A stretch of DNA of 64,000 bases. Source: Gossypium raimondii. Its lineage: Eukaryota; Streptophyta; Magnoliopsida; Malvales; Malvaceae. The position numbers and the translations under genes were made by a program. Under the pieces are notes generated by a model that made no database searches, was not told where the DNA came from, and worked only from the letters and a program-made list of their open reading frames with translations. Position 1 is the stretch's first letter, and every line of letters starts with the position of its first letter. The DNA is taken from NCBI RefSeq assembly GCF_025698545.1, contig NC_068575.1, positions 55,933,980-55,997,979 of the forward strand. The letters are read 5' to 3'. Positions 1-64,000 of this stretch are shown here, piece after piece.

Positions 1-2057
1 TAAACTCTTGACTGACTTGGTGTCACGTGTCAACCGAGCGCCAACTCAATTAGGAAAATTACGAAAAAAATCTTTTTGTAATTAAAATAAGTTATATTGT
101 TTGAGGGTAATTTAATCTTTTGATTTGAAAAAATAATAAAATATACATATGATAAGATTTGAACCCATGCCAATTACATTAATAAAATATTAATTTACCA
201 CTCTACCAAAGCTTAATTTTAATATATTTCATTCATTTTATTATCTTTGTCAACTATATTTATATTAATAGTGTTGTTGATTCAATCCATGTTACAAATT
301 AATTTGGATTTTTCATTTTAATATATTACAAATTTAATATGTTATTATTAATTAGTTTCAAATCAAATGTTTGTGTTATTTATAAACATAATTGTGTTCT
401 AAACATGTGATTTTCACATATGTATACTTGTGATAGAATTTCTAGTATGAATTAATTAGCTATAATTTTAACATAATTAATAAATTTATTTATAATTTAA
501 TGTTAATTCACATTTACACCTTTTATTTCTTAGTTTTCTTAAATAAAAATGACCTTTATACTTTTAGTGACTGAGTTGGTTTCATTCAACTCGTGACACT
601 AAATTTAACAAAACCTTAAATAAAGATAAATAAATTTTAATTGACTAAATAGAATAAATTAATAATTTTTAAAAATTTGTTAAAAATGAAATAATAAATT
701 GTTTATCATGATTATTGAAGCTATAAAATAATAAATAAAATAAAATAAAATAAAAACCCATTCCTCTTTCCTGTAACAAAACCAAACAAACAAGATTTAA
801 ATAATTCCACTTTTCTAATTTTCGGATTTTTGTTATTTTTAAAAAAATAGAAAATTGTGAAATTTTAAAATATATATTTTTGCATTATTATAATATTAAA
901 TTTCAAAGATTTTTATTTTTTAATTGTAAAAATTTGCACAACTTTTAGAAATTTCAACGATTATGTAATTTTTTCAAAACAAGCAATTTATCATTGTATC
1001 TAATGGCGAGTCGAAATTCTTTTTTGGGGTCCGAAATTAAATTGTATATTTTTACGACAGTAAAAATATAATTTCAACATTTTAATAGTCTATATCTTTA
1101 TAACTTTTAAAAGGTTAAATCAAATATTTATCATTTTTGGGGCCAAAGTATAATTTTACCATTACTAATTTAAAATTTTATAAATTATAAAGGGCCTAAA
1201 TTAAAAATCTACCATTTTAGGGAGGGCTATGGCCCCTCTAGGTCTCTTAGTGGCTCCGCCACTTATTGTATCATGATTATAATTTTAAATTCTTTTTGTT
1301 ATTTTAAAAAAAATATATTAATTTTTAATTTTTAAAAAAATTATATTTATTTTATTTTTCAATAGTTGTATGATATTTTTAGAGTATATTTAAATAATTT
1401 TATGGTTTAAAAAATTACAACTTTTGTGTTATTATAATTTGAGATTTTTTCCTTTTATGATTATACAACTTTAAGTAGCTAATATATAGTTTTCCTAGGA
1501 AGGCAAATGCATATTAAGCCTAAATATTTCTTACATGACCAAGAATATAAAATTCATAATTTTGTACATCTTTTCATTAAGTTTGAATTCTTGATTTTTT
1601 TTTTTACATTTTAGATCTTAAGATCTTAATAAATAAAAACATCCAAAACAAGTTAAATATATAACTAAGATAAATAAAATTTTTCCACTCCAACAAAAAG
1701 CATTTTCGTACTTTATTTTTCTAAATTTAAAGATGACAACCATTGATCAATTAAATACATTGTCTAAAACCAATACATTCTAACCTATTCACAATAATTT
1801 GTTAAGACATCATTTTCGTTTTACATGCAAAAAGTCCTAATTTTAAAGGCTCTCACTTGCTGTAAAATCAACTCATTGTATAATGAATTTCGTCAAACAA
1901 CAAAAGCAAAAACAAAGGGAAGGGAAGCTTTATTTCTCAATAAAGGTTTCTCCTTATTTATTTTGGTTGGTAGGAATCATATACTTTTTCTACTATATGG
2001 TTTTTTGTCATCACTAAACGGCAACAAATATATAATATCTTCACTAAAAAAACAAAG
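1..2057. other. AT-rich intergenic DNA with repeat remnants
   Basis: No gene was recognised. About 1085-1262 is an interspersed repeat fragment (runs such as GGGCCTAAATT and CATTTTAGGG, ending in GGCTCCGCCACT) that has a homologue inside a MITE at about 40262-40422. A possible tRNA-like SINE lies near 126-216 and is listed separately. The remainder is A/T-rich, with no reading frame resembling a protein. Confidence 0.6.
126..216 (-). repeat. possible tRNA-derived SINE remnant
   Basis: On the minus strand there is an A-box-like stretch (TGGTAGAGTGGTAA), then about 30 bases, then a B-box-like stretch (GGTTCAAATCT). This is the internal RNA polymerase III promoter layout of tRNA-derived SINEs. 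The cloverleaf is not intact, so it is not a working tRNA. The element edges are unclear. Confidence 0.35.
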
Positions 2058-3942
2058 ATGTTGAGAAAAGAAATGATTGTCGGGGTTTCAATCATTTTTG
2101 TGGTGGGAGTCGCCATTGGTGTTGTGTCAACAGTTCATCGAAATCACAATGATAATGAAACATTATCTCCACAAATGAAGGCAGTGTCTAACTTTTGCTC
2201 ATTTGCCATAAGACTCTCAGCTCTGTTAATAGCACTGATCCTAAAGAGTTCATTTCGAAGGCTATATTGGCAGCTGAGGAAGCAGTCAAGAAGTTTTTCA
2301 ACTATTCTGATTCCCTAATAGTTCAAGTTAAGAACAACAACCTTACAAAGATGGCCTTAAATGATTGTAAGGATATGATGGACTATGCTGTTGATTCACT
2401 TCAAGCATCGTACTCTGAAATTGGTGGTAGTGAATTGCCCTACATTAATGATCACAAAAATGATCTTAGAACCTGGTTGAGCGTTGTTATATCATACCAA
2501 CAATCATGCTTGGATGGTTTCGAACACGATAACAACATGCAAAAGGGTATTATCGATGCTCATGAACTCACAGGTAATGCCTTGACAATAACAACAAAGT
2601 TGTCGGATATTCTTTCCAAATTTGGCATCCAGTTAAATAATACTAGCTCCCATAAACTTTATTCCGTTGAGAAGAATGTATATCCCTCATGGTTCTCAGC
2701 TAAAAACCGCCATCTTTGCTAGGATTGATAATAGCAACTTAAAACCAAATGTTGTTGTGGCTAAGGATGGCAACGGCCAATTCAAAACCATCGGTGCAGC
2801 CTTAGCTACTGCTCCAAAAAAATCCAATATTCGACATGTGATTTATATCAAGGCTGGAATCTATGATGAGTACATCACCGTAGACAAACAATACACCAAC
2901 ATCATGATGTATGGTGATGGTCCAAGAAAAACTATTGTCACTGGTCGCAAGGGTGTCAAAAATGGTGGCGGAATTACCACCTGGCAAACTGCCACTTTCT
3001 GTAAGTTTCTAAGAACTCGAACGATTATATTTTTTTCTAGTCAATCAGGATAATGATTTGATTAATAGAAAAGGTCCTCCATATCAACCAATATAACATA
3101 GGTAACATATAATTATAAAACAACCTATATAGTTTCATAATCTTGTAGAAGACAACTCGAGCTAGTTAATCCATCATAATTATTACCCATGATGGTATTT
3201 TACAATAAAATGATTTCATAATTTTAATGGTGCAGCTGCTATTGGGAATGGGTTCATTGCCAAATCCATGGGATTCCAAAACACCGCTGGTCCTGAAAAG
3301 CACCAGGCAGTAGCTCTTCGCATTCAATCAGATAAGTCAGCCTTCTTCAATTGCAGGATAGATGCCTACCAAGACACCTTGTACAATCAAGCAAATCGTC
3401 AGTTATTTCGCAATTGTGTCATCTCTGGAACCATTGACTTCATCTTCGGTGACTCTCCTACTGTTATCCAGAACTCATTGATCATTGTAAGGAGGCCAAT
3501 GGATAATCAATTCAACACAGTAACAACACAAGGCAAGGACTTCATTGATGAGAACACTGGTACTGTAATCCAAAATTGCAAGATCGTCCTTGAGCAAAAG
3601 CTCTTCAATGATAGGTTCAAAATAGCAACATACTTGGGTAGGTCGTGGAAGAAATTTTCTACAACTATTATCATGGAATCCACATTGGGTGACTTCATTA
3701 AGCCTGAAGGGTGGATACTCTTTGAAGGACCTGATAAAGTCAATTATGAAGAAACCCTTTACTATGCTGAGTACAACAATCGTGGCCCTGGTGCTAACCT
3801 CAATGCAAGGGTCAATTGGAAGGGTTACCACAAGATCGATAGGGTGACTGCCATGCAATTTACTATCCAATCATTCCTTTTAAGCAAAAAGAATTGGTTG
3901 CCACTGATTGGTGTTCCTTTCACTACTGCGTTGAGATATTAA
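2058..3942 (+). pseudogene. PMEI-PME pectinesterase with two frame breaks
   Basis: Pectin methylesterases remove methyl esters from cell-wall homogalacturonan. In this class the enzyme follows an N-terminal inhibitor (PMEI) domain. Exon 1 is 2058-3000 and exon 2 is 3236-3942, with a clean GT-AG intron that keeps the reading frame (TATF/SAIGNG). A membrane anchor or signal (VGVSIIFVVGVAIGVV) opens the protein, followed by PMEI (about 2195-2640) and the catalytic domain (about 2740-3942). Catalytic motifs are present: QAVALR, YQDTLY, GTIDFIFG and LGRSW, where LGRPW is usual. Frame breaks lie near 2200, where the first PMEI cysteine spacing is short and suggests a deletion, and near 2715, where one extra base separates AKNRHL from ARIDNSN. 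The catalytic part after the second break is open to a normal end. It could be a recent pseudogene or carry sequence errors. The family call is secure and the pseudogene status is likely. Confidence 0.8.
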
Positions 3943-5029
3943 GGATTATATACTCTAACAAATTAAATTGGAGAAATCAATTATCACAAAAACTTAAACA
4001 AGTAAAAGAACATTATAATGTTCTCTTAGCATGTAGAAATATCAAACGGAGGCGCATCATTTTTCATCATAGATTTTCTCTTTGCAAGCTTTTAGAGATC
4101 GTTCTAAGGTTGCCTAATTCTGGGTCTTTATTTTGCCACTTTATTGTGATTAGAACAAAAAGAGTTCACTTTATATATATTAATTAGTATCATCTATATC
4201 ATTTCTTTAAATATATTATCACATCCTATATATAGACTATATTATGGCACACTCATGATGTAAGTGAAAAAATATGTAAAAATTTTAAATAAAGTAAAAT
4301 AAAAACTCAAATATGACTTTAGTTAAAATAAAAACCAAATATATCATGGGTTCAAATAACATGATTCTCATCATCAACTTTTAATAGTTGAAAATTGAAT
4401 ATTGCAACCAAACAATCCTAGGCATATATGATAAACTCCTATGTCTCTACAACTATAGAAACTCCATCATTTGACTATATTAGGATCATAAGCAAACTTT
4501 AAGAGTCATCCTCAACTATTTTATTACTAATTTGTTTATTATAATTAATTTAACAGGAAATTCATACATTCTTACTACTGAGTTGACCATATTTGATCCA
4601 TTAATGATAGTTTTGTGATAATTTTCTCGCTCTTGTACTTTGAAGACTAGAACTCTTACCACTAAATTCTCCCCTGAGAACTTAGCTTGTAAAATTACAA
4701 GACAAATGTTTTACAATCAAATGTAGTCACACAAATAATGTTCCTCACTTGAACAGATTAAGTGCTCTAAAAAAATTAGTACATCAACTTATACAAGTTT
4801 ATCAATTGTATAGACTTTTTCGAGACTTCTAACATAACGAAAATCTATCACAATCTCCATTAAACAACAACTAAACTAGCTGAATACAATATAACAACAA
4901 TCAAGGTAAAAAAAAAAGGACTATTGGTAGCAAACACTTCAACTTTCCAAATTGATCCAACTTTCTAGAGCCAAGGAATTAGATAAACATGATCCTATTC
5001 TCCAAATATGTTTCTATAGGTGATATGAT
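3943..5029. other. intergenic, no gene recognised
   Basis: This is AT-rich sequence downstream of the pectinesterase. No reading frame here resembles a known family. No clear inverted terminal repeats were seen. Confidence 0.5.
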
Positions 5030-7335
5030 ATTCACTGATGGGTCAGATATAATCTACAATCTTATCTCAATCCAGATATGATCTTTGTGATTATTCAACA
5101 AACTTGCACTATCGACTTTACTATGGAGGCCGAATATATGGCTACTTTTGAGGCAACAAAAGAAGCAATTTGACTTCAAAAGTTCTTAACCGATATTGAA
5201 GTCATTCCTGGTATAGAAAAAGGTATAACACTGTATTGTGATAACAATGCTGCAATAGCTAATACCAAGGAAATGAGAAGTCACAAAAGGATCAAACACA
5301 TTGACCGAAAGTATCACTTGATACGAGAGACAATAGCCGATGGGATAGTAAATATGGTGAAAATAGCTTCTGAAGATAACATTGCGGATCTATTTACTAA
5401 GACTCTTCTAACTAGGAGTTTTAACAAACAATTGAGGATATGAGAATGCGAAACATGACACATTTACTTCACTGGGAAAAGTGGGAGATTGTTGGGAAAT
5501 GTGTCCATATTGTAGTAAACATGTAACTATTTTCTATGTATTTGAATGATGGATAAATAAATAAAGTTAATTTCACATTTCACTATTATATCTTTTATGT
5601 TTCTATCTTTCATGTTTTGCATACATAGCAAAATTGTGACAAACAAATATTAGTTCATTGATTGTCTAAGTTCAAGTTGATGATAAGTGGCACGATAATA
5701 ATGTTTATATTGCGAGAAAGATAACTTATTTCAGTAGATAATCTAAACGATTTCGTAATCCCGTAAAAGAATCAAAGTGAACATTTAATTCAAATATATA
5801 GAAGGATTATTATGTCGTCTACAATTCCAATTAGGGAGATAGCTAGTCTTGGCTATCAGAGCAGTTGACTCCACGAGTAGAGACAAAAATATACTCATTG
5901 GAAGAATGATACATTAGACTTGACCCAAGTATAATTAATTCACATTAGACTTGACCCAATTATAATTAATTCTGAATCCGTTTGTGAATTAATTTACTTG
6001 TGGCATTCATAGTGTGACTTTCCTAAATCCCGAGTTAATCACTGACCATGCGTATGTAACTCATGTGTTTTGATATAATTTGAGGCTTATGCTCTAAAGA
6101 TGATCGATAGCCAGAATGTTTGGTACATGACTTGTGTATGGCATGGCTTTCCTAGCAACAATGAAATTCATTGCTCAATTAAAGAGTTAACGATATCCTC
6201 TCATTGGCATTGTGTGTATTGGTAAATATGGAATGTGGCTACGAGTTGCTTGTTCTCAAATAAGCAATTTATCACAGTCATTAGTTGGCAGTGATCATAT
6301 TAACCATTAAGAAGACACAATGTTGACAATGAGATAAAATATAATTGTATTGAGTGGACGGATTTAACTCAAAGAAATCAATGATATCATATAAGGGTAA
6401 CACACGCATGGTGAGATCATTGGACAAAGTAGGTGGATAAATTGTTTTGGTAAAGAGTATACAATAAAGAGTTTTTAATCATAATACTTTTTGTGGACTG
6501 ACTCCATGATTAAGTAAATTACGAAATAGCGGGACGATGCTTCTAGACATTATGTATTTGATTGGTCCTTCTGCTAGCTCAACAAAAGTTCGATCGAACT
6601 GCATTCGAATCAGAAAAAAATTCTACGACTTTAGACATAATTTAATTGAGTCAATTTATTCGAGTGGAATTAAATTAGGTGGTCTTGTGAATTTTTCAAT
6701 TAGAGAATTTAATTGAAGAATTTTCTTGAAAAATTAATTAGGAAAATCTCAGTGATTTTTAAGAAAATCAAGTTTAATCAAGTAAAATTAAATTAATCAA
6801 ATTAATTAAAATAAATATGATATTTTTGGAAATTGATTTTCAAGTCAGACATTTGGTTTGAAGGGTAATTGAACTTGAAAATTGGACCTGAGATCGAAAA
6901 TTGAACCCGAGACTAAAATCCAAAAACTGATTGAATGTGGCCTTGTGTATGAAGCAGGGTAGACGATCCAACTAGTGGCTGGACCGAACCGGTCGGGTCG
7001 TCACTAGCCCAAATTGAACCGACAACAGTTAAACCGATCAAGCCCATTCGAGCACGTTGGTAATGGCACAGTTGGGCATGGCGACTATGACGGTGACGAT
7101 TTGGCAGCCAACGGATGGTTGGCGGCGGCGGTTCTTCGGTGGTAGAGGAGTGAAAAAATTAGACTCCTAGTGGGACTCTACCGGGTAACTTGATTTCAAA
7201 TTAACTTTTCCAAACATAATATTGTTTTAACGAATTTAATATTAAATTAAATTTAATATTTATCTAGATAGTATTTTCTTAATATTAATATGAGATATTA
7301 ATTTAATATTAATCGAGTTAAGACTCAATAAACTA
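5030..7335 (+). mobile_element. fossil Ty1/copia LTR retrotransposon, 3' part
   Basis: About 5030-5440 encodes the end of a copia polyprotein (reverse transcriptase/RNase H region), recognisable by peptides such as YCDNNAAIANTKEMRSH and HIDRKYHLIRET. A purine-rich stretch then leads into TGTTGGGAAATGTG at about 5491, a typical copia 3' LTR start. The LTR-like sequence probably runs past 7 kb, but its end is not resolved and a MITE sits near 7339. Only the 3' portion is present and it is broken with several breaks. It looks old. Confidence 0.6.
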
Positions 7336-7338
7336 TAA

Positions 7339-7860
7339 GGGTGTTCATAGTTCGGTTAAAATCGAATTAATCGACCGAACCGATCTAATTCAGTTAATCG
7401 GTCGGTGGCCGAATTTAGTTCGGTTGGAGGTCGGTTAATGATTTTTTAAAATTTCGATTATCAGTTAATTCGATTTGAAATTGGGTAATTAACTGAATTA
7501 ATCGAAATAAATAAGATATTATATATAAGATTTTTTATATTATCAATGTATGTTTTGAACAATTATTTTTTATATTAATAGAAATAAATAATATATAATA
7601 TATATTTTTGAACTATTAAAAAAATGAACATTAGCTATGTATTTTTTATACGTTTTATACTTATTTTAACCAAAAGACAAAAACATATATAAATTTCGGT
7701 TAATTCGGTTAACCGATCGAATTAACGAAATATTTCGGTTCGATTAATGTGTTTGAAAAAAAATTCAGTTTGATTAATGGTTAGAGATTTTTACATTTCG
7801 GGTAATTCGGTTAATAGTAATTCAGTTCGGTTAATAACTGAACCGACCGTTTGAACAGCC
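7339..7860. mobile_element. TAA-flanked MITE, GGGTGTTCA family, copy 1
   Basis: Terminal inverted repeats are GGGTGTTCA on the left and TGAACAGCC on the right. A TAA adjoins the left end and TTAA the right, which fits the 3-bp TWA target duplications of PIF/Harbinger-type elements. The interior is built of degenerate repeats of TTCGGTTAA in both orientations. A second copy with cleaner ends lies at 40118-40502. Superfamily assignment is inference. Confidence 0.6.
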
Positions 7861-8829
7861 TTAATTGGGTATGCACTTAGAATTTTTATTTTGACCTATA
7901 CATGTTTATGTCATGAAATTCGACTTTTGATGAATTTCTGAAGATGTTCTCATGCATGCCTTTAATAAATCATTTTGGCCTAAATACTTTTATTATTGCT
8001 TAACCCAACCAAATGGAATATCGGTTACTTATTGAGTAGTTTGTACTCGCTCTCTCTTTTACTATTTTACAAGTTCAAGTTTTAGTTGTGTACGTGGGAT
8101 ATCTGGGGAGTGACGTTTTTAGACTTGATATATTGTCTTAGAAAGTTCTAAAATGATGATACTTAGATTTTCAAGATTAATGGATACCACCACTCAAATT
8201 TTAACTTTTGATTTAAAGTCTCAATTTACTTTATTTATCTCAAAACTTAATTTCAGATTCTCAAACTCTATAAATATTTATAAATTGTAATTGGATATTT
8301 TATTAAAAAAATGTGTTTAGCTTGTTTAATTTTAGCTTAACATATCCGTGAGATTTCGAGGTCTGAAAATTTCTTACATGATATATTTCACATTCGCATC
8401 AAAATCAGACATCTTCTCTTGTAAATTAATTGTTCTTGGAAAATGTTCTTAATTTGGTATAATAACGGCAAAATCGTTCCAGGAAGATGCCTCCATAGAT
8501 GAATATGCAACCAAATTAAGTACCCAAAAGAATCTCAATTATTAGAACCTAAAAGAATCTAAGAGTAAGAGGATTTATTTATTTCTCTAAGTCATCCTCT
8601 TAAGCTATATACTCTTGGATTGTCAAATTTAAGTACAGATTTTTTTTATTTATGTTGATGGGTTTTTATGGTTCCAGTTGTTCTTTTTTAACCTTTTTGT
8701 AACTGGTGATGTTGCTCATACGATATTTCTAATTTAAATAATGGAGTCCTTGTAAAAACAGACTGTAAACTTGTCTCAGTCTTAAAATTACATGGTAGTT
8801 GTCTTAAGAAGCATGCAATGCTCATTTGT
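7861..8829. other. intergenic, no gene recognised
   Basis: This stretch may hold the rest of the LTR interrupted by the 7339 MITE, then the upstream region of the kiwellin-like pseudogene. No coding sequence was recognised. Confidence 0.4.
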
Positions 8830-8838
8830 ATATAAACC
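8829..8838 (+). promoter_or_regulatory. TATA box of the kiwellin-like gene
   Basis: The motif TATATAAA lies about 70 bp before the ATG at 8902. This spacing suits a plant TATA box plus a short leader, and suggests the gene kept its own promoter when it decayed. Confidence 0.5.
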
Positions 8839-8901
8839 CCACCACCATTTTCATGTTTCCCTCACCAACCATATAATAAGTAACAATAGAGTTCAGTCAA
8901 A

Positions 8902-9469
8902 ATGAACAACAAGGCTTGTTCTGCATTCGTTCTTCTCATCTGTTTTCTCTTGATTGTTTCAGACTGTTAGACAGTTGAAGCAGATCCAAAGACTTGCAAG
9001 CCAAGTGGCAAGATAAGAGGGAAAAGCCTCCTAAGGAACATAATACAAAACATGACTCCAATTGCTGCAAAGAAGGCAAGCTTTATGACATTTGTCCCCA
9101 CAAGTTTCAAACCATATGAAGGCAACCCAGACTCTCAACGTACGGCTTCGATGATGGTGAGGATGGCCGCGGACCATCTGAATGTGATAACAAGTACCAC
9201 TCCAATAAAGAACTTGTGGTGGCATTTTCAACAGGATGGTTCAACAAGGAAAAAAAAGGTGTCTCAAGTATATTAACATACATGGGAACGGAAAAACTGT
9301 TAAAGCTAAAGTTGTCAATGAATGTGACGCCACAATGGGCTGTGATGGTGGACATAGTTACCAACCTCCATGCGTTAATAACATCATCGATGACACGGTC
9401 TGGGAGGCCTTGGGAGTGACTACTGACCAACGGGGTGGATGGACAATTACTGGTCAGATGCATGATTGA
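8902..9469 (+). pseudogene. kiwellin / ripening-related (grip22-like) pseudogene
   Basis: Kiwellins and ripening-related proteins are small secreted, cysteine-rich proteins with a double-psi beta-barrel. Some bind fungal effectors. The start MNNKACSAFVLLICFLL is a signal peptide. Downstream come CKPSGKIRG, then NCCKEGKLYDICPHKFQT, then [17 protein letters not shown] and [11 protein letters not shown], and lastly [29 protein letters not shown] and [14 protein letters not shown], ending at 9469. These follow the family order to its normal C-terminus. Three lesions are visible: a TAG just after the signal peptide (about 8968), a TGA after CPHKFQTI (about 9117) and a frame change in the A-rich tract near 9252. 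No intron could bypass them all, so the gene is very likely dead in this haplotype. Confidence 0.75.
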
Positions 9470-9944
9470 TTTAAGCAAAGAGAATAAGGATATTAGATAG
9501 CAGAAGAAAGATTCGGCTTTTATCTTGAGGCCTGAAATCAAACTCCCCATTAATAACTCCGCTTGGGTCCCATGATTCAGTTTGCGTTTTAGTTTTTCCT
9601 TCTCCATTTACTTTGTTGTATTGCCAATACAACAGTTCCAGGGGAATGATTAAAAATTCTCTAATTGTAATTATGACTACAATAGTTTGACTTGACATGC
9701 CTTGGGAGTGTCCTAAGTCAATGGATCAGATTGGATACCAGACAATGGGGACAATTTCTTCCAGTTAAGTCAAAGGCATCACATATCTGATTCTTTCCAT
9801 TTATTTGGCTAACACTGAATGCATAAAGTTTTATATCAGCATTCACCAAAAAACAACTACTGGCAAGAAATCAGGCATTAAAAGCATAGCTGGACAACCA
9901 GAATCTAAAACTGATAATTGCATGAAAATCTTCCATAACCTTAT
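9470..9944. other. spacer holding likely 3' ends of two genes
   Basis: This is the tail-to-tail spacer between the kiwellin-like pseudogene (+) and the MCTP gene (-). It probably holds both 3' untranslated regions. No other feature was recognised. Confidence 0.5.
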
Positions 9945-12900
9945 TTACAACATACTATCTGTCCTGGCGGGCAAACGTCGGAAGAAGTTAATTGGTGCCG
10001 CGGGTATCTTGTGGCGAAACCTGGGATGCCTCATAAAGTAAAGTCCAGCTATAAGAGCAAACACTTGGAAAGGTGTCACATACAATACAATGGCTGCTGC
10101 AAGACAGAATATCACAAATATGGTAGTGGCTCGAGGATCCCGCCAGCTTAAGAGTGCCTGAAAACGCTCGCCTTGATTGGCTATGTCACTCACAACACTC
10201 TGAACTCTTCCTGCCACACTCCTTAAACGATCATATCTCATCCGAACTAGATCCGAGCTCCTTGATGCAGGAAAGGACTCAAATTCTTCATCTAGTTCGT
10301 CAGGAGAAACTGCATCTGCGCAAGAGAGGCTTGTGTCCATGTGGGGAGGGTACCTTGGCCGATAACGATACTTCCATACCCCTATCAGGAACATGTATAG
10401 GAAAACTGTTGATAAAATCAGCTCTGGAAAACAAACCAGCATTACAAATAGGAAATGCACCAGCACTGTTGTCATTGGGTTCTTCCACTTGCAAACTTCA
10501 CCAAACCATTTTCCAACTTCAAATAATCCTGAGAAAACCGATGTCAGGCGCAAAAAGTTTGCCTTGCTGCGCCTCATGCTCCAAAGATGAGCATTTGCAT
10601 CAGACATGTATTCAATTACTTCTCTCCTGAGAGGTGGTTCAGCCCGACCAAGCCGAGCTGCCACGATATTCACAGCCTGGTATCGCAGCATGTCTTGTTG
10701 TATCACACTCAATGGCCTTTTGTAGTGCATCTTTGGCAAAAGGGGTCGTGAGTATTGAAACATCATACTAAGCATTGATGTCGATGAAAATCGTATTGCC
10801 AAATGCAATTCACCCATTTTCTTGACACCAGATGGATGAAGAACCAGCAGTGGATAACTGTGTGTGTAAACTCGACCAGTTTCTAGAGTAGATATACGAA
10901 TCCGGACCTTTCCAATTTTAATATCCTTGTTTCCATTGGAATCACCTATCTGAGAATTATCAAAGACCCCCACAGTGAGAACTGTGGCTGGATCATAAAC
11001 TTCCCATGTGTACTGCTCATTATATTTTGGGTTCAGGCTATTTACTATGGTTCGAGTTCGAACCCATTTGTGGCCGTACTTTGCCACACAATACGTATCT
11101 GATGTACCTTTCCCATCCTTTGTTTTCATCGGTTGGAGCCGATCGGCATTCAAAATTCCAAGTTCCAGAACACCGACTGATGATTTCCAGAGCTGCTTTG
11201 CTGTTGGCCGCAGATCACTGCTATACTGGGTTGACTCATCAAGCACATGGTATCCTCCATCAAGACAAACACAAACATGGAGCCTACTATGAAACTTATC
11301 TTTCTTTGCACGATCCCCATCCATGGCATCTGATAAAGATTTCTCCAAGTTGTACCACCGAGTACGGACAACTCGGTCATCCGCACGCTTTTCAACAGAG
11401 TTCAATGGTACAACGGCCTTTCCCATGGTCTCATCCTTATTAGATCCCACACGATCTTCAACTGAAAATATGAGATGATCTTCAAAGGGTTCTGAAGTAA
11501 CAAACATAAACTCCTGGTTCCAGATTGGATTCAAATTTCGAGGTTGAACTGTTTTTGTCTTTAAAATCTGGTTACCAATCTGAACCTTAACATATACATC
11601 AGGAAACCTGTTCTTGTCTGATGGAACAAGGTCTTGTGCCTCGATAACATTAACTCGGACATACCATAATCTTGGAGAGTGATAAACTTTTGAACGGATA
11701 TATGCGGAGGCAATGGAAGTGCTATCGCCGGGGGCAAAAGCATCTGAGTGCCAGGCATCCGGAAAAGTCTCGTCAGCCTGCGTGCCATACCAAACTGCAA
11801 GCATCAGTTCTCCTTTCTTTTTCTCTCCTTTCTTGTCTTGTAGCCGATACCATTCTGGAGCCAATGGACTGTCCGGTGGAACTCTCATCGGAACCTCATG
11901 GAGGTCAAAGCGCACAATCCCAACAAAGTCATCTTTCACTAAATCCTTATCCTTGAGAACAACTTCCAACACAGTTGACTGCATTGTTTCCCTGGCAAAG
12001 GCAAACACTTGATTCCACTCGGGATTTTGGTTCCTCTCATAATGCTTTGTGATTCCTTTGTAGTTTCCAACTTTTACTTCAACATATGGATCAAGGCTGC
12101 CTGTCAAATCTTTTGAAGGAAGATCTCGGGCTTTTACCACTCGCACAAAAAGGTATCTCATCTGTTCAACAAGGTCATAAGTGCTTGTTGGCCTGTCTCC
12201 TCGTATGACTCGGCCTCCAATAATTCGTCCTTCTCCAAGGAATGGGCTCGTCTCTTTAAGAGCAAAATCAGATGGTTGTGAATGTGATGATGAACCTGAG
12301 AACATGTGAACAACTTTCGCTGCCTGTGGTTCGGATTTCATCTCATGTACTCCATAATTCATTTGTTGTTGGGGTGGCACTGAGGTAAAATTTTGCTTTT
12401 GTTGCGAGTGGTTTGCATTTGGAAGATGATGAAATGTATGCCTTTTATCAGTTTTCTCTTTAGGAAGTGAACTCGGGAAGTTTGGAGTTTGTGCATAACC
12501 TGAGCCTACGTCTGTATCCAAAAAAGATTCCATTGCTGGAAGTGGATTTGATAATTTGATTGAAGGGTCATCAGTTAAAAATACCTTCAAACCGAGCTCT
12601 CCTTTTGCATGGGAGAAAATGGTTCGTTTTTCAAGAGGGTAGTGCATAACAACCGCATCAGAGTAGGGCACGAAAGACGTTCTGGTGAGACGAAGCTTCC
12701 CAAGACAGGTTTTGGTGTTGTTTGCTTTGTTATGGCTGTAAACATAGGCTTCAAGAGGGAGCTTGATGAAGTTGTTAGGATCAGAGATGTTGAAATAGAA
12801 ACTCTCATTCCAGACTGGATTGAGATCGTTTTCTTTAGTGGTGGTGCGGAATCTCTGGTCGTCAAAATGAAGCTCCACGAATGGATTAGACGAGCCTTTC

Positions 12901-12962
12901 CCGTCTTTGGCTACAAGGTCATGAGCCCCCACGACTTCAACCCCTAACTTGAAACTACTCAT
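9945..12962 (-). CDS. MCTP: multiple C2 domain and transmembrane region protein
   Basis: This is a complete single-exon gene of 1005 aa starting MSSFKLGVEV. Plant MCTPs tether ER to plasma membrane, notably at plasmodesmata, and the FTIP/QUIRKY branch affects trafficking of mobile proteins. Four C2 domains lie at about residues 5-108, 268-375, 431-540 and 595-715. The C-terminal plant PRT_C region has two hydrophobic blocks at 831-863 and 945-977, separated by a charged loop. The first C2 has SNPFV where the Ca-binding loop usually reads DPYV, so it may bind calcium poorly, while the second keeps SLDPYVEV. A 160-residue Gln/Ser-rich linker joins C2-1 and C2-2. Length and four-C2 layout match the longer Arabidopsis MCTPs (MCTP6/7 type). 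The lack of introns is normal for the family. The family call is secure but the orthologue is not determined. Confidence 0.95.
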   Translation of the reverse strand: MSSFKLGVEVVGAHDLVAKDGKGSSNPFVELHFDDQRFRTTTKENDLNPVWNESFYFNISDPNNFIKLPLEAYVYSHNKANNTKTCLGKLRLTRTSFVPYSDAVVMHYPLEKRTIFSHAKGELGLKVFLTDDPSIKLSNPLPAMESFLDTDVGSGYAQTPNFPSSLPKEKTDKRHTFHHLPNANHSQQKQNFTSVPPQQQMNYGVHEMKSEPQAAKVVHMFSGSSSHSQPSDFALKETSPFLGEGRIIGGRVIRGDRPTSTYDLVEQMRYLFVRVVKARDLPSKDLTGSLDPYVEVKVGNYKGITKHYERNQNPEWNQVFAFARETMQSTVLEVVLKDKDLVKDDFVGIVRFDLHEVPMRVPPDSPLAPEWYRLQDKKGEKKKGELMLAVWYGTQADETFPDAWHSDAFAPGDSTSIASAYIRSKVYHSPRLWYVRVNVIEAQDLVPSDKNRFPDVYVKVQIGNQILKTKTVQPRNLNPIWNQEFMFVTSEPFEDHLIFSVEDRVGSNKDETMGKAVVPLNSVEKRADDRVVRTRWYNLEKSLSDAMDGDRAKKDKFHSRLHVCVCLDGGYHVLDESTQYSSDLRPTAKQLWKSSVGVLELGILNADRLQPMKTKDGKGTSDTYCVAKYGHKWVRTRTIVNSLNPKYNEQYTWEVYDPATVLTVGVFDNSQIGDSNGNKDIKIGKVRIRISTLETGRVYTHSYPLLVLHPSGVKKMGELHLAIRFSSTSMLSMMFQYSRPLLPKMHYKRPLSVIQQDMLRYQAVNIVAARLGRAEPPLRREVIEYMSDANAHLWSMRRSKANFLRLTSVFSGLFEVGKWFGEVCKWKNPMTTVLVHFLFVMLVCFPELILSTVFLYMFLIGVWKYRYRPRYPPHMDTSLSCADAVSPDELDEEFESFPASRSSDLVRMRYDRLRSVAGRVQSVVSDIANQGERFQALLSWRDPRATTIFVIFCLAAAIVLYVTPFQVFALIAGLYFMRHPRFRHKIPAAPINFFRRLPARTDSML

Positions 12963-15500
12963 GGTTTATCTTAATTAAAACAGGAAAGGAATATACTGCA
13001 GTGCTAAAGATAATCGGCGGCCGATACGACAACACCTGAGAAAAAGGAAGAAAACTAACAGTTCAACAATGATGAAATGTGCATCATATAAGGAAATCGA
13101 CAAGAAGTATCAATCTCTATGCATGGATGAATTTAAAACAGATGAACTTCATTCAAGAAACTGAAATGCATATATGGACAAATGGAAATTCCATGTCAGA
13201 ACGGGAAAGAGTCAGAAGTAATTGTGTAAGGTTATGGTCCAAATCAAAGAAAACTCAACCATCAGATAATCAAGACTTGCAAAAACCTTAAATGAACATT
13301 GCAACAGAAAAAAGACAAAAAAGAAGATATCCAAGTTAAAGAAAATAAGAAAGACACAAACTGACCTTTGATATTAAGACTGAAATCTTCTGTTAGGAAA
13401 GTGAAAGAGAGCTTGAAGACTAATTATGACCAGCATCTCAGAAACTTAGCCGAGAAGATGATCGAATATAATCGAACTAACAAGTAACAACTATATTTCT
13501 GGAAAACAAAAGGGGAAGAGGTGACTGAGTCTGAGAGATAAATGGTTGGTGTCTTAAGTAGTGACCAAAACCGGAATAAAAAACAAAGAGGAAGGAGAGA
13601 CGGGAAGGGCGGGTCTATAGTTTATTATTTAGTTATCAATCTCCGTTTTGTTTTGTTGTTTGGCCATCGTAATCGTGACCGTTCACGACAATTAGAGTTC
13701 TACATGTCACGGTAGACCGTCCAAATAATTTTTTTTAGTGAAAATATAAGTTTGAAAATTGAGATTGAGTAAAAAATAAAGTTCGTGAAGAAAATCGATT
13801 GGATCTCGAGTAAGGTTTTTAATCTTAGGCTTAGCTTTAATTTATAATAAAAAAATTTATTGTTCTGTTATTATTTTTTTAATGTTTATATTATTACTAT
13901 TTTGTTGTTAATGTTTAGATATTGTATAACACTTATTTTATTATTAATTTTATTATTATTGTAGAGACATTTGCTTGTTAAGTTGTACTTATCTTAGTGC
14001 TATAAATATTTCTTTAATTTATTTATAATTTATTGAAAATATTTATTTTAATATTTTAGTGTATTTGATATATTATTTTTAAAATTATTTTAGATAAAAT
14101 AAATTTTAAAAAAATAATACAGCCCAAACTCAAATTTTAGTATTTTATCTAGAATAGACTTGAATAAAAAAATCAAACCTATTTTTTGGACCAAGTTAAA
14201 CCGACCGATGGGCAATTGTAACGGCAACTATACCGTAGTTAATATTGTTTCACCCTTTCGACACTCCTCTGAATGTTTTGCGATTAATATATTCGCTTCC
14301 TTTTCTCTACACGTTTCATTTAACGTGCGGAATTACTATTTTACCTTTTGTTTTTAGATTTTATTTTTCTTAAATAACTTTTTATACTTATATTATATTT
14401 ATAAATTTTGGGTTTTTTTTTGGTTTTATTTGAATAAACTAAAATGTAATTATAAATTTATGTTAAAATTTATGCAAGTATAGGTTAAAAAATAATTTTT
14501 ATAAATTAGAAGTTAAAAATATAAATAATTTATCTAAATAAGATGTCTTTTTCTGTACGAGGCACTTTTTACAAAGGAAAAGCAGAGAATATTATCAATT
14601 AGTTGCATTTTGCATCACTGAAAAGTTCCTAAAACTGTGGTTAAGTCCTCCAACGAGTTCAACCTCAAAGTTTTTATCAAACATCTTAATAATAATAAAA
14701 AATCAACTATTTAAATTGTATTAATTTATAAATCAAAATAAAATCTTATTGCATACCATCGTATATGTAATTTGAAATATCATTTACCTCTTGTGATATG
14801 AGAAAATAATATGAATATATTTGAGAGGTCTCTCTGATCAAATTAGTGTCTCGATTATTATATAGATCAATTTAGTTCTTGTATTATTAAAAGAATCAAA
14901 TAATGTCAAATTAAAATAGAGGTAACATTTACTGCTTTAAAAAGATCATTTATCGTTTAATAGAGTTGATATTTTTAAAATTTTTATGGTTATGTAAATG
15001 AAACCTTTTGTTTGGAATTGAAGTGCTCTCAATTAGATTTTGAACTTATTTTATTCTTTTTAATAATATAGGGACTAAATTGATGAATTTAATAATAGAA
15101 GAATTAATTTAATCTAGTCCCTAAAACACAAGTACCGTGTAAATAAGATATTAAATTACCCAATCATGCATATTCTTGTCCTCCTTTACAAAGCAAAAAC
15201 ATTTTAGTCTAATCTAAAGATTCCACATAATCAAGATAGGAAATATAATAATATAATATATCCAATTGACCGGAAAAACATTTAAAAAAATAAAAATATT
15301 TTACATGATTGAATAAGTACTGATTATTAATTATATTGAGCTTATCCTCTCAAGATTGCGATAGAAAAGAAAATTCAGATGTCTAACTCTCAAGTTTCCA
15401 CACGTTTTAAGGTGATTTGTTTAATAATTATTTATATATATGGTAAATACAATTCTAGTGGACCATGACATCAACTCTACTTTCTTATATTTTTTTTGTT
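12963..15500. other. MCTP upstream region and AT-rich intergenic DNA
   Basis: 12963-13640 is the probable promoter and leader of the MCTP gene. About 13840-14180 is a degraded copy of the hAT-like family at 44.3-45.5 kb, sharing TTTAGATATTGTATAAC-type sequence. The remainder is AT-rich, and no gene was recognised. Confidence 0.45.
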
Positions 15501-15514
15501 CTTTTCGATTAACA

Positions 15515-16550
15515 TTAAATAAGTTTAATTGTTTAAAAGTTCCTGAAATTTTCTCGGAAAAAATAAATTAAGTTTTTACTATTTTTTTAATCAAATTGAA
15601 TCACTGGTTAAATAAATTTTTGACCAACGTTAACCGTTAGAATGGTGACGTGACTATTAACGAGGCTGATATGGCGCTTTATGTAAGTAACAATTGCTGA
15701 CGTGGTAAAAAATATTTTTTTTATTTTTTTATAAATTTGTAAATATTATTAAAATTTATAAAATATTAAATAAAGTTTAAAATTTAAAGAGATTAATTTA
15801 AAAATCTATTTAAAGTTAAGTCCAAAATGAATCTGGACAACCATATGTTCAGGTCCATTTTGGACGATTTTTCTAAATTATATAAAGTTTAAAAATAATA
15901 ATAATTAATTTTCATATAATTTTTAGTTCTATTGATACCTTTTAGGATGTATAAAAATATTTTTATAAAATAAATATAAATAAATTTAATTTTACTAATC
16001 GTATGTGTAAAGTTTTTTTTAATGTGTGAAAATGTCCAATTATTTAAAACTTTTAAGCTATTTATAGACTATAATTGATACACTTTTTAAATTGGATATA
16101 TTCATATATGTTTTTAAAATCTTTACACATACAATTAATAAAATTAAAATTATTTATGTTTATTTTATAAAATATTTTTATACATTCTAAAAGGTACCAA
16201 TAAAATTAAAATTTATACACATATCAGTTTTTAAAGAAAAATAATTTTAATATTTTTTAAACTTTATATAATTTAAAAAATCATTTTGAATGAATATGGA
16301 CATAGAGCTGCCCAAATTTACGTTGAATATGGACAATCCTATGTCCAAATTCATTATGGACTTAACTTTTAATGGTTTTTATTACTTTATAATTTTGTGT
16401 TGTGTCTCCTTACGCCAATATTATAACAGTTAATATTAGTCAAAGGGTCTATTTGACCAATTTTATTAATTTAAAACTCAATTAAGTATAAAAAAGTTAG
16501 AGGATTTAATTGAATTTATCGAAAATTTTAAAGACTTCGTAAACCATTAG
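15515..16550. mobile_element. foldback element with long inverted repeats
   Basis: Two arms of about 250 bp (about 15810-16020 and 16115-16380) are imperfect reverse complements around a centre near 16065. For example AAGTTAAGTCC on the left pairs with GGACTTAACTT on the right, and ATCGTATGTGTAAAG pairs with CTTTACACATACAAT. They sit inside outer, weaker inverted ends (about 15520 and 16545). No transposase is encoded. Mutator-like or foldback origin is inference. Confidence 0.55.
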
Positions 16551-17206
16551 TCATGTTAAATATATATTTTAATCAGGGTACAACTTATAATTATAATAAT
16601 AACCAAAATATTATAACGAGTTGAGTCACAAATGCAATCAAGTGGTAAATTTATTACATACCCTTAAGAGAATCAATTAATTTTAAATAAAATAAATGCT
16701 AATAATTAATACAATTTTCCTTTTCTTTTTGTTTGATAAGTCACAATCAAAATTTGGTTTGATTTAAAATTGAAAAGAATGTTAGATTTTTGAAAATAAT
16801 ATAGTATTTTTCATATAGTTTTCTTTTCAATTGCACTGAATTAGAAATAAGGTGAAACTCAATTAAAGTGTGTAAATATATAAATATAGATAAAATATAG
16901 TTAATTAATAAATGTCAATATTTTTCTTTTTCTGAAAAATAAAATTTTGAACCACAATTTAACCTGATCTAAGAACAGATCGACCACAAATAATGGCAAT
17001 TCAGGCAAATGAATTCTGATTAATCCACCCTTTATTCCCACCCTAAAATATCTCTCATCCCCTCCCTCGCATTTCTTATTTTCTGTTTTCCCTAGTTAAA
17101 ATCATTCAATTTCTTTTCTCTTCTCTTAATTATTTTCTCAGTCAGATTTTATTTCCCTTGCTGACCATTGCCAAAAGGTTTACCAAAGCTTCATTTCCAG
17201 AACAAA
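16551..17206 (+). promoter_or_regulatory. ADF upstream region with CT-rich leader
   Basis: A pyrimidine-rich stretch at about 17035-17160 (CCCTCCCTCGCATTTC, CTTTTCTCTTCTCTTAA) precedes the ADF start and is probably its 5' leader. No clear TATA box was found. The rest is AT-rich spacer. Confidence 0.4.
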
Positions 17207-18027
17207 ATGGTATGCTTCCCAAATCTTTCTTTTATTGTAATTGTTGGTTCCTATATAACTTTGTAATATTTATTAGTAATTGTGAAAAAGAGAACAAGAA
17301 GAATGAGAATGAAAGATGAAGGAAGCTTAGAGAAATTGATTTCAATGGACCAGATATTTTTCCATGTGGCAATTGCATATCCTATTTCCATTAATTAATT
17401 TTGAAAAAAGTTAGTATGATCTTTATGCGGATCCGAAACAAATAATGACCACGGTTTTAACATTGCATGTTATTTATTATTAAGTGGTGTTAATACATAT
17501 GTGGTGCTATAAATAGGCAAATTCATCATCTGGAATGTATGTGAACGATGATTGCAAGCTGAAGTTTTTGGAACTAAAAGCAAAACGAAATTATCGTTTC
17601 ATCGTGTACAAGATCGACGAGCAGACACAACAGGTGATCGTAGACAAGTTGGGAGGTCCCCAAGAAACTTACGAAGATTTCACCAACTCCTTGCCCGAAC
17701 ATGAATGCCGCTATGCTGTCTTCGACTATGATTTTACCACAGATGAGAATTGTCAGAAAAGCAAGATTTTCTTCTTTGCATGGTACCAAGACAAACACAT
17801 TGTTCCCTTACCAATAACTCAAACTGATTGTTACAATAATATTGTTCCTTTGTGGTGGTGTATAATATATGTACAGGTCACCTGATGGGTCAAGGGTGAG
17901 GAGTAAGATGCTTTATGCAAGCTCCAAGGACAAATTCAAGAGACAGTTGGATGGGATTCAAGCTGAGTTGCAGGCAACAGATCCAAGTGAGATGACCTTG
18001 GACATCATCAAAGCACGAGCTCTTTAA
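17207..18027 (+). CDS. actin-depolymerizing factor (ADF/cofilin), pollen ADF7/10 type
   Basis: ADFs bind G- and F-actin in the cytosol and sever or depolymerise filaments. Exons are 17207-17209 (only the ATG), 17517-17782 and 17877-18027. Together they make 420 nt, or 139 aa, the standard plant ADF length. Splice sites are GT-AG and phases agree (FFFAW/SPDGS). The start-codon-only first exon is a hallmark of plant ADF genes. The protein begins [18 protein letters not shown], with the N-terminal Ser that LIM/CDPK-type kinases modify in this family. The actin-binding helix region reads [17 protein letters not shown], and the end is [17 protein letters not shown]. The SLDIIK-like C-terminus and [12 protein letters not shown] resemble Arabidopsis ADF7/ADF10, which act in pollen. 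The gene looks intact, and the subclass call is inference. Confidence 0.93.
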
Positions 18028-18245
18028 TTCCTTCCTATATAACTCAAAACTCCATTCAAGGCGTTTCCTTTTTCAATAATCTCTATTAATTTGTGGGGTA
18101 TTTCCCGTTTTTAGTTTCTCTGTATCTAAGCTACATCAGAAAACTTGACATCATATCCTATAACATCCTAAGTAAACCCTTGTAGTCTAAAGGTCGGAAT
18201 TCCTCTGTTTCTCAATGCTATTTCAGTATCTGTAATAATTGATTC

Positions 18246-20920
18246 TTATGGTTTAGTTTTTTTCCAATATTCTGTCTCCCACGTCTCCACTTGCCTTGTT
18301 ATTTTGTATTTTGTGTCGAGAGAAGCTTGAATGGCTTGAGGTTCATATGGGGGAGGCAATGCACATGGAAATTTATGACTAGGAGACTTCACCATTGACT
18401 GCACCATAAAATCCTTCCATAAACCTTTCTGCAAGCATGCTGCGGATTCGGCACAGACCCTGTGGGATTTTGAAGGTATTGTTGGTTTAAACTTCAAGAG
18501 TTTCGAGTATTCGTTCAACAAATGAAACATGTAGTCATACACATTTTGCATTGTCAGAGTCTCTTCGATAAATTTGCTTCCTGCTTCCCATAAAGAGAAA
18601 TTAAAGGTACATTATATATTTTCTTAAGAGATAGATATACATGATTGAATTCATTGCAATCCATGTTTTCATTTGCTGAGAATATGTACCTCATGAGGGT
18701 GATTATTGCCCCATTCAACTGCAAACTTAAGATCCCTACATTTGTTTTTGCGACGGATACGCCAGTAATGCTGCATCGGCACCATACTTCTCGAGAAGAA
18801 ATCATAGTATTTAGGCTTTATCAACAACGTCATGCTATCACATGCCAGTATGTATTTCTCACTTACAGACCAAGTTGCTCCTTCTATATAGATTTTATAT
18901 CTTTATATGGATTGTACCACAGCGAAGTTGAAAAATCTCATTAGACTAAAAGTTGTTTAAAATTGAAAATTTAAAAACCTTCCATAAGAAGGAGAAGAAA
19001 AAGGGTTTTGCATATATATACCTATGGGTACATTGATCTTCGAATTTAGAATGCTTGAAACTTTGTTGACTTTCTTTACCCCAATCCATTTGGCTTGGCG
19101 TTGCCTAAGTTTCTTATGATTTCAATCCATTTATAAAAGCCCTGCCCATCAATGACACAAAGAAGAAACATAATAATTCAGGAAGTACCTGCTTATAAAT
19201 CCGAACATTGCAGTCGTTTTTATCTGAAAGGTTGCATTTCAAAAGATCTACCCGATCTTTAGCAACGTATGGGTTACCCTTCCAGTAGGCATAAGGCTTC
19301 CTCTTTGTCCACTTGATCCTCTCCCTCCCTTTCTTTATTGCCTTCAACGTCTCCTCCCATGGCTTTATATTCACCTCTGCCCTGCCAGGACAAAGTAAAC
19401 TAAATATGATTAGCTTGCTAATTGCAATAAAAAGTTATTAACACTTGACATTTTTTCTCCATTAGCAATTTGTTGCGGTAATCAGAATTAAAAAATTGAT
19501 ATATCATTAAGAACGTGTGACTTTTGGCAATATGTAGCAGAATTTACCATCCCCGGAAGGTCCAGTCAGGGAACACAATGTCCAGTGCTGCTTTTTCTCC
19601 ACAATAATGAAACACCGGCGGTGCTAATGCAGCATAGCGTCCTTTGTAGTTTCTTCTCTTGATCACGGTATCGTCTCCACAAAAGAACAAAAGGTCCAAG
19701 TCTGGTACTTTTCCAGGGTACAACCTTAGAAGCTGCAAAATGCCCCATATTGTAAATACATCCCTGGTTTGATATGGCCTGTTGTACTTCTCCACATAGG
19801 CCTTTCCGTTGACAATGACGAGCCTGAAATCCGCACAGGGTTTTCCCCTTTCGATCATGTCTTCTGTAATCCACGAACTCTTCCATTGCTTTAAATCTTG
19901 GTGGATCCACCAGAAGTAATCTGGGCAAGTTCTAGCCGATGATTCTTGGGGCTGGAACACCGACGGGTAATTTTCCGGGCATGTTTGGGGTAAATTAACT
20001 GAATTAGAGCAGTTTAGAGGAAATTCAATCCTCTCATGATGTAAAAATCGACTGCCCATTTGGAGTGCCCCGTATAACAAGCTGAGAAACAAGTAGATCA
20101 AAAAATCTGCATTAATCTTTTATTAACAAAATTCGAAATATGGAAATATATTATACATGATTGGAAATATATAAAAGAGTAATTATTTGGTAGATAGAAT
20201 TCTATCTATACAGTTAATTTATTTATTTTAAAATTTTAAAATATAATTTAAGAATGCATTGGACAAATTTAACCCTAGAGTTAAAAAATTTCACCGTTAA
20301 TTTACAAACTAATTATAATATATAGTATATTATGACACAAAATGGTTGAAAACTTTTATCTAACAAATATATTTATTAAAAATTTAAATAAAAATAAATA
20401 AAGTATTGGTTGAAATGACAAAATAAAATATTGATAAAATCCCATCATAATTATGGAAAAAATTATTAAAATTGTAAAAGAATAAAATTATTTGTTTATA
20501 ATTTAAAATTAATTTATTATATTTAAATTAAGTTGGAGAATATATTAGATATAAATGAGTGTATAATAATATTTTGTCATGTTTAAAATTTAATGACGTG
20601 ATATTATTTTATTTGTGCTTAAAACGATACTTTTTAGGATGATATTAATATAACTTATTCTCAATTATTATTATCATAACATAAGTCGATGGTAGTAAAA
20701 ACAAAATTTCTCAAAATTTATTTATTAAAAATGATTAAAAAAAGTATAAAGATGAAGGAAAGCAACAAGTTTTGATATGAGGGAGACTTACAATATCCAT
20801 CCAATTAAGCAGAGCTGGAATAAGAAAGAGGAAGAAGAAGATGAAGGTAGTAGTTGTTGAGACCAACACCAACCTTTGAAAAGCCCTATCCTCTTGAAGT
20901 ACTTTAACATGCTCCACCAT
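18246..20920 (-). pseudogene. GT90 (CAP10/DUF821) O-glucosyltransferase-like, copy 1, broken
   Basis: The first array member shares six-exon homology with the other three. Exon matches are 20792-20920 (start MVEHVKV, membrane anchor), 19548-20081, 19189-19381, about 19027-19090, 18690-18900 and 18246-18590. Compared with copy 2 it has lost 20 bp in exon 2 (near 20045), which shifts the frame. It has also lost the acceptor of exon 4: near 19088 GATTGGGG follows directly on CCAAATG, and about 40 bp of intron end are missing. The acceptor and first codons of exon 6 are gone too, near 18590, where TTTATGGGAAGC replaces the GCAG-GCACAGGCC junction. The stem of exon 1 is also out of register with its paralogues over about 8 residues. 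Exons otherwise retain family motifs such as ADFRLVIVNGKAYVEKY and WKGNP. Three independent lesions make function very unlikely. Copy 2 is its closest relative. Confidence 0.85.
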
Positions 20921-22537
20921 GGAAACCGTATTTCCCACAACTCTATTCCTGATTTAAAACCAAACCTGCCATACATTTATATGGCAAGGAATTCTCGCAA
21001 GTAGGGAAAGTTGACTTCATTTGCATAGTTTTTTCTTGTGCCAAGTGTACATTTTTTAATATACATACTTTAACATGGAATTTTTTTAACGTTAATTAAA
21101 ACAATCTTCATTTATAAAAAGTTATATTTAACTAAGTAATTTTTAAATATTATTTTAAATATAATATAGTATTACTTAAACATTTTATTATATTGTATAC
21201 TTCTACGTTTATATTATTGTCAAGTAAATCTAATTTTAATACTTAAAATATTGTTATTGCAAATGTAATATAATATAATATAATTTACGGAAACATTGAA
21301 TATAATTATAATTATTTATTTCAATGTTAATTACCTAATATCTTTACTTTAACTTTTACTGTGAGTAAATCAAATTTTGACTTATTTTACGATATTAATA
21401 TTAACTACACTATTTAATAATTTTTATGCTAAATTAGTACAAATTCGAAATTGAAGAAAGTAATTCCTCTCATAAAATTAAGGATAAATTCATTTTTGTT
21501 AATTTCGAAAATCAACAAATAACAATAACAAATAATGCAATCCAAAAAAAATATTTCGAAAATGTTAGGCAATCGGCTAAGATCGAGTTTGGGTGGTGGG
21601 TAAGTGGGCTACTGGGTTAGAAATTTAATTTTTTGTTGTTACATTGGAAATGAAGTTTTCGATTTAAATTACATGGTCCAATAAGAACTCAACACCTGGA
21701 AATAAAACTTTATCTTTTCTTTTTGTCGCGTAGGATTTTTGGACGGAAAATGCCATTGTTGTTATCTATTGTTCTCGCTTGCCCAACTTTAAAATTAATA
21801 AGAAATAAATTTTTTTGAATTTTTTTAGAGAGATTAATTTGCTCAGGGAATAGAGTGTTTTTTTTACCTACTAAATCGTACAATATTTTTCAACACCTTG
21901 TTTCTCCATTTAAGAGCTGCGGTGACATGTATCAAGGGAGTTTAGCTCATTGCCTTTGGCCTTTTCTGCACTGACTTTGGAATTATGTTGCTGCTGCTTC
22001 TGTTTTCTGGAGCTTATTTTGAAGAAGTTTTAGATGTTCTATTTCTCTGTGTTGCTGTTTTGAAACGGTCTTAAGGTCTTTTGTATTATTACCACTCTTT
22101 CAGTGGACTGATATGTTCCCTAATAATATTTATTGATGTAAAATCATATAATATAATATATATTCTATAGCAAAGTTTTCACATAACTTTTGGTAATTAT
22201 ACTAAATCATATAATATATATTCTAGAGCTAAATTTTAACATAAAGAAGGAACTTTACATAAATGGGGTATTTCCTCTGAAAACTTAACATCATAACCTC
22301 TAATATCCCAAGTAAACCCTTGTAGTCTAAATGGTGATATAAAGTTAGGAATTCCTCTGTTTCTTAATGCTATTTACAAATCAGTCCTGTATTTGATTAC
22401 AATTACAAATTCTTCCATATGATCAGTGCAAGAATGATCTGAAATAGACTAAGCTTTTCTTAATTTGGCTACACTAATTACAGATGTTGATGAAAGAAAA
22501 AAACGAGAAAGAGAGGTTTCTAGCTTTCTATTGATTC
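20921..22537. other. spacer between GT90 copies 1 and 2
   Basis: This holds the upstream region of copy 1 and the 3' flank of copy 2. The segment at about 22275-22370 matches 18139-18225 (shared AAGTAAACCCTTGTAGTCTA), so the duplicated unit extends past the stop codons. The remainder is AT-rich, and no gene was recognised. Confidence 0.55.
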
Positions 22538-25500
22538 TTATGGTTTAGTTTTTTTCCAATATTCTGTCTCCCACGTCTCCACTTGCCTTGTTATTTTGTC
22601 TTCTCTGTCGAGAGAAGCTTGAATGGCTTGAGGTTCATATGGGGGAGGCAATGCACATGGAAGTTCATGACTAGGAGACTTCACCATTGACTGCACCATG
22701 AAATCCTTCCATAAACCTTTCTGCAAGCATGCTACGGATTCGGCACAGACCCTGTGGGCTTTTGAAGGGACTGTTGGTTTAAACTTCAAGAGTTTGGAGT
22801 ATTCGTTCAACAAATGAAACATGTAGTCATACACATTTCGCATTGTCAGAGTCTCTTCGATAAATTTGCTTCCTGCTTTCCCTATGGCCTGTGCCTGCAA
22901 GTTTATAAAGCGAAATTGAAGGTACATTATATATTTTCTTAAGAGATAGATATACATGATTGAATTCATTGCAATCCATGTTTTCATTTGTTGAGGATAT
23001 GTACCTCGTGAGGGTGATTATTGCCCCATTCAACTGCAAACTTAAGATCCCTGCATTTGTTTTTGCGACGGATAGGCCAGTAATGCTGCATCGACACCAT
23101 ACTTCTCGAGAAGAAATCATAGTATTTAGGCTTTATCAACAACGTCATGCTATCACATGCCAGTATGTATTTCTCACTTACAGACCAAGTTGCTCCTTCT
23201 ATATAGATTTTATATCTTTATATAGATTGTACCGCAGCAAAGTTGAAAAATCTCATTAGACTGAAAGTTGCTTAAAATTGAAAATTTAAAAACCTTCCAT
23301 AAGGAGGAGAAAAAAAGGGTTTTGCATATGTATACCTATGGGTACATTGATCTTCCAATTTCGAATGCTTGAACCCTTGTTGACTTTCTTTGCCCCAATC
23401 CTGAATTAATAACCAATTAGAGTTACAAACACAGAGTTACCCATTTGGCTTGGCGTTGCCTAAGTTTCTTATGATTTCAATCCATTTATAAAAGCCCTGC
23501 CCATCAATGACACAAAGAAGAAACATAATAATTCAGGAAGCACCTGCTTATAAATCCGAACATTCCAGTCGTTTTTATCTGAAAGGTTGCATTTCAAAAG
23601 ATCTACCCGATCTTTAGCAACGTATGGGTTACCCTTCCAGTAGGCATAAGGTTCCCTCTTTTCCCACTTTATCCTCTCCCTCCCTTTCTTTATTGCTCTC
23701 AACGTCTCCTCCCATGGCTTTATATTCACCTCCGCCCTGCCAGGACAAAGCAAAGTAAATATGATTAACTAGATAATTGCAGTAAAAAGTTATAAACACT
23801 AGGCATTTTTTTCTCCATTAACGTCGTGTGAATTTAGGCAATATGTAGCAGAATTTACCATCCCCAGAAGGTCCAATCAGGGAACACAATGTCCAGTGCT
23901 GCTTTCTCTCCACAGTAATGAAAAGCCGGCGGTGGTGATGTAGCATTGAGTCCTTTGTAGTCTCTTTTCATGATCATAGTCTTGTCTCCACTATAGAACA
24001 AAAGGTCCAAGTCTGGTACCTTTCCAGGGTACAACCTTAGAAGCTGCAAAATGCCCCATATTGTAAATACATCCCTGGTTTGATATGGCTTGTTGTACTT
24101 CTCCACATAGGCCTTTCCGTTGACAATGACGAGCCTGAAATCCGCACTGGGTTTTCCCCTTTCGATCATGTCTTCTGTAATCCCCGAACTCTTCCATTGC
24201 TTTAAATCTTGGTGGATCCACCGGAAGTAATCTGGGCAAGTTCTAGCCGATGATTCTTGGGGCTGGAACACCGACGGGTAATTCTCCGGGCATGTTTGGG
24301 GTAAATTAACTGAATTAGAGCAATTTAGAGGAAATTCAATCCTCTCATGATAAGTTTTAGAAGTTCGTGAGTCAAAAATCGACTGTCCAATTGAAGTGCC
24401 CCGCTGAGAAACAAGTAGATCAAAAAACAAAAAAAACAAAAAAAAAAAATTGCATTATTCTGTTATTCTCAAAATTCGAAATATGGAAATCTAATGGTAT
24501 ACATATTTTGAACTCAGTGAGATTTTGCTACACATTTAATTTATTTATTTTTAAAATTTTAAATACGAGTTATAGACCCATGGTACAAACTCAATTTTAT
24601 TTGTAAAGTTGTACAAAATAATTATGATATATACTGTCAAAAAATTTATTTAATAAATATATTTCCTAAAACTTTATATAAAAACAATTCAGTAAAATGG
24701 TAAAATTAAAATATTGTTCAAATACTATTATAGATATGTTTTTATGTAAAATTATTTTTATTGAAGTGGCTAGTGCCATCCAAGAGACTAATCAGATGGA
24801 CTCACTTTAACTGCTAGCACAGACTCAATATTGGTCCTAGAGAAAAGAATCAAGAAGCTAACGGATTGACAAAGTTGGCTCACATAAATGAGCAAGGGTT
24901 GCAAATTTTTGAAACTTCTCCGCTAAGGGGTTTGAATTGTGTTTTGTAATTTTGTTTCTTTATTCTCTTATTTATCACAAAAAGAAAAGAAAAGAAAAAA
25001 AAGCCCTCACACCACATTTATTACTTTGTAAAATGATTGGTTAATTTGATAATTTTATAACTGAGATGAAACCAATTAATAAATAACACTAACTCAATCA
25101 GTCACTTAATATATACTATAATTGTACTAATGAATATATTTTTTAAAAATTCAAATTTGTAACTTTTTTAAAAATTAATTATTTCAACAAATATATATGT
25201 GGTAATTACTAGGAAGTAATACTCAATTTTAACTGAAAAATCGAAAAATTAACACAACAGAATATTTTTATTTTTATTTAGTTGGGTAGGGACTTATTTT
25301 ATAATATTTTCTAATTATTTAAACTATATTTATTTTATGTAATATATAATAAATATTTTATCATATAAACTCAACTCAATAATTTTAAACTTAACCAACA
25401 AAATTCGAATTTGTTAACTAAAAATTCGACTGAATTGACCAAATCAATGTTAGTTTGGTTTGACCGGTTTGTTCAATTAAAGTTGGTCGGATCAATTTTC

Positions 25501-26975
25501 TCATATTAAAATTAGTTAAGTCGATTCGAAAAAAAATTGATCGAACCAACCGATTAAATCGATTACTATACCTTACTAATTATCATTGCAAATTTGTGTT
25601 TTTAAAATTTAATAATGAATTTTACCCTTTATTTTATAAAAATAAATAAACTAATTCTTTTAGTATAATTGGTGAAAAGAATACACAAAACATTCAACAC
25701 TTATTTAAAACCAACCAATCAAGTTCACATGTTTATTAATAAATAGACCAAATTTTTAATTTTCATAAAGTGAAAAGATCGAATTTTGACAAATTAAAAT
25801 AAAAAATTAAAGGGTTTAATTTATTTATTTCAGTAAAATAAAAGATGAATTTTATAATTTGACAGTTAATTTAATTATTAAGTTATTTTTTCCCTCAAAA
25901 TTTTATTTATTAAAAAGTTAAAAGTAATGAAAAAACTCCTCGAAAATCAATTGGACCCCTACTTAAAAAGTGTACGCAATTAGAATATTACTTCAAAAAT
26001 AACAATCAATTGGGTCCTCTGCATTGTCATTTCTATTAAGGCCCCTGACGGACCATTAAGTGCTGACATGGCGGATGACGTGGAAAAACGATGACATTGA
26101 GGGCTTAATTGATTTTTTTAGTAATTTCTACTAATTTTTAAAACTTTTTAATAAAAATTACTACTCATTTTTTGTTTTTTCACCTTATCAAGGTGCATCG
26201 ATTACCTATCCTCAACTAAAACTTATCACTCACTTTAAACCACCAAATACTAAATCCATTATTTCTAAGATCCTTTACTCGAGACCCCATCCAAATCAAA
26301 TTATCATCAGACTTAAAGCTCCTCCATTAAAATCTAATCCAAACCTTAAAAAAAACTATAATTTTCTTATACATATATTTATTTTTTATTTTTTTTTACA
26401 AATTTTTATACTTTCAATAAGTTTTTATAATTTTTTATTAATTTTATAGAATTTTTATCATTTTAATTATATTTATATAATTTTCTATAATTCTATAATA
26501 TTAAATAATTAAATATAATTTGTTGAAAATTTTTATATAATCCCTAAAAATCAATTAAACTCTCCTAAAATAATTAAAAATCAATTAAGCTATCCTAAAA
26601 AAAAATTAAACCATCCACGCTTAGCCATCACGTCACCCGCCATGTTGATTTTAACGAAAATGACAATTCAAAGAGCTTATTTTTGGATTAAAGGTTGAAT
26701 TGATGAAGGGTTTTTTTAGTACTTTTCATCCTATTAAAAAATGATTTAAAAAAAAAAAGTGAAATGATGAAGGAAAGCAACAGGTTTTGAGGGAGACTTA
26801 CAATTTCCATCCGGTTAAGCAGAGCAGCAATAAGGAGGAAGAAGAAGAATATGAAGGTAGTAGTTGTTGAGACCAATCCCTTGAGGCGTCCAACACCAAC
26901 CTTTGAAAAGCAGCCATGAATGACTTCATCACCGTAAGCCCTAACCCCTTGAAATATTTGAACACGATCCGCCAT
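22538..26975 (-). CDS. GT90 (CAP10/DUF821) O-glucosyltransferase-like, copy 2
   Basis: This is a predicted type II membrane glycosyltransferase of the GT90 family, related to animal Rumi/POGLUT protein O-glucosyltransferases. Plant substrates are mostly unknown, and the Golgi or ER lumen is the likely site. Exons are 26802-26975, 23859-24403, 23544-23736, 23336-23400, 23005-23215 and 22538-22894, summing to 1545 nt (514 aa) with all phases matching. Exon 1 encodes a short cytosolic tail and the membrane segment (STTTTFIFFFFLLIAALLN). The CAP10 domain includes CPDYFRWIHQDLKQW, ADFRLVIVNGKAYVEKY, GILQLLRLYPGKVPDLD, YAYWKGNP, WSVSEKYILACDSMTLL, KYYDFFSRSM and KFAVEWGNN. Intron 1 is long (24404-26801) and contains a repeat element. 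It appears intact. The start MADRV was chosen because it aligns with the MAEHV start of the other copies. Confidence 0.88.
25915..26735. mobile_element. MITE/Mutator-like element in intron 1 of GT90 copy 2
   Basis: The ends are imperfect inverted repeats: AAAGTAATGAAAAAACTCC on the left and, on the other strand, AAAGTACTAAAAAAACCC from the right. Inner matches include GACATGGCGGATGACGTGG against ACATGGCGGGTGACGTGAT. No coding capacity is present. It lies wholly within an intron, so the host reading frame is unaffected. Confidence 0.5.
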
Positions 26976-29490
26976 GGAAACCGTATTTCCCAAGCTCCCC
27001 CACAGCCCTATTCCTGCTTCAATGCCTTGGTATATATACATATAAATGCATATCCTCCCTATAAGGCAAGACATTATAAATTGCCTTAAATATTTATTTT
27101 GACTAATTAATGAGTTGGCATGCATATTCAACCCGATTCAATTTGGAGGGTTAACTTTTGCTTGTAGAGACTTTAGTTGACGTGGATACAGTCCTAGCTT
27201 TTTAATTATATTTGAAACCACTACTATTATTAAACCATAGAAATAAATGTTTGGGCAAAACCAATCTATGTTAACGTTATTCAAAGACTCAAGAAATATT
27301 TATGATTCAACACGTTTGAAGGAGACTTCTATCATACATATTCACAAAACAAATCAAAGAACAATCTCTAAAATCATTAAGAATTGAAAAACTTGATCGT
27401 GCATGTAAAACATAGTCTGATCTTGTTGTATGAGAGTAATCATTAATCATATACAGAAATAGAAGAAAAAAAAAACGAAGATCATCATATACCTGTAATT
27501 CAAGCGTATAAAGTGGAGATGGAGCTGCAAAACTGAGATGATCAGGTAGTGAAAACTTGGAGAAAAGAACAAGGTCAAAATCAAGCAGCAGTGTTACGAT
27601 TTGACTTTCATCACTGAATTAAATTCCGTAAACCATAAGCTATTGATTTTTCTCAGGCAAGAGGAGGGGACAAAGATGAAGAAATACTGATTTAACTTTT
27701 TTGAATAATTATTTTTGTCAGTTATATTTAAACATTTTAACAATAAATAGGTCCAGTTTCCATTCTAATGTATTAAATAATTATCCTAATTTTTTAATTC
27801 TATCAATAAAAAATTGAGAGATTATATCATCCAAATGGTAATTATATGCTATAATTAATAATTTAAAAGAAGTTAATAATTTGTAATTAGACTTGTTTAT
27901 GAATCGGACTATCTATCTAGGCTCGAAGGTCTGTTAGAAAAAAAAAGGATTTTGACAAAATACGAGGCCGAAAAATAGACTTGGATAAAATCTAAGGCCC
28001 ATTTTTTATATGGGTCAAGCCTTGGGCAATTATTTTTTTAACTTGAGCCTTAATTATATATATTTTTATATTTATATTAAATCACTAACTTAATAACAAT
28101 TAAACTCATTATCCAAAATCTAAAAAAAAATTCAACTAAATAACCCAACCCAAAATGTAAATTTTTAAAATTTATATTTACTACAATAAAATATTTATTA
28201 TATCGATGGTAGTGTTTTTTTAATATAAAGAATTTTTAGTGTGTAAGAAAATTTTTATTTTAGCCTTTTTTTAGAGCATTATATATATTTTTTTAAAATA
28301 TTTTTAAATAAAAACTAATCTAAAAAATTAAGTATGGGTGGGTTGGGCCAGACCTAGATTTACTTTTCTTAAATTAGGCTGGACTTAGGCAAAAAAAAAA
28401 GCCTATTTTTCGGGCCGAGTCAAATCCGGACTTGAAAATTTGATCTAAATACCTTGCATAGGCTAGACTCAAACTCGGCCCAACCTCTATTTATGGCATA
28501 TGTTGTACTTTTATTTTATTATTATTATTTTATATAATTTCATTATAAGTTTTAATCATATCTGCTCTTTTTGATATAATACTTATAGCCCCTCCTCAAT
28601 TTATAAAATAGAAGATAATGTGCTTCAATGTACTTAAACTCATACCAACCGAGTTAAAACTTAATTGACATATTGTACTTTTATTTGTATTTATTTTTAG
28701 AGTCTAAAATTTCGATTAATAATGGAAAGTCCAATCACCACGGGACATGTATCATAATTTCTTTTTCCATTTACAAGGTTGCGAGCATGCCATTACTCCT
28801 CATTTGATAAGCGGATCACATGTAATCATATACATTACAGTAATAGATCGCTTTGTACGAATTTGCGGACAGCCATTCCTATGGCTGGTGACGGAAAATG
28901 CTATCCAAATTTGAGAATTTAGAAAACCAAACTTGTTAGTAGGATAAGGGTGGGTTACCCAATTCCACCGCAACACTTGTTGTTTTCTGTAGTGCCCAAC
29001 ACCGCAATGGCACCATGTCCTTGATTAAGAAGTCATACAAACAAAGGCCTTATATATATATAAAATAAAGTCACTGGATCACATTCCAGAAATATGCATT
29101 GGGCTGACGGATCAGGCCCATCCTTGTATCAAATTGAAGTATTCCCCCACGTAAGCATTCTACTTCCGTCAGATTGAGTTAATGTCATCTATCAATTGAA
29201 TTTGATGACAATAAAAAATTACATACACATAATGAAAATAATAATAAGATTTGACTCGGAATTTTATCCCTAAGTAAAAACTATTCAAAAAATAGGTATT
29301 TATGTAGACTAACTGCTTGTAGTTTTAAAAAGAAAAAGGCGGAAGCTACTTTGGCTAACAAGCACCAAACTGTAGTGTGGAATATTTATTCTCTTAATTG
29401 GCTAAACTAATTGAAGTTTATGAAAACTAATTGAAGTTTATGAAAACTAAACGAGAAAGAGAGGTTTGGTTTCTAGCTATCTAATGCTGC
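26976..29490. other. upstream region of GT90 copy 2 and 3' flank of copy 3
   Basis: 27490-27660 resembles the leader sequence of GT90 copies 3 and 4 (shared GCGTATAAAGTGG and GATGGAGCTGCAAAACTGAGA) but is about 470 bp further from the ATG. 27889-28492 is a repeat related to the hAT-like family at 44.3 kb. 28910-29150 has a homologue at 45610-45755. No additional gene was recognised. Confidence 0.5.
27889..28492 (+). mobile_element. hAT-like non-autonomous element, degraded
   Basis: It begins TTAGACTTGTTTATGAATCGG, matching the start of the element at 44337 (TAGACTTGATCATGAG). It has the same layout of a GGCCC-rich head, an AT-rich centre and a GGCC-rich tail (TCGGCCCAACCTCTA). Terminal repeats are eroded, and no coding region is present. 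Confidence 0.45.
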
Positions 29491-32022
29491 TTATGCTTTT
29501 AGTTTTTTCCAATATTCAGTCTCCCACGTCTCCACTTGTCTAGCTATTTTGTCTTTTGCCTTGAGAGAAGCTTGAATGGCTTGAGGCTTAAATGGGGGAG
29601 GCAATGTACATGGAAGTTTATCACTAGGAGACTTCACCATCGACTGCACCATGAACTCCTTCAATAGGCCTTGCTCTGTGGTTTCGGAACAGAGCCTTCG
29701 GGCATTTGGAGGTATTGTCGGTTTAAACTTCAAGAGTTTAGAGTATTCGTTCAACAAATGGAACATGTAATCATACACGTTTTGCATTGTCAAAGCCTCT
29801 TCAATAAATTTGCTTCCTGCTTTCCCTATGGCCTCTGCCTGCAAATTTATGGAATGAAATTCAGGCAAGGGTGTATATATTTCTTATGATAACTAAATGA
29901 TTGAATTCGTTGCAATCCATGTTTTCATTTGCTGAAAATTAGCACCTTGTGAGTGTGATTATTGCCCCATTCAACTGCAAACTTAAGATCTCTGCATTTG
30001 TTTTCATTGCTGATAGGCCAGAAATGCTGCATCGGCATCATGCTTCTCGAGAAGAAATCATAGTATTTAGGGTTTACCAGCAAGGTCATGCTATCGCATG
30101 CCAGTATGTATTTCTCACTTACGGACCACGTCCTTCCTTCTATATAAATTTTATATCTTTGATATTGATTGTACCGCAACAAAGTTAAAAATGTCATTAG
30201 GGTGAAAGTTGTTTAAAATGGGAAGAAAAAGGTGATCGTATATACCTATGGGTGCATTGATCTTCCAATTTAGAATGCTTGAAACCTTCTTGGATTTCTT
30301 TAGCCCAATCCTGAATTAATAACAAGAGTTACCCATTTGGCTTGGCCCTGCCCCCATCAAAGAAGAAACATAATTTTTCAGGAATTACCTGCACATAAAG
30401 CCGAGCATTCCAGTCGTGTTTATCTGAAACGTTGCAGTTCAAAAGATCTCCCCTATCTGGAGAAGTTGGGTTACCCTTCCAGTAGGCATAAGGTTCCCTC
30501 TTTTCCCACTTGATCCTCTCCCTCTCTTTCTTTATTGCCCTCAATTGCTCCTCCCATGGCTTTATATTAACCTCTACCCTGCCACAACAAAGCAAACTAA
30601 ATATCATTACCTGTGTAAATATTTAACATATGGCAATCTTTTTCTTCATTAGCAATTTGTTGTGGTACTATAAGTTGAGGCATGAGAATCTTTTTATTAT
30701 TATCGAATAACAGGGTTTGTAGATCAATCCAACTCTAATACTATAGTGCAAGTCGTTAATGATGTAGCAGAAATTACCATCCCCAAAAGGACCAATCAGG
30801 GAACACAATATCCAGTGCTGCCTCCTCTCCACAGTAATGAAACACTGGCGGTGCTAATGCAGCATAGCGTCCTTTGTAGTCACTTTTCATGATTACAGTG
30901 TTGTCCCCACAATAGAAGAAAAGGTCTAAATCTGGTACTTTTCCAGGGTACAACCTTAGAAGCTGCAAAATACCCCATATTGTAAACAGATCCCTGGTTT
31001 GAAATGACCTGATGTACCTCTCCACATAAGCCTCTCCATTGACAATGACGAGTCTGAAATCCGCAATGGGTTTTCCCCTTTCAATCATGTCCTTTGTAAT
31101 TCCCGAACTTTTCCATTGCTTTAAGTCTTGGTGGATCCACCGGAAATAGTCTGGGCAAGTTTTATTAGTGGATGATTCTTTGGGCTCAAACACCGTCGTA
31201 TGGTTAACTAAATTAGAACAGTTGAGAGGAAATTCAACCTTCTCATGACGAATTTCAGAGCTTAGTGGTGGTGGTGGTGGTGGTGGAGTGCCACCTATGA
31301 TAGGCTGAGAAACAAGTTGACCCCAACCCCCAAAAAAAAAAAATCTTTGAATCAATTTTTCATGAAAATTTGATGCTGCTTAGTATTTGATAGTCTGATA
31401 TTGAAAAATTTCAGTTTCGGTTAAAAATTTTATTTTTATTTTTATTTTTATTTTTTATTCCACTCTAAAGGGATATACCTTATTTGTGAAATCTCAAAAC
31501 ATCATGAGTAGATTAAATCATTTTCTTAACTATAAATATGTATCGTAAATATTCTTTTTATGGTATTTCTAAAAATAATTATATGAACAAATTACGTTAG
31601 ACATTCGTCTAATACACATGTCGACAAAGACGATGGATGGATGGATGTAAATTGTAATTTGGATTCTTAAAATTCAATTCAATTATCAAATTAGGCTTTT
31701 TTATAAATTATAATAAAAAAATTGGTCATATTATAAATTTTAGAAATAATCTGTTTAATTATAATTATATACATGTCTATAATAATGCTTGATTGTTTTT
31801 CCTGGGATTATATTCATTAAAAATGATTAAAGTAATGGAGTACGCAACAGTTTTGGGGGGGAGACTTACAAAATTCATCCAATTAAGCAGAGCAGCAATA
31901 GCAAGGAGGAAGAAGAAGAAGACGAAGATGGTAGTTGTAGAGACGAATCCCCTGAGGCGTCCAACATCAACCTTGGAGAAGCAACCATGAATCGCATGGT
32001 CAGCATGAACATGCTCCGCCAT
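29491..32022 (-). CDS. GT90 (CAP10/DUF821) O-glucosyltransferase-like, copy 3
   Basis: Same family and exon plan as copy 2. Exons are 31870-32022, 30778-31304, 30389-30578, 30246-30310, 29946-30156 and 29491-29838, summing to 1494 nt (497 aa) with matching phases. The N-terminal anchor is STTTIFVFFFFLLAIAALLN. The lumenal stem carries a run of seven prolines (GGTPPPPPPPLSS) encoded by a CCA/CCG-type triplet repeat near 31267-31288, absent in the other copies. The CAP10 motifs ADFRLVIVNGEAYVERY, WKGNP, WSVSEKYILACDSMTLL and KFAVEWGNN are present. The segment after WKGNP is two residues shorter than in copy 2. It ends ETEYWKKLKA. An in-frame upstream ATG at 32055 could add 11 residues, but MAEHV aligns with its paralogues. 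It appears intact and is closest to copy 4. Confidence 0.9.
31267..31288. repeat. GGT triplet microsatellite in GT90 copy 3
   Basis: This short GTG/GGT repeat encodes the polyproline tract of the stem region on the minus strand. Such a tract can vary in length between accessions. Confidence 0.7.
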
Positions 32023-32339
32023 GGAAACTGTTGGATTCCTTGAGATGGAGCTCAAAAACTGGGGTAGATGATCAGCTGGTAAAAACTTGGGGAAAAAAAG
32101 AACACAAGGTCAAAAGTAAGCAAAGCAGCAGTGTTTTTTATATTACAACGTGCCTTGAGGGGAAAATATGGGCTTAAATTTATTTGAAAAATATTAGATG
32201 TAATTCATGACTTGTAACTTCTATTGCTGAAAATTCAATTCCGAAGACCATAACTAATGACTTTTTGAGGTGTCTGGAAGTGTCAATAAAGATGATGAAA
32301 CATTGACAGAGACTTTAACAAGGTTTAAATATGCTTCTA

Positions 32340-33640
32340 ATCTAACCACATTTAACATTTTTTTTCACTTCTTTCATTCCTCCAGTTAACGGCGTTATTA
32401 GAAAACCCTCAAAGGTCATGCCCGCCTACAACAGCATGCCATGTGGTTTATTTTTTTGTCTATGTCAACATAACATCAGTACATCACATCCACGTCGATT
32501 AAAATACTTCAAAAATATGTAATTTTTTTTAAAAAAATTTCTAAAATTTCATATGTATACACATAAATAAAAATTATAATTTTGAAAATGATTTAAAATG
32601 TAATTCTTTTAAATATATTTTAAAAATTCTAAAAATCCTATATATATTTCAAAAGTATTAAAAATTTTAGAAATTACAAAATAGATATATAAATTCTAAA
32701 AAATAAAATTTATAAAAAAAATTAGGAAAAAGATTAGTTAATTTTTTAAAAATATATATTTAGATGAACTTTTTAAAAATTCAAAAAAAAATCTAATACA
32801 TTCAAAAGAAATTTAAATTTTAAAATAAATTAAAAGTTTATCGGGCATTTGACCAATTGACTGATGTTGATTGAATATTTACTAGACTTTGATCGACAAC
32901 CATTTATTGTCGATCAACATTCATTCAATACAGGTCAATGTTGAACAACTTTCAATCTCAGTCACTTTTAATTTATTTTTAAATTTCTTTAGAATATATA
33001 TGAGGTTTTTTTTCAATATTTTTTTAATTTTCTAAAGTTTAACCAACTTTTTCTAAAAGATTAAATTTTTTTATAATTTTATTTTTAAAATTTATATATT
33101 TTTAAATTTCTAAAATGTTTAATTATTTTTATTTTTTAATTTTTAATTTTATCTAAAATATATAATTTATAAAATTTTAAAATGTTTAATTATTTTAAGG
33201 ATTTAATAATTTTGGTCTCATTAATACACCACCCAAAATTTCATTATCCATGTGGCAATTATAAAAGTAAAAATAACTTCTTGGCACTCATTTTTATTTT
33301 TTAAAATTATTTTTAAATTTATTATATATTTTAATTTATTGATTTTAAAAAATTATATGTATTTTTATTTTTATTTTATTTTTAAAATTTTAAAATTTTT
33401 CATAAGTTTTGGAAAATTATACTTTTTAAGGATTTTTTTGAAAATATGAAAACTTGTTGAAAATTCTTGTTTTAAATCTTTAATTTTAAAAAGAATCTTC
33501 CATAATTTTTTATATCTCCAAAAATCATGAATTTTTAAAATATAAAAAAATTAAAAATTTTGAGTTTTAATTTCTTATTTTAAAATGTAAGGAACAAATT
33601 TTAAAAAATGTAGAGGGCTAAAAGATTATTTTGCCTTTTC
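32340..33640. mobile_element. long AT-rich inverted repeat (foldback-like)
   Basis: The centre near 32910 is a perfect hairpin, TTGATCGACAA then TTGTCGATCAA. Flanking sequence continues to pair imperfectly for several hundred bases: AAATAAATTAAAAG on the left with CTTTTAATTTATTT on the right, and GGAAAAAGATTAGTTAA with AACCAACTTTTTCT. It separates GT90 copy 3 from 5' flank sequence that is close to the gene in copy 4, so it is probably an insertion. The ends are approximate. Confidence 0.45.
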
Positions 33641-33963
33641 TATAGTTATTGTTATTAACTACAAATTTAGATGGTGTCATCAATAATTAGATCAAGATTA
33701 ATAAATCATTGCAAGTATAGAGAGTCGATATTCCAAAATTAAAACTTATATGGACTTTTATCATATTTAAATCTAAATTTTATATTTTTTAAAGGCAATA
33801 AGGATGATGAATTAGAGGGTTGGGTTTTAGGTCGAGTTTTTAATTATAAGGATGGAGGGTGAGTTTTAGGGAGGTTCAATTATACAAATTATTATAATTC
33901 TTTACTGCTTACACAAGACATTATTTAATTATAAAACATTACTCAATTACAAAAATAAAGATC

Positions 33964-34240
33964 TAATTATTAATTTTAGGCCTATGAGGAGAAAATTGAG
34001 GTAGGATATTATCTAACAGTCAAATTTGTTTTTGCATAATCACTGGACGAGAAGGGACTATGCATCATGATCCCAGTTTTTATGAACCTAAAATTTCAGC
34101 TATTATTAATTTTAGGCCTATGAAGAGAAAATTGAGATAGGATATTATCTAACAGTCAAACTTGGTTTTGCATAATCACTGGACGAGAAGGGACTATGCA
34201 TCCTCATCCCAAATTTTGTGAACCTCATACAAACTACAAT
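33964..34240. repeat. tandem duplication of a 136-bp unit
   Basis: The unit starting TAATTTTAGGCCTATGA at 33971 recurs at 34107, and both copies include ATAATCACTGGACGAGAAGG. A diverged third version lies at about 39450-39715, upstream of GT90 copy 4. This marks a shared 5' flank of the gene duplication. Confidence 0.75.
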
Positions 34241-36862
34241 TACAAGTCTCATCCCCACTTGCACAGTTGAATCAGCTTTTCTTAGAAGGGAAAAGTCAAA
34301 GGATTTGGTTAGACGAAAAAGCAGAGCGATGTGAGGAAGAAAAAGAAAACCTTTTTTAAATTACCTAAATATATCCTTCTCAAGCTTTAAATTCTTACTT
34401 TTTTATTTCAGGAAATTTTTTTAGGGATATATTGGATAATTTAAATAAGATTTTTATATATTTTTTTAAGATTATTGTTTTTAATATTTTTTAAAGGTTA
34501 TTTCAATTTAATTTTAAAAGAGAAAAGACTTAACATGCAAATAGACCAAAAGTATAAAAGCATTTGTATTTTCATCCAATTTAAAAGGATAATTATTTCA
34601 TCAGGCCCTAAATGTTTTATATAATCATACTTCACCGTCAATGACAATGGCGGCATCTAAAAAAATTGTTTTTTTTTTTTAAGTTGGAGGTGGTGACACT
34701 AATAGAAATGACATCACTAACATTTACTGTTTAAAATGAATCATTTACATACATAATTTTTAAAATGGATATTTTCATAAATAATAAAAAGTTATAGAAA
34801 AGCCGAGAATATGACTGCTTTTTTTTTATTCGTTGATTAGATTGCTTTGGGATCTGCTAGAAGAAGGATGACGAAAACAGGGTGTAAAAGCACTTTTGTT
34901 AATTAATTACCATTTTCTCATGTTAATTTTCCCCCGTAAGTATTAGACAATGTAGGACTTTTCTTTTCGTGGTGATGATGACTCATGCTCTACTGTCGTT
35001 TTTGTTGTCCCTTTTTGTTTCTTCTATATTATTATTATTGTTAATACGCTGTATCAATACATCATGATAGAGGAGATTTTAGTTTAGTAATAGAGAAGAA
35101 AAAATCGAGATGTATGTAAAATCTTATTATATAATCGTCTGGTCCAGTAATAGAGAAAAAAAATGAATCCCCTATGTCTATAGAATCTTTTTATATAATA
35201 GAGAAAAAAATTATTATTATTATTATTATTAGATAGAGTTTATTTATATATGTAACGCATGGTGCTTGGCCTTCTTTCTTTTTTTCTGGTAGAAGCAAAT
35301 TTAGCAAACAGTAGTACATTAGGTAATTAGGCTCCCAATCCTTAGCAAGTTGTCCCGTGGCCTCATCATCTGTGTACTGTATGAGTGAGGTGGTGTGAAG
35401 GTTGCTCAATAGAAATATTTAGTGATGGACTCAGTTTCATAATGTGTGCAAGAATAGGTGCGAGTTTCAGGTGGACCTTGACATGACCTACTAATATAGA
35501 CTTCCATCGCTGGTTATATTGTATGAAACAGGCATCTTGTATTCACAGAAAATGTAGTTCCCGTAAGATGGAGTGGATTTGGAGGAGTTTGCTATGGTGC
35601 TTGGCTTTCTTAAATGAAGTTTTCCTCCTCTCTTTTTTCCATTACTAGAAAATTATAATATGCAGTAACTTTAGTGAAAAATAATAATTTATGTTACATG
35701 AGAGTACAAATATGTTTTCAAAATATTATTTCTAATTTCTTATACCCAAATATATGTCACAATTATCATTATCAAATATGAATATTTTTAAAATTAAAAG
35801 CAGAGACTAATTGTGCAATTTAATTTAAAATTTTCGTATAACATAATAATATATCATGTCAACTTTCCGTTACACTAATATAGTTCAATGCTTAAAATAT
35901 AACAAATTGATAATATTAGTGGCCATATCATAATATTTTAGAGTTTATTGACAGAAACATAATTTAAACCATATCGATTTATCCAATTAATTATTTTAAG
36001 TGAAATTTTAATTATTAAACATTTATTAGTTCACAAAATTTAATATTTAATATATATTTTTTTTCTATATTTTTATAGTTAACTCAGTAAAATTTAACAA
36101 CTTTTTTTCACTCCTTTTACATTCTGTAAACTAAACAATAAAATTTTATATTTTAACCTTCGAAAAGAATACCTATTAGCTATACAAGCAAAATGAAAAC
36201 TGAACAAGAGATAAGAAACAGTGAAAAATACCATAAACAAGGAGCTAATCACCAAAAAATTCTAGTGTGCCAACCACACAACATGATCACGGACGGAGTA
36301 CACCTTTTACCCTTGCACAACCTAGTTCCATGACTCCGACGCATCCACCTTAAATTTCTAGCAGCCCAACTGAGGAGCTCCTCCCCATCGAGTTAACCCT
36401 TACACACTCTGCCACCACCAAGTTTCAGCTAAGATCACCCCATCCAGTGGAAAGCTCCACGTATTGCCAAATGAATAATTTCTTCTACCTTCCAAAGCTA
36501 TATTTCTCGTTAATCATACACTCCAAATAGTTGACGCCATCCACCAAACCAGGAGAATCTTTTGCCCAATTCAACAGTTCACAGTGATCAATAAAATCAT
36601 TAAAATCAGAGGTTCCAGAATTAAACTATGAACTGCCCGTCCTCTCCTCTCGCTACTAGATTTCAACTCGCTAATATGATCCCATAGCTCTTCGAACTTT
36701 GAGACAGTTATGTGTAACATATAAACACCAAGCTTTAGCTGCTGTAGCCTAGAATATACTGATATTTTCTTAATTGGCTAAACTAATTAAAGAGGTTTGG
36801 TTTCTAACCATCTAATGCTTCTTATGTTTTAGTTTTTTTCCAATACTCGGTTTCCCACGTCT
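34241..36862. other. intergenic region between GT90 copies 3 and 4
   Basis: This is AT-rich DNA with a TTA triplet run at about 35211-35231. About 36230-36720 is less AT-rich and on the minus strand reads peptides such as SGTSDFNDFIDHCELLNW, faintly like the endonuclease of plant LINEs, but it is broken and the call is weak. No intact gene was recognised. Confidence 0.4.
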
Positions 36863-38961
36863 TCATTTGCCTAGTTTTATTCTCTTTTGCGTCCAGAGAA
36901 GCTTGAATGGCTTGAGGATAGTTTTATTCTCTTTTGCGTCCAGAGAAGCTTGAATGGCTTGAGGTTCAAATGGGGGAGGCAATGCACATGGAGGTTTATC
37001 ACTAGGAGACTTCACCATTGACTGCACCATGAATTCCTTCCATAAACCTTGCTCCGTGGTTTCGGAGCAGAGCTTTTGGGCATTTGGAGGTATTGTTGGT
37101 TTAAACTTCAAGAGTTTAGCGTATTCGTTCAACAAATGGAACATGTAATCATACACGTTTCGCATTGTCAAAGCCTCTTCGATAAATTTGCTTCCTGCTT
37201 TCCCTATGGCCTCTGCCTGCAAATTTATGGAATGAAATCAAGGCAAGGGTCTATATTTCTTATGACAACTAAATGATTGAATTCATTGGAATCCAAGTTT
37301 TCATTTGCTGGGAATCATATAGTACCATGTGAGGGTGATTATTGCCCCATTCAACTGCAAACTTAAGATGTTTGCATCTGTTTTTGCGACGAATAGGCCA
37401 GAAATGCTGCATTGGCACCATGCTTCTCGAGAAGAAATCATAGTATTTAGGCTGTATCATCAAGGTCATGCTGTCGCATGCCAGTATGTACTTCTCACTT
37501 ACAGACCATGTCACTCCTTCTATATAAATTTTATATCTTGATATCGATTGGACACAGCAAAGTTCAAAATCTCATTAGAGTCAAAGTTGTTTAAAATTGA
37601 AATGAGAAGAAAAAAGGGTTTCTTATATACCTATGGGTGCATTGATCTTCCAATTTAGAATGCTTGAAACCTCCTTGGATTTCTTGACCCCAATCCTGAA
37701 TTAACAAGTCAGTTACAGAGCTAACCATTTGGCTTGGCATAAGAAAGAAAAAAACAAACATAATATTTCAGGAAGTACCTGCTTATAAAGCCGAACATTC
37801 CAGTCGTGTTTAGCTGAAAGGTTGCATTTCATAAAACTTAGCCTCCTATCTCTAGAAACTAGTGGATTACCCTTCCAGTAGGCATAAGGCTCCCTCTTTT
37901 CCCACTTGATCCTCTCATTCCCTTTCTTTATTGCTCTCAACGTCTCCTCCCATGGCTTTATATTAACCTCTCCCCTGCCACAACAAAGCAAAGCAAATAT
38001 GATTAGCTAGCTAATTGCAGGTGAAAAAAAAATCAAACATTTGCCTTTTTTTTTTCTGCATTAGAAATCTGTTGTGGTAATACGAGTTAAAAACATGAAC
38101 AGGGTATGTAAATAAAATGGGCAAAGAATCTAACAGTAATACTATACCATCCCCAGAAGGTCCAGTCAGGGAACACAATGTCCAGTGCTGCCTTCTCTCC
38201 ACAGTAATGAAACACCGGCGGTGCTAATGCAGCATAGCGTCCTTTGTAGTTTCTTTTCTTGATCACAGTATCGTCTCCACAAAAGAACAAAAGGTCCAAG
38301 TCGGGTACTTTTCCAGGGTACAACCTTAGAAGCTGCAAAATGCCCCATATTGTAAATACATCTCTGGTTTGATATGACATTCTGTACCTCTCCACATAAG
38401 CCGTTCCGTTGACAATGACGAGCCTGAAATCCGCACTGGGTTTTCCCCTTTCAATCATGTCTTCTGTAATCCCCGTACTCTCCCATTGCTTTAAATCTTG
38501 GTGGATCCACCGGAAGTAGTCTGGGCAAGTTCCATTAGTCGATGATTCTTTGGGCTCAAACACCGACGGATAATTAACTAAATTAGAGCAGTTGAAAGGA
38601 AATTCAACGCTCTCATGATGAATTTCAGAACTTCGTGCCTGCCCAAGTGGAATACCCTGTATGATAGGCTGAGAAGCAAGTATACCAAAAAGGGAAAAAA
38701 ATATTCTATTAAGATATGGAAATCTAATGCCTTTGATATAAATATATATAAATTCACTAAACATGAGGGAGTAAGCAACAGGTTTGGAGGGAGACTTACA
38801 ATATCCATCCAATTAAGCAGAGCTGCAATAGCAAGGAGGAAGAAGAAGAATATGAAGATAGTAGTTGTAGAGACGAATCCCTTGAGGCGTCCAACACCAA
38901 CCTTTGGGAAGCAACCATGAATTGTTTGATCACCAAGAACATGTTTAACATGCTCCGCCAT
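36863..38961 (-). CDS. GT90 (CAP10/DUF821) O-glucosyltransferase-like, copy 4, altered C-terminus
   Basis: Same family and exon plan. Exons are 38800-38961, 38148-38668, 37779-37974, 37631-37695, 37326-37536 and 36863-37216, summing to 1509 nt (502 aa) with matching phases. The N-terminal start is MAEHVKHVLGDQ, with membrane segment STTTIFIFFFFLLAIAALLN. The CAP10 core is complete: CPDYFRWIHQDLKQW, ADFRLVIVNGTAYVERY, YAYWKGNP, WSVSEKYILACDSMTLM, KFAVEWGNN. A 47-bp tandem duplication in the last exon (36872-36965) shifts the frame, so the protein ends KENKTILKPFKLLWTQ and so on instead of the ETEYWKKTK ending of its paralogues. The change lies after the conserved domain, so the enzyme may still fold. 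Intron 1 is only 131 bp, against 565 bp in copy 3 and about 2.4 kb in copy 2. Confidence 0.87.
36872..36965. repeat. 47-bp tandem duplication in GT90 copy 4 exon 6
   Basis: TAGTTTTATTCTCTTTTGCG starts at 36872 and again at 36919. Because 47 is not a multiple of three, the coding frame changes within the last codons of the gene. The two units are nearly identical, so the event is recent. Confidence 0.9.
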
Positions 38962-39939
38962 GGAAACTGTATTCGCGAGCTCACGCACACAGTACAGTAA
39001 TTGAGGCGTATAAAGTGGGGGCGTTGGATTCCTGGAGATGGAGCTGCAAAACTGAGATGAAGAGTAGCTGGTAAAAACTTGGAAAAACAAAGATCGAAAT
39101 TAAGCAGAAGTGTTGTTGATGTTGTGGAATGGAAGAGGTTTTAAGCTAAATGGAACTTGGGTCAAGAAATAGTCATGACGACATGCGTTTGAGAAGAAAA
39201 TATGGGCTTAAATTTTTTTTATCATTTTAAAAACTATTAAATTAATTCTTTACTTAAGATTTTTTTTTTTTTTTTGGTTCAACTTGAGTTGATTTTGTTA
39301 AGATTTGATTTTTATCACTGCAACCCATAAGGTTTTTGTTTTTCTGGAATAGGGGAAAAAGATGATGATGAATTAATTAGTAACCAAGACTTTTCTTTGA
39401 AAATATATGGTGGGGCAACTTGAAGAATATATATATATATGGGTCTATCTCAATTATTAATTTTAGGCCTTTCAAGAGAAAAACGAAATAGGATGATATA
39501 TATATATAATATTAACCAAGAGTTAAGGATTCTTTTGGATGGATGGTACATGTTTACTAGTTAGTGTAAAAATAACAATAATAATAAAATTAAATATTAT
39601 AATGATATTGCAGTAAAATAAATTTAGATCCAAATACACCCTAAATTTGGTTTTACATAATCAATCAATAGACGAGACTAAGTTTATACATCGTGATCCA
39701 AAATTTTTGTGCATTTACTATTTATATTAATATAATTTTGTTGATTCAGTTTGTTATTACAATCTAAATAATTTCAATTTAGTCAAAATGAGTGCTAAAA
39801 CAAATTTACAGAGTTTGACATCATGAGGGAAAATACAAATACACCCCAAAAAGTGCCCTTATGAAGACGATAATAATTTGTCATACTTTTTTATTATAAT
39901 GGAATCTAAAAATTTCCGCAAACAAGCCGCGTTGAATAA
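38962..39939. other. upstream region of GT90 copy 4
   Basis: 38990-39100 is the probable leader, alignable with copies 2 and 3. About 39450-39715 matches the 136-bp repeat unit upstream of copy 3. Short AT dinucleotide runs lie at about 39428-39440 and 39499-39509. No other gene was recognised. Confidence 0.5.
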
Positions 39940-42900
39940 GGATTTCACACTTGGCGGCTTTGCACTTTAATTTCAAAAAGAAAAAGACCAAACATGTCCT
40001 ACAGTGGAAGAGTTACTTGCGAATAACGAGTGAAATGAATGAAAATCTACAGGCCAACGTGACTGAAAAGGAAATCAAGCTTTCACTTAGGCCCTCGGAT
40101 GGAATGGGTTTGTCTAAGGGTGTTCAAAAAATTAACCCAATCGAAATATTTTGATTAATTCGAATTAATCGAAATTTATATATTTTTATCTTTTGGTTAA
40201 AAAATATTAAAAAAATACATTAAGATTAACAGAAATATATATTTTTAGTATATCTTTATAATTTTTAAAGGATTAAATTAATATTTTATAATTTTAGGGG
40301 GCAAAGTGAAATTTTACCTTTACTAATTTAATTTTTTTAAAAAAAATTAGAGGGCCTAAATAGTAATTTTCCATTTTAGGGGGGTGGGGCCCATGCCAAC
40401 CCCCTAGATTCGCTTCTGGAACTAAGTTCGGCCACCAACCGATTAACCAAATTAGGTCGATTCGATCGGTTAATTCGGTTTTAACCGAAGTTTGAACACC
40501 CCTAAATTTATAATGATATTGAGATGTTATCAAAGTTGAGATTTGTATTTTGATTCGAGATTTCTTCATTCATAACACCGTGCCACAAGGTGTTAATGCT
40601 ACCAATCTCGTTTTTGTTCCGAAAGTTACAAACCTAGAATATGTTAGTGATTTCCGACCTATAGGTTGTTGTAACTTCATTTACAAGATCATTGCTCACA
40701 TCCTCGCAACTAGATAAAAACCGATTCTGTAACTTTTGGATGTAGAGAATTATGATGTGCGTCATATTTACATCCTTCTCGCTTAATGTTGATGGAGAGG
40801 AAATTGGAGCTTTTATTCCAGGGAGATTCGCTATCGCCAAATTTATTCAATTTAATTGCAAACGGATTCTCAACTATAATTACTAAAGCTACAAATCACA
40901 CCCTGATGTCTGCCAATTACTCATCTCCTCTTTGCGGATGATTGTTTATTATTCTGCAAGGTTAATTGCACCAATGTTGTAACCATACATGATTGTTTCT
41001 CTTTTCCAAAATGCCACGGGGAAAATGGTGAATCAGGACAAATCATCCGTTTTTCTTCTCCCCCAACACTTATTTGAATACTATCGGTTCAACATGTGGA
41101 ATTCAAAATATGTACTGAATGTTAGAAGATTCCAAGTTCTTAGGTTTGCCTTCCATTTGGGGGACGGGGAAAAAGAGGCTCTCGCTTCCCTTAAAAGAAA
41201 AAATCTCTATGAAAATTGGTAGTAGGAAAGGGATACTTCTATCAAAAGTAGGGCCCAAGTTCTCATCAAATCGGTGGTGTCGGCTATGCTGATTTACATC
41301 ATGCAATGTTTCAAAGTCCCCGTTACTTTGTAATGAACTGAACGTATTGCTTAATAAATTTTGGTGGATTGGATTAGATGCCACCAAGAACTCAATACAG
41401 TGGATGTCATAGGACAAACTTGCAACTCAAAAGAAGAAAGGCGAGATGGGTTTAGAGATTTCCAAGCCTTTAATGCGGTGCTTCTTGCAAAACAAGCTTG
41501 GAGAATGTTACAAGAACCAAAGGCTAGATGGGCTGAGATTCTTAAAGCCATTTATTTTTCGAATTCATCGTATGCTAAAACTTGAAAAGGCAGGGGCTGC
41601 TCCTGGACGTGGAAAAGCATTTACGAAGGGTTGGTTTTTCTTGAAAAAGGGCTGAGGTGGAATATCGGAAATGGGGAAGATATTCTAATTTGGGAGGAGA
41701 AATGGATCCCAACAACAACAAACTTCATGCTTTCCACACCACAATCAGAGGGAGAGGGACTGGTGCTTGTTAAACATTTTGTTTCACCTTGTGGTAGACA
41801 ATGGAACTTTGAATTACTTCGAGCTTGTTTCAACAAAGATGAACGAAAGGCCATTTCCATGATCCCGATTGGAGGAGCTGATCAAGAAGATAAACTTATC
41901 TGGCACCATTCTTCTCATGGTATATACAATGTTGGAAATCCTCCACCAATTGGCTCTAGTTCGAGCCATCACTTTCAGGGATTCGATTGGAGGACTATTT
42001 GGAATCTCAAGACTCCACAAAAGATAAAAACATTGATTTGGTGGACTCGTCACAATGCCTTAGCCTCCAATGAAAACTTAGTTCGAAGACACCACACAAA
42101 ATCCATAAGTTGTATGAGATGCAGAGCGGGCTGTGAATCTTTAGAACATATCTTATTTTTCTGCCCTTTCACCCAAGCTGTTTGGAGAGCTTCATCCTTT
42201 CACTATACTCCGGCCTTAATGGGGTTGGGTTCCTTTGTCGACGGGTGGATGAAGATCAATCAAGAGCTGACTAATTTTGGTGCTTTTTTGGGTACCAGCA
42301 TATATCATTGCCTGGTTATGCTGGAATATTTGGAAGGCTCGGAATAATTGAGATTTTCGAGGTGTATCTGTTAAACAAATTCAGTTATGGAATGAACCCA
42401 TGGACAGCTTTCTTGAGTTTTCGGAGGCTGCTAATTCCTTTAACCGGGCTGATATTAGGACTAGGAACCAAGATGTTGTTTGGTCTCCTCCTCCTCCTCT
42501 TAACACTACTAAGATCAATCGTGATGCCTCCTTTATGGGTGTTTCCAATGTGGCTATTGCGAGGAGTAGCAACGGTGATGTTATCAACGGAATCAAAGCA
42601 CAAACGAGGTCGTTAAATGTGTTTGTGACTGAAACCTTGGCAATAAGGTTAGGTTTCTTGTTGATATATCGCAACAGATGGCAAAATGTCATTATCGAAT
42701 CTGACAGCTTCAAAACCATTAAAATGATCCACGAAAAGATGAGAATATTGTGGGAGGTCTCGGCTATCATTGGGGACATTGTTTCCCATACGTCTAACAT
42801 TGGTTCTATTTGTTTCCAACATGTTCTTTGCACCGGGAACAAAGTTGCTGATTGGATAGTAAAGATAAGTATCGGTGGCTGTTGTCTCCCTTCATGACAA

Positions 42901-42960
42901 TAGTGTATCCCGAATGAACTCATGAAATTTCGTAATTCGTATAGCTTCATTAATCGAAAT
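39940..42960 (+). mobile_element. LINE (L1-type) fragment with RT, zinc-binding and RNase H regions
   Basis: This is a decayed non-LTR retrotransposon. The N-terminal RT region is seen at about 39990-40117 (NENLQANVTEKEIKLSL) and, after a MITE, resumes at about 40560 (NATNLVFVPKVTN, SDFRPIGCCNFIYKIIAH). About 41020-41600 holds later RT/thumb sequence (KMVNQDKSSVF). About 41640-42290 carries the zf-RVT region, including WNLKTPQKIKTLIWW and CMRCRAGCESLEHILF. About 42490-42895 is an RNase H domain with the acidic residues in NRDAS, TETLAIR and IESDS. Several stops and frame changes interrupt it, for example at 41221 (TAG) and near 41330-41345, so it is inactive. The 5' endonuclease part is missing. 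No clear poly-A tail or target duplication was found. Confidence 0.8.
40118..40502. mobile_element. TAA-flanked MITE, GGGTGTTCA family, copy 2, inside the LINE
   Basis: The ends are GGGTGTTCAAA and TTTGAACACCCC, flanked by TAA at 40115-40117 and TAA at 40503-40505. This gives a 3-bp target duplication as in PIF/Harbinger MITEs. It splits the LINE reverse transcriptase, and is therefore younger than the LINE. About 40262-40422 inside it is a different repeat also found at 1085-1262. Confidence 0.75.
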
Positions 42961-44336
42961 TTTTATTGAAAAAATCTCACAAGACGGCTTTGCGTAAGGA
43001 TTGCATCGTTGTATGGCTACGAGACATGGCCAAGCCTATCACAAAGTTTCACTACGAATATAGTAATTTATTATAGAATTGGTAGCCAAACGTTATACTT
43101 GTTGAAAGAAATTTTGACCATATAAACTTTAAAATATTTAATTTCACTTTACATTTTCGTGATTTTACATATTTTTTGTCCTTTTTTCCCCCTCTATTCG
43201 TCTCTCCTTTCTTTCTTCTTCTCCATTAATTGTAGAAGAGAATTCTCAATCACTGGTTTACAATTAGGTAATTTGACTGACGTTCTTAGTCTTGACCACT
43301 TGAGATACTCTACCACCATAGGTAAAGCAAACAACTACGAATACAGATTCCATCTTTAGTTTACAATTATCTTGTACTGGAATCAGTTGTGGCTACCATC
43401 AGCACTTCAAGTTTCAACAATTATACAATTATGAAATAGAATTTTAATATTTCTAGACTAAGAAAGAGCATATAACATGTGAATTCCATTTTGCTGCCTC
43501 AAACAAAGTAAGATTCTTCTAATGCTTCATGCATAAACATTCTGGGAAAAAGAAAGTAAATAAATGGAAATGAAGAGAAAGAGACCCACATCAGTGTGAA
43601 ACAAAGTGAAGTATGTTTAGCGAAATAACAAAATACAGAATCCAAAAACAAAAGAATATAGACATAACAAGAGATTATTAGGAGAATCCACACTAGCTAC
43701 TTTTTAACTTCCTAGAAGCTGTATTGCTAGCAATATTTGGAAATCAAAGGAGCCATTTCTGGATATTAGGGTGCATAAGGCAGAAGCTTGATGAATGAAA
43801 AATGATTACTGCAACTTAAAAACTTTCTCCCCAACATAAAAAAATGAAGTCAATATTAATTCCTATCAACCAAATAACCATAGAATCTTCATCTGGAGTT
43901 GATGAGAAAGAAGAAAAGAGAGGGGACAAGGAAAAGGAAATAATTAGAAAAAAAATTTTGAGAGAGTAGTAAACATCCACAAATCATGACCCTCATTTTA
44001 AATTAATCCTTAAACTTCTCCAAACTATTAAGGTTATATCAATTACGTCTTTAGGTTACTAAAACAATTATTTAGTTGTTAAATAACACATTAAATCTTA
44101 TATTGTATAATTTAAAATGAATATTTTAAAATCGGACTTCAAAGCTTTTACTTTATTAAATCTATAAACTCAAAATAAATCCACAAATACTAAGAATTGA
44201 ACCTAAAATATCGAAACCACTATAGCTTTAATTTTGCTATTTTAAACAAACAAAACCTCACTTGATTTAATTGAAAATATTTTTTTATAAAATATATTCT
44301 GGTATAAATTTTTTTTCATTCATACTATGACAGTAT
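42961..44336. other. intergenic, no gene recognised
   Basis: This is AT-rich spacer. A weak B-box-like AGGTTCAATTC on the minus strand near 44200 is not enough to call a SINE. No coding sequence was recognised. Confidence 0.5.
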
Positions 44337-44914
44337 TAGACTTGATCATGAGCTGAGCTGTTCGGCCCGCTCGAAAAATGAGAGGATTTGGGCAAAAAAT
44401 ATAGGTCTAAAAAATAGGCTTGGGAAAAAAAATAAGGCTCGTTTTCTAAATGGGCCGAGCCTCAGGTAAGCTTTTTTTTTTTGCCCGGGCCTGGCCAATC
44501 CAAATTTGCAAAAAAATAAATCTGTTGTTTTGCTATTATTTCGCTATTTGTTACTGTTTTATTGTTATTGTTTGGATATTGTATAACGCGTGTTTTATTG
44601 TTAATTTTGCTATTATTTTAGAGGTATTTACATGCTAAGTTACATATATCTCTAGTGTTATTTAAATAGAAATATTTTTTTATTTATTTTCAATTTGTTA
44701 GGAAACATTTATTTTAATGTTTTTAGTGTATCTAATGTATTATATTTTTTCAATTTGTTTTTATATAAAAATAATATTATAAAAAATTGTAATACAAACG
44801 GGCCGAGCCAAGCTTAGACAAAATTTTAAGCCCATTTATTCGGGTCAGCCCTGAGCTTAGAAAACGGGCCTAAAATTCTGTTGAACCCGGTCCAGTCCAT
44901 GATCGCCTCTAGAC
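44337..44914 (+). mobile_element. hAT-like non-autonomous element A
   Basis: The left end is TAGACTTGATCATG and the right end CATGATCGCCTCTA. An 8-bp flank GACAGTAT (44329-44336) is matched 6/8 by GATGGTAT just after element B (45520-45527), which fits hAT target duplication with element B sitting in the right terminus of A. GGCCC-rich subterminal regions (CTGTTCGGCCCGC, CGGGCCTGGCC) flank an AT-rich centre. There is no coding capacity. Confidence 0.65.
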
Positions 44915-45515
44915 TAGAGGTGTCCATGGGTCAGGTCGAGTCCAACCAAAAGTTTAGACCCGTTTATTAAGCCCGGCTCGAAAAATAACATAAAATTTTG
45001 CCTAAGCCCGGTCCGGATAAAAATGCTAAAGCCTGGCCCACCCGTATTAATTTTTTTATATAATTTTTTAAATATATATATAATACATCAAAAATACTAA
45101 AAACATTAAAATAAATGTCTCCCAACAAATTTAAAATAAATTAAATATATATATAACACTAAGATAGGTGCAACTTAACAAGCAAATGCTCCTAAAATAG
45201 TAACAAAATTAACAATAAAACAAGAGTTATATAATATTCAAACAATAACAACAAAATAGTAGCAACATAATAGTAAAACGGTAACAAAATGGTGAAAAAA
45301 ATAAAAAAATAGCAACAAAACAATAAAAACAACAACAAAAATAACAAGTTTTTTATTACATATTCGGGCCAGGCTCAAATTAAAAAAGTCTTACCCAAGG
45401 CTGGTCCGTTTCCTAAATAGATTTTATATTTATGCCCAAGACCATTTTTTAAGCGTATATTTTTTTAAAATCCTTCTACTTTTCGAACAGATCCAGCCCG
45501 GCCCATGGACAGGTA
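44915..45515 (-). mobile_element. hAT-like element B, inserted in the end of A, opposite orientation
   Basis: The ends are TAGAGGTGTCCATGGG and CCCATGGACAGGTA. The 8-bp flanks are CTCTAGAC (44907-44914) and CTCTAGAT (45516-45523), a 7/8 target duplication. Its interior is an inverted relative of element A: TTTGGATATTGTATAACG in A corresponds to TTATATAATATTCAAAC here. It belongs to the same family but was inserted later. Confidence 0.7.
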
Positions 45516-46390
45516 CTCTAGATGGTATTATATTCCAATATTTTAGTATGAATTTACGGGCAGGCAGTCTAATGGGCTCTGATTAAGAAGAGATGTGAAA
45601 CATGGTTTGTAATAGTAGGAAATTTGAGAATTTAGAAAAGCCTGTTAGCAAGAAGCTGCCTTACATATAACAAGGCCATTGGATCACAATCCGGATATAT
45701 ACATTAGGCTGACGGACCAGGCCCATCCTTGTATTAAATTGAAGCATCCCCCCCCCCCCGACCCATGCTGTATTTTCATTTCATATTAAATTATGTTGAT
45801 TAAAAAGCTTGCAATGTCTAAAGTCCATGCCTTTAATTAAAAGTTTAGTAGTTTATAATCAAAAGGCAATTCGGCCACTCCAATCACCAACAGCGGTGTA
45901 CCAAATCATTCACACAAATAACTGAAATGAAATCCCTATTTGTATGCTCAGCTTAGTTGGCCACCAGCCTAGACCTACGCTCTTCTTATTTGTCATTTCC
46001 CATTTCCTTTGCTTTTTCCCCAGTTTTACTTTCACATCAATTAGTCAAAGCAATGATCATGTGTTTTAACTACTCTACGTCGTCGTTTCCTACTAGCCGA
46101 TATACGTCACACACATTTTAACCGTTTTACCTGTCGGCATGAAAGATTCCACATCATACTCTCGACCGTCTAGTTTAAAAGATGGGAACCGTTGGATCAA
46201 ACGATAATAAAATAATATCCAAAATCAACAGTGTTTACGCGTGAACGTAGCGTAGGATATCAAAATCCAGAGTGGATTTATTATGAGTGTCTGGCTATAT
46301 AATTTGATTTCAGCAAAACCTTGAGTATCACTTAATTCCTAACGAAATTATCGAGTATTTTTTTCACAAACCCATAAAATTGTTTAAGTT
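45516..46390 (+). promoter_or_regulatory. remorin upstream region
   Basis: 45610-45755 is a segment also present at 28910-29150, next to GT90 copy 3. It ends in a 12-C homopolymer at 45748-45759. A TATA box (CTATATAATTT, about 46293-46303) lies about 90 bp before the remorin ATG. Short GTGTTTACGCGTG and CACACAC motifs occur, but no regulator can be assigned. Confidence 0.5.
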
Positions 46391-48976
46391 ATGGCGGAGG
46401 AAGTGAAGAAGCAAGCTGAAGCTGAAACGACGGCGGCTCCACCGCCGGCAGTGGAGGTTCCAAAAGCTGAATCTGAGGAAAAAACTGTATCTCCACCGCC
46501 AGCAGAGGAGAAACCTGAAGAGTCCAAAGCTCTTGTTGTAGTTGAGAGTAAGCTTGGCTGTTACCTCATTTCGCGCTTGTTCTACATATATAGTCTCAAC
46601 TTTCAACATGAAAATCATGAAAATTTATATGCTTTCTTTTAAGCATTTACTGGAAATTAACACTAGTCTGAGAATTTTCTTTTTTTTTTCGATTAATCAT
46701 TTTGTTCAGATTTTTTTCCTCATTCCAGATGGATTTATCTCTCTTTTTTGTTCTTCAGTGAAGTAATTTTTCATTTATGGTTTGCTGAAATTCTCTTTCA
46801 AATTTGTATAAGAAAATATTGATAGTTTCATATAATCAAAACTTCGATTTCGAGTTTCCATCCTTTTTTCAGTTAAAATTCATATAAAGCTGGTTTCTAG
46901 AATCTCTTAAATCAACTGATCTAAGGAAAACAGAGCTCAAGACAATTAGTATAAAACTTTACCTTTAATTGCTGTTTTAGTGCTATGTTCTTTTAGAATA
47001 CGATCAAATTTAACACAAAAGTGGGAAAATAAATAAAACGAACAGTTAAATTTCCTTTTCCAGATTTCTCTGTGCGAGTTTTCTCTGTCTTTCTTTTGTT
47101 TACCCTTTATTGAATGAACACTGAACAGTTACTTGATCGCTTTGTTGGACTGAGTAGAGTTTCAACTCCGAACCCTATTGAGAAAGACTAAACTTTTTGA
47201 ATGAAACAATTGAACTCTCTTTAAAAATGACCATTTGTCTATGCTGATGTATTTTAATTTCTTTTTCGTATCTGAAAATATATGTTAAACACGAAAACTT
47301 GCAGGAAAATAAAGAGTTAAAGTAAACTGTACTGGTTTTCCATGGGACCTTTTTCCTTTTTTTTTTCCTTTCTGAGCCATACCATTCCTTTACTTTTCTC
47401 TGTTTATCAAATTTGAAACATATCTTTACTCTGATGTGATGATACGTTTTATATTGTGAAGAATATTATCCGATTTAACACTGAAGATTCTACAAGAATA
47501 TGGTTAGGTTGGCAAGTTGCTATTGGTGATTTCTTTTTTTCGAAGGTGCTATTGTCGATTAGCTTAACACTATTTGTAGTTATTGCCCATCAATTATTGT
47601 CGTGGGCATCTAATAATATGATTATGGACCCCTTTTTTTTTCATTATTTTTAGGTGAAAGATTAAAGTTGCTTTGACAACAGGAATTGTACTGTTGCTAT
47701 ATCTTGTCTTATTAACTAGCTTTTAAGATTGAAAAAGAAGCTTCAATTATGGTATATCTTTTTTTATGAAGAATTAGTGTCATATTCTTCTGTATTGATA
47801 GAAATTCCAGGTAATCCTCAATTCGGTGCTAGTTTTTGTGCAAGTCTTACTACACCTGAATCTTATCAATGTACTTAAAGAACCGATTTGCGTAATTTTA
47901 TTTGTTTATGTAGTAAGTTAGATTGATCCAGACATACTATGAATTGAAGTGATTAGTCTTTTGTAATAACTTTAATATTTTACATGGGCTAATGACGTTT
48001 GTCATCATTAGTCATTGCTAAAAATTATTCTGGTGGTTTTAACATTATTTTCATTTTGACAGAGGCTCCAGAGCCTGAACCAAAGAAAATCTCAGGAGGA
48101 TCACATGATAGAGGTAAGTATGAAGTGATACTATCGCTTTATTATCATTAGATACTACTTGGTGATTTGATGAATGTATTTAAGATCTATGAAAGGAGGA
48201 GGTTTAAGATCTATTGCTTCTATTTTTTTAGATATTTCCCTTGCAGAGGTTGAAAAGGCAAAAAGGTTGTCATTCATCAAGGCATGGGAAGAAAGTGAAA
48301 AGACCAAAGCAGAGAATAAGTAAGGCCAAAAACCCCTTTCCATCTTTTCACAGAAGACTGAAGCTTACGAAATAGTTGTGTTCTCCACTAATTGTAGCTA
48401 TATACAAAATTTTCTTTATAGTTTACAATTTCCATGATCTTCTATGAAGAGGTTTATTGCTAAGTATTCTATCACTATGAAAGTTATCTTTATGGTTCTC
48501 ATGACCATCTGTGAGGAGTTTAACTGTTAAATAATCTATTGACTTAAAATCGATGAGCAGGTCCCAGAAAAAGCTCTCTGCTATTGTAGCATGGGAGAAC
48601 AGCAAGAAAGCATCTCTGGAAGCAAAACTGAAAAAAATTGAGGTAACTGGCTCTCTATTGCCTTTTTTTTGTGTGCGTGTGTGTGTGCATCCATGCTTTG
48701 CTTTTTATGATTTAAATCAATTTTACTTAGGGGGTCTGTTATCAATTGGTTTTAATTCTAACGAGGTGCAAATATTGGTAGGAACAATTGGAAAAGAAGA
48801 AAGCAGAATGTGCAGAGAAAATGAAAAACAAGGTAGCTTTGCTTCACAAGGAAGCAGAAGAAAAGAGGGCTATGGTTGAAGCCAAACGAGGAGAAGAGGT
48901 TCTCAAGGCGGAGGAAATGGCTGCAAAATACCGTGCAACCGGACAAACTCCAAAAAAGGTCCTTGGGTGTTTCTGA
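46391..48976 (+). CDS. remorin, group 1 type
   Basis: Remorins are plant plasma-membrane proteins that mark sterol-rich nanodomains and affect cell-to-cell movement and responses to microbes. Exons are 46391-46547, 48063-48113, 48232-48319, 48561-48642 and 48782-48976, giving 573 nt or 190 aa with clean GT-AG sites and matching phases. The N-terminal half is disordered, Pro/Glu/Ala-rich and likely phosphorylated (MAEEVKKQAEAETTAAPPPA). The C-terminal Remorin_C domain forms a coiled coil: AEVEKAKRLSFIKAWEESEK, KLSAIVAWENSKKASLEAKL, EQLEKKKAECAEKMKNKVAL. It ends KYRATGQTPKKVLGCF, the RemCA anchor whose Cys is the usual S-acylation site. Length matches potato REM1.3 (198 aa). Intron 1 is 1.5 kb, and intron 4 holds a short GT repeat (about 48670-48688). 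The gene looks intact. Confidence 0.95.
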
Positions 48977-50350
48977 AGTTCAAAAGTTTGGGGTCTGAGG
49001 TTGAAGCAAATGTGAATTTTGACTGTTGTTTGAAGCTTCCCGTTTTTCATCTGTATATTTCTTGTCGGTTTCTATGTTTGTTTTGTGTGTAAACAGTGTG
49101 TAACATCACAAATATTTAATCTACCATCGTATTCGTTGATTGATATAGATTTCTTTTTGGTTCTTTTAGACACAAGTTGGGAGGTTTTTCATCTGGACTT
49201 GTTGAATTGATTAAAGCATATATACCTTTCTCTTTGCTTTAAGGATTGACTTTTGAGATTTGTATCCTTCTGATGGGTGCAGCATAGACACGGTAGACAT
49301 TCTTTAAGATGTATCGTTTATCTGTTATGGAGAAGAAAGAAAGGCTGATTCCATTCATGTCTGTGCTTGGATTCTCTTAAGGAAACAACTACAGATTGTA
49401 GGGTTTTGGCGGTATGGAGGAGCTTTCAGTTCATCAACATGCAAAATTAAATGACGTCTTGAATGCTTCGTTCTCTGTTTCCCTCTCAGCTTATTTGGAA
49501 ATGCATTTTCTTGAAGAAAAGTGGAATAAAAGATAAGTGCTGTAATTCGGTAGATCACGTTCTTAATATTATTCAACTAGGGCTAAACATTGAAGCATAC
49601 AATTAATTTCCAATCCAACCAAGACCAGGGTTTGGATGTGCCATTTGCAAGCTTCCTGGCGTTACATTGATGACACCTGAATTTTACAACCAAAATCCAG
49701 CCAAACTTTGATCAGAAATGGCAGGGACGGATCAAAGTCTGAACATTGGTTCTTCTGCACACTCCAAATGAATTACAAGAGTAGCAACTAGCAATGTCTT
49801 AGACAAATTTAAAATGGATGGCAAGCGTACACAAGTCATTTCTTTTTAAATGTCAGATGCCTTTATTTATTCATATGACAAAAGATGAGCCAGCATAATC
49901 AAAAAATAAATTTCTTGCACAAAGCTACAACCCTTGAAACAGTTCCACCATGATCCGACTAGCATAAGGGTAGGAAGTACCAAACCACATGTTAACAAAA
50001 TCAAAAGCACAACTTTCTACATTCTCTCCTACTATCCTGTCAACGTTTCAGGACTACTGAATTTTGAGAAATTGCTAGTAGCATTGAGGGCTTACACATG
50101 CATACAGCACCATCACCACCTAACTTTTTTGAACGCACACCCATTTGCCAAGGCAAACACCTTGATAGATCAGCTCCACTGACCCTAATAAACATGCAAA
50201 CCATTGTACATCATCAATATTTGTAGCATGTAAATCGCGACTACAAACAACAAAGAAATTACTCCATGCATGTAATCTAAGACTGGAGACGAGGATGGTT
50301 GCTCACCGTTGTTGACCACCATAGGCAAAGCAGGAAATATCCTGCATAAA
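48977..50350. other. convergent spacer between remorin and the RNA helicase
   Basis: This probably contains the remorin 3' UTR (to about 49250) and the helicase 3' UTR (down to about 50200). No other gene or repeat was recognised with confidence. Confidence 0.5.
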
Positions 50351-55174
<4,824 letters not shown>

Positions 55175-56080
55175 ATCACAACCCTAAACTCCGAAAAAAC
55201 AGATTCGAAACCCTAGAAAACCGAAATCCGTACGCAACTACAAAAAAAAAAGAAGAAAGAAACAAAGCTAGGGTTTCTTCCAAAGGGGTAACGCCGTAAA
55301 TAGTGGCAAAACCGAGGGTCGTCCTAACAAAAAGAAAGAAACTAGTCTCTGGTAGCTCAAGGGGAAAAAAAAGAAGGTTAGATCATAAATTTGAGAGAAA
55401 ACCGAGGGTGCTATTACACAGATCTGGGTTTTTTTTTCAAAAAAAAAATGAACGATTTCTGGACAAGAAATCAAATGATTTTTTTTTTTTTTTGGTTCAA
55501 TGAGAAGAAATCAAATGATTTGGGTTTTGGGAGCGCAAAGGTTTTTATAAATGGCTTGTTTTTGGTGGTAAAGAAAAAAGAGTTAGATTTTAGAATGAAA
55601 ACAGAACGGGTTGGTTCATAGTCGTTCCTGAGCCGAGCTAGCGACGAAATTCAATGAAAATAAAATTAGGGCATCCAGATAGATAATTCATTTTTGTCCT
55701 TTTGTAAATTTTGATGAATGAGCCCGCTTGGCTTTTATATTTACGTATATTGCCCACAGCAACTAAACCACTTTTTGTTTTTATTAAGATATGAAACGGT
55801 TTTTTTTTTAAATAAATAAAATTAATTTATGCTGAATAAAATTATTAAATTTTAATCTATATATCTGAAAAAAACTATTATAAGTTAGTATTATTTAAAT
55901 TTAATTTTATCAATATTTATTTGAATAAAAATAAAAATGCGATTAATTCTTTTTATTTATGTTTTAGAAGAGATAAAGACAGTCTAACGAGGCTTGTAAG
56001 TATTCCCCCACCAAAGTGGGACACAAAAAGAATTAAATTAAATAGGCTTAACTTGCGATTTAGCTATCAAAAAATATCTA
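55175..56080. other. helicase leader/promoter and AT-rich spacer
   Basis: 55175-55300 is the probable 5' UTR of the helicase, with CCCTAGAAAACC-like sequence and A-rich runs. A poly-T/poly-A-rich segment follows to about 55500. From 55640 onward it is AT-rich spacer. No other gene was recognised. Confidence 0.45.
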
Positions 56081-56978
56081 CACTATGTTTGGTTGGGTGT
56101 AATGGATTAGCCATTACACCCCGATTCGGTGGCCCACCTAATACGCCGTTTGGTTCACCGTTTACTGATTCGGAGGTTTTGCTATTCCTTGCTATTCCCT
56201 CAGCAGCTGTAATAGGTATTCCGGGGTTTTAGTTTGTAATAGCTATTCACCGTTTTCTTCTTTAATTTTGAGACCAAAATAGCCTGCCTTCTTCTCCCCA
56301 AAAATTTCCCATCGATTTCATATCCTCAAATCAAGCCAAATCGATTCGGCTTCATCTTCTTCCAACCAAAGGGTTTCACCATTCTTCCGCTTCTTGCAGC
56401 GACTGAGAAACAGTAGCGGGAAGGGAGGTAATCTTTTTCTGCCCTCATCAAGCTTCATCCTCTCCGACGTTTCCCTTCCATTGATTGCAGAGGTAATCTT
56501 TTTACTTCTTTTCTTCATTGATTTTTCCTTCTTACGTTTGAGAACTTAAAACCGATTTCTGCCCTCAGCTCCATCTTCTCCTACGTTTTTGCTCTTCATT
56601 TTATCAGGAACGAAAAATGTCATCACTTTCACATATTTGAACTTCTAGCACCGCTTTTTCCTCTACTACCAAAGTGAGAATACCTTGTCTCCTTTCCTTT
56701 AATTTCTACGCTTGATCTTTATCTATGTTTCCCGATTATCCTAAATTTTAGTGTTTTTTAATTTATTTTGTTTAAAATTTCGATTTAGCTTCAATCTTTT
56801 CTTTTTCTATCTGTGTTTATTTCGTTGTAATATTAATAAATTTTATAATATTTTCTATTAATGCCACTATGCAGTATCAATTAAGCATTTTTTTACATTT
56901 ATTTTTAATTATAAATTTAGCGAATCATTTAATTTTGTTTAGAACTTTCGAGAAAGATTTTGATGAGGTGAAGAAACT

Positions 56979-57094
56979 ATGGCAAGCAATTCAGGAAGAG
57001 GATACCCTACAAATGGTTCCATCTATGTTTGTAATTTACCTGAGGGAACTGATGAAAGTATGTTAGCCGAGTATTTTCGAACCATTGGCTTCAG
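56979..57094 (+). pseudogene. TAF15-like RRM gene fragment (first exon)
   Basis: From an ATG the sequence reads MASNSGRGYPTNGSIYVCNL, then PEGTDESMLAEYFRTIGF, and then stops resembling the family. This is the start of plant TAF15/TAF2N-like proteins, in which an RRM with YVxNLP (RNP2) opens a protein that later has a RanBP2-type zinc finger. Only about 38 codons survive, so the RNP1 half and everything after are missing. The preceding 500 bp (56280-56970) look like a leader with a CT-rich start and intron-like sequence, probably captured with it. It cannot encode a full RRM. Confidence 0.7.
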
Positions 57095-57719
57095 AACTTG
57101 AACTTCTCCAGAAGTGCATAAGTAAAAGTTTAGAGTTTATGCAGTAGTTAACATTTAATTTGCAATAATTGTAAAAGTTTAGGGTTTTACTTGATCTCTT
57201 TAGTCAAAGAAGATAATGGACAAGAGGAGAAATAGTATGTTTCATTATCTTTTTTCGAGTTCTCATAGATTTCCAACATCATAAAGCTGTCATTGCTATC
57301 TTTTCTTTTTCGTGAATACATCAAATCAGAAGCTTGTAAGCAATATGAACCTGCAATTGTAATTTGTGTTTTTAGATGTATCTTGATGGTGTTTCATGTT
57401 TTCAGTAGGAAAAATAATGAAATTTCGTTTTCAAATATTGCTTCTATACTGCGGCTAGCATCCGAATCCTATGTTTTTGATTAATGTGATAAGTGATATT
57501 TATGTTTATTATATGTATATCTAGAGGGAGATTTGTTAATGTTTGCCGTGAAATTATATGATAATGTGGTAAGAAGGAAATTTTGTGAAAATATGTTGAA
57601 AACTAATGCTAGTTGTTTGAATGAATGAAGTCAAACAGTTATGCATTGAATATATATATGCATATAGCAGAGTTATGCATATGCATTAGATGTATGGTTT
57701 AGTTTCTTGTATTGCGCAG

Positions 57720-58431
57720 ATTCTTGGTTGCTTGACTTTGTTGCATTTTTCGGTGCAAGCAACTCGGATGAGACTGAATCAGTAATGAAGTTACTTTGGG
57801 ACTTAATTAATCCTGGAACTGACTCTAGTGTATGAATTTTAACTGATATTTTTATCTATATATTCTGTAATTTAAATTGGAGCCTAAAAGGATAGGTTTC
57901 CTTCTATGTCTCATCAGATTGAAAGGAAAGATTCATTAGCCGTTTTAACTGCCATGATATCCGGTTGGTCCTTTCTTCTTTCTACCATTGATGGGTGGAG
58001 GCTAAGTCACAAAAATTGGCAAGGGTGAGCCTTTTAATTAAAAAGTCCCATTTATTGTAAATTTTTAACAATTACAACCTCTAGATAGTTATCGTCTTTC
58101 GTTTTGTTTTCCATCTACAAACAAATTTGAAATGTCATTGATAGATCTGCAAATTTGGATGCAGGGCAATTACATACTTCTCCAACATATTAGACAGTAA
58201 TGATGAAGCACTATGTGCAGCAGCATGTGAGGCTCTTGCTTTAGTAGTTGAATCCAACTGTCTGGAGAAATTCTCAAGTAAAACCAAGGATTCAAACAAA
58301 GAATTTAAGGACAACATTATAAAGCAACTCGAAGCGGTTGTCGAAAGCAGCAATGAAAGAATTTCTAGTCAAGATCCAAGAACGGGTTCAATTACGCCTC
58401 ACCGCTTTAGATTTCCTAAAGGTATTGATTT
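57720..58431 (+). pseudogene. IFRD (interferon-related developmental regulator) gene fragment
   Basis: Three exons with good splice sites are present: 57720-57829 (SWLLDFVAFFGASNSDETES), 57918-58024 (RKDSLAVLTAMISGWSFLLS, then TIDGWRLSHKNWQG) and 58165-58431 (AITYFSNILDSNDEALCAAA, EALALVVESNCLEKFSSKT). They match the middle of plant IFRD/SAT32-like proteins, armadillo-like regulators linked to salt response. Phases 2/3 join as CAA GG|G GCA. The N-terminal third and the conserved IFRD C-terminal domain were not found. The exon reading frames are still open, so capture was fairly recent or the piece is still transcribed. It lies within the TIR element and cannot make a whole protein. Confidence 0.72.
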
Positions 58432-60000
58432 GACTTTGTTTTATGCATATATTTAATAGATTGTATCTTGAGCTGCCATAATAGTCTTAATAACTTTCAG
58501 GATGGGAAATGTGCAATCTCATGGATATTTTCATTGAAAAATTCATCTTTTGTCTTTGTATTGTTGATTTACTTTTCTAGGCTGGTTTTGTGTAGCTGAT
58601 CATTTACCTTAATTCCAGCAGTAAATAGGCTGATTTTCCAAGGTTTCTATTTCATATAAATGCACTTTGTAGGACTTCTTTGGCACATGAAATGACCATA
58701 TTAATTTTTTTTCACAGATTTTTCTCTCAAACCTTTCTAATTATTGTTGTTGTTGATATTCTGATAGACATTATTACTATTTACATTTTTTAAGCAAACC
58801 AATGTCAAGTATTGATTTTGAGTTTAGAAAAGCAAAGATACTCCACATCTATAACTGATGTAATTGATGAGCGTTAGATATAGGTATATACTTGACATAC
58901 CCTTGAGTGAATTCATCAATTTTATATTCTGATTTTGCTCCAGTAAATTTCATTAAGTTACCTTGTGCAAAAGATGAATTTGCCTCACCAACATTTGTCA
59001 AAGTCCTTGTGCATATTTGAGATGGTCTTAATTTGACAGAAAATGAAGTATAGTTTAACTCTCCTTGTTGTTTACTTGGCTTTTCTTAGCACTTGGCCGA
59101 TCTATGTGCAGGCATCCCAATATATAATATAAAATTCATCATGAGGCTTTATTCCAACAGCCATATTGTCTGTGGAAATCTCTCTCAAGTTATAATGAAC
59201 AAAAAAATAGAAGAAGAAATTCGTTCATATGATCATTTCTACAAAAGAAATTATAATCCAAATGTTGCACATCAAAGTTACCAAAAAACAACCTTCCAAT
59301 TCTCCATTTGATAAGTTGCACAGTAATAGGTCTCTGTTCTATGCTAAAAGCAATCCAATTTTTTCAGAATACTTGAAAAACAAACAAAACGGTAAAAGTA
59401 CTATAGAAGCCATTATATTAGGAGTTGCATTGTATTTTGCCCTTTCCACTGGAAAAATGAGTAAATTACTCTTTATACATTAAATCAAAAAGTAAATTAG
59501 TCTTTTTATTAATATATGAATATTATGTTTGGATATTATGACATGTAAACTAATGAAATTATGTAACTTTTTGTTAATATATGAATATTATGTTTGGATG
59601 TAAAATATAATTCTCAAGTTTTTATTACTTCTAATATTTTTGTTTTTATTGTAGAATAATTAAATTATTTGTTTCACTAATGATATTTTAGCACATTAAA
59701 TATGTATTGCGGTTTAAAAATAATAAAATATATTATATATTATTTTATAATATTATATATTATGATTTTAGTAAATTCATATAAGAATATTTAATATTAA
59801 GAATTTTATTAAATTATATATTTTAATTAAATTATATTTAATAATAATTATGTTAAAATATGAATAAATTATTTATTATTGATATTAATAATCTTATCAA
59901 AATTTAATAACAATAACAATAATCATTTACCTAAACACATTTTTGCTAAGGGTATTCTAGTCATTTCAATTTTTTCCCTTATGCTATTACACCTCCATTC
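58432..60000. other. interior of the Pack-type element downstream of IFRD exons
   Basis: 58432-59090 looks like continuing intron sequence. 59090-59480 has two open stretches (one reads HIVCGNLSQVIMNKKIEEEI) with no family I recognise. 59490-59930 is very AT-rich with near-repeats of TTAATATATGAATATTATG. Confidence 0.4.
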
Positions 60001-60125
60001 CATTCAACCAAACACAAGAATACTATTACGCCTCTATTCCATTACATTCAACCAAACAATTGAATTGCTATTACGCCTCTATTCCATTACGTCTCTATTC
60101 CATTACAGCGAACCAAACGTGCCCC

Positions 60126-61180
60126 TATTGTTTCACTTTGGTATTAAAATTTTTTTTTGTCTCAAATTGGTATCTAAAGTAGCAATTCCTTCTATTTACG
60201 GTCCATTTTGTATCGGATGTTGAAAAAATTATTAGGCAATTTTGACCAATGAAAAAGTGTTATGTGGCAATTAGATTTATTTAAAATAAAATACTAAATT
60301 TAAAATAAAAATATTTAATATTTAATATTATTTTGATCGATCATTGACCGACTGTTGATCGGTGTTGATTGATCGTTAATCAAATTGACTAACGGTGTTG
60401 ACCGTTTACGAGGCGCTATTAGCACAACCATTTGTCCTTTTTTTATTTTTAGTATTATATATTATATTGATTAAAAATATAAAAAAATCATGTATAGTAT
60501 ATATAAAAAGTTTAAAAATATTTTTTTATAAATTTATAAATATATAATTATAAATTTTAGAAAGTGAAAATAATATATAAATATTATAAAATTAAAAAAC
60601 TTAAAAATTTAAATACCTTTTAGAATTTTAGAATTATATATTTTAGAATTTTATAAAATATTTATTTTTATTTTTACAATTTTATATTTGTTGTAATAAT
60701 ATTATTAATTTCAACTAATTTCTTTTCAATTATCATACTTTTGTGAATTTTATTTTTATAATTTTATAATTTATATGTTTTTCTCTAGATTTTATATTTT
60801 TTTTGAATTTTTTATATTTTTAATGTGTATATACATTTTATAAAATAAATTATTTGTAACCATAAGGTTGGGGGTTTGATCTCACCTAACGGAATGAACC
60901 ACATTTCATGACTAGCCATTTACCTCTCTGGAGAGCACTCGTGATGAGGGGATTAGTCATTATTACCTGCAATGGACACCTCAATTTCGACCAAAAAAAG
61001 AAAATATTTGTTTTTTTACGTAAAAACATCATGTGGCGCTTTGTAATTGACTATAAAATTATTATTTTTAACATCTGTCAGAAAATGGATTAAAAAATAT
61101 AACAAAAGTATATTTTAAGTACAAAATTGAAATTTTAATTGTACTCTACGTACTAAATTGAAATAAAAAATAAAAAATGA
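60126..61180. mobile_element. AT-rich repeat adjoining the Pack-type element
   Basis: The left part has TTTGGTATTAAAATTTT and TCTCAAATTGGTATCTAAAG. The right part, read in reverse, has AATTTAGTACGTAGAG and TCAATTTTGTACTTAAA, a weak inverted match. GTTGATTGATCG-type motifs at 60340-60410 resemble the centre of the 32.3 kb foldback. The boundaries are uncertain. Confidence 0.35.
60850..61012 (+). repeat. probable tRNA-derived SINE
   Basis: A B-box-like GGTTTGATCTC (about 60873) follows TAACCATAAGGTTGGGG. A GC-richer body (CTCTCTGGAGAGCACTCGTG, TACCTGCAATGGACACCTC) then ends TTCGACCAAAAAAAG. This shape of B box, body and A-rich tail fits a plant SINE. The A box is not clear. Confidence 0.45.
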
Positions 61181-61683
61181 AATGAAAAAATAAATATATT
61201 TTAATGGTCAAATCATAAATTAAGCGAATTAATCCATATAGATTATATATAAATAAATAAGAATACTTGGGAGGGAAGGTGCTTGGTGAGTCAGGAGTGA
61301 GTGGGTCAGGGCAACGTTGGCGAGCTCAATTCAAAGCATAAAGCAGCATTATCTATTCTTTTGGGAAATTATTAATTCATTATTTATCAAAACCTAAGGG
61401 AGTTTCTTGTAATTATAACAATTATGATCGAAGACCTTTTGCTGGACTGGTATTTGTCATTGTAGGCCCATTGAAAATCATTTTGTTATCCCCTTTTTAT
61501 ATTCTACTAACTTTTTCTCCTTTATTTTGCTTTGGATTTATACATCAACATGTAGAATTTTGAAATAGTCAATTCTCATGTAACCATTACATCAATTATG
61601 CCCCTTTTTTTTTTATATTTTTGGGTTCATAAGATAATAAAATGGAACTTTAAAATTTTTAAAAGTTGGAGAAAAAAAATTTT
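61181..61683. other. intergenic, no gene recognised
   Basis: This is AT-rich spacer with a short GC-richer patch at 61270-61335 (GGGAGGGAAGGTGC). No coding sequence was recognised. Confidence 0.45.
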
Positions 61684-61686
61684 AAG

Positions 61687-62625
61687 GGCTAGTTTGGATG
61701 GGCGGTGTGTTTAGCTCCGGTGAGGTTAAAAACAGCGGTGGCGGTGAGATTAGGTCTTGTAATGTGAGATTGGATAATGTAGCGGTGAGATTAGAAACAT
61801 CGATTGGAGTGTGTGTTTGGATTCAAACGCAATTTGTAAGCGTGAGTGAAAATAGAAAATGACTTTTAAGGATATTAGATTAAAATGATATATCATAGAA
61901 GTTTTAAAATTATTTAACAATTACAAAATTAATAAATTATTAAAATTATTATTAAATATATTTTAATAAAATATATAATTTAATAAAATATATTGAATTT
62001 ACAAAAATTCAATCACACTTAAAAATTACATGAAAATAACAACTTAAATATTATTTTTAAAACAAAAAAGTTTGCTTAAATAATCCAATTAAATTATTAT
62101 CTCGATTAAAAACAAATCATTCCTCTATGAAACAGGAAACGAAGCAAAAGAGAGTTACGATCTTCCTAAATTTCACTTTCAATGAAGTTGAACTAAATTT
62201 AGTTACTTAATTCATCATTCTACATATCTTTTAAGCAGAAACAAAACAAAAAAAAATCATATATCTATCTATAAACTTACTGTGTAAGCGAGCAAACAGA
62301 GGTTACAGAGCAAACCAAGGGGAAGGGGAAAGGGAAGGGGAAGGGGAAGGGGAAAGGGGAGAAGAAGGGTAACCAAAGATCAGAAGAAACAAAAGAGGAA
62401 AAGAAACAAAAGAAATAATATGGGTAAAAGAGGAAAAGAAAAAGCAACTGGAGTTGCTAAATTTTTACCGGACCAACAATCTCCAGTTGATTTGGGGATG
62501 ACCATGCAGTGGAGGTCGCTTCTCACCGGACTGGCATCTTGAACCAAAGGGTGACCAAGCTGATTCTTGCCATTTCCCCACCAATCGCACCTCACTGGTA
62601 TGCAATGACAAACCAAAGGAGCCCT
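61687..62625. mobile_element. Harbinger-like non-autonomous element with TAA target duplication
   Basis: The left end is TAA-GGGCTAGTTTGGATG. The right end is CAAACCAAAGGAGCCC-TAA. The terminal repeats GGGCTAGTTTGG and GGGCTCCTTTGG match at 9-10 of 12 bases and are flanked by TAA on both sides, as in PIF/Harbinger/Tourist elements. The interior has GGTGAGATTA repeats on the left, a G-rich tract at 62318-62369 and a GC-rich right part. No transposase was seen. Confidence 0.65.
62318..62369 (+). repeat. GGGGAA repeat with G-quadruplex potential
   Basis: At least seven runs of three or four G separated by AA or AAA (AAGGGGAAGGGGAAAGGG and so on) fit the four-run rule for intramolecular G-quadruplexes many times over. 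It lies within the Harbinger-like element. Confidence 0.8.
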
Positions 62626-63534
62626 AAGTCTCTTAAATGTTGGTAAAAGAAATTTGGGCCATCAAAAGTTGATAAAATTTTTTTTTGACCTTTAAAAGTT
62701 AAAAAAAATTTTGGGCCCTTAAAAACTGGAAAACAAATATTTTAGACCCCTTTTAACCTTAGGCCCTGGGCGGCCGCACCTCCAGATGACCCCTGCCCAG
62801 GGCCGGGCCTGACATCAACTCCTTCGAATACAACGTTCAATACATGAATAATATTAAAAATATGTAAAAAATTCTATCATTTATAGTAATAAATAATAAA
62901 AATTTAATAAACTTTAATTATTATCAAAATACAACTTAACTTATAAAAGTTTTTTTTATTTGAAAAGATTTGATTTCCAAAAAAGATTACATCGAGAAAA
63001 TATTTGTTAATTCTATTCTATGTTGAAGGCTTTATCGAATTGAATTCAAGGAGATAGAAATTTACATTTATTGTGATTTTGCAAGCCAACGTATGTTTAT
63101 TTAAAGAGAACTTGTTATCTTTTTTATATCTGAGAGTGAAAGCACTTATCATATTTGTAAAAGAACTTATTTGAGTGCATACTTGTTGTATGCAAATTGT
63201 TCTTATTATTTATGTGGCAACATAGCTTTTAAGGGAAAGCCTTAGAACTAGTTTACCACTGTAATTAAAAATTGTTTTTGAAAAGTGTCATGGAAAAGTA
63301 TTTTTTTAAATTTAATATTGTTTATTATTGTTGTCAATAAGTACTTTTGAAAAAATAAAATGTTTATTTTAGACATTATGTTATAAAGTAAAAATATGTT
63401 TTTAACGATATTTAAATTTTAATATTAAAATATATAGCATATATAACTTAAATTGTAATAAAGGTATTAAAAATAATATAACAAGTTTGTTAATATTAAA
63501 TGATATTTAAATTTGTTAATATTATGAGAATCAT
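62626..63534. other. intergenic repeat-rich DNA
   Basis: 62640-62820 is a repeat fragment with TTTGGGCC, GACCTTTAAAAGTT and GGCCCTGGGCGGCCGCACC, probably transposon-derived. The remainder is AT-rich, and no gene was recognised. Confidence 0.4.
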
Positions 63535-63760
63535 TGAAATTCAATTTCTTGCTCTATATCTTTAATTTTTGGAAACTTATAAAGTTCTTCAGTTAAGTCC
63601 CGATTCATGAACCCACAAAATCCTTCAAATTGTATCTGATTCAACCCAGGTATTGTAGACATTTCCCCATTTTCATCCCCGAGCATTTTGAATTTCTCAT
63701 TTCTCAAAAAAATCCATTCTTTTCTCATTCTTCATCGAATCCTATGAATTGATCTAATAA
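63534..63760 (-). pseudogene. rpoB: nuclear insertion of plastid DNA: start of rpoB
   Basis: On the minus strand, from an ATG at 63686, the sequence reads [20 protein letters not shown], then [20 protein letters not shown], then [11 protein letters not shown], where similarity stops. This is the N-terminus of the plastid-encoded RNA polymerase beta subunit (usual [43 protein letters not shown]). The real protein is about 1070 aa. Only about 51 codons are present, with several substitutions and a stop straight after, so this is an old NUPT and not a gene. The open upstream sequence to 63728 ([14 protein letters not shown]) may be the plastid rpoB leader. Confidence 0.8.
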
Positions 63761-64000
63761 TGATGGAATTGAATTTCTATTATGTTATGGAATATATAAA
63801 CTAAAATTCGTTAATATCATGATATATAAAATATATAAACTTAAATTATAATTGACTCAAATGTTATGTATCATTATTTTCATGTGTTATTATTACCACA
63901 ATGCCAATTTATTATTATTTTGATATTAATAAATATTCACTTATATTATACCACAAATATAATAAAATAATTTATGGTAACCCATTGTTAATATTGTGAT
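63761..64000. other. AT-rich end of window
   Basis: Nothing was recognised here. Confidence 0.4.

Follow-up and report, generated by a model that had tools for sequence, protein, structure and literature searches.

Rice Pack-MULEs carry gene fragments between inverted ends, belong to the Mutator superfamily and generate 9-11 bp target duplications. Within PIF/Harbinger, both Pack-PIF elements and Pack elements holding several loci have been published; in the parts covered of a maize study (PMC8903248), Zm-Pack-PIF cluster #18 has PIF/Harbinger ends, is non-autonomous and multicopy and has a second gene fragment in a subgroup, while maize Pack elements average 535 bp, with gene pieces of 163 bp and 58 bp. 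Capture of exons together with introns by PIF elements has also been published for grapevine, where Pifvine-3 holds such DNA in the long 5' region of a transposase-bearing family, some of it common to several copies (PMC2528002, sections covered). Animal Pack-TIRs, treated under the FoSTeST model, are multicopy captures with short microhomology at their breakpoints, and the parts covered of that work (PMC8277862) describe no capture of a second gene inside a first. For the capture of unlinked genes by cut-and-paste transposons, part of a further source allows that an undiscovered mechanism may exist (PMC13317346).

The window analysed here, a stretch of 64,000 nucleotides (C11:55933980-55997979), contains a full non-autonomous DNA transposon of 4 kb (Table 1). 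Like the rice elements it has gene fragments between inverted ends, but its target duplication is 3 bp. It differs from cluster #18 in carrying about 2 kb from two genes, with introns kept and the second capture lying within the first, and from Pifvine-3 in that no transposase (DDE_Tnp_4; profile PF13359, searched genome-wide) was found inside it among the matches listed. As Pack-PIFs and multi-gene capture are in print, the element type is known and the window family is a new, well-preserved example; the original prediction that double capture between Harbinger-like ends would be less usual thus holds in part, given the Pack-PIF and multi-locus elements in the parts covered of PMC8903248. No comparable family in Gossypium was found in the open-licence literature by titles and abstract beginnings.

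The element is very probably (about 0.92) a Pack-type PIF/Harbinger element (Pack-PIF), non-autonomous and with host-gene DNA in place of its own genes, that would be moved by full elements with the same ends. This assignment is based on its ends, its duplications and a positional association with Harbinger transposases.

Table 1. Features of the element and its borders (window positions; exon limits set by eye on splice-like signals).
Feature	Position	Strand	Remark
Left target-site duplication CTA	56078..56080	.	Identical CTA at 60125-60127
Element, complete, non-autonomous (very probably Pack-type PIF/Harbinger)	56081..60124	+	Ends shared by three more full copies, with matching 3-bp duplications
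Left terminal inverted repeat CACTATGTTTGGTTGGGTGTAATGG	56081..56105	+	
Backbone, 5' leader region, ends ...TTTTATCAG / GAACGAAAAATG	56081..56617	+	
TAF15-like capture, left part (5' region and first exon)	56618..57091	+	Likely parent C1:31.06 Mb (L029 4476-4987), 4.5% substitutions
TAF15-like exon 1, 40-codon open frame	56979..57101	+	TGA at 57099-57101, <=10 bases from fusion
IFRD capture, upstream part	57090..57705	+	Likely parent C13:4.65 Mb, 3.7% substitutions
Internal IFRD junction	57701..57705	+	~990 bp of parent absent, 5-bp microhomology AGTTT
IFRD capture, second part, three exons with introns	57701..58514	+	3.9% substitutions
IFRD exon A	57720..57829	+	One base missing, frame shifted in window copy
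IFRD exon B	57918..58024	+	
IFRD exon C, open frame	58165..58421	+	PF05004 match
TAF15-like capture, right remnant of older capture	58515..58605	+	
Backbone, 3' part	58602..60124	+	Common to elements with other cargo
Right terminal inverted repeat CCATTACAGCGAACCAAACGTGCCC	60100..60124	+	
Right target-site duplication CTA	60125..60127	.	Pairs with left CTA

Comparison with the genome (751 Mb, 281 contigs) identified the further same-ended copies that the original prediction had proposed to look for. Three were full-length with common limits: C2:36513149-36517223 (95%), C1:45405879-45410000 (93%) and C10:20336790-20341063 (94% and 91%), the last split into two overlapping alignments by a tandem duplication of its IFRD part. 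The four full copies lie on four chromosomes, each has its own perfect duplication and their flanks differ past the duplications; the element moves as a unit. With these copies, and the matching duplications found in eight of eight two-ended elements (see below), the proposal of a single element between inverted ends was confirmed, its right end lying one base beyond the predicted 60123. A copy on C12 (L046) was represented by its left half alone within the sequence compared; its leader contains a 3.3-kb insertion (L046 4584-7895) with an 11-bp overlap at the insertion ends, perhaps Mutator-like.

Backbone, TAF15 and IFRD pieces together account for the whole window element. The TAF15-like cargo is closest to a gene on C1 (L029), as a paralogue 86 kb from it (L030) differs from window 56618-57091 by 13.4% substitutions versus 4.5%. 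Taken alone, the 40-residue frame in the window scored 18.4 bits against RRM_1, under the Pfam cut-off of 20.7, while the joined exons 1 and 2 of the parent reached 39.8 bits and matched solved EWS, TAF15 and FUS chains (RNA-binding domains), in agreement with the TAF15-like first exon proposed earlier. Across the four copies, the TAF15 piece differs from its parent by 3.4-4.5% substitutions, much like the IFRD piece (2.9-4.8%). An older age for the TAF15 capture, read from its 88% identity to the parent, was rejected, since gaps and not substitutions produce that value.

The IFRD cargo comprises the three exons with introns that had been predicted. Exon C matched PF05004 with 31.3 bits (cut-off 25); exons A and B were identified through C13, whose matching exons also matched three IFRD paralogues (tblastn), and the exon A copy of a sister element scored 25.3 bits, barely above the same cut-off. 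The C13 parent has diverged from three other IFRD genes to which it is related, and its exons continue past the captured region. The IFRD-derived DNA starts near 57090, upstream of the 57720 first proposed, and the parental gap at the internal junction, which includes one exon, had been overlooked. The general layout, TAF15 on the left followed by IFRD, was read correctly, without the second TAF15 piece at 58515-58605. Overall, introns kept and likely parents on C1 (TAF15-like) and C13 (IFRD), as judged by sequence similarity, bear out that two unrelated genes were captured as DNA, both in the same orientation. In the alignment to the parents, the matches outside the captured pieces were scattered, weak and repeat-like (66-82%, 55-438 bp), with none beside the element.

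Related elements with other cargo bear on the order of the captures. TAF15-only elements on C4 (L044), C7 (L045) and C8 (L031) carry the stretch of the parent from L029 4476 to 6340 (92-97%), with a 70-bp deletion inside the piece and, in L045, also a small duplication. The outer TAF15 limits of the window element are identical to theirs, and IFRD lies between 57091 and 58515. The simplest reading of this nesting is that TAF15 came first and that IFRD then replaced the middle of a 1.86-kb capture, which would explain why TAF15 flanks IFRD on both sides. The capture order was not resolved by a tree built on the 333 bp that 12 elements have in common. Elements on C3, C5 and C8 (L025-L027) retain IFRD together with the right TAF15 remnant but lack the left TAF15 piece. 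In two others, on C5 and C9 (L028, L034), part of IFRD and the right TAF15 remnant are accompanied by an EXO1-like first exon, which the original prediction had missed. It stands in place of the left part (L028 1386-1712, L034 1456-1731) and matched XPG_N with 43 bits in each element, L028 also matching solved exonuclease 1. The best matches of this piece outside the two elements were at C10:2.58 Mb (97-98%), the likely location of its parent. One element can therefore combine DNA from three host genes that lie on three different chromosomes.

Other inserts occur behind the same leader. Related elements (L038-L043) share the leader and, of the TAF15 piece, no more than the initial 185 bp (80-83% to the window), after which other sequence follows, and a different insert (L017 1161-1960; related inserts in L014 and L020) holds a frame with MGEENKK. 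The TAF15 piece and this insert begin at one leader position; the best hits of the insert outside elements (69% across some 430 bp, 83% across 82 bp) gave no convincing parent. That a start codon behind the leader always opens the cargo became less likely in view of L015: the sequence following its leader recurs within 150 bp after 19 of the 77 leaders (L015 itself counted) and so looks native. A family scan of ten frames gave no family for L041, weak matches only for L038 and L017, and no family above the cut-off for the TAF15 exon-2 and zinc-finger frames of L045 and L031.

Four of the five junctions, read by eye and with no chance level computed for microhomology lengths, showed microhomology: TG (2 bp) between leader and TAF15, TT (2 bp) between TAF15 and IFRD, AGTTT (5 bp) at the internal IFRD deletion and ATTT (4 bp) between TAF15 and backbone. 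At the IFRD/TAF15 junction there was no clear overlap and one base was unexplained. Animal Pack-TIRs have similar microhomology lengths at breakpoints (median 2 bp; PMC8277862, parts covered). No match to the element backbone was found in the parent loci (L029 and L030 on C1, L032 and L033). The microhomology and the lack of backbone in the C1 and C13 parent loci suggest that capture occurred when a break or gap within the element was repaired and the template switched to unlinked genes. In such a sequence of events, a 1.86-kb stretch of the TAF15-like gene on C1 would have entered behind the leader of the element, IFRD DNA from C13 would have replaced the middle of that piece, and the double-capture element would have spread via transposition; derivatives would then have lost the left TAF15 part, one group having the C10 EXO1-like first exon.

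A fusion of two neighbouring TAF15-type elements flanking IFRD, with the inner ends lost and the outer ends mobile together, would yield the same layout of left TAF15, IFRD and right TAF15. This model comes from PMC8903248, which in the parts covered favours it for Pack-TYPE elements, maize Pack-PIFs included. It is unlikely here but keeps real weight: the 17 kb around the C13 parent contained no backbone match, that parent still has exons past the captured part, and the model needs a since-lost haplotype as well as a second such event for EXO1. Stages resembling before, between and after survive in one genome, the step-by-step record is unusually clear, and the likely parents and readable junctions make rival capture models testable on one family.

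In the alignment of the four full copies, differences from the consensus per 100 columns reached 28.5 near CHG and 28.1 near CG sites (within 2 bases of the site), compared to 7.8 elsewhere. C-to-T changes were raised at CG and CHG sites, as expected from the decay of methylated cytosines; transversions were raised too (41 of 610 columns near CHG, 13 of 263 near CG and 58 of 3236 elsewhere), and likewise indels. Ten sequences of IFRD exon C showed small patchy differences at CG and CHG sites, with mostly agreement between the patches. Such differences span window 56081-60124 and the copies L010-L012, L025-L028 and L034. Read or polishing errors at methylated cytosines may lie partly behind the differences between copies, and the base missing from exon A may be an assembly error. 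As the differences cluster at CG and CHG sites and may in part be assembly errors, the frameshifts are doubtful and the ages, which may be overestimated, uncertain.

The original prediction had further proposed that the element's own leader and open exons could allow a chimeric transcript. The leader has splice-like signals, is common to other elements, and exon C is indeed open in the window copy, but the TAF15 frame meets its TGA just beyond the fusion and the exon A frame is shifted, so that a chimeric transcript with a host function is improbable. A wider reading, doubtful on present evidence, is that a PIF/Harbinger lineage keeps its own transposon-gene leader, and that recurrent template switching places successive host first exons behind this leader and within each other, TAF15, IFRD and EXO1-like pieces being gathered in turn in a putative mobile, leader-driven exon-trial cassette.

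Concerning the superfamily, the element has the short terminal inverted repeats of PIF/Harbinger (24 bases, 88% complementary; 56087-56110 and 60095-60118), the two ends agreeing at no more than one or two of their outer six bases. The left 21-base end occurred 524 times in the genome (<=2 mismatches) versus 2 for the reversed control, and the right end, counted only as exact matches with TWA directly behind them, 191 times versus 0; the ends are not a product of chance. Pairing of the first 100 listed left with the first 100 listed right ends gave 20 same-strand pairs within 20 kb (one left end used twice), 17 of them 3.1-5.4 kb apart. A scan for duplications across loci L006-L046 (<=4 substitutions in the left end, <=3 in the right) found the left end in 19 rows (L018 and L046 being one place) and the right end too in 8. 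All eight two-ended elements had matching 3-bp duplications, the length typical of PIF/Harbinger, where TWA is usual: four were strictly TWA (TTA three times, TAA) and the remainder were CTA (window copy), TGA and TAG twice.

The profile of the Harbinger transposase (DDE_Tnp_4, PF13359) had 168 matches genome-wide, of which the 149 listed on 13 main contigs entered the association tests. Within 6 kb of listed ends, the transposase lay inside and on the same strand four times and in other arrangements never (shuffle mean 0.13, maximum 2, 500 shuffles); within 20 kb the association was looser (6 inside and same strand versus 3 otherwise). The leader pattern CATTTTATCAGGAACGAAAA occurred at 77 places versus 28 in the reversed control, and at seven of the 77 a PF13359 match lay 3.2-4.6 kb downstream on the same strand; within 8 kb the three other arrangements gave none, and 0.06 were expected from shuffles. 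On C1, genome coordinates line up a leader (16654350), a transposase (16658598) and a right end (16662293). The link is positional, transposase and both ends never falling within one sequence read. Together with the ends and the 3-bp duplications, it upholds the predicted Pack-type element with Harbinger-like ends. The transposase was most likely supplied by full PIF/Harbinger elements that share these ends, and the host-gene DNA with parents elsewhere, the unit movement and the absence of DDE_Tnp_4 among the matches listed inside are features of Pack-TYPE elements.

CACTA elements also make 3-bp duplications, as found at the window copy, whose left end reads CACTATG. Membership of this or another superfamily is nevertheless very improbable: the other three full copies and about three quarters of 100 listed left ends (524 in all) begin CACCATG, the right end (GGGCACGTTTGGTTCGCTGTAATGG when reversed) reads GGGCACG, so that CACTA or CACTG is not present at both ends, the duplications lean towards TWA and a Harbinger transposase is associated. 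A Pack-MULE was also rejected, the duplications being 3 bp, with flanks differing beyond, and not 9-11 bp. Lastly, a chance juxtaposition of independent repeats around a degenerate TAF15-IFRD pseudogene region, with gene pieces continuing outside the repeats, is practically untenable; both pieces do resemble fragments of genes, and short repeats abound in the window, but four copies share the same limits with their own target duplications.

Elsewhere in the window, an exon of a DEAD-box helicase (PF00270) lies at 53102-53356 on the minus strand, within 53102-55174. The frame upstream of it starts at 55174 (minus strand), 907 bp from the left end of the element and pointing away, and was taken to be of the same gene. 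An N-terminal remorin exon (PF03766) was found at 46391-46642, and GGCTAGTTTGGATGGGCGGTG at 61687-61710 looks like the terminus of a further small transposon.
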